Shown: positions 1 to 64,000 of the stretch, in pieces | How positions within the stretch are numbered: position 1 is the stretch's first letter | Layout: every line of letters starts with the position of its first letter | Assembly: GCA_025934775.1 (NCBI GenBank) | Contig: JAICWO010000011.1 | Coordinates: 62,001 to 126,000, forward strand | Reading direction: 5' to 3' | DNA length: 64,000 nucleotides | DNA from: Gemmatimonadaceae bacterium | GTDB taxonomy: Bacteria; Gemmatimonadota; Gemmatimonadetes; Gemmatimonadales; Gemmatimonadaceae | Made by a program: the position numbers and the translations under genes | Notes under the pieces: generated by a model | Database searches by the model: none | What the model was told of the DNA's origin: nothing | The model's input: the letters and a program-made list of their open reading frames with translations, nothing else

Positions 1-2
1 CG

Positions 3-500
3 TCCGCGCAGAGTCAGATCGAAGTGCAGCTCCAGCGCCGCGCGGATCTGATCCCGAACCTGGTGAACACGGTCAAGGGCTACGCGCGGCACGAGCAGGA
101 CGTGCTCACGCAGGTCACGCAGGCGCGCGCGGGTCTCGTCGGCGCGATTCAGTCGCACGACGCGGAGCAGATGGCGAACGCGAACGCGCAGCTCTCGAGC
201 ACCCTCGGCCGCCTGATGGTCACCGTCGAGGCGTACCCGAATCTGAAGGCGGATCAGAGCTTCATTCGCTTGCAGGACGAGCTCACGGGCACGGAGAATC
301 GCATCGCGGTCTCGCGCAACGACTACAACCAGGCGGTGAACGCCTACAACGCGTACATCCGCCAGTTCCCGGTGGTGGTCACCGCGAAGGTGACGGGCGC
401 CAAAGCGCGCAAATACTTCACCGCGACCAACGCGGCGGAGTCCGGGCCGCCGACGGTGGATTTCTCGAAACCGCCTGCGCCGGCGACGAAGAGTCCGTGA
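3..500 (+). CDS. LemA family protein (3' part, start outside window)
   Basis: The reading frame is open from base 3 and enters with a block reading VQLQRRADLIPNLVNTVKGY, the hallmark of LemA proteins. A long helical region follows (QARAGLV, LGRLMVTVEAYPNLK, FIRLQDELTGTENRI, YNQAVNAYNAYIRQFP). The missing N-terminus should hold the short cytoplasmic tail and single membrane helix, so the first GTG at 24 is not the real start. LemA proteins are membrane-anchored, mostly helical proteins of poorly defined function, often next to TPM-domain (YgcG-like) genes; that neighbour would lie left of the window. The C-terminus is proline and alanine rich. A strong terminator follows 21 bases after the stop. 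Confidence 0.9.
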   Translation, partial: SAQSQIEVQLQRRADLIPNLVNTVKGYARHEQDVLTQVTQARAGLVGAIQSHDAEQMANANAQLSSTLGRLMVTVEAYPNLKADQSFIRLQDELTGTENRIAVSRNDYNQAVNAYNAYIRQFPVVVTAKVTGAKARKYFTATNAAESGPPTVDFSKPPAPATKSP

Positions 501-521
501 TGTAGCGGTGAGGATCTTTAG

Positions 522-567
522 AAAACCCTCGGGATGCTTCAGGATCGAAGCGTCCCGAGGGTTTTTT
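522..567. terminator. Strong intrinsic terminator, probably bidirectional
   Basis: A 19-base arm at 522-540 pairs with 548-566 with a single G-T mismatch. The loop is six bases. The stem core is CCCTCGGGA with A-runs on the left and TTTTTT on the right. It closes the LemA unit on the plus strand and can also end the metG transcript arriving from the right. Confidence 0.9.
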
Positions 568-653
568 CAAAATCATCATCACGTTATCTGCCGCCGTCTC
601 CGCGCCGTTCCGCAACATCCGGCCGTTCTCCGCCGCCTGCCGTTAGTCCGCGC

Positions 654-2195
654 TCACGGCTTCTCCGTGGCCGGCTTCGGAAACAGTGGCGCGCCCTTCG
701 ACACGCGCCAGCCGGTCACATCGAGTGCCGCGACGTTCGCGAAACGCTGATCGCGCACCTCGCCCGGGCCGCCGAGCTGCGCCCACAATTCCTGGCACTT
801 GCTGGGCATGAACGGCGAGAGGTGGATCGCGTGCCGCGCGAGCTGGCGCACGATCGCGGCGAGCACGCCTTCCAGCCCCGCGCGCGCCTCCGGCATCTTC
901 GCGAGCGCCCACGGCTGGTTCAACTGCACGTACTCATTGCCGCGTGCGACGCACATGATGACGCGTTTCACCGCGTCGTGCAGTAGGAATCCACGGGTCC
1001 CGTCGATGGCCGTGTGATACTCGACGAGATCCGCGGCATCGTCGCGATCGAGCTCGTTCGGCGCGCCGCGCGGCACCACGCCGTCGCAATACTTCTCGAC
1101 CATCGCGATCGCGCGGCTCGCGAGGTTGCCGAGCGCGTTGGCGAGGTCCGCGGTGTACCGCTCGTCGAAGCGCTCGTACGAGAAGCTCCCGTCGGCGTCG
1201 AACGGCACTTCGCGCATCAGGAAATATCGAAATGCGTCGGCGCCATAGCGGTCGATCGTCTCGTCGAGGTCGAGCCGCACGCCCGATGACTTGCTGAACC
1301 GCTCGCCGGCGAGCAGCACGAAGCCGTGCGCCCAGACTCGCTCCGGCAGCGGGATCTCTGCCGCCTGCAGCATCGCCGGCCAGATCACCGTGTGCAGCCG
1401 CGTGATGTCCTTGCCGATCACGTGCAGGTCGGCGGGCCAGAGGTCGCGATAGCCGGCCTCCGGAAAGCCGGTGGCGGTGAGATAATTGGGCAGCGCGTCG
1501 AACCAGACCCACGTGCCTTGCTGTTCACCCGAGGGCAGCCCGATCGGGAACGGAATCGCCCACGAGAGGCGGGAGCGCGTGACGGAGATGTCCTCGAGGC
1601 CCTGGTCGAGCAGCGCGAGGATCTCGTTGCGCCGGGTGTCGGGCTGGAGGAAGTCCGGCCGCTCGTCGAAGAGCGCGCGGAGGAAGCCGGCGTACCGCGT
1701 CAGCCGGAAGAACCAGTTGCGCTCCGTCGTCCACTGCAGCTCGCGCGTGGGGTGGAGCACGCATCTCCCATCGACGATCTCGTTCTCGCGCTTGAACAGC
1801 TCGCAGCCCACGCAATACCAACCCTCATATGACTGTTCGTAAAAGTCGTCGGGATGGTTCTCGTGGATGCGCTCGATCAGCGCGCGCACGCCGCGCTTGT
1901 GCGGCTCGTCGGTCGTGCGGATGAACTGGTCGTACGAGATCGACAGCCGCTGCCACATCCGCTCGAAGCCGCGCGCGATCTGATCGACGAACTCCTTCGG
2001 CGAGACGCCGCGGTCCGCCGCGGCCTGCGCGACTTTCTGTCCGTGCTCGTCCAGGCCGGTGAGAAAATGCACGTCGTCGCCGCGCAGCCGGCGATACCGG
2101 GCGATCACGTCGGCGCCGATCTTCTCGTACGCGTGGCCGATGTGCGGCTCGCCGTTCGCGTAGTCGATCGCCGTCGTCAGATAGTACTTGCCCAC
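654..2195 (-). CDS. metG: Methionyl-tRNA synthetase
   Basis: Charges tRNA-Met with methionine in the cytoplasm. The class I HIGH motif is at residues 18-21 (PHIGHAY), and the KMSKS loop appears as RFSKS near residue 300. A zinc-knuckle-like CVGC...CVLH pair lies in the connective region. At 513 aa the protein ends after the anticodon-binding helical domain and lacks the C-terminal EMAP/Trbp111-like tRNA-binding domain of longer enzymes. It starts with GTG at 2195, immediately after the TAA of the upstream PSP1 gene, which implies translational coupling. It is the last gene of the minus-strand run dnaE-accA-PSP1-metG. Confidence 0.96.
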   Translation of the reverse strand: MGKYYLTTAIDYANGEPHIGHAYEKIGADVIARYRRLRGDDVHFLTGLDEHGQKVAQAAADRGVSPKEFVDQIARGFERMWQRLSISYDQFIRTTDEPHKRGVRALIERIHENHPDDFYEQSYEGWYCVGCELFKRENEIVDGRCVLHPTRELQWTTERNWFFRLTRYAGFLRALFDERPDFLQPDTRRNEILALLDQGLEDISVTRSRLSWAIPFPIGLPSGEQQGTWVWFDALPNYLTATGFPEAGYRDLWPADLHVIGKDITRLHTVIWPAMLQAAEIPLPERVWAHGFVLLAGERFSKSSGVRLDLDETIDRYGADAFRYFLMREVPFDADGSFSYERFDERYTADLANALGNLASRAIAMVEKYCDGVVPRGAPNELDRDDAADLVEYHTAIDGTRGFLLHDAVKRVIMCVARGNEYVQLNQPWALAKMPEARAGLEGVLAAIVRQLARHAIHLSPFMPSKCQELWAQLGGPGEVRDQRFANVAALDVTGWRVSKGAPLFPKPATEKP

Positions 2196-3290
2196 TTACG
2201 ATTCGCCTCCGCCGCCGGCCGCTGAGTCGTCGCGCGGTTTGTTGCCTGGTCGATTCCGCCGCCCGCCGCGACGCCCGCGCCGCCGGTGCGGACGCCGCTC
2301 GCGGTCGTCGCCTTCCGCCTTCGGTTCCTCCCCCGCGGCCGTCGTCTCGATCACTTCGTCCTCTTCGAGCGAATCCTCGTCGGGCGCGACGTCGTCGACG
2401 ATGTCGGGCTCCGGGGACGGCGGCTCCTTCACGCTCGCGAGCGCCGGCAGCGGAGCGCCGACCGCCTCGGTTTCCTCTCGAAGCTCGAGGAGCGAAAGCG
2501 TGCGCACCTCGCCGTCCTCACCGCGCAGCGCGACGCGTTCGCGAAAGATGTCGTTCGCGAGAATCTTCTCCTCGCCGCGCTTGGTCTTGATGACCTTGCC
2601 CTCTTTCGGAAATCGCTTGCGGCTCTGCACGTAGAATTCGTGCTCGTAGCGGAGGCAGCACATGAGCCGGCCGCATGCGCCCGAGATCTGCGACGGATTG
2701 AGCGACAGCCGCTGATCCTTCGCCACGCCCAGGTTCACGGGCCGGAGCTCGGGCAGCCACGACGACGAACAGTACCGGCGGCCGCAGCGGCCGATGCCGT
2801 CGAGGCGCTTCGCCTCGTCGCGCACGCCGATCTGCTTCAGCTCGATGCGGGTGCGGAACATCGACGCGAGCTCGCGGACGAGCGTACGAAAATCGACGCG
2901 CTTCTCGGCCGTGAAATAGAGCGTGAGCTTCTTGCGATCCCACTGCCACTCGGCGTCGGAGAGTTTCATGACCAATCCGTTCGCCTTGACGCGCTCCATC
3001 GCGCGGCGGCGCGCGTCTTCGTCCTGCGCGCGCACTTCCTTCGCTCGGACAATCTCTTCGTCGAGCGCCAGGCGCCGCGCTTTCTTCGTCGTGCCCGCGG
3101 CGCCGTAGCCGTGCGGCGTTCCGGCGTTGCGCTGCGACGCGAGCTCGCCAATCGAATGCACGACGCCGAGATCTTCCCCGCGGTCGGCGTCGACGATCAC
3201 CGACGCTTTGAGCGGCGGCGGCTCGTCGGACTCCCAGAGGAAGAAGTCCTTTCGGTTGCCCTTGAAGGCGACTTCGATGAGGTGCGTCAC
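2196..3290 (-). CDS. PSP1-domain protein, RicT/YaaT-like
   Basis: Residues about 1-240 match the PSP1 C-terminal domain family (RicT/YaaT). Support comes from the N-terminal GNRKDFFLW region, a cysteine-rich core (CGRRYCSSSWLPE) and a second one (GACGRLMCCLRYEHEFY). In Bacillus, RicT belongs to a complex that stimulates RNA maturation by RNase Y; that role is family knowledge, not visible here. The last ~100 residues are a low-complexity tail, first Glu/Asp-rich and then Arg/Gly-rich (HRRRGRRGGRRNR), suggestive of RNA binding. It has a GTG start at 3290, two bases after the accA stop, and its own stop abuts metG. Confidence 0.85.
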   Translation of the reverse strand: MTHLIEVAFKGNRKDFFLWESDEPPPLKASVIVDADRGEDLGVVHSIGELASQRNAGTPHGYGAAGTTKKARRLALDEEIVRAKEVRAQDEDARRRAMERVKANGLVMKLSDAEWQWDRKKLTLYFTAEKRVDFRTLVRELASMFRTRIELKQIGVRDEAKRLDGIGRCGRRYCSSSWLPELRPVNLGVAKDQRLSLNPSQISGACGRLMCCLRYEHEFYVQSRKRFPKEGKVIKTKRGEEKILANDIFRERVALRGEDGEVRTLSLLELREETEAVGAPLPALASVKEPPSPEPDIVDDVAPDEDSLEEDEVIETTAAGEEPKAEGDDRERRPHRRRGRRGGRRNRPGNKPRDDSAAGGGGES

Positions 3291-3291
3291 A

Positions 3292-4260
3292 CTACTCGAG
3301 GAACTGCCCCATGCGTAGGAATTTCTCGCGGCGCCGGCGCACGAGCTTGTCCGGCTTGTAGCGCCGCAGCTCCTCGATCTGGCGCGCGAGCGTGTCGTGC
3401 ACCGCTTGCGCGGTCGTCTCGTGGTTCGCGTGCGCGCCGCCGGGCGGCTCGGGAATGATCTCGTCGATCACGCGGAGCTCGAGTAGATCCTGCGCCGTGA
3501 TGCGGAGCGCGGCCGCCGCCTTCTCGCGCATCTCCTGACTCTTGCCGTCCTTCCACAGAATGGCCGCGCACCCCTCGACGGTGATCACCGAATAGACCGC
3601 GTTCTCCAGCATGTTCGTGCGGTCGGCGATGCCCAACGCCAGCGCGCCGCCCGAACCGCCCTCGCCGATCACGGTCGCGATGATCGGCACTTCGAGGCGG
3701 CTCATCTCGAACAGGTTGCGCGCGATCGCCTCGGACTGTCCGCGTTCCTCGGCGCCCAATCCCGCCCACGCACCCATCGTGTCGATGAACGTGATCACCG
3801 GCACGTGGAACTTCTCGGCCAGCTTCATCAGCCGGAGCGCTTTGCGATAGCCCTCCGGGTGCGGCATGCCAAAGTTGCGCTTGAGGATTTCCTTGGTGTC
3901 GCGGCCGCGCTGATGCCCGATGACCATCACGGTTTCGCCTTCGAGCCGCGCCCAACCGCCGACGATCGCCGCGTCTTCGCGGAACGCGCGGTCGCCGTGC
4001 AGCTCGATGAAATCCGTGAAGACCAACTGCAGGTAGTCCAGTGTGAACGGCCGCTTCGCGCTGCGCGCCACCTGCACGCGCTGCCACGGCGAGAGATTTT
4101 TATAAATCTCATCGCGCAGCTCGGCGAGCTTCTTCTGAAGCGGCTCGATCTCCTGATCGACGTCGAGCTGCTGGCCGCCGGCGAGCCGCTTCAGCTCGTC
4201 GATCTGTTTCTCCAGCTCGACGATCGGCTTTTCGAATTCGAGCGTTACGGAAGTTCCCAC
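3292..4260 (-). CDS. accA: Acetyl-CoA carboxylase carboxyltransferase subunit alpha
   Basis: Transfers the carboxyl group from carboxy-biotin to acetyl-CoA, the first step of fatty acid synthesis, together with AccD (not in this window). The N-terminus [18 protein letters not shown] is typical. The crotonase-like core shows [14 protein letters not shown], the GHQRGRD loop and [14 protein letters not shown] chose GTG 4260 over the upstream TTG 4278: a strong GGAGGGGGGAGC ribosome site sits just before the GTG, and the family begins at this point. The start lies one base after the dnaE stop, so the two are coupled. The C-terminus ([18 protein letters not shown]) is complete. Confidence 0.96.
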
Positions 4261-4261
4261 G

Positions 4262-7200
4262 TCAGCTCCCCCCTCCAACGCCGCGGACGAGACGAACGCG
4301 ATCGGCGCCGAGCAGTGCGCGCAAATCCGTGAGCGCCGCCTGCGATGCGGCGATCCTCAAGGACCGCGACCGCAGCTTGGCGCGCGTTCCGTTGCCATCA
4401 CTCCAATGCACCTCGAGCGGCGGCGATGATGCACCCGCCGTCGCGTGCGACTCGACGACCGATCGCACGTCCCGCATCACGTCCGGCGTCAAGCCGTCGT
4501 CCGTCGTGAGATCGATCGATACCGCTACGTCTCCCTTCAACCGCTTTTCGATGAACGGCTCGATCGACTCCACGATGAACGTCGGATTCTCCACGTCCTG
4601 ATCGCGGCGCGAGTAGCTGCCCTTCATCAACACCGGCACGTCGGTCTTCACCCGGTCGCCCAACATCGTCCAGGCTTCGGGGAAGACCAGAACTTCGGAA
4701 GATCCAGAAAAATCCTCGACTGTCAACCGCGCGAACTCGGCGCCCGAGCGTTTGCTGATCTGCCGCTTGATCGCCGTGACCACCACCCCCAGCGCCACCG
4801 GATCCGACGTCCACGACCCCAGCTGAGACACGGTGTGCGTCGCGAACAGTTCGCACTCCAGCCGGAACGGCTCGAGCGGGTGACCCGAAATGTAGAAGCC
4901 GAGAATCTCTTTTTCCTTCGTCAATCGGTCGGAATCGCTCAGCGGCGGCATGTTCGGCAGCACCCGCGGCGCCTGCACGCTCGTCGAGTCATCCGCCCCG
5001 CCCAAGAGCGAAAACTGTCCGACCGCGGCTTCCTGCTGTTTGAGCGACGCCTCTTGAAGCGCGCTGTCGAGCACGGCGCCGAACTGCGCGCGGTGCCCCC
5101 CCAGGTTGTCGAGCGCGCCGGAGAAAATGAGCGCCTCGAACACCCGCTTGTTGCAGAGACGCAGGTCCACGCGATCGCAGAGGTCATGGAACGACGCGAA
5201 CGGACGCTCCGCGCGTGCGGCCAGAATGGAATCGATCGCCGAACGTCCCACGTTGCGAATCGCGCCCAGGCCGAACCGGATGCGCTTCTCCCCGACGACG
5301 GTGAACTTGTACCCGGATTCGTTCACGTCGGGCGCGAGCACTTCGATCCCGAGCTCGCGCGCTTCGTTGATGAACTTGACCACGCTGTCCGTGTCGCCGA
5401 TCGACGACGACATGAGCGCCGCCATGAACTCAGCGGGGTAGTGCGCCTTGAGCCACGCGGTCTGATACGAGACGACGGAGTACGCGACCGCGTGTGATTT
5501 GTTGAAGCCATAGCGGCCGAACGTCTCGATCTGTCCCGCGAGCTCCTCGATGATCCTGCGATCGAAGCCACGCGCGACGGATTTCTCCACGAACTTGCCG
5601 AGCTCCTGCTTGATCAACTCGGCATCCTTCTTACCCACCGCTTTGCGCAGCACGTCGGCTTCGGCGAGCGAGATGCCCGCGAGCACCTGCGCCACACGCA
5701 TCACCTGTTCCTGGTAGGTGATGACGCCGTACGTGTTGTTGAGGATCGGCTCCAGCTCGGGGAGCGCGTACGCCACCGGCTCCTCGCCGCGCTTGCGTCG
5801 CTGATACAGCCGGTGCGTGCCCGCGTCGAGCGGGCCGGGGCGCATCAGCGCGTTCGCCGCCACGAGATCGTCGAAGCGGTCGCAGCGCATGCCGCGCAAC
5901 AGGTCCGTCGCGATCGACGACTCGAACTGGAACACGCCGATCGTGCGTCCGGCGCGGAGCATCTGATAGACCTTCTCGTCGTCCATGGGGATGGCGTCGA
6001 TGTCGATCGCCGTTCCCGTGCGCTGCTCGATCGAGACGAGCGCGTCGTGAATCACCGTGAGCGTCGTGAGCCCGAGGAAGTCCATCTTGAGCATTCCCGC
6101 ATGCTCGAGACAGTTCATGTCGTACTGGCTCACGATCACCGACTCGTCGTCGCCGGAGCCCGCGCCCTTGGACGACTGGGTGCAGATCGGCACGTATTCG
6201 TCGACCGGCCCCGGCGCGATCACCACGCCGGCGGCGTGAACGCCCGTGTGGCGCGACAGTCCCTCGAGCGCGATCGCGTAGTCGAGGAGCTGGCGATAGC
6301 GCTCGTCGCTCTTGTACAGCTTCGCCACCTCCGCGATCTGAGTGACCGCTTCCTTCACCGTGAGCGAGAAGTTCGGCGCGTTCGGAATCAACTTCGCGAG
6401 GGCGTCGGTCTCGGCCGGCGTGAAGCCGAGCGTGCGGCCCACGTCCTTGATCGCGGCCCGCGACTTCAAGGTCCCGAACGTCACGATCTGGCAGACCGAC
6501 TCCTTGCCGTACTTCTGCCGCACGTACTCGATCACTTCCCCGCGCCGCTCGAAGCAGAAGTCGACGTCGACGTCCGGCATCGACACGCGCTCGGGGTTCA
6601 GGAAGCGCTCGAACAGCAGATCGTACGCGAGCGGGCAGACGTTCGTGATCTTTAACGAGTATGCTACTAACGAGCCCGCCGCCGAGCCGCGGCCCGGACC
6701 GACGGGAATCCCCCGCGCGCGCGCCGCGCCGATGAAGTCCGATACGATCAGGAAGTAGCCGGCGTAGCCCGTCGTCGTGATCACGCCAAGCTCGTAGTCG
6801 AGCCGCTGCTGCACGGCGTCGGGAAGCGGGTCGCCATATCGCTCCTTGGCGCCCGCCGTGGCGAGCCGCGTCAACAGCTCGTTCTCGCTCGCAACGCCAT
6901 CGGGAAGCGGAAACGCCGGCACGTGATACTTCTTCCCGAACTCGACCCCCACCTCGTCCGCGATCTTCAGCGTGTTCTCGACAACGTCCGGCCGCGTCTT
7001 GAAGTAGCTCGCCATCTCTGGCGCGCTCTTGAAGTAGAGTCCGCGATCGTAGCGCATCCGGTCGGCGTCGCTCCGGTCCTTACCCAGACCGATGCAGAGC
7101 AGCACGTCGTGCGCGTCGTGATCGTCGGCGCGCAGAAAGTGCGCGTCGTTGGTGGCGATCACCGGCAGTCCGAGCTCGCTCGACAGCGCGAAGATCCGCT

Positions 7201-7762
7201 CGTTGAGCGTCAATTGCCCCTCGGAATCGTGCGCCTGCACTTCGAGGTAATAGCGATCCTTGAAGAGCTCGGCGTACCACGCCGCCGCCTCGCGCGCCTC
7301 GTCGAGTCGATTCGCCATCAAGTGTTGCGCGACTTCGCCCGCCAGGCACGCCGACGAGACGATCAAGCCTTCGCCGTACTTCGCCAGCAGCTCGCGGTCG
7401 ACGCGCGGCTTGGAGTAGAAGCCCTCCGTGTAGCCGAGCGAGGAAAGCTTGACGAGGTTTCTGTAGCCGGTCGCGTCCCGGGCGAGCAGCACGAGATGGT
7501 AGTACGGCTTTGCGCCCGGCGCGGGCCGACCCTTGGCACGGCGATCGCCGGGAGCAACGTACGCCTCCATGCCGATGATCGACTTGATCTTGGCCTTCTT
7601 GGCTTTTTCCTGGAACTCCCAGGCGGCGTGCAGATTACCGTGATCGGTAATCGCGAGGGCCGGCTGCTCGAACTCCTGCGCGCGACGGATCAGGTCTTCG
7701 ATCCGGTTCGCGCCGTCGAGGAGCGAGTATTCCGAGTGGCAGTGGAGATGGACGAAGGACAT
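4262..7762 (-). CDS. dnaE: DNA polymerase III alpha subunit, PHP-containing
   Basis: The replicative DNA polymerase. The PHP domain opens with [13 protein letters not shown] at residues 5-17. The catalytic acidic motif PDVDVDF is near residue 392, then come the finger and helix-hairpin-helix regions, and an OB-fold near residues 980-1020 ([12 protein letters not shown]...VEDFSG). It has 1166 aa counting from ATG 7762; a TTG nine bases upstream is less likely. No strong ribosome site is visible, so the start is the less certain end. It is the first gene of a four-gene minus-strand run and faces away from the aminopeptidase gene at 7830. Confidence 0.97.
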
Positions 7763-7829
7763 CTTGAGCAAGATAGCGGTCGAGCCCTGGCAGTGTCAAA
7801 ACTTTTGGCCTCGTTCGAATCCACCGTAA

Positions 7830-8921
7830 GTGTTTTCAAATCAATGGATTACATGGGCACGCGCGCGACGGGTGCTCCTCGCGCTCATTGTCATCGCCAT
7901 CGCCTATCTCGCGCTCGCGCCAACCGGGCGGTACCTGGTCCGCGCGGCTTGGGCGGAGGGAGGGATCCTCGCGCGACGTCGGTCGATCGCTGACATCGTT
8001 GCCGATCCCAAGACCAAACCCGCGATTGCGGCGAAGCTCCGGCTCGTGCTGGCCGCGCGCGCGTTCGCGGCGGACTCCGTCGGCCTTCGCGCGAAGCAAA
8101 GCTTCACCAAGTACACACAGCTCGACCGGGACACGCTCGTGCTCGTCCTCTCGGGCGCGTATCCGGATCGCCTGCAGGCGTACACGTGGTGGTTCCCGAT
8201 CGTCGGGCGCGTGCCGTACAAGGGCTACTTCGATTTCAGCGCGGCCAAGTCCGCCGAGCGCGATCTCGCCGCGCGCGGCTTCGACGTGTACCTCCGTCCG
8301 TCTCCCGCATTCAGTACCCTGGGCTGGTTCAACGATCCGCTGCTTTCCACGTCGCTCGGCGCCGACTCGCTCGATCTCGCGAACACCGTCATGCACGAGC
8401 TGACGCACAACACGTTCTACGCGGCGGGACAGGCTGTGTTCAACGAATCGTTCGCGAATTTCGTCGGTGCGCGGGGCTCGGCGTGGTTTTTTCGGACGCG
8501 CGGATCACCAGCCGCCGCCGATGAAGCGGACGCCCGATGGTCCGATGAGAAGCTGATCTCCCGGTTCTGGGCGACTCTCTATCATACGGTCGATTCTGCG
8601 TTCAAGGCGCACCCCACCGACTCGCTCGCTCGCATCGCCGCGCGCGACTCCTTGTATGCGCACGCCCGGCGCGAGCTCGTGGATTCCCTTGGTTCCCAGT
8701 TCCGCACGATCAGTCCGCGCGCACTCGAGCGCGTGCGCCTCGACAACGCCGCCCTGCTCGCACATCGCATCTACGACACCGACCTCGACGTGTTCGACGA
8801 GATCTGGACGAGCCAGCACGGGGATTTGCGGCGCACCGTGCTGCGCATCATCGCGCTGGCCAAGAGCAGGCCGAGGGATCCGTTCGGGGCGCTGCGCGAT
8901 TCGGTTGGGCAGGCGCCGTGA
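7830..8921 (+). CDS. Putative aminopeptidase, HExxH metalloprotease (COG4324-like)
   Basis: A membrane-anchored zinc peptidase candidate. One N-terminal hydrophobic helix (residues 15-30) anchors it to the membrane, with the rest presumably periplasmic. The active-site signature is HELTH at 189-193, with a downstream glutamate (ENFSF-type context NESFANF, E206) as third ligand. The SGAYPDRLQAYTW and VPYKGYFDF blocks are those of the 'predicted aminopeptidase' family represented by COG4324. The start is GTG 7830; GTG 7872 is an alternative that shortens the cytoplasmic tail. The substrate is unknown. A palindrome starts two bases after the stop codon. Confidence 0.78.
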   Translation: MFSNQWITWARARRVLLALIVIAIAYLALAPTGRYLVRAAWAEGGILARRRSIADIVADPKTKPAIAAKLRLVLAARAFAADSVGLRAKQSFTKYTQLDRDTLVLVLSGAYPDRLQAYTWWFPIVGRVPYKGYFDFSAAKSAERDLAARGFDVYLRPSPAFSTLGWFNDPLLSTSLGADSLDLANTVMHELTHNTFYAAGQAVFNESFANFVGARGSAWFFRTRGSPAAADEADARWSDEKLISRFWATLYHTVDSAFKAHPTDSLARIAARDSLYAHARRELVDSLGSQFRTISPRALERVRLDNAALLAHRIYDTDLDVFDEIWTSQHGDLRRTVLRIIALAKSRPRDPFGALRDSVGQAP

Positions 8922-8922
8922 A

Positions 8923-9051
8923 TTGTTGACCGCGGAGGTCGCGGGGCCGCGAAGAACGGCGCGGTCTGGCGACGAGATTGTCGGCATCAGTTCACGCCCA
9001 ATTCGTCCCCAACGCCGTTCTCCGCGCCCCCCGCGCTCCCCGCGGTAACAA
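8923..9051. repeat. Intergenic imperfect palindrome I (GCGGAGG/GCGGGG words)
   Basis: The left arm 8923-8961 reads TTGTTGACCGCGGAGGTCG and ends AAGAACGGCG. The reverse complement of the right arm (9012-9051) reads TTGTTACCGCGGGGAGCG and ends GAGAACGGCG, about 33 of 39 aligned positions. The loop is about 50 bases. It begins two bases after the aminopeptidase stop and ends 85 bases before the YCII gene. Same architecture as the other palindromes in this window, but with its own word set. Confidence 0.8.
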
Positions 9052-9136
9052 AAGAACGCGTCGATCTCGGGATCTCTCATTCGACGTCACACACGAAGGC
9101 AGAACACTCAACTCATCAGACCGGAGATGTCGAACC

Positions 9137-9511
9137 ATGCGCTACATGCTCTTCATCAAGCACCCCGAAGACTATCGCGGCAAAGTTCCGCCGCCGGCGC
9201 TCCTCAAAGCGATGGGCGAGTTCGTGGTCCCGAACATTCAGAGCGGCAAGTTCATCGAGGCCGCCGGCCTCATGTCCACGTGGCGCGGCAAGAAGGTCCG
9301 CGTGCGCGACGGCAAGATCACCGTGACGGACGGTCCCTTCACGGAATCCAAAGAAATCATCGGCGGCTACACGCTCGTGGAATCGGCGTCGGACGACGAA
9401 GCGCTCGAGCTGGCGCGAACGTTCGTGGAGCTCCACCGCATCCACGCCCCGGGTATGGAAGTCGAGTGTGAGGTGCGTCCGTTGCAGACCGGCGCGCCGG
9501 GCAGCGAGTGA
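9137..9511 (+). CDS. YCII-related (DGPF) domain protein
   Basis: A small 124-aa protein with the YCII/DGPF fold: N-terminal MRYMLFIKHPEDY, then KKVRVRDGKITVTDGPFTESKE with the DGPF signature, then the ferredoxin-like second half (GGYTLVESASDDEALELAR). Such proteins are cytoplasmic dimers, often near ECF sigma factors in other genomes; their activity is undefined. I set the start at ATG 9137, where a CGGAGA ribosome site lies upstream and the family begins. The longer open frame from 8978 runs through the palindrome and is not family-like. No sigma factor gene is adjacent here. Confidence 0.88.
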   Translation: MRYMLFIKHPEDYRGKVPPPALLKAMGEFVVPNIQSGKFIEAAGLMSTWRGKKVRVRDGKITVTDGPFTESKEIIGGYTLVESASDDEALELARTFVELHRIHAPGMEVECEVRPLQTGAPGSE

Positions 9512-9514
9512 CGC

Positions 9515-11635
9515 TCAGCCGCCGAAGCGCCCTCTGAGCAGCGCGCGGAGATCGATCGCCGGACCCTGGTCGGGTGGCGCGGGCACTGGCGCCGCGGCAC
9601 CCGGCGCCGCCGGCTCCTGCGGCACCACGCGCTGCATCTTCTCGCGCACGCCGCGGTCGATGAATCGCGAGAGCTGATCGATCGAGTAGTCCTGACCGCG
9701 GCGGGTCGCGTACACGTTCAGCGGGTACGTGACGGCGAGATGATTGCGCGCGCGCGTCATCGCGACGTACATCAGCCGCCGCTCTTCCTCGAGCTGATCT
9801 TCGTCGCCGAGCGAGCGGGAGGACGGGAACCATCCGTCGACGGCCCAGATCACGAAGACAGCGTCCCATTCCTTGCCTTTCGCGCTGTGCACCGTGCTGA
9901 TCACGAGCGCGTCATCTTCCTCGTAGCCGCCGTGCCCCAGGTCCTGGGTGCTCTGCGGCGGCTCGAGCGCGATGGCCGCGAGGAAGGCCGAGCGGCTCGG
10001 ATAGCCGGCGGCGATCACGCGCAACTGATCGAGATCGGCGAGCCGCGGCTCGGGACGATCGTAGCGCTCGGCGAGAACGGCGTCGTACAACGCGCGAATC
10101 TCGTCCATGTCCTCGCCGACGCTCGCGTCGCCGGCGTCGGCGTTCTCGCCGCGCCGGGCGCCGCGCAGCCGGCGGAGCAGGGCGGCGAGCTCCTTGTGCG
10201 CGTCGCGTGCGCGCGGCGGCGGCACGAAGTGCGAGAACGCGTCCGGATCCCACGATCGATCCGCCATCGATTCCATCATCGCGCGCGCGGTGACGTCGCC
10301 GATCCCCGGCATGAGCATGAGGATGCGGTACCAGCTCACTTCGTCGCGAGGATTCTCTAATACGCGCAGAAACGCGAGCACGTCCTTGACGTGCGCGGCC
10401 TCGAGGAACTTGATCCCGCCCCACTTCTCGAACGGGATCTTGCGATTGGTGAGCTCGATCTCGAGGTCGGCCGACATGTAGCCGGCGCGCACGAGGACGG
10501 CGATCTCGCGCAGCGCGGTGCCGTGCTCGTGCAGCTCGAGGATGCGGTCGACGGTGAAGCGCGTCTGCGCCTGCTCGTCGCGGCAGGTGACGAGCCACGG
10601 CGGCTCGGCGCCCCCGCGCTGCGTCCAGAGCTGTTTCGTGAATCGCTCGAGGGCGCGCGAGATGAGGGTGTTCGTGGAGTCCAGAATCGGCTGCGTCGAG
10701 CGGTAGTTCTGCTCGAGCGTGACGATCTTGGTATTCACGAACTGTTTTGGAAAGTCGAGGATGTTGCGGAAGCTCGCGCCGCGGAAGCTGTAGATGCTCT
10801 GCGCGTCGTCGCCGACCACGGTGATGTTGGCGTGCGCGCGGCACATGCCCCGGAGAATGCGCGCCTGGAGCAGGTTGGTATCCTGGTACTCGTCGACGAG
10901 CACGTGGTCGTAGAGGCCCGTGATGCGGTCGGCGAGCGACGGCGACTGCTCGAGCATCAGCGCCCAGAAGAGGAGCAGGTCGTCGTAGTCGACCAGGTTC
11001 CGCTCCGCCTTGCGGCTCGTGTACTCGGCGAAGATCCGCACGATCTCCCGCGTGTACTCCACGAATTGCGGGAACTCCGATTCGAGGATCGCCTCGATCG
11101 CATGCTCGGTGTTTAGATGTCGAGAATATATATAATGTAATGATTCTTTCTTCGGGAACCGCTTCTCCTGTTTGCCGAAGCCGAGGTTGGCGCGCGCGAG
11201 CTGCATCAGATCCTCGGCGTCGCCCTGGTCCATGATCGAGAAATCCGACGGCAGCCCCGCCTCCTTGCCGAACTGCCGGAGGAGGCGATGGCCGGTCGCG
11301 TGGAAGGTCCCGCCCTGGACGCGCGTCGAGGCGGAGCCGACGAGGCGTTCGGCGCGGCTCAGCATCTCGTGCGCGGCGCGGCGCGTGAAGGTGAGGAGGA
11401 GGATGCGCTCCGGCGCGACGCCGCGGTCGATCAGGTGCGCGACGCGGTAGACCAGGGTGCGCGTCTTCCCGGTGCCCGCGCCGGCGATGATGAGGAGGGG
11501 GCCCTCGCCGTGGGTGGCCGCCGCGGCCTGCTCGGAGTTCAGCTCCGAGGCGAAGTCGCGGGGCGGTCCCGCGACTTCGCGTTCGCGGGCCGGGTAGACG
11601 CGCGGGATCTGAGGCGGCTCGTGAGCGGAGGCCAT
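9515..11635 (-). CDS. UvrD/PcrA/Rep-family ATP-dependent DNA helicase
   Basis: A superfamily 1A 3'-5' DNA helicase for repair or replication restart. Motif I AGAGTGKT is at residues 51-58, motif II reads VDEYQDTN, motif III GDDAQSIYSFRG, motif IV LEQNYRS, then STVHSAKGKEWDAVF, and motif VI RRLMYVAMTRARNHL. The 706-aa length fits PcrA/UvrD. The C-terminus is proline rich and lacks an obvious Tudor-like PcrA tail, so I give no symbol. The start is ATG 11635 (MASAHEPP); the 53 residues upstream in the open frame come from a palindrome and are unlikely to be protein. It converges with the YCII gene, with only three bases between stops. Confidence 0.93.
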   Translation of the reverse strand: MASAHEPPQIPRVYPAREREVAGPPRDFASELNSEQAAAATHGEGPLLIIAGAGTGKTRTLVYRVAHLIDRGVAPERILLLTFTRRAAHEMLSRAERLVGSASTRVQGGTFHATGHRLLRQFGKEAGLPSDFSIMDQGDAEDLMQLARANLGFGKQEKRFPKKESLHYIYSRHLNTEHAIEAILESEFPQFVEYTREIVRIFAEYTSRKAERNLVDYDDLLLFWALMLEQSPSLADRITGLYDHVLVDEYQDTNLLQARILRGMCRAHANITVVGDDAQSIYSFRGASFRNILDFPKQFVNTKIVTLEQNYRSTQPILDSTNTLISRALERFTKQLWTQRGGAEPPWLVTCRDEQAQTRFTVDRILELHEHGTALREIAVLVRAGYMSADLEIELTNRKIPFEKWGGIKFLEAAHVKDVLAFLRVLENPRDEVSWYRILMLMPGIGDVTARAMMESMADRSWDPDAFSHFVPPPRARDAHKELAALLRRLRGARRGENADAGDASVGEDMDEIRALYDAVLAERYDRPEPRLADLDQLRVIAAGYPSRSAFLAAIALEPPQSTQDLGHGGYEEDDALVISTVHSAKGKEWDAVFVIWAVDGWFPSSRSLGDEDQLEEERRLMYVAMTRARNHLAVTYPLNVYATRRGQDYSIDQLSRFIDRGVREKMQRVVPQEPAAPGAAAPVPAPPDQGPAIDLRALLRGRFGG

Positions 11636-11679
11636 CGCGGTGAATATAGGTTCGGGGCGCCTTCGGTGTGAGAGGGGGC

Positions 11680-11754
11680 GTTGGAGGTTGGAGGTCAGAG
11701 GCCGGAGACTCGATGTCGAAAGCCGTTCCCAACCTTCGGCCTCCAACATCCAAT
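11680..11754. repeat. Intergenic imperfect palindrome A (GTTGGAGG words)
   Basis: The left arm from 11680 starts GTTGGAGGTTGGAGGTC. The reverse complement of 11731-11754 starts ATTGGATGTTGGAGGCC. About 17 of 22 positions agree. It lies 45 bases upstream of the helicase start. Purine-rich arm first, pyrimidine-rich arm second, as in all other copies. Confidence 0.65.
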
Positions 11755-12262
11755 CTCCTAAATCGACGCCTTTGAATGCATTATCACGCAGCACTCAAGG
11801 AGCGTGTTACCTCGTTTCGCCTGTCTCGTCTTTTCCGCGTCGTACCACCCGAAGTCAGCCGGCGTAAGCCGAAGCAATCCGCAGTAGGCCGGAGCGGGCT
11901 GCCGGGGCAGTGGCAGGGGCGAGGAGAATCCGCACGTTGCGTGCGTGAGATGCCTCACTGGAGGGCGATGCGGCTGGCGCTACCATATCGCGCGTCGGCA
12001 GCGCGTCGGTTGGTAGGATTCGATCCGCGAATGCTCGTGGGATTGTCTTGACCCCATTGCATCCAAGTCATATCTTGGATCGCTTGCGGTATTGACCCTA
12101 TGAAAGCCTGATAGTGCGAAGAGGGCCACGACTCTTCGAAACGGTCTGCGGTACGCGAGCAGTCTCGTTGCATGCACGCCGTGGCAAGCAGCTCCAAGTA
12201 GCTCACAGTTGTTGTGGGTGCAGTTCCTGTTTCCACCTCGCATCACTTACCAAGGGGGTAAG
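11755..12262. other. Gene-free stretch upstream of the surface lipoprotein
   Basis: Together with palindrome A this makes a 627-base gap. Short frames exist on both strands but none has a ribosome site, a family-like sequence or sensible composition. A weak hairpin is formed by CTACCA (11980) and TGGTAG (12011) with CGCGC/GCGCG inside. A good sigma-70-type promoter lies at 12048-12076, leaving an unusually long leader of about 180 bases before the lipoprotein start. No riboswitch class was recognised in the leader. Confidence 0.5.
12048..12076 (+). promoter_or_regulatory. Candidate sigma-70 promoter for the Ig-like lipoprotein
   Basis: The -35 TTGACC (12048-12053) and -10 TATCTT (12071-12076) are separated by exactly 17 bases. 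The expected start near 12083 gives a leader of about 180 bases to ATG 12263. By eye this is the best promoter match in the window. Confidence 0.5.
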
Positions 12263-15016
12263 ATGCAACGCGTAGTTCGTTCTACTTTGGTTGGCCTTCT
12301 TGCTGTGGCGGGTTTGACTGCCTGCGGCGACAAGGTCACCACGACTCAGGTCACGATCACGACGACGACCACGACGCCGCCCCCTGGGACGGTGCACAGT
12401 GTGACGGTCGCGCCGGCGAGCGTGACGATCCCAGTTAGTGGCACGGCGCAGCTCGCGGCTTCGGTCGATGCTGACGCGAGCGTCACGGACCGTACGGTCA
12501 AGTGGACGTCGAGCGATCCCACGATCGCGACGGTCTCTTCGAGCGGCTTGGTCACGGGCGTGAAGGCTGGTACGGTCGAGATCATCGCCAGCGCGACCGC
12601 GGCCCCGACGGTTCAGGGCGCGGCGGCGGTGACGGTTGGCGGCGGCAGCAGCGTCGTTCCGACCGTGACGATCTCTGGTCTCAACACGACGATCTGCCCG
12701 GCTGGTGCCGCGTGCTCGTCGGTTCCGGCCAACCTCCAGAACTTCGGCACGGCGTCGAATGCGCCGGCTGGCCAGACCGGTCAGCTCGACGTGATCTTGA
12801 ACGTCGATTCGCAGGGCACGCCGCTCAAGAGCGTCAGCGCGACGCTGAAGTGCGGCGCGGACTCGCTCACGCAGACCCAGACGATCAGCGGCGCGGCCGC
12901 TCCGATCGGCGGCAACGCGTCGGCGTCCCCGGTGACGTTCAGCTTCAACACGACGCAGTTCGACAGCACCGGCAAGGCCGCGGTGCACAATGGTAGCTGC
13001 ACGATCAGCGCTTCGGCCGCGACGTCCGCGGGCACGCAGAGCGCGACCACGAGCCAGACGCTGACGCTGAACAACGCGGACGCGATCATGGGCACGCTCA
13101 CGGCCTCGAAGGGTCCGGCGAACGATAAGGGTGGTCTCTCCTGGTTCGGCGGCGACGTGACGGTCAAGGTGACCCCGGTGTTCTACACCGCCGGCCGCTC
13201 GGCTGTCTCGGCGACCGTTGGCCTCACCGGCCGCGATACCGCGAATGCCGCGGCGTTCGCCACGGCGACGCAGTCGCTGTCGAGCTTCCCGGGCAGCGTC
13301 ACCTTCTCGGCCTCAAAGACGCCGGCCAAGGGCGGCGTGCAGGGCGTGACGGTGAATCCGCTCACCGCGACGGTCTCGATCGTCGACAATACGGGCAACA
13401 CGTTCGCGATCGCCGGTAACGTCTTCAGCAATGCGGCGACGCTCTCCAACGTGACGCGCCTCGACAACCAGGCGCCGAAGCCGGGTACCTACACGCTGAA
13501 CGGCAAGCAGGGCAATGCCAACAACTGGATTGGCGCTGCTTACACGTTCTCGAGCACCAGCGGCAATGGCTACACGTCCAACGGCGACAACAACGGCGTC
13601 GACAACGTGACGGTCACGTTCCAGTCGGCTCCGGCAGGCTCGACGACTTGGACGACGATCACCAAGGCCACGGACCTCGCCGCGTCGAACGTCAACACGG
13701 CGTACAGCCTCCGGTTCATCGAAACCGATGCACTGGGCAATGCCGATACGGTGACGAACGCGCTTGACGCAGCGACGTTCGGCGTCGACCTCACCGCGCC
13801 GACGATCAGCCTCAAGACCGGCACCACGCTCGCGCAGAAGACGGTTTGCAACACGGCCGCCGGCTGCTCGGGTAACGTCCAGGCCAACGTGACGGACGAC
13901 TTCTCTGGTCCGAACACGACGTTCATGGCCATCACGCGCCAGAACACCGGCGTGACGACGAATGCCACCGAATGCGTTCTTGGCACCGCCAAGAGCAGCT
14001 CGACCGCCTTCGGTTCGATCGCGACGTACAACCCCGATGGCTCGATCAGCGGCGCGTGCGTCCCGGTTGCGGTTGGTATCGGCACCCAGGCGCAGGTCCT
14101 CGCGCAGGGTAAGGGCGACGGCTACTACGTGGCCTCGATCTACTCGAGCGACCAGGCGGGCAACATCACCGCCGATTCGATCTTCACGGCTGGCGAAGAC
14201 GTCACGGCGCCCACCCAGGGCGGCGTTGCGATCCCGGCGTCGTTCACGGGCGGCGGCACAGCCACGTTCCCGACGTCGGCGACGGATAACATGGACCTCG
14301 TGCGGTCTGACGCGATCCTGCAGTATCCGGCGGCCAACCTGTACTACTCGAATGCCCTTCCGGGCGTGGCGTTCGACAACGTCCTGACGAACTCGGCGTC
14401 GTACAGCTTCTCGATTCCGAACTTCATCAGCAGCCTCCAGTCGACGAACGCCGGTGGTAACCCGGTCGCTCCGGCCGCCGGCAACGATCGCCCGACCGAG
14501 CTGTCCGTCACGTCTGTGGACGAGGCGAACAACACGAGCTTGGCGACGAACGCCGCGTTCGGTGCGGCGACGTTCAGCACCGCGACGGCTTACTCGTCGA
14601 ACACGAACTTCACGACCTGGACGGCTGCAACCAGCCAGGCGACGCTCTCCGACTGCCCGAGTGCGGGCTGCGCGAGCGCGGACAAGTCGCCGGCGAACAA
14701 GACCGCGGCTACCCTGACCGCTGTTGCGACGGGTCCGACCGGTGTGTTCAACATTCCGTTCGCCAGCGTGACGTTCTACTACCAGGTTGGCGGCAGCGCC
14801 TGGTATCCGATCGGCACCGTCTCGGCTCCGGCCGCGTCGGACAATGGCGTGAACCGTACGTGGACCTACACGCTGTCCTTCACCCCGCCGAAGTCGACCC
14901 CGCAGGGCGCGAGCCTCACGGGTGGCGCGGCGATCAACGTCGTAGCGGTCGGCCAGGATGCGGCGGGCAACGCCCTCATGAGCCAGCCGGTTGCGATCAC
15001 CCTGACCAACCCGTAA
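12263..15016 (+). CDS. Large surface lipoprotein with bacterial Ig-like (Big_2) domain
   Basis: A 917-aa exported protein. The N-terminus MQRVVRSTLVGLLAVAGLTAC is a lipoprotein signal peptide with lipobox LTAC. A Thr-rich linker (TTTTTTPPPG) leads into a Big_2 domain near residues 35-125 (SVTVAPASVTIPVSGTAQL, KWTSSDPTIATV, GLVTGVKAGTV). The rest is Ser/Thr/Ala/Gly-rich, beta-type, with several cysteine pairs (CPAGAACS, CNTAAGCSG, CPSAGCAS) and calcium-type acidic loops; no enzymatic motif was seen. A strong GGGGG ribosome site precedes ATG 12263. It is a single-gene unit with its own promoter and terminators. Adhesion or a surface-layer role is a guess. Confidence 0.8.
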   Translation: MQRVVRSTLVGLLAVAGLTACGDKVTTTQVTITTTTTTPPPGTVHSVTVAPASVTIPVSGTAQLAASVDADASVTDRTVKWTSSDPTIATVSSSGLVTGVKAGTVEIIASATAAPTVQGAAAVTVGGGSSVVPTVTISGLNTTICPAGAACSSVPANLQNFGTASNAPAGQTGQLDVILNVDSQGTPLKSVSATLKCGADSLTQTQTISGAAAPIGGNASASPVTFSFNTTQFDSTGKAAVHNGSCTISASAATSAGTQSATTSQTLTLNNADAIMGTLTASKGPANDKGGLSWFGGDVTVKVTPVFYTAGRSAVSATVGLTGRDTANAAAFATATQSLSSFPGSVTFSASKTPAKGGVQGVTVNPLTATVSIVDNTGNTFAIAGNVFSNAATLSNVTRLDNQAPKPGTYTLNGKQGNANNWIGAAYTFSSTSGNGYTSNGDNNGVDNVTVTFQSAPAGSTTWTTITKATDLAASNVNTAYSLRFIETDALGNADTVTNALDAATFGVDLTAPTISLKTGTTLAQKTVCNTAAGCSGNVQANVTDDFSGPNTTFMAITRQNTGVTTNATECVLGTAKSSSTAFGSIATYNPDGSISGACVPVAVGIGTQAQVLAQGKGDGYYVASIYSSDQAGNITADSIFTAGEDVTAPTQGGVAIPASFTGGGTATFPTSATDNMDLVRSDAILQYPAANLYYSNALPGVAFDNVLTNSASYSFSIPNFISSLQSTNAGGNPVAPAAGNDRPTELSVTSVDEANNTSLATNAAFGAATFSTATAYSSNTNFTTWTAATSQATLSDCPSAGCASADKSPANKTAATLTAVATGPTGVFNIPFASVTFYYQVGGSAWYPIGTVSAPAASDNGVNRTWTYTLSFTPPKSTPQGASLTGGAAINVVAVGQDAAGNALMSQPVAITLTNP

Positions 15017-15049
15017 TCCTGGGTTGAACAGGCAGTAACAACACTGATT

Positions 15050-15077
15050 GGGCTCTGCCGAAAGGCAGGGCCCTTTC
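15050..15077 (+). terminator. Intrinsic terminator of the lipoprotein gene
   Basis: GGGCTCTGCC (15050-15059), a GAAA tetraloop and GGCAGGGCCC (15064-15073) form a stable 10-pair stem with one internal mismatch, followed by TTTC. It lies 33 bases after the stop codon. Confidence 0.85.
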
Positions 15078-15107
15078 AGTTTCCGGCAGCGTTGTCGCGA
15101 GCAGAGC

Positions 15108-15148
15108 CAAAAAAGCGCGGGGCATCCAGAGTGGATGCCCCGCGTTTT
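15108..15148. terminator. Bidirectional intrinsic terminator
   Basis: A perfect 12-base stem: CGCGGGGCATCC (15116-15127) and GGATGCCCCGCG (15133-15144) with a five-base loop. TTTT follows on the plus strand and an AAAAAA run at 15108-15114 serves as the U-tract on the minus strand. It separates the Ig-like lipoprotein from the minus-strand small lipoprotein. Confidence 0.9.
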
Positions 15149-15178
15149 CTGATCGTGCCCTGCACGATTTACGACAGA

Positions 15179-15559
15179 CTACTGATGCTTCTCGAGCGGA
15201 ATGTGATTCGCCGTCGACAAGCTGTCCCAGTACTCCCAGCCCTTCCCAACGAGCTTGTTCTGCACGAACACGAGCGGGACGAGCTTCTTGTTCGCGACCG
15301 TGTCCTTGCCTTCCTTCTCGTCGTGCGAGGTGAAGAACAGCACTTCGTACGTCTTGCCGCCAATGAGGTACCGCTCACGCTTGTAGACGTTCGGGAACGA
15401 GTCGCGCCCCTTGGCGCCCGGCGAAATCACCGACACCGCCGAGTCTCTGGTGATCCCGGTATCGAGCTTCGATACACGCTTGTCCTGGCAAGCCGCCAGT
15501 AAGACTACCGCGCCGAGACCCGCTACCATGATCCCACGTCTGACAGAAACGTCGTTCAT
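15179..15559 (-). CDS. Small predicted lipoprotein
   Basis: A 126-aa protein with an N-terminal positively charged and hydrophobic stretch ending in the lipobox LLAAC (cysteine near residue 24), then CQDKRVSKLD. The mature part has a compact, soluble-looking sequence (GGKTYEVLFFTSHDEKEGKDTV, VFVQNKLVGKGWEYWD). I recognise no named family. ATG 15559 has an AGGAG ribosome site. It ends against a strong bidirectional terminator and follows lipB on the same strand after 106 bases; co-transcription is possible. Function unknown. Confidence 0.7.
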   Translation of the reverse strand: MNDVSVRRGIMVAGLGAVVLLAACQDKRVSKLDTGITRDSAVSVISPGAKGRDSFPNVYKRERYLIGGKTYEVLFFTSHDEKEGKDTVANKKLVPLVFVQNKLVGKGWEYWDSLSTANHIPLEKHQ

Positions 15560-15665
15560 TCAATCTCCTGTGCACGTGAATGGCCCGGCGGACGGTCCGG
15601 CGGGCGCAGTAGAAAAGTAGCGATTTCTACCCGGGACGGAGCCTCAGGAGCCGCGGCAAGCGCCG

Positions 15666-16343
15666 CTACGGCGTCGTGACGCGGCTCACGGGTACAGCGA
15701 CCAAATCGAACACGCGCCCGAATGCCGCCCCAACTCGGTCCGCGACCTCGTCGAAGCTCGGCGCGCGCGGCCCCAGCTCCCGCTGTACTGATGTCATCGT
15801 CACCGATTGGATCCCGCACGGGACCATGAGGTCGAAATATGTCAGATCCGTCGTCACGTTCAGCGCGAAGCCGTGCCAAGTGACCCAATCGCGCGCGTGC
15901 ACGCCGATTGACGCGATCTTGCTCCCCTGCGTCCAGACCCCGGTGTAGCCGGGATTTCGCTCACATGGAATGTCGATCTCGCCCATCGCGACGATCAGCG
16001 CCTCCTCCACCTGGCGCAGATACCAGTGGAGGTCGCGCTTGTGCCGTTTGAGATCGATGATCGGGTAGCCGACGAGCTGTCCCGGCCCATGGAACGTCAC
16101 GTCGCCGCCGCGCTCGACCTCGAACAGCTCGACGCCTCGCGCGGCGAGCAACGCTGGCGATGCGAGCAGGTGCTGCTCCTTCGCCGAGCGGCCGAGGGTG
16201 ACGACCGGCGGGTGCTCGAGCAGGATCAGAAGATCCTCGGGGATCTCACCCGTGATTCGCCGGCGGGCCGCGTCCCGCTGAAGCTCGAGCGCCTGAGCGT
16301 ACGGAACCACACCCAGGCGCTCGATCCAGAGCTCAGGGGACAT
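15666..16343 (-). CDS. lipB: Octanoyl-[ACP]:protein N-octanoyltransferase
   Basis: Moves octanoate from acyl carrier protein to the lipoyl domains of E2 and GcvH; LipA then inserts sulphur. The family signatures are FHGPGQLVGYPI (residues 85-95), the catalytic lysine in GSKIASIGV (K142), the WHGFALNV block and the catalytic cysteine in MVPCGI (C176). It has 225 aa from ATG 16343. A longer frame to 16448 only reads through a palindrome. It is the second gene after lpdA on the minus strand, and the 114-base gap between them is completely occupied by palindrome B. Confidence 0.95.
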   Translation of the reverse strand: MSPELWIERLGVVPYAQALELQRDAARRRITGEIPEDLLILLEHPPVVTLGRSAKEQHLLASPALLAARGVELFEVERGGDVTFHGPGQLVGYPIIDLKRHKRDLHWYLRQVEEALIVAMGEIDIPCERNPGYTGVWTQGSKIASIGVHARDWVTWHGFALNVTTDLTYFDLMVPCGIQSVTMTSVQRELGPRAPSFDEVADRVGAAFGRVFDLVAVPVSRVTTP

Positions 16344-16347
16344 GGTC

Positions 16348-16456
16348 GGTGGTCCGTGGACCGTGGACCGTCGACCGGCGCCCTTCTCCGCGATCTGCGC
16401 GCCGTCGTTATTCGCGCCGTTCACCACGGACCACGCACCACGGTCCACGGACCGCC
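16348..16456. repeat. Intergenic imperfect palindrome B (GGTCCGTGGACC words)
   Basis: GGTGGTCCGTGGACCG at 16348-16363 matches the reverse complement of 16441-16456 at 15 of 16 positions; the next 17 bases match at 11. Each word is itself nearly self-complementary. The structure starts four bases from the lipB start codon and ends one base from the lpdA stop codon, filling the whole gap. The loop region is 16381-16423. Confidence 0.85.
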
Positions 16457-16457
16457 A

Positions 16458-17861
16458 TTATGCATGAATCATCTTGCCGAGCGAATCCAACGCCGCTTCG
16501 GCGATCGCTTCGGACAACGTGGGATGCGCGTGGATGGCGAGGTCGACTTCCTCCACCGTGAACTCGTTCGTGCGCGCGAGGACGAGCTCGTGGATCAGCT
16601 CCGTGGCGTGCGCCCCGACGATGTGCGCGCCGAGAATCTCGCCGTACTTCGCGTCGCGGATGATCTTGACGAAGCCTTCCGTCTCGCCCGACGTGCGCGC
16701 GCGTCCGTTCGCCGAGAAGTTGAACTTTCCAACTTTATAATCGAGCTTCTTGTCCTTGCACTGCGCTTCGGTCATGCCGATCGACGCGACCTCGGGGTGG
16801 CAGTACGTCGCGTTCGGAATGTTGCCGTAGTCCATGCCGTGCGTGCTCTTGCCGGCGAGGAGCTCGGCGAGCACCACGCCCTCGCGCTCGCCCTTGTGCG
16901 CGAGCATCGGCGGGCCCGCCACGTCGCCGATGGCGTAGATCCCCTTCGCCGCGGTCTCCAACTTGTCGTTGATCTTGATGAAGCCCCGCTCGGTGAGCTG
17001 CACGCCGGCTTCCTTGAGCCCGATCTCTTCCACGTTCGGCGCGCGGCCGGCGGCGACGAGCACCACGTCGGCGGTGATGTCCTTCTTCTCGCCGCCCGCG
17101 TCGATCGTCATCGTCACCGAGGTCTTGCCGGCTTTCACGTTCGAGATCTTGGCACCCGTGAGAATGGTGATGCCGCGCTTCTTGAACGAGCGCTCGACTT
17201 CCTTGGAGCAGTCCGAATCCTCGAGCGGCAGTACGTTCGCCATCACGTCGACGAGCGTGACCTGGGAGCCGAACGCGTTGAACACGTCGGCGAACTCGCA
17301 GCCGACGGCGCCCGCGCCGACGATCACGATCGACTTTGGCGCCTTCTCCAACAAGAGCGCCTCGTCCGACGAGATAACAGTTGTCTTATTGAGCTCCAGG
17401 CCGGCCTGCGGCAGCCCCCGCACGCGCGATCCGGTGGAGATGACGATGGCTTTCTTCGCCTCGTGCTTCTCTTCCTTGCCGTCGGGCGCCTTTACGGTGA
17501 CGGCGTTCTTGCCGGCGAGCTTCGCGGTGCCCTTGAGGTAGGTGATCTTGTTCTTCTTGAACAGGAACTCCACGCCCTTGGAGTTCTGGGTGCTCACGGC
17601 GCGCGAGCGTTTCATCGCGACACCATAGTCGGTCTTCACCTCGCCCACGTTGACGCCGAAATCCGCGGCGTGCTTCACGCGGTTGGCGATCGATGCCGAC
17701 TCGAGGAGCGCTTTGGCGGGAATGCAGCCCCAGATCACACACGTGCCGCCGAGTGCCTCGCGCTCGACCACGGCGGTGTTGAGGCCGAGCTGCGCGCATC
17801 GGATCGCGCCAACGTACCCGGCGGGTCCGCCGCCGATAAAGATCACGTCGAAGGAAGCCAT
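16458..17861 (-). CDS. lpdA: Dihydrolipoyl dehydrogenase (E3)
   Basis: A FAD-dependent enzyme that reoxidises dihydrolipoyl groups on pyruvate dehydrogenase and related complexes. The N-terminal GGGPAGY dinucleotide fold is at residues 10-16, the redox disulphide is CVIWGC (C41 and C46), and a second nucleotide fold is GAGAVGCEFADVF. The C-terminal IHAHPTLSEA contains the catalytic His and downstream Glu. At 467 aa it is full length. There is no lipoyl domain fused at the N-terminus. It is the first gene of the lpdA-lipB pair; the plus-strand gene at 18005 separates it from aceF. Confidence 0.96.
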   Translation of the reverse strand: MASFDVIFIGGGPAGYVGAIRCAQLGLNTAVVEREALGGTCVIWGCIPAKALLESASIANRVKHAADFGVNVGEVKTDYGVAMKRSRAVSTQNSKGVEFLFKKNKITYLKGTAKLAGKNAVTVKAPDGKEEKHEAKKAIVISTGSRVRGLPQAGLELNKTTVISSDEALLLEKAPKSIVIVGAGAVGCEFADVFNAFGSQVTLVDVMANVLPLEDSDCSKEVERSFKKRGITILTGAKISNVKAGKTSVTMTIDAGGEKKDITADVVLVAAGRAPNVEEIGLKEAGVQLTERGFIKINDKLETAAKGIYAIGDVAGPPMLAHKGEREGVVLAELLAGKSTHGMDYGNIPNATYCHPEVASIGMTEAQCKDKKLDYKVGKFNFSANGRARTSGETEGFVKIIRDAKYGEILGAHIVGAHATELIHELVLARTNEFTVEEVDLAIHAHPTLSEAIAEAALDSLGKMIHA

Positions 17862-17966
17862 AAACGGTTATTTGCGAATTGTTCAGGGAATGCGACGGCG
17901 GAACGCGAACAACGAGAAAAGATACCGGGTTTCTGAAGTGCCCCGCTACGCCAGCCGTGGCGAGTC

Positions 17967-17995
17967 TTGCCGGATCCAATCCCCACCCGTAAGCT
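17967..17995 (+). promoter_or_regulatory. Possible promoter for the TonB-plug gene
   Basis: TTGCCG and TAAGCT are separated by 17 bases in the divergent gap between lpdA and the gene at 18005. It lies so close to the ATG that the message would be nearly leaderless. Support is sequence match only. Confidence 0.3.
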
Positions 17996-18004
17996 AGGTC
18001 CGTC

Positions 18005-18805
18005 ATGCGCGTCCCCGCCCCGCGTGGAGTGGTCATCTCGCTGCTGCTGTTTGCGGCGCTGCTTCCCGTCGCGCCGGTCCTGCTCGTGCGTTCCGCCTCC
18101 GCGCAGCAGCCTGACAGCGCTCGCCGCGACAGTCTGCCGGCGACCCTGATCGGGCACGTCGTGGACAGTGCCGGGGCGGCGATCGCCGGCGCCGAGATCT
18201 CGCTGCTCAGAAACGACCAGGTCCGCGCGGTCACCAACGACTCCGGCGCGTTCCGGCTCAATGGCGTGCCGTCGGGATCGAACGTCTTCGCGGTGCGTCG
18301 CATTGGCTATCAGGCGGCCACATTCACGGCGGTGCTCAAGCCCGGTCGTGTGTCGCGCGCCAACTTTCCCTTGAGCATCATGGTGCAGGCGCTCGCGCCG
18401 GTGCAGGTGTCGGACACCGCGGTCGTGTCCCACTGGCTCGACGAGTTCAATGCGCGCAAGGCGCAGCATCGCGGCACGTTCATCACGCGCGAGCAGATCG
18501 TCGCCGCCAACGACCGCATGGGTTCGGACATCCTGCGCACCATTCCGGGCGTGCGGGTCACGCAGAACCGCACCGGCAGCACCATCGTGCTGTTCACACG
18601 CACCACGACGCGCCCCTGTCTGCCCACGATGTACGTGCAGGGCATGCCGTACACCGGCCAGCTCGACGACTTCAACGCCGACGACATCGAGGCGGCGGAA
18701 GTCTACATCGGCGTGTCCGAGATTCCGCCGGAGTTCGACCGCGGCAACAAGGGCATCTGCGGGGTCGTGTCGCTCTGGATGCGCGATCCCCGCCGGAAGC
18801 CCTGA
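18005..18805 (+). CDS. Secreted carboxypeptidase-regulatory-like plus TonB-plug protein
   Basis: 266 aa. A signal peptide (hydrophobic residues 9-30, cleavage likely after ASA) is followed by a carboxypeptidase-regulatory-like beta domain (LIGHVVDSAGAAIAGAEISL, TNDSGAFRLNGVP) at about 45-125. A TonB-receptor plug-like segment follows at about 150-255 (ILRTIPGVRVTQNRTGSTIVL, PTMYVQGMPY, DIEAAEVYIG). No beta-barrel follows, so it cannot be a transporter by itself. The final GICGVVSLWMRDP holds a cysteine that could pair with C199. It may dock to another outer membrane protein; partner unknown. Confidence 0.75.
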   Translation: MRVPAPRGVVISLLLFAALLPVAPVLLVRSASAQQPDSARRDSLPATLIGHVVDSAGAAIAGAEISLLRNDQVRAVTNDSGAFRLNGVPSGSNVFAVRRIGYQAATFTAVLKPGRVSRANFPLSIMVQALAPVQVSDTAVVSHWLDEFNARKAQHRGTFITREQIVAANDRMGSDILRTIPGVRVTQNRTGSTIVLFTRTTTRPCLPTMYVQGMPYTGQLDDFNADDIEAAEVYIGVSEIPPEFDRGNKGICGVVSLWMRDPRRKP

Positions 18806-18822
18806 CCCGCGGCCGATCTCCG

Positions 18823-20145
18823 TTAGAAAACCAGCATCAACGGATTCTCGATCAGACGCCGCAGCGTCTGGAGGAACGCGGCGCCGACCGCGCCGTCCAC
18901 CGCCCGATGGTCGCAGCTCATCGTGACGCGCACGCGCTTCTCCACCGCTGTGCCGCCGGCGGCGGGCACGACCACGTCCTGTGCCGTGCCGATCGCGAGG
19001 ATCGCGACTTCCGGCGGATTGATGATCGCCGTGAACTGGTCGATGCCGAACATGCCGAGGTTCGAGATCGAGAACGTCGAGCCGGTGTATTCCTCCGGCT
19101 TGAGCTTTCGCTCGCGCGCGCGCTTCGCGAGCTCCTTGGCCTCGCGCGAGATCTCGCGCATGCGCTTCTGGTCGGCGTCGAAGATCACGGGGACGATCAA
19201 TCCATCCGGCGTGGCCACGGCCATGCCGAGGTGCACGCGATTGTAGTATCGGATCTTGTCGCCGAGCCAGTGGGCGTTCACCTCGGGGTGCTGCGACAGC
19301 GCGGTCGCGACGGCTTTCATCAGCACGTCGTTCACCGAGACCTTGAACTCGTCGCCCATCTCCGCCATCGCGGCGCGCATTTCGGTCACGCGCGTCAGAT
19401 CGTACTCGGCCGTGAGATAGAACGTGGGGATCGGACCGATCGATTCGGCGAGGCGCTTGGCGATGGTCTTCCGGATCTGCGTGAGCGCGACGTCCTCGTA
19501 GTCCGCGCCCGTGCGCGCGACCCGCACCGACGGCTGCGCCGCCGAAGGCGCCGCGGCGGCAGATTCGACGTCGCGTTTGATGATCCGGCCGCCCGGTCCC
19601 GAGCCGCGCACCTGCGATAGATCGAGGCCGCGATCCGACGCCATGCGGCGGGCGAGCGGGGAAGAGCGCAGCTGACCGCCATTTCCGCTCGCCGGCGACG
19701 GCTGACCCTGCGTGGGAATGGCTGGCGGACCGGCCGGAGTCTTCTGCTCGGGCGGCGCCGACGCTTCGCCCTGTGATTGCGCGGGTCGCTGCGGGACGGA
19801 CGTCGCGCCGGCGCTCTCCTGCGTCTTGGCGACGACTTCAGCGGGCGGCTTCGCGCCGCCGGCAGCCGCGCCGCCGGCTTCGCTCACGAGCGCGTCGATG
19901 TTCTCGTCCGGGGCAGCGATGACGCCGACCAGCGAGCCGACCGGACGCGACTCATTCTCGCCGACGAGTCGTTTGCGCAGCACGCCGTCGCCGCGCGCGA
20001 CGAGCTCCATGATCGCCTTGTCGGTCTCGACCTCGGCGAGCGGCTCGCCGCTCTTCACGGCGTCGCCTTCGTTCTTGAGCCATTTGACGAGGCGCCCCTC
20101 CTCCATCGTGGGCGAGAGCGCCTCCATGAAGATCTTCGTTGCCAT
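18823..20145 (-). CDS. aceF: Pyruvate dehydrogenase E2, dihydrolipoyl acetyltransferase
   Basis: The core of the pyruvate dehydrogenase complex. A lipoyl domain occupies residues 1-75 with the lipoylated lysine in ETDKAIMEL (K43), then an Ala/Pro linker. The peripheral subunit-binding domain is SPLARRMASDRGLDLSQV...GGRIIKRDVE, near 155-195, and the catalytic acetyltransferase domain ends in SCDHRAVDGAVGA with the active-site His. At 440 aa it has one lipoyl domain. It is the third gene of lipA-pdhA-pdhB-aceF. Its ATG has no purine-rich ribosome site: the bases just upstream are the pyrimidine-rich arm of palindrome C. Confidence 0.94.
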   Translation of the reverse strand: MATKIFMEALSPTMEEGRLVKWLKNEGDAVKSGEPLAEVETDKAIMELVARGDGVLRKRLVGENESRPVGSLVGVIAAPDENIDALVSEAGGAAAGGAKPPAEVVAKTQESAGATSVPQRPAQSQGEASAPPEQKTPAGPPAIPTQGQPSPASGNGGQLRSSPLARRMASDRGLDLSQVRGSGPGGRIIKRDVESAAAAPSAAQPSVRVARTGADYEDVALTQIRKTIAKRLAESIGPIPTFYLTAEYDLTRVTEMRAAMAEMGDEFKVSVNDVLMKAVATALSQHPEVNAHWLGDKIRYYNRVHLGMAVATPDGLIVPVIFDADQKRMREISREAKELAKRARERKLKPEEYTGSTFSISNLGMFGIDQFTAIINPPEVAILAIGTAQDVVVPAAGGTAVEKRVRVTMSCDHRAVDGAVGAAFLQTLRRLIENPLMLVF

Positions 20146-20151
20146 AAGAGC

Positions 20152-20236
20152 TGAGAGTAGAGAGTGGAGATTGGAGAGGGGAGATTGAAGCGCGAGAGTG
20201 TGCCGCTACTCTCTACTCTCCATTCTCCACTCTCTG
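20152..20236. repeat. Intergenic imperfect palindrome C (GGAGAGT words)
   Basis: The segment from 20159, AGAGAGTGGAGATTGGAGAG, matches the reverse complement of the right arm ending 20235 at 24 of 28 positions. The loop is about 20 bases. It fills the whole gap between the aceF start codon (20145) and the pdhB stop codon (20238). Confidence 0.85.
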
Positions 20237-20237
20237 C

Positions 20238-21218
20238 CTACTCCAGGTACATGACTTTGCGTACGGCCGCGATCGTTTTCGCGGCATCGGGTTTGGCGGC
20301 GCGTTCGAGATTCTTGGCGTACGGCATCGGGACGTCGGCCTGGTGCACCCGGTACACGGGCGCGTCGAGGAGATCGAAGCACTCGCGCTGCACGTAGTCG
20401 ACCACTTGTGCGCCGATGCCGGCGAGCTCCCAGCCTTCCTCGAGCACGACGCATCGGTTGGTCTTCTCGACCGACGCCTTGATCGCGTCCACGTCCATCG
20501 GGCGTACGGTGCGCAGGTCGACGACGTCGACGTGAATGCCGTCCTTGGCGAGCTGGTCGGCGACCTGCATCGCGACGAGCGCCATCTTACCGTTCGTGAC
20601 GATCGTGCAGTCGTCGCCTTCGCGCTTGAGATCGGCCTTGCCGATCGGGATCACGTACTCTTCCTCGGGCACTTCGCCCTTGGTGTTATACAGCATCTCG
20701 CCCTCGAGGAAGCACACCGGATTGTCGTCGCGGATGGCGGCCTTGAGCAGCCCCTTGGCATCGTACGGCGTACCCGGCGTGACGACCTTGAGGCCGGGGA
20801 TGTGCGCGAGCCACGACTCGAATGACTGGGAGTGCTGCGCCGAGAGCTGCAGCGCCGCGCCGTTGGGGCCGCGGAAGACGATCGGAACGTTGAACTGGCC
20901 GCCTGACATGTACAACAGCTTGGCGGCCGAGTTGAGCACCTGGTCGAGCGCGAGGACGGCGAAGTTCCACGTCATGAATTCGATGATCGGCCGCAAGCCG
21001 ACCATCGCGGCCCCGACGCCGACGCCGGCGAACCCGAGCTCGGTGATCGGCGTGTCGACGACGCGCATCTCGCCGAATTCCTGGAGCAGCCCTTTAGAAA
21101 CCTTGTATGCGCCCTGGTACACCGCGACTTCCTCGCCCATGAGGAATACGCGGTCGTCGCGCTGCATCTCTTCGCGCAGCGCCTGGTTGAGGGCGTCTCT
21201 GTACGTGATTACCGGCAT
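20238..21218 (-). CDS. pdhB: Pyruvate dehydrogenase E1 component beta subunit
   Basis: The beta chain of heterotetrameric E1, which decarboxylates pyruvate with thiamine diphosphate. It starts MPVITYRDALNQALREEM at ATG 21218, followed by FLMGEEVAVYQGAYKVSKGL, DTPITELGFAGVGVGAAM and VFRGPNGAA, and ends in the transketolase C-terminal domain (DVVDLRTVRPMD, VVLEEGWELAGIGAQV). 326 aa is normal. Only eight bases separate it from the pdhA stop. The adjacent downstream gap to aceF is entirely palindrome C. Confidence 0.95.
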   Translation of the reverse strand: MPVITYRDALNQALREEMQRDDRVFLMGEEVAVYQGAYKVSKGLLQEFGEMRVVDTPITELGFAGVGVGAAMVGLRPIIEFMTWNFAVLALDQVLNSAAKLLYMSGGQFNVPIVFRGPNGAALQLSAQHSQSFESWLAHIPGLKVVTPGTPYDAKGLLKAAIRDDNPVCFLEGEMLYNTKGEVPEEEYVIPIGKADLKREGDDCTIVTNGKMALVAMQVADQLAKDGIHVDVVDLRTVRPMDVDAIKASVEKTNRCVVLEEGWELAGIGAQVVDYVQRECFDLLDAPVYRVHQADVPMPYAKNLERAAKPDAAKTIAAVRKVMYLE

Positions 21219-21226
21219 TGTCGTGA

Positions 21227-22261
21227 TCAGTCGGCCGCGACGGCTTCCGCCGCCGCATCGCTCGTCGTGTCGACGAGCACGTTCTCGAAGAGGGCCTCGA
21301 GCGGAGGCTCGGGGCTGGCGTCGGCGAAATCCCAGGCGTCCTGCACGGTGGCTTTGATCGCGTCGTCCAGCTTGTGCAGGTCGTCTTCGGTGAGCTCTCC
21401 CTGCTCCTGCATGTGCATGCGGAGGAGCATGATCGGATCGCGCTTCATGTACTCGTCGAGCTCCGCCTTGGAGCGGTACGTGCCGCTCACCGCATCGGAC
21501 ATCGAGTGGCCCATGAAGCGGTACGTGCGGATCTCGAGCAGCGTCGGCAGCGACTCCGTCCGCGCGCGGTCGACGCACTCCTGCATCGCCGCGCGGACCG
21601 CGAAGACGTCCTGTCCGTCGCACACGGCGCGCGGAATGTTGTACGACGCGCCGCGCTCGTAGATGTCGTGGATGGCCGACGCCCGCTCGAGCGCCGTCCC
21701 CATGCCATATCTGTTATTCTCGATCACATATACGACGGGAAGCTTCCAGAGCCCCGCCATGTTCAGCGCCTCGTGGAACGCGCCGGTGTTCACGACCGAC
21801 TCGCCCATGAAGCAGATGCACACCTGGTCGCCGCCGCGATACTTGATCGCGAAGCCGACGCCGGTGCCGAGCGGCACGTGCGCCCCGACGATGCCGTGGC
21901 CGCCGAGGAAATTCAGGCTCTTGTCGAACATGTGCATCGAGCCGCCCTTGCCGTGCGCGCAGCCGTCGACGCGGCCGAACAGCTCGGCCATCACCGCCCG
22001 CGGATTCATCCCGCGCGCGAGCGCCTGCCCGTGGTCGCGATAGGTGGTGATGATGTAGTCGTCGGGGCGGAGCACCGAGAGCGATCCCGTGCTCACCGCT
22101 TCCTGGCCGATGTACAAATGACAGAAGCCGCCGATCTTGCCGAGCGCGTAGGCTTCGGCGCACCGCTCCTCGAACCGGCGCTGCAGCAGCATCGAATGCA
22201 GCAGCTCGCGATTTAGTTCAGCGTCGGAGCGAATCGTTTGTTCGGGTTTCTTTTTCGCCAT
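21227..22261 (-). CDS. pdhA: Pyruvate dehydrogenase E1 component alpha subunit
   Basis: Binds thiamine diphosphate and pairs with PdhB. The YRDHGQALARGM block, HGKGGSMHMFD and GGHGIVGAHVPLGTG are standard. The thiamine/magnesium motif, normally GDG...N, reads G153-E154-S155 followed by VVNTGAFHEALNMA, so the usual acidic ligand Asp is a Glu. RYGMGTALERASA and the phosphorylation-loop-like GHSMSDAVSGTYR follow. 344 aa from ATG 22261. The upstream gap to lipA is filled by palindrome D, so its start codon is preceded by pyrimidine-rich sequence rather than a ribosome site. Confidence 0.94.
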   Translation of the reverse strand: MAKKKPEQTIRSDAELNRELLHSMLLQRRFEERCAEAYALGKIGGFCHLYIGQEAVSTGSLSVLRPDDYIITTYRDHGQALARGMNPRAVMAELFGRVDGCAHGKGGSMHMFDKSLNFLGGHGIVGAHVPLGTGVGFAIKYRGGDQVCICFMGESVVNTGAFHEALNMAGLWKLPVVYVIENNRYGMGTALERASAIHDIYERGASYNIPRAVCDGQDVFAVRAAMQECVDRARTESLPTLLEIRTYRFMGHSMSDAVSGTYRSKAELDEYMKRDPIMLLRMHMQEQGELTEDDLHKLDDAIKATVQDAWDFADASPEPPLEALFENVLVDTTSDAAAEAVAAD

Positions 22262-22273
22262 AGAAAAGAGATT

Positions 22274-22342
22274 GGAGAGTGGAGAGCGGATCGTGGAGAG
22301 GACATGGTGTATCGACGCTCCACGCTCCTCGCTCTACTCTCT
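22274..22342. repeat. Intergenic imperfect palindrome D (GGAGAGT words)
   Basis: 22274-22300 (GGAGAGTGGAGAGCGGATCG...) matches the reverse complement of 22316-22342 at 21 of 27 positions. It sits in the 86-base gap between the pdhA start (22261) and the lipA stop (22348), five or six bases from the lipA stop. Confidence 0.8.
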
Positions 22343-22347
22343 GTGGT

Positions 22348-23256
22348 CTACACTCCCGCCGCCTGGACCTGCTCCCAGGCGTGATAGCTCGAGCGCACGA
22401 GCGGGCCGGATTCGACGTGCCGAAAGCCCAATGCCATGCCGATCTCGTACATGCGCCGGAACTCTTCGGGCGTCACGTAGCGGTCGAGTGGGATGTGCGA
22501 GTCCGACGGCCGGAGGTACTGGCCGAGCGTGAGGATGTCCACGTCGACGTCGCGCAGATCGCGCATCACGAGCTCCACTTCCTCGAGCGTCTCACCCATG
22601 CCGAGAATGATCCCGGTCTTGGTCGGGATGTGCGGCGCGATGCGCTTGGCCGCGCGAAAGATGCTCATCACGCGCTCGTAGCGGCCGCCGGGGCGGCAGC
22701 GCTTGTACAAGCGCGGAACGGTCTCGGTGTTGTGATTGTAAATGTCCGGCCCGGCCTCGAGCACCGTCCGAATCGAGTCTTCGCTGCCCTGGAAGTCGGG
22801 CACGAGCACCTCGACCGAGCAGTCCGGGAGGCGCTCTTTGATCTGCCGGATCGTCTCGGCGAAAATGTATGCGCCGAAGTCGGGGAGATCGTCGCGATCG
22901 ACCGAGGTGATCACTGCGTGGCGGAGCTTCATCTGGCCGATGGCGTCAGCCACGCGCGACGGCTCTTCGATGTCGTACTTGGGCGGCTTGCCGTGCGAAA
23001 CCGCGCAATACGCGCAGTTCCGCGTGCACACGTCACCCAGGATCATGAACGTCGCGGTTCCGTGCTCCCAACACTCGCCGACGTTCGGGCAATGCGCCTC
23101 TTCGCAGACCGTGTGGAGGTCGAGCTGGCGCATCAGCTGCTTCAGGTGCAGGTACTGCGGGCTGCCCGGGGCCTTGACCTTGAGCCAGGACGGCTTGCGC
23201 TCAGGGAGCGGCTGTACGCGATGGCGGCCGGTAATCTGATATAGGGTCTCGCCCAT
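22348..23256 (-). CDS. lipA: Lipoyl synthase
   Basis: A radical SAM enzyme that inserts two sulphurs into protein-bound octanoate. The auxiliary cluster motif CEEAHCPNVGEC is at C51, C56 and C62. The radical SAM motif CTRNCAYC is at C77, C81 and C84. The C-terminal RSSYHA serine ligates the auxiliary cluster. 302 aa. I prefer ATG 23256 over GTG 23265. It heads the pyruvate dehydrogenase run, which supplies the lipoyl groups that E2 needs next to the genes that need them. Confidence 0.96.
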   Translation of the reverse strand: MGETLYQITGRHRVQPLPERKPSWLKVKAPGSPQYLHLKQLMRQLDLHTVCEEAHCPNVGECWEHGTATFMILGDVCTRNCAYCAVSHGKPPKYDIEEPSRVADAIGQMKLRHAVITSVDRDDLPDFGAYIFAETIRQIKERLPDCSVEVLVPDFQGSEDSIRTVLEAGPDIYNHNTETVPRLYKRCRPGGRYERVMSIFRAAKRIAPHIPTKTGIILGMGETLEEVELVMRDLRDVDVDILTLGQYLRPSDSHIPLDRYVTPEEFRRMYEIGMALGFRHVESGPLVRSSYHAWEQVQAAGV

Positions 23257-23401
23257 GGGTCTCACGGCGAATCAATGTCGTGCGGAGCGCTTCGGAGACG
23301 CCAACGCGGCGGTCTGTCGAGAGCGGAAGTCGTTCAGCAGCCGTAATCTAGCCCTGCTCGGAAGCGGTCGGTAGCGTTGAATAACCCATTATTTGTCGGG
23401 T

Positions 23402-23428
23402 AAAAGGTTAGTATCGAAACGATACTTA
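23402..23428 (-). terminator. Weak terminator-like hairpin at the thiO stop
   Basis: AGTATCG (23410-23416) and CGATACT (23420-23426) form a perfect seven-base stem with a three-base AAA loop, overlapping the thiO stop codon. On the minus strand TTTT follows four bases later. It separates thiO from lipA. Confidence 0.45.
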
Positions 23429-24511
23429 ATCGGCGACGAACCGCTCGATACTGAACGGCCTGAGATCGTACGGCCCAGGCGTGCCCGCGAGCAACGCAGC
23501 CACGGCGACGGCGGTCGCTGGCGCGAGGAGGATGCCATTCTTCGAGTGGCCGCACGCGTAGACGATGCGAGGCTCGTCCGGGTCGAGTCCGATGATGGGC
23601 AGCATGTCGGGCGTAACCGGCCGCAGGCCCGCCCATGCGCGTACTTGGTCTGCCTCGCCAAGCGCAGGACAGAGTGCGGCCGCGGCTGCGCGAAGCCGCT
23701 CCGCCGTGGCCCAGTCGGTCGACGTGTCGTAGCCCGCACGCTCCAGCGTCGAGCCCACCAGCGTCTCGCGCGCACGGGGCACGACGTACACACCGTTCCC
23801 GACGACCGGATGGCGGAGCGGTGTGGCGCCGATGGCGATCATCTGCCCCTTCGCGGGCTCGACGGGGATGGACCGCGGCAGACCAGCGATCGTCGACGTC
23901 CACGCGCCCGCGGCGAGCACGGTGGAGCGCGCGTGAAGCCGACTTCCACTCTCTGTGGTTGCCACGATCCCGTCGCGCCGCACTTCGATGCTCACGACCG
24001 CGTCGGTCCGCAAACCGTGTGAGCCCAGCGCGACCATAGTCGCAGCGCGGAGCGCGTGCGTGAGCCGCTCGTTGTCGATCGATCCATCGCGCGGATAGAT
24101 CGTGGTTCCGTGCGGCGCCACGAGCCGGGGCTCCAGTGCTCGCGTCTCCGCAGTCGAGAGCTCGTGCGCGGGGGCGTCAACGAGAGCGGACTCGCCGCCG
24201 CGCACGACGAGCAGGCCTTCGACGACGTGAAGGTCCGGCGCGACGTCGCGCAGTGACTGGACGAAGCCCGGATAGAGAGCAAGGCTCGAGTCGAAGAACG
24301 CTTGGGCGGGAGCGCCGAACGGATCGAGGGAAGGCGCGAGTAGCCCGCCCGCGGCGATTGACGCGACGCCCGGCCGCTGCGCGCCGACGACCATGCAGTC
24401 GGCTCCAGAACGCGCCAGCTCCAAGGCGATTGACAGACCGATCACGCCGTCGCCGATTACGAGCACGTCAGCCGACGTCACAGCGCTTGGGCCGTCGCGC
24501 GCGTCAATCAT
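23426..24511 (-). CDS. thiO: FAD-dependent glycine/D-amino-acid oxidase, ThiO-like
   Basis: 361 aa. An N-terminal FAD fold (VLVIGDGVIGLSIALELARSG) is followed by the DAO-family GGLLAPSLDP block, a mid-region PRDGSIDNERLTHAL and the C-terminal ARAWAGLRPVTPDMLPIIG plus GHSKNGILLAPATA that close the flavin site. ThiO oxidises glycine to the imine used in thiazole synthesis. No thi genes or thiamine riboswitch (CTGAGA...ACCTGA) are seen here, so a general amino-acid oxidase role remains possible. It is divergent from the small membrane protein at 24610. Confidence 0.8.
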   Translation of the reverse strand: MIDARDGPSAVTSADVLVIGDGVIGLSIALELARSGADCMVVGAQRPGVASIAAGGLLAPSLDPFGAPAQAFFDSSLALYPGFVQSLRDVAPDLHVVEGLLVVRGGESALVDAPAHELSTAETRALEPRLVAPHGTTIYPRDGSIDNERLTHALRAATMVALGSHGLRTDAVVSIEVRRDGIVATTESGSRLHARSTVLAAGAWTSTIAGLPRSIPVEPAKGQMIAIGATPLRHPVVGNGVYVVPRARETLVGSTLERAGYDTSTDWATAERLRAAAAALCPALGEADQVRAWAGLRPVTPDMLPIIGLDPDEPRIVYACGHSKNGILLAPATAVAVAALLAGTPGPYDLRPFSIERFVAD

Positions 24512-24609
24512 GGTGAGCTCCAGCGAGCCGGACGGCTGAAACCCCCGGATTCGGCGCGCCGTACGGTTGGACGACTAGCAGGACCTTCGACTTTCGGGAG
24601 ATTCCCCGT

Positions 24610-24834
24610 ATGCTCCGCACCATTTTTTCGATCGGGCTGTTCGCCGTGCTCGGTCTCATCGCCCTCAAGTTCATCTTCGGAATCTTCGGTTTCGCGATTG
24701 GCCTGTTCATGTGGCTGCTCTTCGCGGCGCTCAAAGTCGCACTGGTCGGACTCGTGATCTACTTCATCATTCGCATCGTGAGCCCGGATACGGCGCGGCG
24801 GCTGAGAGAGCGCTGGTCGGGGCCGTCGATGTAA
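24610..24834 (+). CDS. Small two-helix membrane protein
   Basis: 74 aa, almost entirely hydrophobic. The helices are at about residues 5-30 (FSIGLFAVLGLIALKFIFGIFGFAIG) and 32-57, followed by a basic cytoplasmic tail (RRLRERW). The start ATG 24610 has a GGGAGA ribosome site. No family name can be assigned. It is a single-gene unit closed by a strong terminator. Its promoter region is shared divergently with thiO. Confidence 0.65.
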   Translation: MLRTIFSIGLFAVLGLIALKFIFGIFGFAIGLFMWLLFAALKVALVGLVIYFIIRIVSPDTARRLRERWSGPSM

Positions 24835-24863
24835 GGATCACTGAACGTAGTTGGGAGCGGAAT

Positions 24864-24892
24864 GCGGACGCGCGAAGCGCGTCCGCTTTTTT
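24864..24892 (+). terminator. Intrinsic terminator
   Basis: GCGGACGCGC (24864-24873), GAA and GCGCGTCCGC (24877-24886) form a perfect ten-base stem with a three-base loop followed by TTTTTT. It closes the small membrane protein gene. Confidence 0.92.
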
Positions 24893-24909
24893 GTATGGGT
24901 CGGGGCTCC

Positions 24910-25009
24910 GGTCGCTGTGGTTCGGGGTCGTGAGTAGCGGGTTGTGTGTTGTGCGTTCAAACACCCAGAAGCCGGTACTCGTAACCCACGACAAGCCACC
25001 AAAGCGACC
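24910..25009. repeat. Intergenic imperfect palindrome H (GGTCGCT/GTCGTG words)
   Basis: 24910-24941 (GGTCGCTGTGGTTCGGGGTC...) matches the reverse complement of 24978-25009 at 22 of 32 ungapped positions. It lies between two convergent genes, beyond the terminator of the plus-strand one and 36 bases from the stop of the minus-strand one. It is weaker than the other copies. Confidence 0.55.
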
Positions 25010-25044
25010 AGCGCGCGGAAGCCACTCGCGGTCAGCCAGTGCCG

Positions 25045-25935
25045 TCAACCGCGCGACAACTCGTCCACCACCGCCCATACCAACAGCGGCACCATGATCT
25101 CATGATGCCCCGTGATCTCGTAGCCCTTCCCGCTGTGCAATGTGGGGCGTTGCACGACGTTCATCCGCGGACGGTAATGCCGCTGCATGTCGAGATCGAC
25201 TGACGTGAAAGCGCGCGGGCGGCCGTCGTTCAGATTGCGCGCGATCGTCAGCGCCTTGAGAAAGACCTCGGGCATGATCACGGCGCTGCCGAGATTGAGC
25301 ACCACACCGCCTTCATCGAGATCGACGAGTGATGCGGCGAGGCGACGGAAGTCGCGGTGGCTCGTGTCGCCGATCGCGGCGCCGTTCGCCGCAGGGTGCT
25401 GGTGAATGATCTCGGCGCCGAGCGCGGCGTGCACGGTCGCCGTCACGCCGAAACGATACGCGTTGAGGAGCACGGACAGCTCAGGGTTCGCCAGATCGCC
25501 GCGTTCGTCGAGCGCGCGGGCGAGCGCTTCGCCCATGCCGTAGCCGCCGCTCATTCCGGCGACGAACGCGGCGTTCATCTCGCGCCCCGTCTCGTCGGCC
25601 ATGCCGAACGTGCCGTCTTTGAGTCCCGCGGCGACATCCTCCGACGTCGCGCCAAAGCGCGCCACTTCGTAATCGTGAATCGCCGCCGAGCCGTTCATCC
25701 CGAGGTGCGTGATGATTCCGCGCCGCATCAGATCGACGAGAAGTGGCGCGAGACCGGTCTTGACCACGTGTCCGCCAAGCATCACGACGACGCCACGCTT
25801 CGCGCGGGCCGCGCCCGCGATCGCACGTACGACCGCGCGGAAGTCGCGCGCGACGAGCACGTCGGGGAGCGAGTCGATGAACGCCGCGAACGAATGATCA
25901 TCCTGCGGGGGATGCGCGAACTCGGCGGCGCTCAC
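25045..25935 (-). CDS. Conserved protein of unrecognised family, Rossmann-like
   Basis: 296 aa with distinctive blocks: VVVMLGGHVVKTGLAPLLVDLM, GIITHLGMNGSAAIHDYEVA, GATSEDVAAGL, GGYGMGEALA and GAEIIHQHPAANGAAIGD, ending EITGHHEIMVPLLVWAVVDEL. The glycine-rich loop and alternating beta/alpha pattern suggest a nucleotide-binding Rossmann-type fold, perhaps distantly related to deoxyhypusine synthase; that is only an impression. GTG 25935 is the first permitted start, but no ribosome site precedes it. The frame stays open upstream with plausible protein (SRIRTIPVARRPNK), so the true start may be a non-standard codon further up. It follows the DUF3108 gene on the same strand. Confidence 0.6.
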   Translation of the reverse strand: MSAAEFAHPPQDDHSFAAFIDSLPDVLVARDFRAVVRAIAGAARAKRGVVVMLGGHVVKTGLAPLLVDLMRRGIITHLGMNGSAAIHDYEVARFGATSEDVAAGLKDGTFGMADETGREMNAAFVAGMSGGYGMGEALARALDERGDLANPELSVLLNAYRFGVTATVHAALGAEIIHQHPAANGAAIGDTSHRDFRRLAASLVDLDEGGVVLNLGSAVIMPEVFLKALTIARNLNDGRPRAFTSVDLDMQRHYRPRMNVVQRPTLHSGKGYEITGHHEIMVPLLVWAVVDELSRG

Positions 25936-26015
25936 CTTGTTCGGGCGGCGCGCGACGGGGATGGTGCGAATGCGCGAGAGATCCGCCTCGCGAGTGGATG
26001 GCGGCGGCGGCGTGC

Positions 26016-26801
26016 CTACTGTGGGATGCGGTTGAGCGGGGTGGCCGCGCTCGTCGTGGCTGGGTGGTACGATTTGAGGTACAGGTTGAGGGAGCCGAAC
26101 GACAGCTTGGACTTCATCTGCAGCATGATGCGGTTGGCGTCGTCGGAAAGCCAGATCCGCGCGTCGCCGCCCTCACGGAAGATGCCCTTCGCGTTGATGA
26201 TCGGCTGAATCACGAGTGCGGCGAAGCGTCCCGCGGGAACGTCGACCGTGTCGCGGCCGAGCACGCGAATACGCACGGGGTTGCGGTCCGCGACAAAGTA
26301 GTCGTTGAAGGTGGTATCGAGGCCAACGCGAAGCGGTATCGTGCGCAGGAAGTAGATGAAGGAGCCATCGTCGAGCGGGTGCGCGACGCTGGGCTGCGCT
26401 TCGCGATCGTTCTCGACGAACTCTCGCCGGTCGGGAAAGATCTCGTAATGCCGCTTCGGCTCGTAGTTCCCCTCGTCGATGAGCTGCCAGAAGCGGAGCG
26501 ACGAGAGCGTGTTCGCGTCCATCCAGCTCTCGTAGCGGTCGTTGACGTGATAGAACGGGATGCCGCCGCTCACGTGAAAGACAGTGTGCCACGCGTCACG
26601 TCCGCGGACCGTGTCCATCGGCAGCACTTCCATGTCGCCGGAGCCCACGTGCACGTGGCCGAAGCGGACGTCGTAGTCGGCGCGCTCGCCAACGCCGAAC
26701 GGAAGGTGCGCCGCGGTCCCGCTCTGCGTCACCTCCTGTGCCCACGCCGCCGGCGCGACGAGAATCGCGACGACCAACAGCCGAAACAGCGTGCGAATCA
26801 T
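26016..26801 (-). CDS. DUF3108-domain secreted protein
   Basis: 261 aa. The N-terminus MIRTLFRLLVVAILVAPAAWA is a signal peptide. The mature domain has the DUF3108 pattern: LPFGVGERADYDVRFGHVHVGSGDMEV, AWHTVFHVSGGIPFYHVNDRYESW, and a C-terminal IWLSDDANRIMLQMKSKLSFGSL. Such proteins are periplasmic with unknown function. Its ATG overlaps the TGA of the glycosyltransferase gene (ATGA), so the two are translationally coupled, which suggests an envelope or glycan role. The upstream 32 residues of the open frame are glycosyltransferase sequence out of frame and are not used. Confidence 0.8.
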   Translation of the reverse strand: MIRTLFRLLVVAILVAPAAWAQEVTQSGTAAHLPFGVGERADYDVRFGHVHVGSGDMEVLPMDTVRGRDAWHTVFHVSGGIPFYHVNDRYESWMDANTLSSLRFWQLIDEGNYEPKRHYEIFPDRREFVENDREAQPSVAHPLDDGSFIYFLRTIPLRVGLDTTFNDYFVADRNPVRIRVLGRDTVDVPAGRFAALVIQPIINAKGIFREGGDARIWLSDDANRIMLQMKSKLSFGSLNLYLKSYHPATTSAATPLNRIPQ

Positions 26802-27571
26802 CGCAGCGCGCCGGGGGCCGGAGCCGGGGTGGGAGCGGAGACGTTGCCGCGCGGCGTGGAGCGGCTCGCGCGAAACAGCGCGAGCCCATCGGACCATGGC
26901 CGGATCCGCGTGTCGCGCTGGCGCACGTCGTAGCGCGGGTCGAACGCCACGGTCTCCATGCGGCGGGCGAGCGGCATGGCACGACGGAGCAGCGCGAGAT
27001 TCACCGCCCAGCCGTCGCCGCGGACGAGCGGCGCGTCGCCGGACTCCTTTATGAGATCACGAATGAGAGAAATGCGATAGAGGCGCATCGCGCCGAAGGG
27101 ATCGGCGACCCCGGCGACCGCGCCGCCGGCGCGCGCCGCCCAGCCGGCGAGCCAGCGCATACGCCGGATCGGCTTGGGGGTCGCGGGCGTGAGGCTGCGC
27201 TCGGCCACCACGAGGTCGGCGCCGCCCTCGAACCGCTTTATGAGCTCAGGGAGCAGCTCCGGCTGATCGGTGAAGTCGGCCTGGAGCGTGATCATGGCGT
27301 CGCGGCGCGGGTAGCGCGTGCGGGCCGCGACCGCGCGACAGAGCGCATCGATGGCGCGGTCGTACCCGACGCGCTCGCTACCGCCGAGGATCGTGAGCGG
27401 CAGGACCTTCATGTACGGCTCGAGGATCGCGCCGGTGGAATCCGTGCTGCCGTCGTTCAGGACGAGGATCTCGTACTCGCGCGAGTACTCCTGGAACACC
27501 TTGCGGATGCGCCAGAGGAGCACGCCGATCGTCTCGGCTTCGTTGTAGGCGGGGATACAGATGTAAAGCAC
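26798..27571 (-). CDS. Family 2 glycosyltransferase
   Basis: 258 aa, GT-A fold. It starts LYICIPAYNEAETIGVLLWRI, then YEILVLNDGSTDSTGAIL, AMITLQADFTDQPELLPEL (the metal-binding region, normally DaDgQhp, reads QADFTDQ) and DLVVAERS. It has no membrane helices, unlike dolichol-phosphate-mannose synthases with C-terminal anchors. I place the start at GTG 27571, preceded by GAGGA at a five-base spacing. Longer starts reach into unlikely sequence. The 3' end overlaps the DUF3108 gene. Confidence 0.85.
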   Translation of the reverse strand: MLYICIPAYNEAETIGVLLWRIRKVFQEYSREYEILVLNDGSTDSTGAILEPYMKVLPLTILGGSERVGYDRAIDALCRAVAARTRYPRRDAMITLQADFTDQPELLPELIKRFEGGADLVVAERSLTPATPKPIRRMRWLAGWAARAGGAVAGVADPFGAMRLYRISLIRDLIKESGDAPLVRGDGWAVNLALLRRAMPLARRMETVAFDPRYDVRQRDTRIRPWSDGLALFRASRSTPRGNVSAPTPAPAPGALR

Positions 27572-27886
27572 GAATTCCTCGACGGGTGAACAGCCGTGGC
27601 CGCGCATCGAAAGGTAGGGACGGCGCGCCCGCCGAGCCACCCGTTGGTGATACACGCCACCGACCGCGGCGTTCGGCTCAACCTTCGACTGGCGGCGGAG
27701 TTGAGTAAGCCGAGCGCACGCCTGGCAGTCGAACGCTCCGACTGCTGCCGAATGTCGCGCTCGCTCTTGACCCAATTCCGCCGAAACTCTAAATGGGCGA
27801 GCACGGCTTCTGCTTTTGGGTCTTGGCGACCATCCCATGCACACGATCACAACCGTGGGGTATGACATGGCGACTTGGAGGACTCG
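27572..27886. other. 315-base divergent gap with a candidate promoter
   Basis: It separates the glycosyltransferase (minus) from the gene at 27887 (plus). A small hairpin GCAGTCG/CGACTGC is at 27726-27744. On the plus strand a promoter match is listed separately. No gene was found in it. Confidence 0.5.
27767..27795 (+). promoter_or_regulatory. Candidate promoter for the gene at 27887
   Basis: -35 TTGACC (27767-27772) and -10 TAAATG (27790-27795) are 17 bases apart. The predicted leader is about 85 bases, ending in the GGAGG ribosome site at 27877. Confidence 0.4.
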
Positions 27887-28615
27887 ATGATCCTCGCTGA
27901 TACGCGGCACCAACTGACCAGAGACGACGCGCAGCTCGCCGCTCGTCTGCTCGCGCGCGATTCCGGCGACGAGCTCGCCGCGCTCGAGTCGCGGCTGGCC
28001 GATGAAGGAATCGACGCGATCCTCGACGATCCGCGGCTACCCGGCGCGTTGGCGCGGCATCCGCGCGCGGCGCACGCCTCACTCGCCCTCTTCGCGTACG
28101 TCGTGATCCGACACGCGCTCGTGCGAGCCGGTGAAAAAGACCGTGGACTCGCGGATTACGTGAGCTCGATTGTGCTTCACTTCGGCGTTCGCGATCGTGC
28201 GCACCGCATCGCGCCGGGCGACGACGAGATCTATCAGGCGCTCGTCGATCTGTGTGAAGATCTGGAGGATCCCGACGCGCGGCGGCGGTTCCTCGTGCAG
28301 ACGCACCTCGGGAATTATGCGCTGTGGTTGAGCGGACTATTCCCGGATTACATCGAGCAGCGGCGCTGGCGCCGCGGCGGACCCGATCTCGAGTACTACG
28401 AGGAAATGGGCAGGCGCGGATTTCAGCTCGCGGCCGACCACCGGATCGCGGAAGAACACGGGTTGTCCACGCTCTACGCGAGCGCGGCGGAGCGATTCGG
28501 AACGCTGCGCGTGGCGCTGAACAACGTGAGTGACACGATCTTCTTTCCCGCCGTGCAGACGCCAGAGCGGTTGATGCGGCAGGTGAGAGACGAGGCGAGC
28601 TGGAAGATCAAGTGA
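27887..28615 (+). CDS. Hypothetical protein, all-helical
   Basis: 242 aa with strongly helical composition: DAQLAARLLARDSGDELAALESRL, a central ALFAYVVIRHALVRAGEKDRGLADYVSSIVLHFG, and EDLEDPDARRRFLVQTHLGNYALWLSGLFPDYIEQRRWRRGGPDLEYYEEMG. It has no signal peptide or catalytic motif. ATG 27887 is chosen because GGAGG lies six bases upstream; the in-frame codon at 27875 overlaps that site. Single gene, convergent with the PuuD-like hydrolase. I do not recognise a family. Confidence 0.72.
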   Translation: MILADTRHQLTRDDAQLAARLLARDSGDELAALESRLADEGIDAILDDPRLPGALARHPRAAHASLALFAYVVIRHALVRAGEKDRGLADYVSSIVLHFGVRDRAHRIAPGDDEIYQALVDLCEDLEDPDARRRFLVQTHLGNYALWLSGLFPDYIEQRRWRRGGPDLEYYEEMGRRGFQLAADHRIAEEHGLSTLYASAAERFGTLRVALNNVSDTIFFPAVQTPERLMRQVRDEASWKIK

Positions 28616-28635
28616 AAAGGCGCGGCCTAATCCGG

Positions 28636-29397
28636 TCAGCGCGACTGGTACCGGTGAATCACCGTTCTCGCGAAAGCCGCGAACAGCGTTCGGTCCCAAT
28701 CCTCGCTCGTCCGCGTCAGCTCCTCCGGATGCCATTGCACGGCGAGCATCCACCAGTCGGTGTCGATCGGCTCGAGTCCCTCGATGATGCCGTCCTCCGC
28801 GCGCGCGACGACGCGTAGTCCATCGGCGACGCGGTCGACCGATTGATGGTGCGACGAGTTGATCGAGATCCGCGATTCGCCGAGCGTGCGGCCGAGGAGC
28901 GAGTCGAGGACGACGTCCGCGCAATGCACTCGCTCGGTGCGGCGCGGCGATTGGGCGTGGTTCACGCTGCTCGGCTGCTGCGACGGAATGTCCTGCACGA
29001 GGGTGCCGCCGAGTGCGACGTTCATCACTTGCGCTCCACGACAGATCGCCAGCGTCGGGACCTTTCGAGCATGGGCTTCTCGCGCCAGCGCGAGCTCGCA
29101 GCTATCACGCGCCGCGTGCGGTGCCCCGGTTGCGGGGTGCGCGGACTGGCCGAACGTCGCCGGATCGAGGTCTTCGCCGCCGGTGAGCACCAGGCCGCCG
29201 ACCGTGTCGAGCACCGGAAGCAGAAAGTCTGGATTACTGATCGGTGGCAGAATGACCGGGATCAGGCCGGCGGCCGCGATTGCGTTCGTGTACGCCTCGT
29301 TGAGGCGTACGCGCGGCCTGTCGCTCACGATCTCTGTCGTCGCGGTGACGGCGACCAGAGGCGCGATTCGCGTGTAGGATGTGCCGGTCAAGTGCAT
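28636..29397 (-). CDS. Gamma-glutamyl-gamma-aminobutyrate hydrolase family protein (peptidase C26)
   Basis: A class I glutamine-amidotransferase-like hydrolase, 254 aa. The oxyanion strand VGGLVLTGGEDLDP, the nucleophile elbow LAICRGAQVMNVALGGTLVQD with catalytic Cys, NSSHHQSVDRV and the catalytic His and Glu in AVQWHPEE are all present. PuuD cleaves gamma-Glu-GABA in putrescine breakdown, but no other puu gene is near, so the substrate is open. I use ATG 29397; upstream of that, the open frame reverses the coiled-coil gene and is not coding. Divergent from the gene at 29482. Confidence 0.87.
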   Translation of the reverse strand: MHLTGTSYTRIAPLVAVTATTEIVSDRPRVRLNEAYTNAIAAAGLIPVILPPISNPDFLLPVLDTVGGLVLTGGEDLDPATFGQSAHPATGAPHAARDSCELALAREAHARKVPTLAICRGAQVMNVALGGTLVQDIPSQQPSSVNHAQSPRRTERVHCADVVLDSLLGRTLGESRISINSSHHQSVDRVADGLRVVARAEDGIIEGLEPIDTDWWMLAVQWHPEELTRTSEDWDRTLFAAFARTVIHRYQSR

Positions 29398-29420
29398 CTG
29401 GTGGCCCGATCTCCCATTGG

Positions 29421-29450
29421 TTGCGTGCGCGCGGAATCGATCTGTATCGT
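29421..29450 (+). promoter_or_regulatory. Possible promoter for the coiled-coil gene
   Basis: TTGCGT (29421-29426) and TATCGT (29445-29450) are 18 bases apart, 32 bases before ATG 29482, within the only divergent gap between the two genes. Confidence 0.35.
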
Positions 29451-29481
29451 ACATACCTACGCTCGACCAAGGAACCCGACG

Positions 29482-30069
29482 ATGGTGTTCGACGGCTTTC
29501 GCCGCTCGTTCGACGACCTGCTGAGCCGCGCGACGCGGCCGGAAGACCGGCGCGCGATCGCGTCGCGCATGAAAGACACCCTCGTACAGGCGAAGGTCGG
29601 GCTGGACGACCTGCGCGACGGCGTGGCGAGGGTTCGCCAGCGTCTCGCGCTCGAGGAGCGGGAGCTCGAGACGGTGCGCCGGCGCAAGCATCTGGCTGAA
29701 GGCATCAACGATGCTGAAACGGTGACGATCGCCACCAAGTACGAGCAGATGCACGTCGAGCGGCTGGAGGTTCTCAAGAGCAAGGTGGCGGCTCAGGAAG
29801 CGGAGCTGGCGCTGGCCGAACGCGACGTGCAGGAGATGTCCGCGGAGCTCAAGGCGGTGCTCTCGGGCGCGGACCCGCGGGCGAGCGCTGGGTCGAGCGC
29901 CGGCGCAATCGACGGAAGCGAATCGAGCGACGCGACCGGCGATTCCGCCGACAGCAGCGGAGCGCTCGGCAGCGAGATCGATGCGCTGAGCCGGGCGCGC
30001 GCGCGTGCGGAGCGCGAAGCCGATGCCGCGCGTCGCTTGGATGAGCTCAAGCGCCGCATGGGGAAGTAG
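29482..30069 (+). CDS. Coiled-coil cytoplasmic protein
   Basis: 195 aa. Residues about 25-125 are a long heptad-rich helix (LRDGVARVRQRLALEERELETVRRRKHLAEG, VLKSKVAAQEAELALAERDVQEMSAEL). A Ser/Gly/Ala/Asp linker (ASAGSSAGAIDGSESSD) and a second short charged helix (ALSRARARAEREADAARRLDELKRRMGK) follow. It has no signal or transmembrane segment. ATG 29482 has AAGGA upstream. It sits eight bases before the POTRA/BamA-like gene and is probably co-transcribed with it. It resembles PspA or tether-like proteins only in general shape. Confidence 0.72.
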   Translation: MVFDGFRRSFDDLLSRATRPEDRRAIASRMKDTLVQAKVGLDDLRDGVARVRQRLALEERELETVRRRKHLAEGINDAETVTIATKYEQMHVERLEVLKSKVAAQEAELALAERDVQEMSAELKAVLSGADPRASAGSSAGAIDGSESSDATGDSADSSGALGSEIDALSRARARAEREADAARRLDELKRRMGK

Positions 30070-30077
30070 TCGTCGCG

Positions 30078-31787
30078 ATGCCACGCCGGATCGCCGCGCT
30101 GCTCGTTCTCCTGGCAACGCCCGCTCTCCGCGCGCAGGACACGGCGGCCGCGGCGTGCCACGGCCAACGGATCGACCGCGTGGACGTGCACACGGCCGCA
30201 CCAACCGCGGCGCAGTTGCGGCGAGTGCCAATCGTCGCGCACATCGTCCGTGCGGTGCACACGACGACACACGCGCAGCTCATTCGGCGATTCCTGCTGC
30301 TCCAGGCAGGCGACGCGTGCGACGAGCTTCGCCGAAGCGAGTCGGAGCGCATCATTCGCGCACAGCCGTTCGTTGCCGACGCGGCGATTCACGTGCTTCC
30401 GGATTCCACCGGCGGTGTCACGCTCGACGTGCAGGAGACGGACGAAATCGCGTTGGTCGCGGACATCGCGGTGGGTCCGGGCGTGCCGCCGGTGCGGTAC
30501 CTGAGGCTGGGCGATCAGAACTTCAGCGGCGCCGGGATCTTTCTCGCGGCGGACTGGCGCGACGGTGGTCCGTTTCGCGACGGGTATGGCGGTGAGTTCA
30601 GCGACAACCAGCTCTTCGGCCATCCGTACACGTTCACGGCGAACGGGCACCAGACGCCGCTCGGCGGCGACTGGCTGATCGACGCGACGCACCCGTTCTA
30701 CACGGACATCCAACGGATTGCCTGGCGCGCGCGCGCTGGAGCGAGCAACGACTACGCGCAGTTCTGGCGCGATCCGGATACCCGGCACGCGATCCGGGTG
30801 CGGCAGAACTATTTCGACCTCGGCGGCATCATCCGCCTCGGGCCGCCCGGCCGCCTGAGCCTCTTCGGCGCCTCGATCTCGGGGACGGACGAGCGCACCG
30901 GCACGCAGCAGGTACTCATCACGCCGGCCGGCTTTGCACCAGACTCTAATACGGATTTGCTCAATCGGTTCGTCAAGCACCGGATCGCCCGGGTGAACGC
31001 GCTCTGGGGCATTCGCGACATCGGGTTCGTGCGCGTGCGCGGCTTCGACGCGCTCACGGCGGTGCAGGACATGCCGGTCGGATTCCAGCTCGGGACGTTG
31101 TTCGGCCGCAGCCTCTCGGTGCTCGGCTCGCGCGACGACGACATCTTCATGTCGGGCGACGTGTACGCCGGCGCGGCGGGGCGCAACAATGCGCTGCGCG
31201 TGCAGCTCGAGGCGGAGGGGCGGCGCAACAACGACGCCGGGATATGGGACGGCATTCTCGCGACCGGCCGCGCGGTGGAGTACTTCAAGGTGAACGCCGT
31301 GAACACGAGTACGGCCTCGCTCGAATTCAGCGGCGAATGGCGGCCGCGCACGCCGCTCGCCCTCTCGCTCGGCGACCCCGAGGGCGGCGTGCGCGGCTAC
31401 ATCGCGGACAAGGAGCCGGGCGCGCGACGGCTCGTCGGCCGGTTGGAGCACCGCGTGTTCGTGGGGCGGCCGTTCAAGCTGGGCGACATGGGCGTGGCGG
31501 CGTTTGCCGATGCGGGAAAGCTGTGGGCCGGCGATGCGCCGTTCGGCGTGACGACGCCGGTGCGCACGTCCGTGGGTCTCAGCCTGCTCGCGACCGTGCC
31601 TCCCGCATCAGGGAGACTCTGGCGCGTCGACTTCGCGCTCGCGCGGAACCCCGGCCCCGGCGGTTCGCGCTTCGAGGTGAGGTTCACGAGCGTGGACAAG
31701 ACGACGTTCTTCTTGCCAGATCCCACCGACGTGAAAGCCGCGCGCGAACGGACGGTGCCCTCGAGCATTTTCAGGTGGCCGCAGTAG
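30078..31787 (+). CDS. Outer membrane protein with POTRA-like and BamA/Omp85-type barrel regions
   Basis: 569 aa. A signal peptide (PRRIAALLVLLATPALRAQ) is followed by a POTRA-like segment at about 30-135 (RIDRVDVHTAA, THAQLIRRFLLLQAGDACDELRRSESERIIRAQPFVADAAIHVLP). The remaining ~430 residues are alternating beta-strand barrel sequence ending PSSIFRWPQ. The late VAAFADAGKLWAGDAPF strand resembles the Omp85 conserved strand and DAGxxW motif. At one POTRA it is too small for BamA itself, so it is likely a TamA/ShlB-like or patatin-type barrel relative. Co-oriented with the coiled-coil gene. Confidence 0.72.
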   Translation: MPRRIAALLVLLATPALRAQDTAAAACHGQRIDRVDVHTAAPTAAQLRRVPIVAHIVRAVHTTTHAQLIRRFLLLQAGDACDELRRSESERIIRAQPFVADAAIHVLPDSTGGVTLDVQETDEIALVADIAVGPGVPPVRYLRLGDQNFSGAGIFLAADWRDGGPFRDGYGGEFSDNQLFGHPYTFTANGHQTPLGGDWLIDATHPFYTDIQRIAWRARAGASNDYAQFWRDPDTRHAIRVRQNYFDLGGIIRLGPPGRLSLFGASISGTDERTGTQQVLITPAGFAPDSNTDLLNRFVKHRIARVNALWGIRDIGFVRVRGFDALTAVQDMPVGFQLGTLFGRSLSVLGSRDDDIFMSGDVYAGAAGRNNALRVQLEAEGRRNNDAGIWDGILATGRAVEYFKVNAVNTSTASLEFSGEWRPRTPLALSLGDPEGGVRGYIADKEPGARRLVGRLEHRVFVGRPFKLGDMGVAAFADAGKLWAGDAPFGVTTPVRTSVGLSLLATVPPASGRLWRVDFALARNPGPGGSRFEVRFTSVDKTTFFLPDPTDVKAARERTVPSSIFRWPQ

Positions 31788-31861
31788 GGCTGCGTCGCGA
31801 GATCAAGTTGTGTCGAGCACGGAAGACACGGAAAAGGCGCCGCGAATCGCACTTGGCGAGC

Positions 31862-33427
31862 TCACGCCCGAACGCTCGACGTCAACCGATTGAGCAGCGG
31901 CACGAACAGCAGCATCACCGCCGCCGCGCCGAATCCGGCGACGACGAAGATCATATAAAAACCGTGATTGGTGGCGCTCACGGACTGCATGAATCCGCCG
32001 AGCCCTGCGGCCGGAGCGGGCGGCGCTTCGCCGGGCGTCGGGGTGTAGGCGGCGACGGCGCCGGCGATGGAGTTCGCCGCGGCGTTCGCGAGGAACCAGA
32101 CGCCCATGAGCAGGGATGCCAACCGCGCGGGCGCCACCTTCGTCACGTACGAGAGTCCAACTGGTGAGAGACAGAGCTCACCCCACGTGTGAAACGTGTA
32201 CGCCCAGACGAGCCACATCGGGCTGACCGTGACGCCGGTATCGGCGTGCGATCCGCCGACGACCATGAACACGAATCCCGTGGCGAGCAGCGCGAGACCG
32301 AGCACCATCTTGAGCGCGGTGGAGGGCTCGCGTCCCTTGCGGCCGAGCCAGGTCCACATCGCGGCGAACAGCGGCGCGAAGAGGAGAATGTCGAATGGAT
32401 TCACCGATTGGAACCAGCTCGACGGAATGATGCGTCCGGCAAAATTCAAATTCGTGTATTTGTCGGCGAACAGGTTCATGGAGCTGCCGGCCTGCTCGTA
32501 CGCCGCCCAGAAGAAGATCACGAAAAAGACAACGATGAAGAGCGCGGTCACGCGCTTGCGCTCTTCGCCATGTGAGCCGAGAAAGCTCACGCCGAGTGCC
32601 GCGCCGATGATGAGTCCCATCGAGACGCCAAGCATGTCGAAGCCGGAGACGAGCCATCCGATCGCGCCGCCGGCGATCGCCCCGGCGAGCGCGTGCCGCA
32701 ACGGATTGGCGCCGGGGCCGGCAGTGGCGTGCGATGCCGACGATGCGCGTGTCGCTGGATCGGTGCGGCTCGGACGCATGCCGATGCCGGGGAGATACTT
32801 CGCGCGGCCCCACACATAGCCGCACAGCCCGAGCAGCATGCCGACTCCGGCCGCCGCGAAGCCGTAATGCCAGCCGAACCGGTCGGTCTGTGCGAGGCCG
32901 CCGCAGACCAGCGGGCCGAGAAACGCCCCGATGTTAATTCCAATATAGTAGATCGTGAATCCCGCATCGCGGCGCGGATCGCCTTCGCGATACATCTGAC
33001 CGACCATCGTCGACGCGTTCGCCTTGAAGAAGCCCGTGCCGACGATGATGAGCCCGAGGCCGAGATAAAACGCCGTCATCCCGGGGAACGCGAGCGTGAA
33101 GTGGCCGGCCGAGATGACGGCGCTGCCGATCACGAGCGAGCGATGCGTGCCGACGACTCGGTCCGCCAGATATCCGCCGAGCACCGGCGTGAGGTACGCG
33201 AGCATCGTGTACGTGCCGTAGAGATGCGCCGCGCGCGCGGTGTCCCACTTGAGCGCGTTCACGAGATACAGCACGAGGATCGCGCGCATTCCGTAATACG
33301 AAAACCGCTCCCACATCTCGGTCAACGAGAGCAGGCCGAGTCCGCGCGGATGCCCGAGGAGCGCGCGATCGTCGAGGACCGGCGGGCGATCGGTGGCGGT
33401 GGCGGCGATGTCGATGGTGGAGGACAT
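31862..33427 (-). CDS. POT/PTR2-family proton-dependent peptide transporter
   Basis: A major facilitator importing di- and tripeptides with protons. The family signatures are the EMWERFSYYGMRAIL motif (ExxERFxYY), GGYLADRVVG, FFKANASTMVGQMY and YYIGINIGAFLGPLVCGGLAQ (PTR2). About 12-14 membrane helices were seen. 521 aa from ATG 33427; a longer frame from 33472 translates palindrome E (LHSQLSTLL) and is not likely real. It lies downstream of the Dpp-type ABC operon on the same strand, giving two peptide import systems side by side. Confidence 0.92.
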   Translation of the reverse strand: MSSTIDIAATATDRPPVLDDRALLGHPRGLGLLSLTEMWERFSYYGMRAILVLYLVNALKWDTARAAHLYGTYTMLAYLTPVLGGYLADRVVGTHRSLVIGSAVISAGHFTLAFPGMTAFYLGLGLIIVGTGFFKANASTMVGQMYREGDPRRDAGFTIYYIGINIGAFLGPLVCGGLAQTDRFGWHYGFAAAGVGMLLGLCGYVWGRAKYLPGIGMRPSRTDPATRASSASHATAGPGANPLRHALAGAIAGGAIGWLVSGFDMLGVSMGLIIGAALGVSFLGSHGEERKRVTALFIVVFFVIFFWAAYEQAGSSMNLFADKYTNLNFAGRIIPSSWFQSVNPFDILLFAPLFAAMWTWLGRKGREPSTALKMVLGLALLATGFVFMVVGGSHADTGVTVSPMWLVWAYTFHTWGELCLSPVGLSYVTKVAPARLASLLMGVWFLANAAANSIAGAVAAYTPTPGEAPPAPAAGLGGFMQSVSATNHGFYMIFVVAGFGAAAVMLLFVPLLNRLTSSVRA

Positions 33428-33429
33428 CG

Positions 33430-33545
33430 GGAGGAGAGTGGAGAGTTGAGAGTGGAGGGTGGAGGTCGACAACAGCCAACGGCATCAGGCTGGGTCGAGA
33501 GCTCGATCCGCCAGCCTCCATCCGATCGCTTCTAGCTGTCCACTC
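33430..33545. repeat. Intergenic palindrome E, partly decayed (GGAGAGT words)
   Basis: A purine-rich arm at 33430-33466 (GGAGGAGAGTGGAGAGTTGA...) faces a pyrimidine-rich arm at 33508-33545. The best pairing is TGGAGGGTGGAGG (33453-33465) with 33508-33520, 11 of 13. It fills the gap from the POT start codon to the dppF stop codon. Confidence 0.6.
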
Positions 33546-34603
<1,058 letters not shown>

Positions 34604-34607
<4 letters not shown>

Positions 34608-35626
34608 GCGCCCGCCTTGGCCGCGGCCGGCTCGTGCGGATGCGCGCGCCGCTCCGGCTCCTCGGCCAGGTGGCAGCGCGAGATGTGGTGCTCGCCGATC
34701 TGATAGAGCGGCGGATGCTCGGCGACGCACCGCTCCCACGCGTAGGGGCACCGGTCGTGAAAGCGGCAGCCGTTGGGCCACATCGTCGGCGGCGGCACGG
34801 AGCCGGGGATCGTCGCCAGCCGGTCGCGCTCCTGGCCGACGTGCGGCATCGCCGCCAGCAGGCCTTCAGTGTATGGATGGTGCGACCGCGCGAACAGCTC
34901 GCCGACCGGCGCTTCCTCGACGATCTCGCCGCCGTACATCACGATCACGCGCGAGACGGTCTCCGCGACCACGCCCAGGTCGTGCGTGATGAGCAGGATC
35001 GACGTGCCGAACTTCTGTTGAAGCTCGCGCAGGAGCTCGAGGATCTGCGCCTGGATCGTGACGTCGAGCGCCGTCGTCGGCTCGTCGGCGATGACGAGCG
35101 CCGGATTCATCACGAGCGCCATCGCGATCACCACGCGCTGGCGCATGCCGCCCGAGAGCTGATGCGGATATTCGTGCGCACGCTGCTCGGGGGAGGGAAT
35201 CCCGACCGTCTCGAGCATCTCGACCGCGCGCCGCCAGGCCTCGCGCTTGGAGCCGCCGTGATGCACGCGCACCACCTCGGCGATCTGATCGCCGACGCTG
35301 AACACGGGATTGAGCGCGGTCATCGGCTCCTGAAAGACCATCGCGATGTGCGCGCCCCGCACCGCGCGCATCGACTTCTCGTCGAGGGTGACGAGCTCCT
35401 TGCCGTCGAACCGGATCTCGCTCCCCGGCTCGATGCGCCCGGGCGGGCGAATCAGCCGCATGAGCGACAGCGCGGTGACCGACTTGCCGCACCCCGATTC
35501 GCCGACGAGCCCGACCGTTTCGCCGGCGCCGATCTCGAAGCTCACGCCGTCGACCGAGCGCGCGACACCGTTCTCGGTGTAGAAGTACGTGCGGAGGTCG
35601 TGAACGCGGAGCAGCGGTTCAGCCAT
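34604..35626 (-). CDS. dppD: Dipeptide-type ABC transporter ATP-binding protein (DppD-like)
   Basis: 340 aa, the second ATPase of the pair. Walker A is [10 protein letters not shown]-loop [17 protein letters not shown], signature [16 protein letters not shown], Walker [12 protein letters not shown] and H-loop ITHDLGVV. The cysteine-bearing C-terminal tail is [16 protein letters not shown]. The start ATG 35626 overlaps the end of dppC by eight bases, consistent with one transcript. Confidence 0.93.
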
Positions 35627-36527
35627 GCGGATTGGATTCGGTCATTGACGGCGCGGCCTCCGTCATCGGCGTGCCGTGAAGCTGCCGGGGATCGAGGACG
35701 TCGCGCAAGGCGTCTCCAAGCACGTTGAAGGCCAGCACGGTGCCGATGATCGCGATGCCGGGGAAGAGCACCACCCACCAGTTGCCGGCGAAGAAGTCGA
35801 CCCCGTCGAGGAAGATCGAGCCCCAGCTCGGCGTCGGCTCGCGCGCGCCCAGGCCGAGGTACGAGAGTCCCGTCTCGAGCGCGATGACGTTCGCCACGCC
35901 GAGCGTGGCCGCGACGAGGACCGGCGTGGCCACGTTCGGGAGCAGATGCCGCCACAGAATGCGTACGTCGCTCGCCCCGAGCGCGCGGGCGGCTTGCACG
36001 TAATCCTGCGTGCGCGCCGTGAGCGTCTCGGCGCGCACGAGCCGCGACACGGTGAACCAGCCGGTCGCGCCGAGCAGGAGGATGAGCGCGGTGAGCGGCA
36101 CCGGATTCCACAGCGAGAGCACCGCGATCAGCAGAAATATTCGCGGAATGGATATAAATCCGTCGAGGAGGCGCATGAGCGCGGCGTCGGTCGCTCCGCC
36201 CGCGTAGCCGGCGACCAGGCCGTACGCGGTGCCGATCGTGATCGAGATGAGCACGGAGAGCGTGGAGATCGCGAGCGAAATGCGCGCGCCGCGCAGCACG
36301 CGCGCGAGCACGTCGCGGCTGTACTGATCGGTGCCGAACGGATGCGCCCAGGACGGCGGCGAGTTCTTGAGCCGCACGATGTCGAGCTGCTCGATGCCGC
36401 TGTACGGCATCAGATGCGGTCCAACGATGGCCGCGAGGATCATCAGCACGATCACGCCCACCGCCCAGCGACCCGTGGAGTGCGCGAGCAACCGCCGCGC
36501 GACATTCTTTCGAGGGGCGCTATTCAC
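35619..36527 (-). CDS. dppC: Dipeptide-type ABC transporter permease (DppC-like)
   Basis: 302 aa, about six membrane helices. The N-terminal OppC-like segment ([34 protein letters not shown]) precedes [24 protein letters not shown], typical of the C-type permease. The cytoplasmic EAA loop appears as [24 protein letters not shown]. It starts with GTG 36527, overlapping the dppB end region. With DppB it forms the translocation channel. Confidence 0.93.
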
Positions 36528-37479
36528 GGATGCGCGGGTCGAGGAGCATTTGCAGAATGTCGGCGAGAAAATTTCCGACGACGACCATGATCGAGCCGAC
36601 GACGACGGTGGCCGTGACGAGATCGTAGTCGCGCGCGCCGATCGCGTTGGCGGCGAGCGATCCCATGCCGGGCCATGAGAACACGCGCTCCACGAAGAGG
36701 GCGCCGCCGAGGATCGCGGGAAACAACACGCCGAGCATGGTCACGAGCGGCGTGAGCGCGGTGCGGAGGGCGTGGCGCCAGACGACTCGCCGCTCCGGGA
36801 GTCCCTTCGCGCGCGCGGTGCGCACGTAGTCGGCGGGGAGGATGTCGAGCATCGCCGCCCGCTGGTAGCGCGCGATGCCGGCGGTGGTGAGCAGCGTGAG
36901 CGATCCCACCGGCAGGATCATGTGCTTCAGCCGATCGGCGAGCGCCGCCCACCCGCTCATGTAATCGTGCATCACCGGATCCACGATGTGTCCCGGCGGC
37001 AGCACGCGCCACACGTACGCGAAGAGCATGAGCGCCGACAGGGCCAGCCAGAAATCAGGCAGGGAGTAGAACACGAGCAGCACCGCGGAGCTCGCCCGAT
37101 CGAACCAGCCGTCGCGGTGGACCGCCTGGAGGACGCCGACGGTGATGCCGATGAGAAAACTCAAACCGAGCGAAAGTCCGGCGAGGAGGAGCGTGCGCGG
37201 CACCGCGTCGCGAATCGCGACCGTGACCGGCTCGCCGTACTGAAACGAATAGCCGAGCTGCCCGTGCAGCACGCTCACCACGTATCGCGCGTACTGCTCG
37301 AGCAGCGGGCGATCGTAGCCGAACTGGTGTCGCCAGTGCTCGCGGACGGCCTGCGTGATGTTCGCGCTGTCGTACGCGAACGGATCGCCGGGGGCGGCGT
37401 GGATGACGAAGAAGCTGATCGTCGTCACGATCACGACGACGATCAGCGATTGCAGAAGCCTCGCGGCGAGACGCCGCAC
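36520..37479 (-). CDS. dppB: Dipeptide-type ABC transporter permease (DppB-like)
   Basis: 319 aa, about six membrane helices. It opens RLAARLLQSLIVVVIVTTISFFVIHAAPGDPF, the B-type permease start. The EAA loop reads DYVRTARAKGLPERRVVWRHALRTA, and the end VEEVFSWPGMG-type block is present as VERVFSWPGMGSLA. GTG start at 37479, four bases from the dppA stop. Confidence 0.93.
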   Translation of the reverse strand: MRRLAARLLQSLIVVVIVTTISFFVIHAAPGDPFAYDSANITQAVREHWRHQFGYDRPLLEQYARYVVSVLHGQLGYSFQYGEPVTVAIRDAVPRTLLLAGLSLGLSFLIGITVGVLQAVHRDGWFDRASSAVLLVFYSLPDFWLALSALMLFAYVWRVLPPGHIVDPVMHDYMSGWAALADRLKHMILPVGSLTLLTTAGIARYQRAAMLDILPADYVRTARAKGLPERRVVWRHALRTALTPLVTMLGVLFPAILGGALFVERVFSWPGMGSLAANAIGARDYDLVTATVVVGSIMVVVGNFLADILQMLLDPRIRE

Positions 37480-37482
37480 GAC

Positions 37483-39180
37483 TCAGGGCTTCGCGGGCGC
37501 GAGACCGATTCGGTCGCGCTCGATACGTTTGTCCTGCGGAATGCTCCAGTCGGGGAGGTTCACCCACCAGCCATCGACGCGGAACGGCGCGGTATCGATT
37601 CGGCGATTCACGGCGTTCACCAGCACGTAGTCATAGAGCCAGATCGCGGGCGCGTCGGCCGCGATGTCCTTGTAGGCGCGCGACGCGTACTGCTTTGCTT
37701 TGGCGGGATCGAAGGACTTTGCCGCGCTGTCGAGCAGCGCGTCGACGTCGCGGTTGGCATAGCGCAGGTAATTCTGCCCGTTGGGCGGCGCGGCGCCGGT
37801 CGCCCAATTCTGCGCCGTGCCCGTGATGCTCGGATCCGGATTGAACGCGTTGATCACCGCGTCGAAATCGCCGCTGTTCATCTTGGGGTACATCACCGAG
37901 CGGGGATCGACGATCTGGATGTCGACCTGCGCGCCGACGCGGCGCAGCGCGGCCTGAATCAGCACCGCGTACTGCCGGCGCGGCACGCTGCTGCTCGGCG
38001 CCATGACGGCGAACTGCAGCGGCTTGCCGTTCTTGGTTCGAATCGCGCCCGGTGTCGCCGCCTTCCAGCCGGCGGAATCGAGCAGCGCCTTCGCCGCCGT
38101 TGTGTCGAACGGCGGAAGTTGGATCGTCGTGTCCGCGAGGCCGAATCCGGCCGCGAATGGTCCATGCGACAGCAGGCCCAATTTGCCGAACACGTTCGTC
38201 AGCATGGCCTGCCGATCGACCGCCATCGAGAGCGCGCGGCGCACGCGCGCATCGCCGAAGATCGGATGCGGCGCGCTCGTGGCGCCGGCGTGCAGATTCA
38301 TGCCGATGAACGCGTAGCCGAGCGTCGGCCAGATCACCGCGGCGGCGACCTTGCTGCTGTCGAGCTTTGCCGTCTGGTCGCTCGGGAACGCCTCCATCAC
38401 GTCGGCCTCGCCCGAGAGCACGCGGGCGACCTGCGTCTGTGGATCGGCCGGGACGATGAGCAGACGATCGAGCTTCGCGCGGCCGCGGTAATTCGCCGTA
38501 TCGGCGAGCAGCTCGATGCGCTGGCCGACGTCCCATTTAGAGAATCTGAATCGGCCGCTGCCGATCGGCGTCCGCGTCACGGGCGACGTGCGGAGCTGAT
38601 CCATCGGGACCTTGCCGTACACGTGCTCGGGCATCACGATGATCTGATACACGGCGTCGTAGAACTGCTCGGGGCTGCGCTTCTTGAACCAGACGACGGC
38701 GGTGAGCGAGTCGCGCACCGAGACCGAATCGACGTTCGTGAGCGTCGACGCGCTCGAGGAGCCGACCTTGGGATCGGTGAAGAGCTGGAAGCTGTAGCGC
38801 ACGTCCTTGGCCGTGACCGGCTGGCCATCATGCCAGCGCGCGCGCGGATCGATCGAGAACGCGATCGAGAGCGAGTCGGGCGCCCAGGTCCACGCCTTCG
38901 CCAACTCCGGAGTGAAACCCTTGTCGCCGACCGTGACCATGGTGGGACCGATCTGCGCCAGTCGATCGAACACCAGATCCTGGATCCAACGGCCAACTTC
39001 CTCCGAGATGAGCGGCGGGAAGAGCGTCGAGGGGTCGCTCGGCGCGTCGATGACCACCGTGCCGCCCGTGGCGCCGCCACCGACGGGCGTCTCCTTCGAA
39101 GTGCACGCCGAAAGTGCGGCGAGGGCCCCGGCCAGCAGGAGCGAACGGCCGCGGTGATGGGACGGCGGGGAATTGCGCAT
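37483..39180 (-). CDS. dppA: Peptide-type ABC transporter substrate-binding lipoprotein (DppA/OppA family)
   Basis: 565 aa. A lipoprotein signal peptide with lipobox LSAC (C26) is followed by SBP_bac_5 family sequence: FTPELAKAWTWAPDSLSIAFSIDPRARWHDGQPVTAKDVRYSF, then VRRALSMAVDRQAML and YANRDVDALLDSAAKSFDPAKAKQY. It captures the peptide (or nickel/other ligand) in the periplasm and delivers it to DppBC. It is the first gene of the ABC unit; lipM lies 75 bases upstream on the same strand. Ligand cannot be told from sequence. Confidence 0.92.
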   Translation of the reverse strand: MRNSPPSHHRGRSLLLAGALAALSACTSKETPVGGGATGGTVVIDAPSDPSTLFPPLISEEVGRWIQDLVFDRLAQIGPTMVTVGDKGFTPELAKAWTWAPDSLSIAFSIDPRARWHDGQPVTAKDVRYSFQLFTDPKVGSSSASTLTNVDSVSVRDSLTAVVWFKKRSPEQFYDAVYQIIVMPEHVYGKVPMDQLRTSPVTRTPIGSGRFRFSKWDVGQRIELLADTANYRGRAKLDRLLIVPADPQTQVARVLSGEADVMEAFPSDQTAKLDSSKVAAAVIWPTLGYAFIGMNLHAGATSAPHPIFGDARVRRALSMAVDRQAMLTNVFGKLGLLSHGPFAAGFGLADTTIQLPPFDTTAAKALLDSAGWKAATPGAIRTKNGKPLQFAVMAPSSSVPRRQYAVLIQAALRRVGAQVDIQIVDPRSVMYPKMNSGDFDAVINAFNPDPSITGTAQNWATGAAPPNGQNYLRYANRDVDALLDSAAKSFDPAKAKQYASRAYKDIAADAPAIWLYDYVLVNAVNRRIDTAPFRVDGWWVNLPDWSIPQDKRIERDRIGLAPAKP

Positions 39181-39255
39181 TCTCGATGAGTGAGCGGGAG
39201 GGAACGTCAGTGAGGGAGGCGTGCGCCCGGCTGAATCACTGCATCCCGAGCGCGG

Positions 39256-40053
39256 TCACCGCCACCACGTCCATGCATCATCCAAGTATCGGACGACGAG
39301 AGCCGCCGCTCGGGCACGGAACGCGTCATCCGGGACGAGCGGCAGCGGGTCCACGCTCTCCAACGATCGAACCGACTCGGCAAGCGCCGACGCAATCTCA
39401 CCGACCGACGGCGCGTGGCCGAGCGCCTCGCGAAGCGTGGCCGGTGCGGGGATGGAATCCTGGCGCGGAATGGTGAGTTCGGCGAGCACCGACTGGTCGT
39501 CATCGATGAGGATGGATCCGTGCTGGAGCAGCACGCCGTCGCGACGCCACTGGGCGCTTCCGGCGAGCTTGCGTCCATCGAGCATCAACTCGCCGGCCGA
39601 CGGCTCGTTGAAGCACGGAGCGATGCCCGGGTTCTGTGCTTTCGTCGCCGGTCGAGCGATCGTCGCGCCGACGCCAAGCCGCCGCAGGCCTTCGAGTACC
39701 ACGCGGTTGATGCGGTCGTACGACGCTCGCAGCTCGCCGGCGGCCGCGATCGGCGCCGTCACGCTATAGGTGATTTCCCGATCGTGAAGAATGGCGCGGC
39801 CGCCGGTCGGGCGCCGCACCACGCCGAAGCCGCGCGATCGAATCGCGTCGAGGTCGTATTTGCCAGCCGCGGTCTGGTTGCGGCCGAAGGAGATCGTCGG
39901 GTGCGACCACGAGTACACGCGGAGAACCCATGCGTCGGTGGCCCTCGTGTAATCCATCAGCGCCTCGTCGAACGCCATGTTCTCCGCGCCCGGCGCGGGC
40001 GGCGTGACGATGTGGCGCCAAACGGCTGGCGTCGGGGAGGGCGGACGATCCAT
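39256..40053 (-). CDS. LipM/LplA-type octanoyl- or lipoyltransferase
   Basis: 265 aa of the BPL/LplA/LipB fold. Key blocks are SFGRNQTAAGKYDLDAI, RRPTGGRAILHDREITYSV, then APCFNEPSAGELMLDGRKLAGSAQ with C147 placed like the active-site cysteine of LipM and K162 as the general lysine, and LLQHGSILI. The CF..PS..E..GRK..GSAQ arrangement favours a LipM-type octanoyltransferase, which in Bacillus modifies GcvH, over an ATP-using LplA; the small LplA C-terminal domain is absent. ATG 40053 is preferred to TTG 40065. It is divergent from gcvP, and gcvH is 3 kb away. Confidence 0.8.
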   Translation of the reverse strand: MDRPPSPTPAVWRHIVTPPAPGAENMAFDEALMDYTRATDAWVLRVYSWSHPTISFGRNQTAAGKYDLDAIRSRGFGVVRRPTGGRAILHDREITYSVTAPIAAAGELRASYDRINRVVLEGLRRLGVGATIARPATKAQNPGIAPCFNEPSAGELMLDGRKLAGSAQWRRDGVLLQHGSILIDDDQSVLAELTIPRQDSIPAPATLREALGHAPSVGEIASALAESVRSLESVDPLPLVPDDAFRARAAALVVRYLDDAWTWWR

Positions 40054-40215
40054 CGCGATGCGCAAAGGGGGTCGAGGCGGACGGCTTGACCCTAAAGTAA
40101 ATTCAACGCACCACGAACGCCCCCTGATCGCGATGTCGGGGCGATCCAGCCGATCCGAACGGAACGGCCAATTCCAGCCGAAGATTCTGGGGCTTGACGC
40201 CCTTCAGAGGATTCT

Positions 40216-43125
<2,910 letters not shown>

Positions 43126-43133
43126 TCCCCGCA

Positions 43134-43387
43134 CCGCTGGAGGCTGGGGGCCGGGCGCTGACGGCAAGCTGACAGCACCCCGCTCGGCTGTTCGCTATCG
43201 GCGACAGCTATCGGTCGAATTCGGAGCGAAACGTCGAATGGGCACGCCGAAGACAGTTCGGTGTGCCCATTCTACGCTTCGTTCCACTTCCCTCTGATAG
43301 CGGACGCCGATAGCCGATAGCCGAGCTGGGAACTGCCGCTGTCGGCTCGCTCGTCAGCGCGCAGCTTCCAGCCCCCAGCCCCAGCGG
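43134..43387. repeat. 254-base imperfect palindrome F between convergent gcvP and gcvH
   Basis: Nested matching arms: CCGCTGG (43134) with CCAGCGG (43381-43387), GGCTGGGGGC (43142-43151) with 43371-43380, GCGCTGACG (43155-43163) with 43352-43360, CGCTATCGGCG (43193-43203) with CGCCGATAG (43305-43313), and a tip GGGCACGCCGAA (43240-43251) with 43257-43268, 11 of 12, around a five-base loop. The right arm ends one base from the gcvH stop codon. It should form a very long hairpin in either transcript and act as a bidirectional terminator. Confidence 0.88.
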
Positions 43388-43388
43388 A

Positions 43389-43787
43389 CTAATGCGACGC
43401 CGATCCGAGATGCGCCTCGTACGCCTCTGCATTCATCAACTGCTTCGTCTCGCCCGCATCCTTCAGGCGGAGCTTGATCATCCAGCCGTCGCCGTACGGC
43501 GCGGAGTTCACCAACGCCGGCTCTTTGTCGAGACGATCGTTCACCGCCACGACTTCGCCGGCGATCGGGGAGTAGAGCTCCGAGACGGCTTTCACGGCTT
43601 CGACGGTGCCGAACACGTCGTGCGCGCCGAACGTGGCGCCAACCTTGGGAAGCTCGATGTAGACGATGTCGCCGAGCTCGCCCTGTGCGTAGTCCGTGAT
43701 GCCGATGGCGACGACGTTCGCGTCGTCGGTCGGCTTCACGTACTCGTGATCTTCGGTATAGAGGAGATTGTCTGGAACGTCGGACAC
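43389..43787 (-). CDS. gcvH: Glycine cleavage system H protein
   Basis: 132 aa lipoyl carrier. It starts DNLLYTEDHEYVKPTDD, then VAIGITDYAQGELGDIVYIELPKVG. The lipoylated lysine is K66 in GTVEAVKAVSELYSP. GTG start at 43787 with GGGAG seven bases upstream. It needs octanoyl transfer (LipB, or the LipM-like protein at 39256) and LipA to be active. coaE is the next gene upstream on this strand, 67 bases away. Confidence 0.96.
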   Translation of the reverse strand: MSDVPDNLLYTEDHEYVKPTDDANVVAIGITDYAQGELGDIVYIELPKVGATFGAHDVFGTVEAVKAVSELYSPIAGEVVAVNDRLDKEPALVNSAPYGDGWMIKLRLKDAGETKQLMNAEAYEAHLGSASH

Positions 43788-43854
43788 AGCGCGCTCCCGC
43801 TTGATGGGGACAGGTGGAGGTGCGCGCGGAGTCTACCCGAACCCAAAAACAGTG

Positions 43855-44481
43855 TCAAGGAACGGCGGCGCTCTTTGGCGGCGACGCTTCGCGGGAGAGC
43901 GCGAGCCACGTGTCGTGCACGCGGCGCTCGAGCTGTGAGAGCGTACCGTTGTTCTCGATCACGAAATCCGCCCGCGCGCGCTTGAGCTCCGCCGGCATCT
44001 GCGCCGCGATCATGTCCATTCCTCCGGTCTCGCGGAGCCCGCGATCGTTGACCAGCCGCTCCAGCCGGACGGGCCGCGGCGCGTCGACGAGAATGATCCG
44101 ATCGAAGCCATCGGTCATGTGCCGCTCGAAGAGGAGCGGGATGTCGCAGATCACGACGCGATCGCCGCGCAGGCGCGCCTGCTCCACGAGGCGCGCGCGC
44201 AGGCGCTCGACTTCGGGATGGACGATCTCGTTAAGTTCTTCGAGTTGGTCGTGGTCGGCGAAGACCACGCGGCGCAGTGCGGCTCGATCGAGATGGCCGT
44301 CCGGCGCGAGGACCTCGGAACCCCACCGCTGCACGATCTTGTCGTACGCGACGGTGCCAAGCTCGACGGCGCGTCGCGCGAGCACGTCGGCGTCGATGAT
44401 CGTGGCGCCGCGCTCAGACAACATCTGCGCGACGGTGGACTTTCCACTTCCGATGTTCCCCGTGAGCGCAACGAGAAGCAT
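43855..44481 (-). CDS. coaE: Dephospho-CoA kinase
   Basis: The last step of coenzyme A synthesis. 208 aa. P-loop GNIGSGKST at residues 8-16, [15 protein letters not shown], the lid region and [27 protein letters not shown] 44481. It is divergent from folE at 44587 and upstream of gcvH on the same strand. Confidence 0.95.
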
Positions 44482-44586
44482 GATCGGTCCTCGAAGTCGA
44501 CTGGCGAGCGCAGGCTCGGCGTGCCCAAGCTATGGGTGCCGTTGCAGTGCGTCAACACGCGGAATCTCTCAATTGGAGACGGCGGC

Positions 44587-45189
44587 ATGCACCGACCGGA
44601 ACAGCGGCTCGAAGAAAACGGCAGCGACGACGAATTTCGCGGGCTCGTGAGGCGCCAGCTCGAGCTGCTCGGCGAAGATCCCGATCGCGAAGGGCTGCTG
44701 CGCACCCCCGACCGCGTCGCCAAGTCGCTCGCCTGGCTGACCCGCGGCTACGAGATGGACGTGCAGCACGTGGTCGGCGGCGCGCTCTTCGACTCAGAGG
44801 GCGCGACGAACATGGTGATGGTTCGCGACATCGAGCTCTACAGCCTGTGCGAGCACCACATGCTGCCGTTCTACGGCAAGGCGCACGTGGCGTACATCCC
44901 CGACGGCAAGATCGTGGGACTCAGCAAGCTGCCGCGGGTCGTCGAGGTATTCTCGCGGCGGCTGCAGGTGCAGGAGCGCCTCACCGAGCAGATCGCGACC
45001 GCGATCGACGACGTGCTGCACCCGCAGGGCGTCGGCGTCGTGATCGAGGCCTACCACCTCTGCATGATGATGCGCGGAGTAGAAAAGCAGAATTCAAAAA
45101 CGATTACGAGCGCCGTCCGGGGCACCTTCCGGTCCGACCCGCGAACGCGCGACGAGTTCCTGACGCTCACGTACGCGCCGCCGCGATAG
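44587..45189 (+). CDS. folE: GTP cyclohydrolase I
   Basis: Makes dihydroneopterin triphosphate from GTP, the first step to folate. 200 aa. Zinc site C88 and H91 in [11 protein letters not shown], and C159 in [46 protein letters not shown] is standard. The start ATG 44587 has GGAGAC about eight bases upstream; the longer open frame upstream is coaE antisense. It converges with the TPR gene with one base between stop codons. Confidence 0.96.
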
Positions 45190-45190
45190 G

Positions 45191-46174
45191 CTAGCGCGCG
45201 ATCGCCGCGATCGCCGCGCGTACGTCGGCGGCGTCGAGCTGCGCGCCGAGCTCCTCGAACAGCCGGAGGGCGCGCTCGAGCCGCTTGTGTGCCCCGGCGT
45301 GGTCGCCGGTCGCGGCGAGGCTGTGTCCCATGTCGCGCGACGACTCCGCCTCGAGGAGCTTGACCTGCGTCCGCGCGGCGATCCGAATCGCTTCCGTGAG
45401 CGCCTTCTGCGCCGAGTCGTGCCGCCCCATGAGCCGCAGCCCGTGTCCCTTCCAGCGCAGCGCGTCGCCGCGCTCCACCTCGTCGCCGACTTCCGAGCAG
45501 ATCGTAATGGCGAGATCGCAATTCGAGATCGCTTCATCGAACCGCTCGCGAGCGCAGCTCACCTCGGAGCGGTTGAGCAGCACGCGGGCGATCATCGGGC
45601 GATCGCCGAGTGCCTCGAGGATCTCGAGGCACTGGCGGTACGACTCGTCGGCTTCGTCCCATAAGCCCTCGTCCGCGTAGAGCATCCCCAGGTTGTGCAG
45701 CGCGAGCGCCTCGCCGCGCGCGTAAGCCGAGTGCTGGAATAGCGCGCGACTGCGCTGATAGTGCTTTCGCGCCGTCTCGAAGTCGGCCTGGATGTTGGCG
45801 ATGGCGCCGAGGTTGAGCAGGATGCGCCCGCGCTGCGCGTCGTCCTGCGCGAGGTCCAGTGCCACCCCGTAGCAGGCGCGCGCCTGCTCCAGCTCACCGC
45901 GCTCGTGGTGAATCACGCCGAGGCCGTTCTCGACCAGGGCGCGCACGGCGGAGGAGCCATGCGACACGGCGAGGTGGCGGGCAACACCGAAATGGGACAC
46001 CGCTTCGTCGAATCGGCCTTGCTTCCACGCCACGCGGCCCAGCCGGAAACGCGCCTCGGCGACGACGAGCGGATCGGGGTCGTTGAGCACCGATCCGTAC
46101 GTCGCCGCCGCATCGAGAAAATCGCCGGCCAGCTCGAACATCTCGCCGGCCCGAAGTGCGTCGCTCCCGCTCAT
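45191..46174 (-). CDS. Tetratricopeptide repeat protein
   Basis: 327 aa, about seven TPR units through its length, for example FRLGRVAWKQGRFDEAVSHFG, VENGLGVIHHERGELEQARACYG, LLNLGAIANIQADFETARKHYQ and LHNLGMLYADEGLWDEADESY. It has no signal peptide, no DNA-binding or kinase domain. Start ATG 46174 with GGAG upstream. Third gene after the AraC-type regulator and the ZU5-like lipoprotein, so it is probably a scaffold in the same transcript. Partner unknown. Confidence 0.85.
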   Translation of the reverse strand: MSGSDALRAGEMFELAGDFLDAAATYGSVLNDPDPLVVAEARFRLGRVAWKQGRFDEAVSHFGVARHLAVSHGSSAVRALVENGLGVIHHERGELEQARACYGVALDLAQDDAQRGRILLNLGAIANIQADFETARKHYQRSRALFQHSAYARGEALALHNLGMLYADEGLWDEADESYRQCLEILEALGDRPMIARVLLNRSEVSCARERFDEAISNCDLAITICSEVGDEVERGDALRWKGHGLRLMGRHDSAQKALTEAIRIAARTQVKLLEAESSRDMGHSLAATGDHAGAHKRLERALRLFEELGAQLDAADVRAAIAAIAR

Positions 46175-46193
46175 CGCGCTCCGTTGCGAGTCC

Positions 46194-46781
46194 TCACATG
46201 TCGAGCGCGTATCCTGAGAAGTGGTCGAGTGGCGCGGCCACCGTGTGCCACCACTCGCTGAACACCGCGGGAATGTGCTCCGGCCCGTCCAGTCCGTCGA
46301 GGTAGATCGCACCTTCGATCTCGCCGCAGCCCGAGACGTCGAACTGGAGACCCGCCGGCTTGTTGAAGTGCAGTCCGTGCGGCTGCAGCTCGATCGTGAT
46401 GCTCGGCCCGGCGGGAATGGTGCCCGAGATCAACGTGTCGTGCGCGAGCGCGCCCGGCGGAATGATCAGGCGATGCGGGCCGAAGTCGATCTCGCCGCCG
46501 CTGGCGCCGATCACCGCGGAGTCGGTCAGCGTCGACGGCACGTTGCACGCGAGGCGATTGCCCGTGGCGGCCGGCGCGTCGCCGGCGCTCCCGAGCGCGC
46601 CGGGGATCAGGTGGCCGTCGTGCAGTTGATCGCCGGTCGGGGCGCTGTTGGCGCTGGCCCCGGTCGTCGCGCGCGCGGCGGTGGCGCGCGCGGGCGCCGT
46701 GGCGTCGGAGCTCGCGCAGGCGGCGAGCGCGCCGAACCCGGCGAGGGAGGCGAGCAGGGTGAGGCGGCGTCGCGTCATCAT
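46194..46781 (-). CDS. Predicted lipoprotein with ZU5-like domain
   Basis: 195 aa. The lipoprotein signal MTRRRLTLLASLAGFGALAAC has lipobox LAAC, then a Thr/Ala-rich linker. Residues ~90-195 look like a ZU5-type beta domain: SAVIGASGGEIDFGPHRLIIPPGAL, then LQPHGLHFNKPAGLQFDVSGC and a final APLDHFSGYAL motif, as in bacterial ZU5-containing surface proteins. The start ATG (46781 or the adjacent 46778) has AGAGGA upstream. It lies between the regulator and the TPR gene. Confidence 0.75.
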   Translation of the reverse strand: MMTRRRLTLLASLAGFGALAACASSDATAPARATAARATTGASANSAPTGDQLHDGHLIPGALGSAGDAPAATGNRLACNVPSTLTDSAVIGASGGEIDFGPHRLIIPPGALAHDTLISGTIPAGPSITIELQPHGLHFNKPAGLQFDVSGCGEIEGAIYLDGLDGPEHIPAVFSEWWHTVAAPLDHFSGYALDM

Positions 46782-46840
46782 AATATCCTCTTTCAGAAAT
46801 TAAGAAAAATGTGTTCGGGGTGGATCGAGGGCGGCGCGGT

Positions 46841-47704
46841 TCAGACGGCCAGCGCGAGGGTACGCTTGCCGGGGCGGCCGCTCGTTCGCGGCTGGTCCGT
46901 CGCGCCCACCTGGCGCAGCATGGTGCGAATGACGTACGCCGCGCCGCCGCGGCCGCGAATCTCCCGCGGCGTGGCGTGCAGGTACCGCTGACAGGTGTTG
47001 CGGAACGCGCTGCCGGACGGGAAGTCGAGCGCGAGCGCGATGCGGTCCGCGCTCCGGTGCCGATCCTCGAGCAGATGCGCGGCGACGATGAGGCGGCCCC
47101 ACGTGAGCAGCCGCTGCGGCGCCGGAAAGCCCGCGTTCGACAGCCGCTGCGAGACCGTGCGGCGCGGCAGCGCGAGCAGGCGGGCGAGCGCCTCCGGCGA
47201 CAGCCGCTCGTGCGCGCGCGTGACCGCGAGCAGCACCGCGTCGCGCACGACGGCGTCCACGCCTTCGAGCGAGCGGCGAACGACGGCGCCCAAGCTCTTC
47301 GACTCGGCGGTCTCGACGAGCGCGAGCAGCGCGCGCGGCGCGTCGTCCTGATCCGCGATCACGAGTCCGTCCATCCCCTGGCGTCCCGCGTCGAACAGGT
47401 CGTGGGCGCGGTCGGGTGTGAACGCGACATACGCGATGAGCGTGAGGCGCGGCAGCCGCTGTTTCAGATGGCGTACGCGCTCGAAGTTCGCGCGGCCGCC
47501 GACGAACAGATCGACGATCGCGAGCCGCACCGGCTGCTGCTCGCAGACGCGGATCAGCGATGCCCAATCGTCACACGCCACCACCTGATGGCGGTCGCGA
47601 ATCGCCGTGCGAAGGCGCTGCAGATGCCCGGCATTTGGAAGCAACGTGGCGATGACGCCCATGGTCTCCGGTCCCGCGTACACGACGACTCCTCGCGGCC
47701 TCAC
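46841..47704 (-). CDS. AraC-type regulator with receiver-like N-terminal domain
   Basis: 287 aa. The N-terminal ~120 residues follow a receiver-like beta/alpha order with an aspartate at the usual phosphoacceptor place (VRLAIVDLFVGG), but the conserved switch Thr and Lys are not clear (LIAYVAFTPD, GLVIADQDD), so it may not be phosphorylated. The C-terminal part (~175-265) is an AraC-like helix-turn-helix pair: LARLLALPRRTVSQRLSNAGFPAPQRLLTWGRLIVAAHLLEDRH and ALDFPSGSAFRNTCQRYLHATPREIR. The start is uncertain: GTG 47704 or ATG 47662, which has GGAG upstream. It is divergent from the pilin operon, which it may control. Confidence 0.75.
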   Translation of the reverse strand: MRPRGVVVYAGPETMGVIATLLPNAGHLQRLRTAIRDRHQVVACDDWASLIRVCEQQPVRLAIVDLFVGGRANFERVRHLKQRLPRLTLIAYVAFTPDRAHDLFDAGRQGMDGLVIADQDDAPRALLALVETAESKSLGAVVRRSLEGVDAVVRDAVLLAVTRAHERLSPEALARLLALPRRTVSQRLSNAGFPAPQRLLTWGRLIVAAHLLEDRHRSADRIALALDFPSGSAFRNTCQRYLHATPREIRGRGGAAYVIRTMLRQVGATDQPRTSGRPGKRTLALAV

Positions 47705-47732
47705 CGCGCCGCGAGATCACGCTAAGACCAGC

Positions 47733-47840
47733 GTGTCGTCACGAGCAAGGCGATCACGCAGAGAATATGACGGTTTCTGCCCGTTTCGTGACGACCAGTG
47801 TCACAGGCGCGCATAGCCTGCGAGCCGATCGTGTCGTCAC
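47733..47840. promoter_or_regulatory. Three GTCGTCAC sites between regulator and pilin operon
   Basis: GTGTCGTCAC occurs at 47733-47742 and 47831-47840, and its inverse GTGACGAC at 47788-47795, all in the 164-base gap between the AraC-type regulator and the first pilin gene. Spacing is about 50 and 45 bases. It could be an operator set for that regulator; this rests on pattern only. Confidence 0.4.
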
Positions 47841-47868
47841 CGTCATGCCCCGTGGATCGAGGAATCGG

Positions 47869-48468
47869 ATGCGCCATTCGTGGACGCGGAAGAATCGCAA
47901 CGCAGCACTACGCCCCGGCTTCACGCTCGCCGAGACGATGATCGTGCTCGTGATCGGCGGGCTCATGATCACGCTCGCGATCCCGCGCGTCGACACCTCG
48001 AAGTACAAGGCCGACGCGGTGGCGCAGATCGTCCGCACCACGCTGCAGAACGCGCAGCGGAACGCGATCACGCGGCAGCACGACATCATCGTCAGCTTCG
48101 ACACGACGGGCGAGCGGATTCGCCTCATCTGGGACGCGAACAACGACGGTCAGGCCAACCCGGGCGAGCGCATCACCTACTACGGCCTGGAGAACGGGAT
48201 CCTGTTCACCGATCCGAGCGTCAGCGGCGTCTCGGGAACGGCGATCTCGACGCCGGTCGGCGGGTCGAACGTGGTCAAGCTCGACGGACTGCCGACGGTG
48301 ACGTTCCACCGCGACGGCTCGGTGAGCAGCGACGCCGAGATCTACATCTCGATTCCCGCGCGCGGTCCCAAGATCTACCGCGCGATCACGCTGACGCAGG
48401 CGACGGGACGGGTCGATTGGTATCGCCTCAACATCGAAGCGAGCAAATGGGTACCAGCAAACTTGTAA
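47869..48468 (+). CDS. Minor pseudopilin, GspH/FimT-like
   Basis: 199 aa. The type III signal peptide is NAALRPGFTLAETMIVLVIGGLMITLAIP, cleaved by PilD after the glycine, with the conserved F and E5. After the hydrophobic helix: VAQIVRTTLQNAQRNAITRQHDIIVSF, a GspH-type pattern. ATG 47869 is chosen since GAGGA lies just upstream; ATG 47845 and 47767 give longer leaders. It is the first of four overlapping or adjacent pilin genes, which likely prime a type IV pilus tip. Confidence 0.85.
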   Translation: MRHSWTRKNRNAALRPGFTLAETMIVLVIGGLMITLAIPRVDTSKYKADAVAQIVRTTLQNAQRNAITRQHDIIVSFDTTGERIRLIWDANNDGQANPGERITYYGLENGILFTDPSVSGVSGTAISTPVGGSNVVKLDGLPTVTFHRDGSVSSDAEIYISIPARGPKIYRAITLTQATGRVDWYRLNIEASKWVPANL

Positions 48469-48866
48469 CTCGCGCACGGCGGCGCCGCGCGCGCCGCGGC
48501 CTCACGTTGATCGAGGTCATCGTCGCGCTGTCGATGCTCGGCGGCGTCATGCTCGGGCTGGGCATGTTCTCCGTCCGGCTGTCACAGGAGACGTCGCGGG
48601 CGCGGATGCGCATCACGGCGTCGCAGCTCGCCGACGATCGGATCGAGGTGGTGAAGAGCGCGCCGCGCTACAGCGCGATCGAGAGCCTCTACGTGAAGAC
48701 CGAAGCGAGCATCGGCGGATACGCGGGCTTCGCGCGCCAGACGGCGGTCACGCGGATCGGCGGCCAGGCGAGCGACTCGATCGATTACAAGATCGTCACG
48801 GTGCAGGTGACGAATCCGCAGATGACGGGCGCGGTGAAGAAGACGACCGTCATCGCTCCCTTCTGA
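48447..48866 (+). CDS. Minor pilin, PilV/GspI-like
   Basis: 139 aa. The prepilin motif is ARRGLTLIEVIVALSMLGGVMLGLG, with Leu rather than Phe after the cleaved glycine, common in PilV/GspI. The globular part is short. The start ATG 48447 overlaps the previous gene by 22 bases, so it is translationally coupled. Confidence 0.84.
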   Translation: MGTSKLVTRARRRRARRGLTLIEVIVALSMLGGVMLGLGMFSVRLSQETSRARMRITASQLADDRIEVVKSAPRYSAIESLYVKTEASIGGYAGFARQTAVTRIGGQASDSIDYKIVTVQVTNPQMTGAVKKTTVIAPF

Positions 48867-48879
48867 CGGAGACGCTCTC

Positions 48880-50061
48880 GTGCCTGCTCGCACTCGCCGC
48901 GCGCCTCGCGGCTTCACGATCGCCGAAATGCTCGTCGCGATGACGTTGATGGGCGTGCTGCTCGGCATCAGCACGCAGCTCTTTCGCAAGCAGTCGGCCG
49001 CGGTCTCGACGCAGGCGGGCCGCCTCGACGCGCAGCAGAACTCGCGCTTCGCGCTGTCGATGCTCGATCGCGAGCTGCGGGTGGCCGGCGTGGGCGTGGT
49101 CGACGCGCAGCCGATGATCGTGGCGGCTGGGCCGCTGTCGATCACCTTCAACGCGGATCTCGTGGCGGAGGACACGTCGGATCTCGGCGCGGTGTACATC
49201 GACCCGGACGTGGATTCGGCGGCCGCCGGCGTGATGATGCCGAGCGAGAAGCTGACGCTGCCCGGCACGAGCAAGCAGTACCCGGATTCGATGTACTACC
49301 AGAACGCCGGCGTCCCGAGCCTGGCGGAGACGATCTCGTACTGGCTGTCCCGCGACTCGACGTCCAAGCGGACGAACGAATACATCCTCTTCCGGCGCGT
49401 GAACGGGCGCCCGATCAAAGTCGTGGCGCGCGGGCTCATTTATAATTCTCAGGATACAATTTTCCAATACTTCAAAGGTGATACCACCGGCGCGCTGTCG
49501 CCGATCTCGCCGGCCGTGCTGCCCCTGGTGCACAGCGCCCCGATTCACGGCGCGCCGAACGACACCGGCCGCTCGGCGGCGATCGACAGCATCCGGCAGG
49601 TGAAGGTGCAGTTCACGAGCGTGTTCCACGACCCGCGCACCGGACAGGACACGTATCGCCGGCTGCAGACGACGATTCACATCATGAACGCCGGGCTGAT
49701 TCACCACAGCACGTGCGGGCAGCCGCCGCTCGGCGTGAGCCCGACCGCGACCGTCACGCCGGCGGACGGCATCACGGTCTTTCAGCCCTACGTGACGGTG
49801 AGCTGGTCGCCTTCGGTCGACGACGGCACGGGCGAGAAGGACGTGGAGCGGTACGCGATCTACCGCCGGCTCTCGAGCGATCCCGCGTTCGATCAGCCGA
49901 TCGCGAGCGCCCCGGCGGGGCTCGACTCCAATTCCACGAGCTACTCGTTCACGGACACGGGCGTGCTGAGCGGCCAGAGCTGGATCTACGGCGTCGCGGC
50001 GCAGGACTGCACGCCGAGCAGCTCGCCGATTGGCGCGGCGTCGGCCGTGACGATTCCCTGA
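48880..50061 (+). CDS. Minor pilin, PilW/GspJ-like with C-terminal FN3-like region
   Basis: 393 aa. The prepilin motif is APRGFTIAEMLVAMTLMGVLLGI, then GRLDAQQNSRFALSMLDRELRVAG, typical of PilW. It is longer than usual. The last ~100 residues (VTVSWSPSVDDGTGEKDVERYAIYRR, SYSFTDTGVLSGQSWIYGV) look like a fibronectin type III domain, possibly a surface-exposed tip module. GTG 48880. Confidence 0.83.
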   Translation: MPARTRRAPRGFTIAEMLVAMTLMGVLLGISTQLFRKQSAAVSTQAGRLDAQQNSRFALSMLDRELRVAGVGVVDAQPMIVAAGPLSITFNADLVAEDTSDLGAVYIDPDVDSAAAGVMMPSEKLTLPGTSKQYPDSMYYQNAGVPSLAETISYWLSRDSTSKRTNEYILFRRVNGRPIKVVARGLIYNSQDTIFQYFKGDTTGALSPISPAVLPLVHSAPIHGAPNDTGRSAAIDSIRQVKVQFTSVFHDPRTGQDTYRRLQTTIHIMNAGLIHHSTCGQPPLGVSPTATVTPADGITVFQPYVTVSWSPSVDDGTGEKDVERYAIYRRLSSDPAFDQPIASAPAGLDSNSTSYSFTDTGVLSGQSWIYGVAAQDCTPSSSPIGAASAVTIP

Positions 50062-50072
50062 GGACGACCGAC

Positions 50073-52052
50073 ATGCGATCACAGATCTCGCGTCCGCGCG
50101 GCACACGTCCGCGTCGCGGCATCGCACTGTTCACGACGATGTTCTTCGTCGTCGGCATCGGCGCGCTCGCGCTCTCGGCGATCTATCTCACGGCCAACGC
50201 GTCGCTGCTGAGCAAGACGTACGAGAAGGAAGATGACCTCGAGTACGCCTCGGAGGCCGCGCTCGCGATCGGCAAGGCGGAGCTGAACTTCAATCCGGCG
50301 TCGCTGCCCACGCCGTCGTCAGACACGCTGTTCGTGCAGCTCATGTCGAACAAGACGCTGCAAAGCGCGGACGGCGCGCCCATCAACGGCGTCAGCGTAA
50401 ACCTCTACGCGGGCCAGAGCGGGTCGACGAGCGGGCAGTTCGGGCGGTTCGCCAGCGTCGTGGCCGAAGCGCGCGACGCGAACGGCACGGGGTTCGTGCG
50501 CCGGCTCGAGCTCACCCAGGAAAGCTTCGCGAAGTTCGCCTACTGGACGAACAGCGAGGGCTCGAACATCTACTTCGGCGGGGGCGACCAGTTGTGGGGT
50601 CCGGTCTGGTCGAACGACGATATCAAAATCCTCAATACCGGCGTGACCTTCCACGACGACGTCGGGACGGCGGGCGCGATTCAGGGCGTGCAGTACGGCA
50701 CGTACTCCAAAGGATATCAGATTCATCAAAAACCGATCTCGCTGCCCGCGCTCACGACGTTGAGCGGTCTGAGCGGGCTCGCGGCGACGGGCGGCATGAG
50801 CTTCACCGCGCCAACGACGGGCGATGAGACGACGGTGCGCATGCGCATCGAGTTCGTCGCGGCGGACATGGACACGCCGGCGGACAACGACTCGACGGGC
50901 GCGAACGAGGGATTCTTTCGCGTCTACACGGCGAACTCGGGGCAGGTGAGCTGGCTGAGGGCGGATTGGCCGGGGACGTCGTCGTCGCTGCCGTCGAAAT
51001 CGTCGGTGTTGAATTGCGGCGACTGGCACGCCGACGCGAGCGGGAAGCTGGAATTCTTCCCGGTCGCCGTGCACGTGCATCCGTCGGACGGGCACGGCGG
51101 CACGCTGAACACCTGGTTCGACACGGTCACCGCGGCGGGAATGTCCGGCGGCGTGACGGCGGCGAACGTGAGCGCCGCGCACAACGAAGGCGAGTCGAGC
51201 TTGACGACGATCATGAATCACGCGGGCGCCCGCTGCTTCCTCGGCGGCGACCCACATCTCGTCGCGGTGGCGCGCACCACCGGCTTGGGCTATGCCGTGT
51301 CGGCGATCCACAAGGGCGGTGACGACACGACGTTCACGCCGACAGACCAGTACGGCAGTTGGAAGCTCGTGACGAACACGCCCGACGCGACGATCGTCGC
51401 CAAGCGGCCCGCCGATGCGAAGTACCTGTTTCCGATCTTTCGGGGTTTCAACACGAGCACGAAAGGCGTGGTGTACGTCGCCGGCACCGTCGGCGTGAGC
51501 GGCGTGCTGCGCGGCGACATCACGCTGTACTCGCCGAACACCATCGTCATTCTCGACGATCTGCGCTACGCGAACGATCCCGCGCAGGGCAGGTGCGTGG
51601 ATATCCTGGGCATGATCGCCGGCGCGAACACGATCGTCGCCGACAACAGCATGAACTCGCCGCAGTACGTGCGGACGTCGTCGCCGAAGCAGATTCACAG
51701 CCTGGACGACACGCCGGATCTGTACATCCAAGCGGTGATCATGTCGTTGAACACGTCGTTCGCGGTCGAGAACTACGACCAGGGGCCGACGAACGCGATC
51801 GGATGCCAGTCGTCGTCCGATGGTCGCGGGTGCTTGAACCTGACGGGCGGCCTGATTCAACAGACGCGCGGCGCGGTGGGCACCTCGACCGGTACGGGGT
51901 ACGTGAAGCGGTACAGCTACGATCACTGCGCGGTGGTGAATCCGCCGCCGTACTTCCCGACTACCGGCCGTTTCCAGGACAATCGCTACTACGAGCTCGA
52001 CCCCGTTCGCTTCAACGTGACGCAGCTCTACAAGAGCTTGTCGCCGCATTGA
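50073..52052 (+). CDS. Large PilX-like pilus-tip protein
   Basis: 659 aa. It begins RRGIALFTTMFFVVGIGALALSAIYLTAN, the helix of PilX-type proteins, which lack the F/E prepilin signature, followed by YEKEDDLEYASEAALAIGKAEL. The rest is a large beta-rich exported region with repeated asparagine/glycine turns (TLYSPNTIVILDDLRYAND, VYVAGTVGVSGVLRGDI) reminiscent of a parallel beta-helix. ATG 50073 has GAGGA nearby. Last pilin-operon gene; it converges with tdk. PilY1 is not present nearby. Confidence 0.75.
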   Translation: MRSQISRPRGTRPRRGIALFTTMFFVVGIGALALSAIYLTANASLLSKTYEKEDDLEYASEAALAIGKAELNFNPASLPTPSSDTLFVQLMSNKTLQSADGAPINGVSVNLYAGQSGSTSGQFGRFASVVAEARDANGTGFVRRLELTQESFAKFAYWTNSEGSNIYFGGGDQLWGPVWSNDDIKILNTGVTFHDDVGTAGAIQGVQYGTYSKGYQIHQKPISLPALTTLSGLSGLAATGGMSFTAPTTGDETTVRMRIEFVAADMDTPADNDSTGANEGFFRVYTANSGQVSWLRADWPGTSSSLPSKSSVLNCGDWHADASGKLEFFPVAVHVHPSDGHGGTLNTWFDTVTAAGMSGGVTAANVSAAHNEGESSLTTIMNHAGARCFLGGDPHLVAVARTTGLGYAVSAIHKGGDDTTFTPTDQYGSWKLVTNTPDATIVAKRPADAKYLFPIFRGFNTSTKGVVYVAGTVGVSGVLRGDITLYSPNTIVILDDLRYANDPAQGRCVDILGMIAGANTIVADNSMNSPQYVRTSSPKQIHSLDDTPDLYIQAVIMSLNTSFAVENYDQGPTNAIGCQSSSDGRGCLNLTGGLIQQTRGAVGTSTGTGYVKRYSYDHCAVVNPPPYFPTTGRFQDNRYYELDPVRFNVTQLYKSLSPH

Positions 52053-52061
52053 GACGCCGCG

Positions 52062-52682
52062 TCAGAGCAAGCGACCCTGATCCTCGTCGCGACGCGGCAC
52101 GGAATGGCAGGCGCGGCACCGAGCCTCGTAGGACTCGGTGCTGCCCACCATGATCGTCGGCGAGTCGTAGCGCGCCGGTTTGCCGCCGATGAGCCGCTGG
52201 TTGCGGCTGGCGGGATTGCCGCAGATCACGCAGATCGCGTGCAGCTTGTCCACCACCTCGGCGATCGCGAGCAGTTGCGGCATCGGGCCGAACGGCTCGC
52301 CGCGGAAATCGGCGTCGGTCCCGGCCAGAATCACGCGCGCGCCGTGGTTGGCGAGCGACGTGGCGAGGTCCACGATCGTGCGGTCGAGAAACTGCGCTTC
52401 GTCGATCGCGACGACGTGCGTGTCGGGTTGAACGAGCTGCGCGATCTGCGCCGGCGTGTCGACCGGCACCGCTTCCACGGTGCGGCCGTCGTGACTCGAG
52501 ACGTGGTAGATCCCCGAGTAGCGCTCGTCGAGATGCGACTTGAAGACCTGCACCTTCTTTTTCGCGATGATCGCGCGGCGTACGCGACGAATGAGCTCCT
52601 CGCTCTTGCCGCTGAACATCACGCCGCAGATCACCTCGATCCATCCCCCGCTGCCAGCGGCGAAGTATCCGTCCGAGATCAC
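52062..52682 (-). CDS. tdk: Thymidine kinase
   Basis: TK1-type, 206 aa. P-loop [11 protein letters not shown] near 20-30, Walker [12 protein letters not shown], a lasso loop and a zinc site CVICGN...CRAC. It phosphorylates thymidine for salvage. Start GTG 52682; its first bases overlap the stop of the DbpA-domain gene (GTGA), so it is coupled to it. Confidence 0.95.
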
Positions 52683-54388
52683 TCGCGGTCTCCCCGGCCG
52701 CGGCCCGTGGGGCGCCCATCGCGGCGCGGGCGCGTGTCGCGGCGTGGACGGTCATCTCGCCCAGGCCGATCGTCGCGCCGAGGGCGATCATCGCGCCGAG
52801 AACGGTCGTCGCTTCGCGGACGGCTATCGCGCGGGGGGCGCCCTTCGCGCGGCGGCCGGCTATCGCGCGACGGACGGCCTTCGCGTGGCGGACGCCCTTC
52901 GCGCGGTGGTCGGCCGCCTTCGCGGCGCGGACGCTCTTCGTCGACGCGAAGCACGGCGCGCCGGCCGCGAATCATGGTGCCCGTGACGCGCTCGACGACG
53001 TCGTTCGCGACGTCGGCCGCCACTTCGACGATCGAGTGTGATTCGCGCACGTCCACACGCCCGAGTTGCGCGCTCGAGATGTTCGCCTGGTTGGCGATCG
53101 CGCCGACGAGATCGCCCGGGTTCACGTTGTCGCGCGCGCCGACGTTCACGAAAAGACGCACGACGGCGGCCGCGCCGGGAGCACCGGCATCGCGCTCGCG
53201 TCTCGGCGCGCCGCTCGCGCGCGCGGCTGCGGCCTCGGTCGCACGCGACTGCCGCTCGCGCTCCAAGACCTGGAGCGCCGCCGCGGCGATCTCGATGCCA
53301 TCGAAATCGTCGAGGAGCGGCTCGAGCGCGATCAACTCGCGGCCGAACGCGCCTTGGTCGAGCACCACGCGCAGTTCGGCGCGCGTCCTCGCGTCGCGAT
53401 CACGCGCGCGCTGCCCGGACTCGGGGAGGATGAACGGCTTGACCGCGCCGCCGCCGGCGAGCGCTCGGAGACTCGAGAGCTGCCGCGCCTGCACGAGCGC
53501 GATTCGCGTGTTGGCACCCGCGGCCGCCTCGCGCAGCTCATCGCGCGACGCAGGCAAATCGTAGAGTACCGCGAGCTCGGTCCCCGCCGGTGCGGCGACA
53601 CCGACGTGCACCTCGCCGCCGTCGCGTGCGAAGCCGAGTGCGCGGAGAAGATCGCGAACTTCGGGCTCGACGTCATGATCTCGAACGAAGACGGTCGCCG
53701 ATTTCGGATCGGCCTCGTCGAGAATGCGACGGAGCGTCGCGAGCCGGCCGGCTGTCGTGGTCGTGACGTACTGCACGTCGATCGGCTGATCGACGTCCGG
53801 CGCGGGCGACACGACGCGCCGTGCGCGCCGCGCGTACCGCTCGAGCACTTCTTCGACCTCCGGCGTGAGGCGCGCCGCGACGAACGTGCGCGCCGCATCC
53901 TTCGAGAGCTCGGTCATGAGCGTCTCGAGCGACGGTGCGCTCTGCCGCTCCAGGAGTTCGTCGGTCCACGCGACGCACACCATCTTGACCGTCTCGAGCT
54001 TGAGCGCGGCGCCGCGCACGAGGTCCACCAGCGACTCCGGCGCGCCGGTCACGATCTGCGCGGGGCGTGCGCGCAGCAGGCGCGCGGCGCGCGGCGCCGA
54101 CGTCACGGAGACGATGTCGATGTTCCGCTGTTCGGTCAGCCGCACCGTCGCGGCGCCGATCGCCGCCGCGACCTCCGTGTCCGACGCGATCACGAGCAGT
54201 TGCACGTCGCGCGAGCTCTCGTCGATCCGCTCGACGAGCGGGCCGAGGAACTGCGCGATCGACGTCCAGTCGTGCGGCATGATGTAGACGACATTCTGGC
54301 TGCGAGCGACCGTCGCGGTTTCCGTCCCTCGTGCATCGTGTTCCACTCGATCCCCCTCGAAAGCATACGGTCGTGCGGGTGCGTCCAT
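52679..54388 (-). CDS. Helicase-dead DEAD-box relative with DbpA RNA-binding domain
   Basis: 569 aa. The order resembles a DEAD-box helicase that begins after motif [24 protein letters not shown] stands for the Ia region, [37 protein letters not shown] replaces the TPGR and DEAD motifs (AWTDEL in place of DEAD, ~138-144), then [20 protein letters not shown] for SAT and a degenerate second RecA fold. No Walker A is present. An intact DbpA-type RNA-binding domain follows near 412-480 ([46 protein letters not shown]), then an RD/RP-repeat tail ([11 protein letters not shown]). Probably an RNA-binding, non-catalytic protein. ATG 54388. Confidence 0.82.
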
Positions 54389-54483
54389 CGACTGCTCGCA
54401 CCAGGCGCGCAGAGTCGCCAAATTCAGGACGTGAAGTATAGCCCGCGAGCTTTCTCCCCTCCATCGGTCGTCGTGGTGCCCGA

Positions 54484-55665
54484 ATGACGCGGTTCGCCCC
54501 TTCGCCCAATGTCGCCGAGCTGCGCGAGTCGGCCACGATCGCGGTTTCGACGCGCGCGCGGCAGCTTCGGGCCGCCGGCCATGCGGTGATCGACCTCGGC
54601 GCAGGCGAGCCGGACTTTCCGACGCCCGCGTTCGTGATCGACGCCGCGCACCGCGCGCTGGACGCGGGCGCGACGCGGTACACGGAGGTGGCGGGGATCG
54701 CTGCATTGCGCGAGGTCATCGCCGCGCGGGCGAGCGCGGTGCACGGGCGCACGGTCGGCGCGGAGCAGGTCGTGGTCTCGAGTGGAACGAAGCAGGCGCT
54801 GTTCAATGCCTGTTTCGCGCTCTTTTCGACGGGCGACGAAGTGCTCGTGCCGACGCCCGCGTGGACGAGCTACTACGAGATGATCGCGCTCGCGCGCGCG
54901 ACGCCGGTGGTCGTGCGCGGCGCGCGCGAGCGGCAGCTCAAGGTGACCGCAGACGATCTGCGCCGAGCCGCGACGGCGCGCACGCGCGGCGTGATGCTCA
55001 ACTCGCCGTGCAACCCCACGGGAGCGGTGTATTCCGCCGGCGAGCTCGAGGCGATCGTCGCGCTCGCCGCGGAGCGCGATTGGTGGGTGGTGAGCGACGA
55101 GATCTATCGCGCGATCTCGTACGACGGCGAAGCACCGTCGCTGCTCTCCGTCGCGCCCGATCTCGAGCGGCTGGTCGTCGTCGACGGTGTGGCGAAGTCG
55201 CTCGCGATGCCGGGCTGGCGCATCGGCTGGTCGGTCGCGACGCCGGCGCTTTCGCGCACCATGACGGCGCTCCAATCGCACACCACCTCGAATTCCGCGA
55301 CGCTGTCGCAGCACGCCGTGCTCGCCGCGCTGTCTGACACCGGCGCGGTCGAAGCGGCGACGCGCGCGATGGTGAACGAGTATCGCTGCCGCCGCGACGC
55401 GGCGCTCGCGCTGCTCCGAGATGCACGCATGGACGTGCTCGATCCGCACGGCGCGTTTTATCTCTTCGTGCGCATCGGAGAGTCGACGCGCGACGATCCT
55501 GAGCCGGGCACCACGTTCGCGCGACGGCTGCTCGACGACGCGTCCGTCGCGGTCGTGCCTGGCGCGGCGTTTCATGCCCCGGAATGGATCCGCATCGCCT
55601 ATGCGAACCGGATGGAGCAGGTGCTGGAGGGGGTGCGGCGAATCATCGCGGCGCGTATATCTTAG
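54484..55665 (+). CDS. Class I/II aminotransferase, aspartate-aminotransferase type
   Basis: 393 aa PLP enzyme. VIDLGAGEPDFPTPAFVIDAA at the N-terminus, GTKQALFNACFALF for the phosphate region, LNSPCNPTGAVYSAGEL, VSDEIYRAISYDG, and the Schiff-base lysine in VDGVAKSLAMPGWRIGW. It is similar to AspB or prephenate-type aminotransferases; the exact substrate is not visible. ATG 54484. Confidence 0.92.
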   Translation: MTRFAPSPNVAELRESATIAVSTRARQLRAAGHAVIDLGAGEPDFPTPAFVIDAAHRALDAGATRYTEVAGIAALREVIAARASAVHGRTVGAEQVVVSSGTKQALFNACFALFSTGDEVLVPTPAWTSYYEMIALARATPVVVRGARERQLKVTADDLRRAATARTRGVMLNSPCNPTGAVYSAGELEAIVALAAERDWWVVSDEIYRAISYDGEAPSLLSVAPDLERLVVVDGVAKSLAMPGWRIGWSVATPALSRTMTALQSHTTSNSATLSQHAVLAALSDTGAVEAATRAMVNEYRCRRDAALALLRDARMDVLDPHGAFYLFVRIGESTRDDPEPGTTFARRLLDDASVAVVPGAAFHAPEWIRIAYANRMEQVLEGVRRIIAARIS

Positions 55666-55771
55666 CCGGCCGGTCGCGCTCGCTGCGCGACAATGTGCCG
55701 CCACGCAATCGAATGGCGCGGCATTGACAGGCAGCTCGCGCAACATTCGCCCGTCGACGAAAGGAGAGCCT

Positions 55772-56275
55772 GTGAGGATCGCCGTTCAGGTCGAGCCGGC
55801 GGCTGGATCGACCCCAGAGGTCGAGTACACGTGGGACGCTGACACCGAGATTCTGTCGGCGCAGCTCACGCCGCACGTCGCGGCGGATGGGATGTCGGGA
55901 TCGGTGGGCCTGGAGGGGAGCGACGGGTCGTGGGTGATTCTCGACGTCGCGGCGGGGACGATCAACGGCGTCGAGGTGGCGGTGTGGCCCGACGTCCGCA
56001 AGCTCCCGAGCCTGAGTCCGCCTGCCGCGATCGAAGAGGCGCGCGTCGTAGTGCCATCGCGTCGATCGCAGCCTGAGATCGCGTCGCTCGAGATGGCGAC
56101 GCGAATGTTCGCCGAGGCGGACGCGACGCAGCGGACGTACCACTTCCGCCTGGGCAAGCCTAGGGGAGCGCGCACGATCCGGCTCGCGCGCGATCTGCTT
56201 CTCGACGTCGACGAAAAGAGCCAGATTTCAGGCCTCTGGCTGCTCAACGTTCCACCCTGTCCCACCGAGTCGTGA
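55772..56275 (+). CDS. Hypothetical protein, DUF2283-like halves
   Basis: 168 aa. The strong AAGGAG ribosome site and GTG 55772 fix the start. Two segments look like the small DUF2283 beta fold: WDADTEILSAQLTPH...SWVILDVAAGTINGVEV and TIRLARDLLLDVDEKSQISGLWLL. The family assignment is tentative. First of four genes joined by overlaps (GTGA at 56272, TAATG at 56548 and GTGA at 57176). Confidence 0.6.
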   Translation: MRIAVQVEPAAGSTPEVEYTWDADTEILSAQLTPHVAADGMSGSVGLEGSDGSWVILDVAAGTINGVEVAVWPDVRKLPSLSPPAAIEEARVVVPSRRSQPEIASLEMATRMFAEADATQRTYHFRLGKPRGARTIRLARDLLLDVDEKSQISGLWLLNVPPCPTES

Positions 56276-56550
56276 TCACCACCATCGTGCTCATTCGCGT
56301 CGACCCGACGCTCATTCCGACCGCGGCCAACATGCTCGCCGGCGTCGACGGCGTGACCGAGGTCTACTCGGTCTCGGGCGACTGGGACCTGGTCGCGATC
56401 GTGCGCGTTCCGCAGTACGAACAGATCGCGCACGTGGTGACCGAGGTCTTCCCAACGGTCCCCGGCATTCAGCGCACGCAGACGCTCACCGCGTTCCGCG
56501 CCTACTCGAAGAAAGATCTCCAGCAGGCCTGGGACATCGGCGTCGAATAA
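56272..56550 (+). CDS. Stand-alone Lrp/AsnC ligand-binding (RAM) domain
   Basis: 92 aa. TTIVLIRVDPTLIPTAANMLAGVDGVTEVYSVSGDWDLVAIVRV matches the AsnC_trans_reg RAM domain with no helix-turn-helix. Such orphans bind amino acids and form dimers, possibly modulating other proteins. The start GTG overlaps the preceding stop, so it is coupled. Confidence 0.88.
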   Translation: MITTIVLIRVDPTLIPTAANMLAGVDGVTEVYSVSGDWDLVAIVRVPQYEQIAHVVTEVFPTVPGIQRTQTLTAFRAYSKKDLQQAWDIGVE

Positions 56551-57179
56551 TGTCGGATCGCGCGGGCGATTACATCGCGGGACTCTTCGGCGCCGAAGAC
56601 GAGCTGCTTGCGTCGCTGCGCGAAGAGGCAGACCGTACCGGCCTGCCGCCGATCGCGATCTCGGCCGACGAAGGGCGCCTGCTTCAGGTGCTGCTCACCG
56701 CGATCGGCGCGCGACGCGTGCTCGAGGTCGGGACGCTCGGCGGCTACTCGGCCATTTGCATGGCGCGGGCGCTGCCCGCGGAGGGCGAGCTGATCTCGAT
56801 CGACATCAACGAGCAGCACGCCGCGTTCGCGAGGCGATACATCGAACGCGCCGCGCTGCGTTCGCGCGTCGAGGTGCGCGTCGGCCGCGCGCTCGACGTG
56901 CTTCCGTCGCTCGACGGCCATCGCTTCGACGCGATGTTCATCGACGCCGACAAGGAGCCGCTGCCCACGTACTTCGAGTGGGCGCTGCGACTCGTGCGTT
57001 CGGGCGGATTGATCATCGGCGACAACGCGCTCTGGGGCGGCCGCGTCTACGAGGCCGACGACAACGACGAACGGACGCGCGGCGTGCGCGAGTTCAATCG
57101 GCGCATGGCGAGCGATCCGCGGGTGACAGGCATCATCGTCCCCACGCACGACGGAGTCGCGATCGCGGTCGTTCGGTGA
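56550..57179 (+). CDS. O-methyltransferase family 3
   Basis: 209 aa SAM-dependent methyltransferase. VLEVGTLGGYSAICMARAL (motif I), ISIDINEQHAAFARRYI, FDAMFIDADKEPLPTYFEWALRLVRSGGLIIGDNALWGGRV. Catechol-type Methyltransf_3 fold; substrate unknown. The ATG shares a base with the preceding stop (TAATG). Confidence 0.92.
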   Translation: MSDRAGDYIAGLFGAEDELLASLREEADRTGLPPIAISADEGRLLQVLLTAIGARRVLEVGTLGGYSAICMARALPAEGELISIDINEQHAAFARRYIERAALRSRVEVRVGRALDVLPSLDGHRFDAMFIDADKEPLPTYFEWALRLVRSGGLIIGDNALWGGRVYEADDNDERTRGVREFNRRMASDPRVTGIIVPTHDGVAIAVVR

Positions 57180-57940
57180 CCGCGCCGCGCGCCTCCGGAG
57201 ACCATTTCTCCGGGATCGCGGCGAGCTACGCCGCCTTTCGGCCACACTATCCTCGGAAGCTGTTCGAGTTTCTCGCGACGGTCTCGCCAGATCGTCGTCG
57301 CGCGTGGGACTGTGGTGCGGGAACGGGCCAAGCCGCACTTGGCCTCGCCGAATTCTTTGCCCAGGTAATCGCGACGGACATCAGCGCGGCGCAGTTCGCG
57401 CACGCGCCACGGCACCCGCGGGTACAGTGGTGCGTCGCGCCAGCGGAGTACGCGCCGATCGAATCCGGTTCGGTGGATCTCGTCACGGTCGCGCAGGCGC
57501 TGCACTGGTTCGATCATGACCGGTTCTACGCCGAGGTGCGGCGCGTGTGCGTTCCGGGCGCGGTGATCGCCGCGTGGAGCTACCTCGCGCCGCGCATTGA
57601 AGGCGACGTGGGACGCGTGCTCCGGCGCTTCATGCTCGTGGACCTGAAGGACTACTGGCCGGCCGAGCGAAAGCACGTCGACGACCGCTACGCGTCCATC
57701 CCGTTCCCGTTCGAGCGAATCGCCGCGCCCGAGCTCCAGCTCGAGTGCGAGTGGACGCTGCCGCACGTCGCGGGATACCTCCGCAGCATGTCGCCGACGG
57801 CGCGGTACGAACGGGCGCACGGGGTGAATCCGGTGGACAGCGTCTATGACGAGCTCGCGCGGCTGTGGGGCGACCCCGACTCAACGCGCCGCGTCGTGTG
57901 GCCGGTTGTGCTGCTCGCGGGGCGCGTGAGTCGCGCGTAG
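57176..57940 (+). CDS. Class I SAM-dependent methyltransferase
   Basis: 254 aa. HFSGIAASYAAFRPHYPRKLFEFL is typical of the yeast Tmt1/UbiE-related group, then AWDCGAGTGQAALGLAEFF (motif I) and VDLVTVAQALHWFDHDRFYAEVRRV. The start GTG 57176 overlaps the preceding gene (GTGA). It ends convergent with the phosphodiester glycosidase, three bases apart. Substrate unknown. Confidence 0.9.
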   Translation: MTAPRASGDHFSGIAASYAAFRPHYPRKLFEFLATVSPDRRRAWDCGAGTGQAALGLAEFFAQVIATDISAAQFAHAPRHPRVQWCVAPAEYAPIESGSVDLVTVAQALHWFDHDRFYAEVRRVCVPGAVIAAWSYLAPRIEGDVGRVLRRFMLVDLKDYWPAERKHVDDRYASIPFPFERIAAPELQLECEWTLPHVAGYLRSMSPTARYERAHGVNPVDSVYDELARLWGDPDSTRRVVWPVVLLAGRVSRA

Positions 57941-57943
57941 TCC

Positions 57944-58807
57944 TCAGGGACAGCGCCGCACGATCGCGAGCGCGTCGCCAACGGTGCGCTCGCCGCCCTT
58001 GTCCGACGGATGATTCGCGATCCGCAGCGCGCCAGCCGAATCGGGATCCGCGACGACCATCGTCGTCGAGCCGCCGCCGTCGAGGTTGATCGCGTCCCGC
58101 GCGCCGAGGGCGAGCATCAGCTCGGCGGTTTCGCGAAGTGTCATACCAGCATTCTGATACTCGCGCCCATCGATCACCGCGAGAATCAGGCGTCTGCCGT
58201 CGCGCGAGATGCCCGCCGCGGTGCGCGGGTTGCGCGCGCGGAACGACGCCTGGCCAAACGTGTCCACCTCCGCGACGATCGCGCTGTCGCGCACGAGGAC
58301 TGGGCGGCCCCCGACGGCCTGGAGCGGACGAAACGGCCGCAGCGCGTTGTCGTCGAGCGCGAAGAAGCCGATGTGCGCCGCGCCGGTCGAGTCGAATGCG
58401 AGTACCGGCTGGCGAATCGGCGGCGTCCGCATGCTGCCGTCGACGACGAGCAGGTTGGTCGGCGAGCCGGTCTTGAGATTGAAGAAGTCTCCATTCACCC
58501 CGCCGAGCACCTTCTCGTGCTGCGCGAGCGCGGCGAGCATAGCCGTCGTCTTGAGCCGACGAAGCGTGCCGTCGGCGCTCGCCGCCGCTTCGGCGGCATT
58601 GCAGCGGTCGAGGTCGATAGAGAGGACGTTGATCCTCCACGGCCCGCGAGAGGAGCTGATGACGCGGTGTGTGACACCGTCGGCGATCAACTGCGCGCGG
58701 GTGCTGTCCACCGGGAACGGCATCGCGCCCACGGACGGGGCGGTGTGCACCGGCGGCCGCGCGCAAACGGCGAGCAGAATGGAGGCGGCGATCAGGCGAC
58801 GTGACAT
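57944..58807 (-). CDS. Phosphodiester glycosidase family protein (NAGPA-like), exported
   Basis: 287 aa. An N-terminal signal peptide (RRLIAASILLAVCA) may be a lipoprotein signal with its cysteine. Family blocks are KVLGGVNGDFFNLKTGSPTNLLV, ARNPRTAAGISRDGRRLILAV, LGARDAINLDGGGSTTMV and the GGERTVGDALAIV end. Relatives remove a capping sugar-phosphate or act on cell wall phosphodiesters. Start ATG 58807. It is divergent from nurA. Confidence 0.87.
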   Translation of the reverse strand: MSRRLIAASILLAVCARPPVHTAPSVGAMPFPVDSTRAQLIADGVTHRVISSSRGPWRINVLSIDLDRCNAAEAAASADGTLRRLKTTAMLAALAQHEKVLGGVNGDFFNLKTGSPTNLLVVDGSMRTPPIRQPVLAFDSTGAAHIGFFALDDNALRPFRPLQAVGGRPVLVRDSAIVAEVDTFGQASFRARNPRTAAGISRDGRRLILAVIDGREYQNAGMTLRETAELMLALGARDAINLDGGGSTTMVVADPDSAGALRIANHPSDKGGERTVGDALAIVRRCP

Positions 58808-58938
58808 GCGTTGCGTTTGGTGGAAAGTCGTGCCGAAGGCAATGGCGCGGCTCGCGGGCCGATCGCGCTCGACACGGACAAAGTGTGGTCGCTACGCTAA
58901 TTTTCCGCTACGGTGAATTCCCTTCGAGTCCGATCGCG

Positions 58939-59940
58939 ATGACTGCCGCGACGTCTGTGCAACCCGTCGTTTCGCCGCCGGCTCCGCGTTCCGTGGCGCG
59001 GATTCTCGCCGAGTTGTTTCCCGACTCGACCGCGGTGGAAGGGGAGCGCGCGCTCGAGTTATCGACGGCGGAGCCGACGCGCCAAATCAGCGCGACGATC
59101 ATCGAGGGACACGAGCTGCGTGCGCGCCGCGTGTTCGGGGACCCGGTCGTCGGGTTTGCCGCATTTCTCGACGGCACGCAGCACAGCATCGTGGAGATGT
59201 ACCGCGCAGGCGGTGTACCGATCGTCCGCGGGCGCGTGGGCGCCGTGATTCGTGATCGCCGCAACCAGCGTCTGTTCACCTGGCGTCATCTCGTCGAAGA
59301 CGCGCTGTACGTGCCGCGGGCTCGGATGCGGGAAGCGGATTGGGATCGTCTCGCGGCGAGCGGCATCACGCTCCGCGACACGACCGACGGCGATGTCGAC
59401 GCGTCCGAGCATCCGCTCGCGCTCCGTGACTCGGCGATCCACCGCGTGCAGAAGGATCGCGAGCGGATCGAGCAGCAACTCGCGGAGGACTGGTGCGGCC
59501 GCGAGAATCGGCCATTGTTGATCGACGGCGGCATCAGCGGCGCGGAGCAGGTCGCGCGCTCGGGATGCGCCGTCGGCGTGATCAAGAGTCATCGCACGCT
59601 CTACGCGCGCGGCGACGCGCTGAGCGTCGTGCTCGCGCTCGGCCGCGCGGAGCGCTCGAGCGTGTTCGTCGTGACCTCGCCGAAGCGCACGAGCGTGGCG
59701 AGCTGGTACCTCCGCATTCGCGACGGACGCGGCCGCGAGCCCATGTGGGGACTGGCGCGGGTCGAGGTCGCCGCGCCGACCGCGGACCGCGAGCAGGACA
59801 TCGGCACGCGCGCCGACGAAGTCTCGCGCTGGATTCTCGCCGAAGCATCGCCGGTCTCGCTGCCGGACGGCCGGTGGGACAAGATGGTGTACGGGGTGAG
59901 GGATTGTGAGGAGTTCTTGAGGGCGATAATGGGAACGTGA
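58939..59940 (+). CDS. nurA: NurA-domain nuclease
   Basis: 333 aa. NurA blocks are VVGFAAFLDGTQHSIVEMY (first DG acidic motif), RPLLIDGGISG (second), and GCAVGVIKSHRTLYA, the NurA lysine loop; the end DGRWDKMVYGVRDCEEFLR follows. In archaea NurA is a 5'-3' nuclease bound to the HerA hexamer. Here herA is the next plus-strand gene, separated only by the palindrome-bounded S23 element. The start ATG 58939 fits the family; the longer frame from 58801 crosses the divergent promoter. Confidence 0.78.
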   Translation: MTAATSVQPVVSPPAPRSVARILAELFPDSTAVEGERALELSTAEPTRQISATIIEGHELRARRVFGDPVVGFAAFLDGTQHSIVEMYRAGGVPIVRGRVGAVIRDRRNQRLFTWRHLVEDALYVPRARMREADWDRLAASGITLRDTTDGDVDASEHPLALRDSAIHRVQKDRERIEQQLAEDWCGRENRPLLIDGGISGAEQVARSGCAVGVIKSHRTLYARGDALSVVLALGRAERSSVFVVTSPKRTSVASWYLRIRDGRGREPMWGLARVEVAAPTADREQDIGTRADEVSRWILAEASPVSLPDGRWDKMVYGVRDCEEFLRAIMGT

Positions 59941-60450
59941 GAGTCGATGATGGAGAGTGGAGTGTGGAGATGAGGCGCTCGTCAATCGTGCTGTGCGCGA
60001 ACGGAGCGGATGAGCGCGGAGAGTCGGGCCGCCAGTTCGGCGACCAGTGTTCGAGCCTCATCCAACTCGGCGCCGCGGTGTATCCCGAGGACGCGAATGA
60101 GCACCAAGTGTGTGTCTAGTTCCATAAGGGATCCGCGTGCCACCGACAAAAAACGTGCAAACTCCCGTCTTCGCTGTCTGCCGTGACCTTCCGCAATGTT
60201 TGCCGCGACGGACGTTGCTGCTCTGCAGATCTGTGAACGCAGGCCGAATCGTTCGGAGGCGGGCAACGATTCCGCGAGACGGTACACGACTCTGGCGAGT
60301 TCGATCGCACGACGCCATACAGTGAGGCGCGTATAGTTTGGGCGCGGCACGCCTCCAAATTGAACTGGATCGCACTTGGATAATCATCATTCGATTTCAA
60401 GCATGACCGCCACACCTCTCCACTCTCCACTCTCGACGCTCGACTCTCGC
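59937..60450. mobile_element. Palindrome-bounded S23 four-helix-bundle element (copy G)
   Basis: The left arm 59937-59975 and the reverse complement of the right arm 60412-60450 agree at about 29 of 39 ungapped positions; both read G.GAGAGTCGA, then GAGAGTGGAG.GTGGAGA. Between the arms lies one complete gene, S23, on the minus strand, ending seven bases from the left arm. The left arm begins at the nurA stop codon and the right arm covers the first codons of herA. No target-site duplication or transposase is seen, so mobility is inferred from the repeat family, not shown. Confidence 0.6.
59982..60350 (-). CDS. Four-helix-bundle protein of the S23/23S-rRNA IVS family
   Basis: 122 aa. The YTRLTVWRRAIELARVVYRL start, the core ERFGLRSQICRAATSVAANIAEG (residues 33-55) and FLSVARGSLMELDTHLVL (67-84) are the family hallmarks. 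Relatives are coded inside inserts in 23S rRNA genes, and the Avd accessory protein of diversity-generating retroelements shares the fold; activity is undefined. This copy is not inside an rRNA gene. The start GTG 60350 is the only permitted one before an upstream TGA, but the GGAGG just before it is only one base away, an odd spacing. Both neighbours run opposite to it. Confidence 0.93.
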   Translation of the reverse strand: MPRPNYTRLTVWRRAIELARVVYRLAESLPASERFGLRSQICRAATSVAANIAEGHGRQRRREFARFLSVARGSLMELDTHLVLIRVLGIHRGAELDEARTLVAELAARLSALIRSVRAQHD

Positions 60451-62391
60451 CCTCTCGGCCGCATCGTCGCCACCGAGCGCAAGCCGAACACGCCCCACGA
60501 ATTCCATTTCTGGACCGCGCTCGATTCGCCGGTCGGCATCGGAACGGTCGTCCGCGTGGAAGGTGCGCAGGCGGTCAACGGGCAGATTCCGCGAGTCTAC
60601 GGAATCGTTGTTGAGGGTTTCGGCTATACAGATCTCCAAACACCGCTCCACGACCTGCTCGGCCACGACGGCACGCCGGCGAGCGCGTCGTTGGCGCCGA
60701 CGCAGCGCACCGAGATCCGGCTCTACAGCGCCGCCGTGCAGCGGCAGCTTCCCGAGGAGCCGCTCCAGCCCGTGCCGATGGGCCAGGTCTATCTCGCCGA
60801 CGACAACGACGTCGCCGTCGCCCTGCGCATGGACGGGTATCTGAAGGAAGGCTCACGCACCGGCATTCCCGTCGGCGTGTACCGCGCCGGCGGCACCGAT
60901 GCGGCGATCTACCTCGACGCCGACTTCCTCCTCGGGCCCGAAGCGGCGCATCTGAACATCACCGGTGTATCCGGGCTCGCGACCAAGACGAGCGCGATCG
61001 AGTGGATCATGGGGTCCATCTTCGCGCACTTCCCGCCGCAGAAGGGCTCCGTGGCCGCGGTGTGCTTCAACGTCAAAGGCCCCGACCTGTGTTTCATCGA
61101 CCAGCCGGGCGACATCGATGATGCGGATCGTCTGCTCTACGAGAAGTGCGGCGTCCCCGCGACGCCGTTCGAGCACGTCCAGTATTTCGCGCCGTACAAG
61201 TCCGACGGCTTCTCGCTCAACACGCTTCGATCGAACGACGCGCTGCTGCACAACGTCTCCGCGCTCACGTGGGGGCTTCGCGAGGTGCTGCAGTACGCCG
61301 AGGTGCTGCTGAACAAGGATGACGTGGACGCCAAGGCGGACGCGCTCATCGACTTCATTCGCGAGCGCGTGGTCGATCGCGATTTCAGCGATGCCATCCT
61401 CGGGAGCAAGCACTACACGGTGAAGTCGTTCGCTGATCTCGAGGAGTGGTTCCGCGATCTGTTGTCGGCGCTCGAGGGGAAGAACAACGAGGGCTGGCGT
61501 ACGCACCACATCGCGACGATTCGCAAGGTGCGCAACCGGCTCTCGAACATCTCCACGCGCTGCGCGGGGCTCGTGACCGACGCGGGCACCGTGAGCGACC
61601 TGCCGTTCGGGAGCTTTCAGGATCGCACGGTGTATGTCATCGACGTCGCCTCGCTCGAGGAGGACGCGCAGGATTTGATCTTCGCGCGCGTCGTCACGAA
61701 GCTTCGCGAGCACCTCGAAAAGCGCGACCTCGGCGTGAACCACGTGATCGTGTTCGTCGACGAGCTGAACAAGTATGCGCCCAGCGATGGCCGGGAAACC
61801 TACGTTCGCAAAATGCTGCTCGACCTCGCCGAACGCGGCCGATACCTCGGGCTCGTGCTGTTCAGCGCACAGCAATTTCGATCGCAGGTCCATCGGCGCG
61901 TCGTCGGCAACTCGGGGACGGCGCTCTACGGCCGCATGGACGCCGACGAGCTCGCGACGCCGGGCTACGCGGTGCTGAGTCCGGCGGTGAAGACGAAGCT
62001 CGCGACGCTCGAGAAAGGCCAGCTCATGGTGCGGCACCCGCACTTCACGCAGCCCATCTTCGTCCGCTTCCCGCGTCCGGCGATCATGCGCGGACGCGAT
62101 GGCGCGGAGCGGTATCCGCAGGCGGCGGACGTGGAGCTCGAGGCCGCGGTGCTCCGCGGCCTGCGCACGCTCGATCCCTCCATCACCCTCGGCTGGGTGC
62201 AGGACGCGATCGGCCTCCGGGACGACGACGAAGTGCTTCGCGCGCGCAATGCCGCGCTTCGCGAACGCCCCGCCGACGTGAAGCGGTTCTTTCTCGCGCA
62301 GCTCAAGCCGGTCATCGCGCCGCAGACCGCCACGCGCGCCGCGGCCACCGCGCTCCGGCCCGCGCCGGCCGACGATCCGTACGGATTTTGA
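60403..62391 (+). CDS. herA: HerA-like DNA translocase/helicase ATPase
   Basis: 662 aa. An N-terminal HAS-barrel-like region (GRIVATERKPNTPHEFHFW) precedes the ATPase. The P-loop reads ITGVSGLATKTSAIEW at ~186-200, retaining Lys-Thr-Ser but with an unusual spacing, as in bacterial COG0433 proteins. Walker B is VIVFVDELNKYAP (~447). RGRYLGLVLFSAQQFRSQV is the sensor region. ATG 60403 is the sensible start; codons 4-16 are palindrome arm, and no start exists between them and the conserved domain. Partner nurA lies upstream; sbcD follows 866 bases later. Confidence 0.85.
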   Translation: MTATPLHSPLSTLDSRPLGRIVATERKPNTPHEFHFWTALDSPVGIGTVVRVEGAQAVNGQIPRVYGIVVEGFGYTDLQTPLHDLLGHDGTPASASLAPTQRTEIRLYSAAVQRQLPEEPLQPVPMGQVYLADDNDVAVALRMDGYLKEGSRTGIPVGVYRAGGTDAAIYLDADFLLGPEAAHLNITGVSGLATKTSAIEWIMGSIFAHFPPQKGSVAAVCFNVKGPDLCFIDQPGDIDDADRLLYEKCGVPATPFEHVQYFAPYKSDGFSLNTLRSNDALLHNVSALTWGLREVLQYAEVLLNKDDVDAKADALIDFIRERVVDRDFSDAILGSKHYTVKSFADLEEWFRDLLSALEGKNNEGWRTHHIATIRKVRNRLSNISTRCAGLVTDAGTVSDLPFGSFQDRTVYVIDVASLEEDAQDLIFARVVTKLREHLEKRDLGVNHVIVFVDELNKYAPSDGRETYVRKMLLDLAERGRYLGLVLFSAQQFRSQVHRRVVGNSGTALYGRMDADELATPGYAVLSPAVKTKLATLEKGQLMVRHPHFTQPIFVRFPRPAIMRGRDGAERYPQAADVELEAAVLRGLRTLDPSITLGWVQDAIGLRDDDEVLRARNAALRERPADVKRFFLAQLKPVIAPQTATRAAATALRPAPADDPYGF

Positions 62392-62399
62392 GCTGTTTC

Positions 62400-63233
62400 A
62401 TGCGGACGTCCGGCTGGCTGCGGCTCTGCACCGTGATGCTGCTCGTCGCGACCGCGGCAGGCGCGCAGACGATCACGCTCCAGATCAAGCCGCAGGTGGG
62501 TGACACGATTCGCATGCGCCTCGACCAGCAGAGCGAGATGAGCGGCGTGCGCCGAACGGAAAGCGGCGAGTCGAGCGCGCTCGTCGTGAACGGCATGAGC
62601 ATGTTCTCACGAGCGATCGTGGAAGGCGCATCCGGCGCCGGCACGAACGTGCTCGCCGTCACGGACTCCGTGCGCATGTCCACGTCCGACGATCGCTCGC
62701 GGCCGGCGGTGGTGCAGGCCGAACAGGCGCTCCGCGGCCAGCGCGTTCGGTTTCGGGTCTTTCCCGATGGAACGGTGGGCGTCGCCGGGGCCGGAGGTAC
62801 GTCGCCGGGTGACGTGGCGCAGGTCGTCTCGTTGATGCCGGCGGCTTTTCCGCGGGCGCCCATCAAGGTCGGCGAGAGCTGGATGCGCGACATGCCGCTC
62901 CCGGCGGGCAATCAGCTCGGTGCCCGAATCTCCGGCAAGCTGCACGTGACCTTTCGACTGGACTCGCTCACCCACTCCGGCGAGTGGGCGTTCGTGTCGA
63001 TGCGCGGCGAGATGGAGCCGGCCACGGGGCCCGGCGCGGCGGAGGAAGCGACGCTCGAGCGGGGCTACGTGAACGGCACGATGCTCGTGGACCGGAAGCG
63101 CGGCTGGCTCACGGAGTCCTGGTTCAACATCGTCGTCAACTCGACCGCCACGCCGCCGCCGTCGAGCGGCGTGCTCTCCATGCGGATGCAGATGCGCATC
63201 ACGCAGCACATGCACGCATTCGATCGGCGTTAG
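62400..63233 (+). CDS. Exported protein of unknown function
   Basis: 277 aa. Signal peptide RLCTVMLLVATAAGAQ. The mature part is beta-rich with paired Met-rich stretches (MRLDQQSEMSGVRR, VLSMRMQMRITQHMHAFDRR). GGTSPGDVAQVVSLMPAAFPRAPIKVGESW is a conserved-looking block shared with DUF6263-like secreted proteins, but the match is loose. Nine bases after herA and before sbcD, so it is probably co-transcribed, although it has no evident DNA repair role. Confidence 0.7.
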   Translation: MRTSGWLRLCTVMLLVATAAGAQTITLQIKPQVGDTIRMRLDQQSEMSGVRRTESGESSALVVNGMSMFSRAIVEGASGAGTNVLAVTDSVRMSTSDDRSRPAVVQAEQALRGQRVRFRVFPDGTVGVAGAGGTSPGDVAQVVSLMPAAFPRAPIKVGESWMRDMPLPAGNQLGARISGKLHVTFRLDSLTHSGEWAFVSMRGEMEPATGPGAAEEATLERGYVNGTMLVDRKRGWLTESWFNIVVNSTATPPPSSGVLSMRMQMRITQHMHAFDRR

Positions 63234-63257
63234 ATTACGGCGACGCACACTCGCCGC

Positions 63258-64000
63258 ATGCGCCTGGTCCATCTCTCAGATCTCCACCTCGGCTACCGGC
63301 AATATCAGCGGCTGACTCCCGGCGGCGTCAATCAGCGGGAGGCTGACGTCGCCGCGACGTTCCGCGCGACGATCGATCGCGTGATCGCGCTCGCGCCCGA
63401 CGCGATCGTGATCGCGGGCGACATCTTTCATACGGTGCGCCCGACGAATCAGGCGATCCTCCACGCCTTCATCCAATTCGGTCGACTCACGCGGTCGCTC
63501 CCGGACGCGGTGGTCGTGCTCGTCGCCGGCAACCACGATACCCCACGCTCGGCGGAAACTGGTGGCATTCTGCCGCTCTTTCGCCAACTCGGAATCCAGG
63601 TCGTCGATCGCGACGCGGAGCTCCTCACGTTCCCCGATCGCGATCTGTCGATCCTTGCCGTGCCCGACGTGCTGGGCATTCAGCGGCCGTCGCTCAAGCC
63701 GGCGGCGGGCGGCGGCGGGACGCGATACAACGTGTTGCTCCTTCATGGAGAAGTGCAGGGCATGCTTCCCGCGAGCGTCGCGGCCAGCGACCGCGCCGCG
63801 GTCGAGATCGCGCGCGAGGATCTGCACGCGAAAGAGTGGGACTACGTCGCGCTCGGCCACTATCACGTGTATCGCGAGATTGCGCCGAACGCGTACTACT
63901 CGGGCTCGATCGACTACACGAGCGCGAATACGTGGGGCGAGCTGTACGAGGAGCGCGTCGCCGGCGTGCCGGGCAAGGGCTTCGTCGAGCACGATCTCGA
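63258..64000 (+). CDS. sbcD: SbcD/Mre11-type DNA exonuclease, 3' end outside window
   Basis: The open frame from ATG 63258 runs off the right edge (at least 247 codons). Calcineurin-like nuclease motifs are in order: LSDLHLGY, IAGDIFH, VAGNHDTPRS, LLLHGEVQG and LGHYHVYREI. Mre11/SbcD trims DNA ends with the SbcC/Rad50 ATPase, which is expected just past the window. It is 25 bases after the exported unknown. HerA, NurA and Mre11 thus lie in one run. Confidence 0.95.
   Translation, partial: MRLVHLSDLHLGYRQYQRLTPGGVNQREADVAATFRATIDRVIALAPDAIVIAGDIFHTVRPTNQAILHAFIQFGRLTRSLPDAVVVLVAGNHDTPRSAETGGILPLFRQLGIQVVDRDAELLTFPDRDLSILAVPDVLGIQRPSLKPAAGGGGTRYNVLLLHGEVQGMLPASVAASDRAAVEIAREDLHAKEWDYVALGHYHVYREIAPNAYYSGSIDYTSANTWGELYEERVAGVPGKGFVEHDL

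Follow-up and report, generated by a model that had tools for sequence, protein, structure and literature searches.

The S23 gene, a small bacterial gene of unknown function that encodes a four-helix-bundle protein, sits inside a palindrome built of 7-base repeats, both in the Gemmatimonadaceae genome studied here and across many bacterial phyla. It comes and goes from genomes together with that palindrome, and many gene-free copies of the same repeat occur elsewhere in the same genome, which suggests an unrecognised type of mobile repeat element. We first describe the S23 locus in the window, by which we mean the whole stretch of 64,000 nucleotides that was analysed; positions refer to this window unless stated otherwise. 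We then compare the flanks of S23 genes across genomes, study the presence and absence of the element at orthologous sites and conclude with the protein and the possible mechanisms of spread.

The S23 locus and the structure of its arms

The S23 gene occupies positions 59982-60350 on the minus strand and encodes 122 aa with a GTG start. It matches the S23/four-helix-bundle family PF05635 with 109.8 bits (cut-off 33.8) and TIGR02436 with 112.7 (cut-off 24). The gene lies between a left arm at 59939-59970 and a right arm at 60417-60448, which are complementary at 27 of 32 bases; the longer 39-base version of the arms given in the preliminary description yields 29-30 of 39. The left arm begins at the stop codon of the upstream nurA-like gene. 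The right arm lies inside the predicted coding start of the herA-like gene if the ATG at 60403 is its start, and appears to encode part of the N-terminus of the herA-like protein. In the relative G001 a different heptad does the same, so the palindrome rewrites the start of the gene. The names of the two neighbours (58801-62391) are only weakly supported: for HerA we found only NF040937 at E 8e-4 and for NurA there was no family hit in Pfam or NCBIfam. Dinucleotide shuffles of the flanks reach the observed arm score at p about 0.001, so the single locus is only moderately convincing by itself and the case rests on the comparative data, which make it secure.

Both arms consist of tandem heptads, GGAGAGT on the left and ACTCTCC on the right. 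The pattern ACTCTCCACTCTC (2 mismatches or fewer) occurs 19 times in the window compared to 1.3 expected. Across the whole genome (hereafter G000) CTCTCCACTCTCCACTCTC (2 mismatches or fewer) occurs 270 times, compared to only 3 times for the reversed control. The preliminary description had reported gene-free copies of the same arm type at 20152, 22274 and 33430. We confirmed that the first two are true palindromes (20145-20238, filling an intercistronic gap, and 22261-22343), whereas the third is a one-armed tract with no proper partner (33434-33460), perhaps a decayed or half element.

G000 contains seven S23 genes, six of which are enclosed by inverted repeats, each of different sequence: GGACCGT (locus L001), GGAGAGT (the locus in the window), GAGACGC (L003), a long arm without clean heptads (L004), TTGCGGG (L005) and a 233-nt arm that is 94% identical (L007). 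Locus L006 has none. To establish how general this arrangement is, we used a strict local alignment of the left flank against the reverse complement of the right flank. In six genomes of the genus 21 of 29 S23 genes scored 18 or more, compared to 0 of 114 shifted controls and 2 of 122 cross-locus pairs. In the order we observed 22 of 28 compared to 0 of 106 shifted controls. For 79 named loci from many phyla (Bacteroidota, Pseudomonadota, Planctomycetota, Chloroflexota, Cyanobacteria, Acidobacteria, Clostridia and candidate phyla) the numbers were 44 compared to 1 of 290. The shifted controls are mostly coding DNA, which is a limit, though the cross-locus controls use real S23 flanks. These controls argue against chance inverted repeats arising from GC-rich composition. 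Besides L006, S23 genes without inverted arms were found next to conjugation-type genes on Trichormus plasmids (loci L274 and L275), a possible arm-less subclass.

The only prominent period in the arms was 7, which was found in 40% of named arms compared to 4% of controls, with its harmonic at 14. A minority of arms in Gemmatimonadota use 8- or 13-mers: for loci L021 and L026 and palindromes of the relative G004 we noted periods of 8 (GGGGCGTC, GGTAGGCC) or 13-14. Both flanks were heptadic in 68 of 109 loci. When the heptads were aligned by rotation they shared a G in 98% and a preceding A in 80% of the cases, while the other five positions were variable (score 518 compared to 419 ± 11 for shuffled heptads). 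We also observed a clear polarity, as the left arm is richer in G than C in 63 loci and the reverse is true in 2. The median inner distance is about 435 nt and the median arm length about 34 nt.

Heptad families and gene-free palindromes

Within a locus the left and right heptads agree at 5.9 of 7 positions, compared to 3.8 between loci. S23 protein identity correlates with heptad similarity (Mantel r = 0.23, p = 0.0005; 0.18 after correction for GC), mostly above 60% identity. We then searched for copies of particular heptads in genomes with and without the corresponding S23. Tripled AGGCAGT gave 89 hits in the Mesorhizobium genome whose S23 has AGGCAGT arms, 9 in Rhizobium tropici (AGGCAAT), 15 in a cyanobacterium and none in the other 11 of the 14 genomes searched. 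AGGGACT gave 136 and 37 hits in the two genomes whose S23 carries it; smaller counts of 5 to 11 occurred in three others, one of which (G001) also has an AGGGACT S23. In the genus, the arm sequences found 25 places in own-genome samples and none in five relatives. Whole-genome searches with L001 and L005 agree, with only three weak hits of the L001 arm in relatives.

Gene-free palindromes of the L001, L004, L005 and L007 families, as well as many of the GGAGAGT family, were identified in G000. In the window these include a palindrome of the GGACCGT family at 16337-16453, whose coding form is locus L001, a palindrome of the TTGCGGG family at 24908-25013, whose coding form is locus L005, and a 244-nt palindrome at 43136-43379 sharing arms with locus L004. 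The relative of L007 is a 588-nt gene-free palindrome (L059:395-982) which shares about 240 nt of arm at 84%, so these are dispersed copies and not simple slippage products. We also checked for other genes inside wide palindromes. In 464 kb of G000 the only widely spaced pair with an S23 inside was the one in the window; the other wide pairs were weak matches apparently within coding DNA, or two stronger pairs without S23. Two inverted repeat pairs without S23 were noted: a 95-nt pair (GGTCATCCCGAGCGA...) with a 276-nt interior (L045:14293-14752), which belongs to another repeat family, and a 63-nt pair, 90% identical, with a 226-nt interior (L058:15340-15689).

In 388 kb from 13 S23-negative relatives we detected 3 heptad tracts, all in one genome (0.77 per 100 kb), compared to 154 in 1.24 Mb from 20 S23-positive genomes (12.5 per 100 kb; Mann-Whitney p = 0.0035). 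The samples are small, uneven and not phylogenetically corrected, and some S23-positive genomes showed no heptad tract in 20-kb samples.

Presence and absence at orthologous sites

The preliminary description had proposed that the hairpins are gene-free forms of an element whose coding form carries S23. The data support this reading: S23 genes elsewhere mostly do have inverted flanks, and close relatives mostly lack both S23 and arms at the same sites. Between nurA and herA, S23 with arms is present in G000 and G001. There is no S23 in the relatives G002, G003, G004 and G005, where the genes abut or are close, except that G003 keeps a gap of about 190 nt with what looks like a degenerate palindrome. 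The G000 sites L001 and L005 have no S23 in the relatives examined, although the G002 stretch at L001 was not aligned in detail.

Gene-free sites behave likewise, but the sequences differ. At 20145-20238 G000 has GGAGAGT, whereas G003 has AGGGTAT, G004 GGGGCGTC and G005 GGTGGACG, and G001 is nearly empty (14 nt). At the site orthologous to 22261-22343 there are AGAGGGG-type arms in G001 and AGGGTAT in G003. The G003 and G004 sequences at the first site match arms of their own S23 loci L025 and L021. So the same gap is reused, or the palindrome is rewritten, with the resident heptad, and this could mean turnover in place rather than fresh insertion.

The cleanest evidence comes from complete cyanobacterial plasmids. 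In Calothrix brevissima NIES-22 a 513-nt unit of AGGGTGT arms plus S23 lies exactly between an integrase stop codon and the next ATG. Tolypothrix, Aulosira, Nostoc carneum and Nodularia plasmids have 3 nt at this position, the first three at about 90% DNA identity; the plasmids with the 513-nt unit insert were at about 90-95% identity. At another plasmid site Nostoc C052 and N. edaphicum hold AGGGAAC arms plus S23 (486 and 479 nt), Nostoc C057 has 42 nt and no arms, and Nostoc ATCC 53789 has 250 nt with AGGGAA-type inverted arms and no gene. Thus one site shows the full, the gene-free and the empty state, in line with the reading in the preliminary description. No target-site duplication is visible at the plasmid junctions. 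A pair of Calothrix plasmids could not be taken as evidence of a fresh jump, since the two share a larger homologous block.

One possible explanation is that heptad palindromes arise and spread by host processes such as replication slippage, template switching or recombination, and that S23 genes are separate hitch-hikers inserting into pre-existing hairpins, as IVSs sit in 23S rRNA hairpins. In favour of this, the gene-free loops differ from copy to copy and share only the arms, orthologous sites carry palindromes of different heptads, and a gene-free palindrome lies at the plasmid site where relatives have S23. However, the empty plasmid and chromosomal sites lack the arms as well as S23, heptads are nearly absent from the sampled S23-negative relatives and match the resident S23, and slippage does not give the roughly 240 nt shared between the L007 arms and L059:395-982. 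We therefore consider this explanation unlikely. It is also doubtful that S23 is a heptad-binding regulator whose operator-like or mRNA-processing sites are kept between genes of operons because they regulate those genes, with apparent mobility being site turnover under selection. Purifying selection on S23, the location of the palindromes in intercistronic gaps and the co-variation of S23 and heptad would fit such a role. Nevertheless, and without expression data, hundreds of dispersed copies, sites that are empty in close relatives and different heptads at orthologous sites do not look like a conserved regulon.

The S23 protein and possible mechanisms of spread

Pairs of S23 genes show dN/dS of about 0.04 to 0.19, which indicates that the protein is maintained, though these values are rough (NG86 with high dS). 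AlphaFold2 predicts a four-helix bundle with a mean pLDDT of 96. With Foldseek we found 2gsc (TM 0.92) and 2rld, both with five chains per entry, followed by Avd (4dwl_C, TM 0.80, probability 1.00) and ribonucleoprotein structures of diversity-generating retroelements (DGRs; 8ub7). The title of the 2gsc paper, quoted in PMC10053308, describes five four-helix bundles, and PMC10053308 also notes PF05635-Avd homology. Unlike in DGRs, there is no reverse transcriptase (RT) in the element and template/variable repeats were not seen. An RT acting in trans is unlikely here as no PF00078 match was found in G000, which is 99% complete.

The closest parallel in behaviour are the REP/REPIN sequences with their RAYT transposases (PMC3116915), a comparison already drawn in the preliminary description. 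In both cases inverted-repeat hairpins are dispersed in species-specific families, the same repeat flanks a low-copy gene and there is one distinct gene per family. The analogy holds for how the system works but not for membership, as the gene is S23 and not a Y1 (HUH) transposase, the arms are tandem heptads of variable length, and no PF01797 match was detected in G000, which also makes a RAYT acting in trans unlikely. An insertion sequence would carry its own transposase and show a target-site duplication, yet only S23 lies between the arms.

S23 ORFs between inverted repeats are known from the 23S rRNA intervening sequences (IVSs) of Coxiella and Leptospira, which have long been suspected of mobility (PMC4990558). 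The Coxiella IVS has 428 nt, compared to 513 nt for the Calothrix unit, carries the S23 ORF between 28-bp inverted repeats and is excised by RNase III. The elements described here lie in protein-coding intergenic regions, have heptad arms and have gene-free copies, and a motif scan of the S23 loci found only isolated chance-level hits and no credible 23S rRNA around them. The IVSs and the Avd-like fold in DGR ribonucleoproteins leave it possible that the element acts mainly as RNA, with the transcript hairpin cut by RNase III and S23 as an RNA-level passenger. This seems improbable to us, since the arm mismatches show no G-U bias on the sense strand (99 GU-type compared to 98 AC-type), which gives no support for selection on an RNA hairpin, and no RT was found in G000 for an RNA-to-DNA step.

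We consider it more likely than not that these loci represent an S23-heptad element, consisting of two inverted arms of tandem 7-base repeats (usually a few units, each ending in AG/GG when read inward) with one S23 gene between them. On this reading it is inserted or lost as a unit, typically in the gap between two genes, and the shorter gene-free palindromes with the same heptad are its non-autonomous copies, as REPINs are to RAYT genes. As a mechanism we propose that S23 recognises its own heptad hairpin and lets host enzymes copy that hairpin, as DNA or RNA, into new intercistronic or hairpin-bearing sites, while S23 itself stays at low copy with one distinct gene per heptad family. That S23 binds the heptads, that it drives their spread and that host enzymes are used is inferred and rests on no direct evidence of binding or movement. 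S23 has no known catalytic activity, and no near-identical S23 copies were seen at unrelated sites within one genome, so the coding form itself does not look active now.

Heptamer repeats in intergenic DNA have been described without an associated gene, among them the TAACTGA repeats (PMC4679880) and GGGAATC of Xanthomonas (PMC4692102), the latter with about 70 convergent inverted pairs per genome. PMC4679880 states that no mechanism of transfer is evident and neither paper mentions S23. X. campestris also has an S23 of known structure (XCC0516, 2gsc). We found no paper linking S23 to heptad repeats in the open-access literature, a search that mostly does not cover subscription journals. It is about as likely as not that S23 proteins are a pan-bacterial class of non-transposase factors that spread and maintain species-specific heptad palindromes, that the 23S rRNA IVSs are one niche of this element, and that the long-unexplained heptamer repeats of cyanobacteria (probably including those termed STRR), Beggiatoaceae and Xanthomonas are its gene-free products.

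The element joins three unexplained things: the function of the widespread S23 family, the mobility of rRNA intervening sequences and the origin of heptamer repeats in bacterial genomes. Each S23 names its own predicted binding sequence, which makes the proposal directly testable. If S23 drives the repeats, it would be a way of spreading DNA repeats that depends on a small helical-bundle protein with no known enzyme activity, in place of a transposase or reverse transcriptase.
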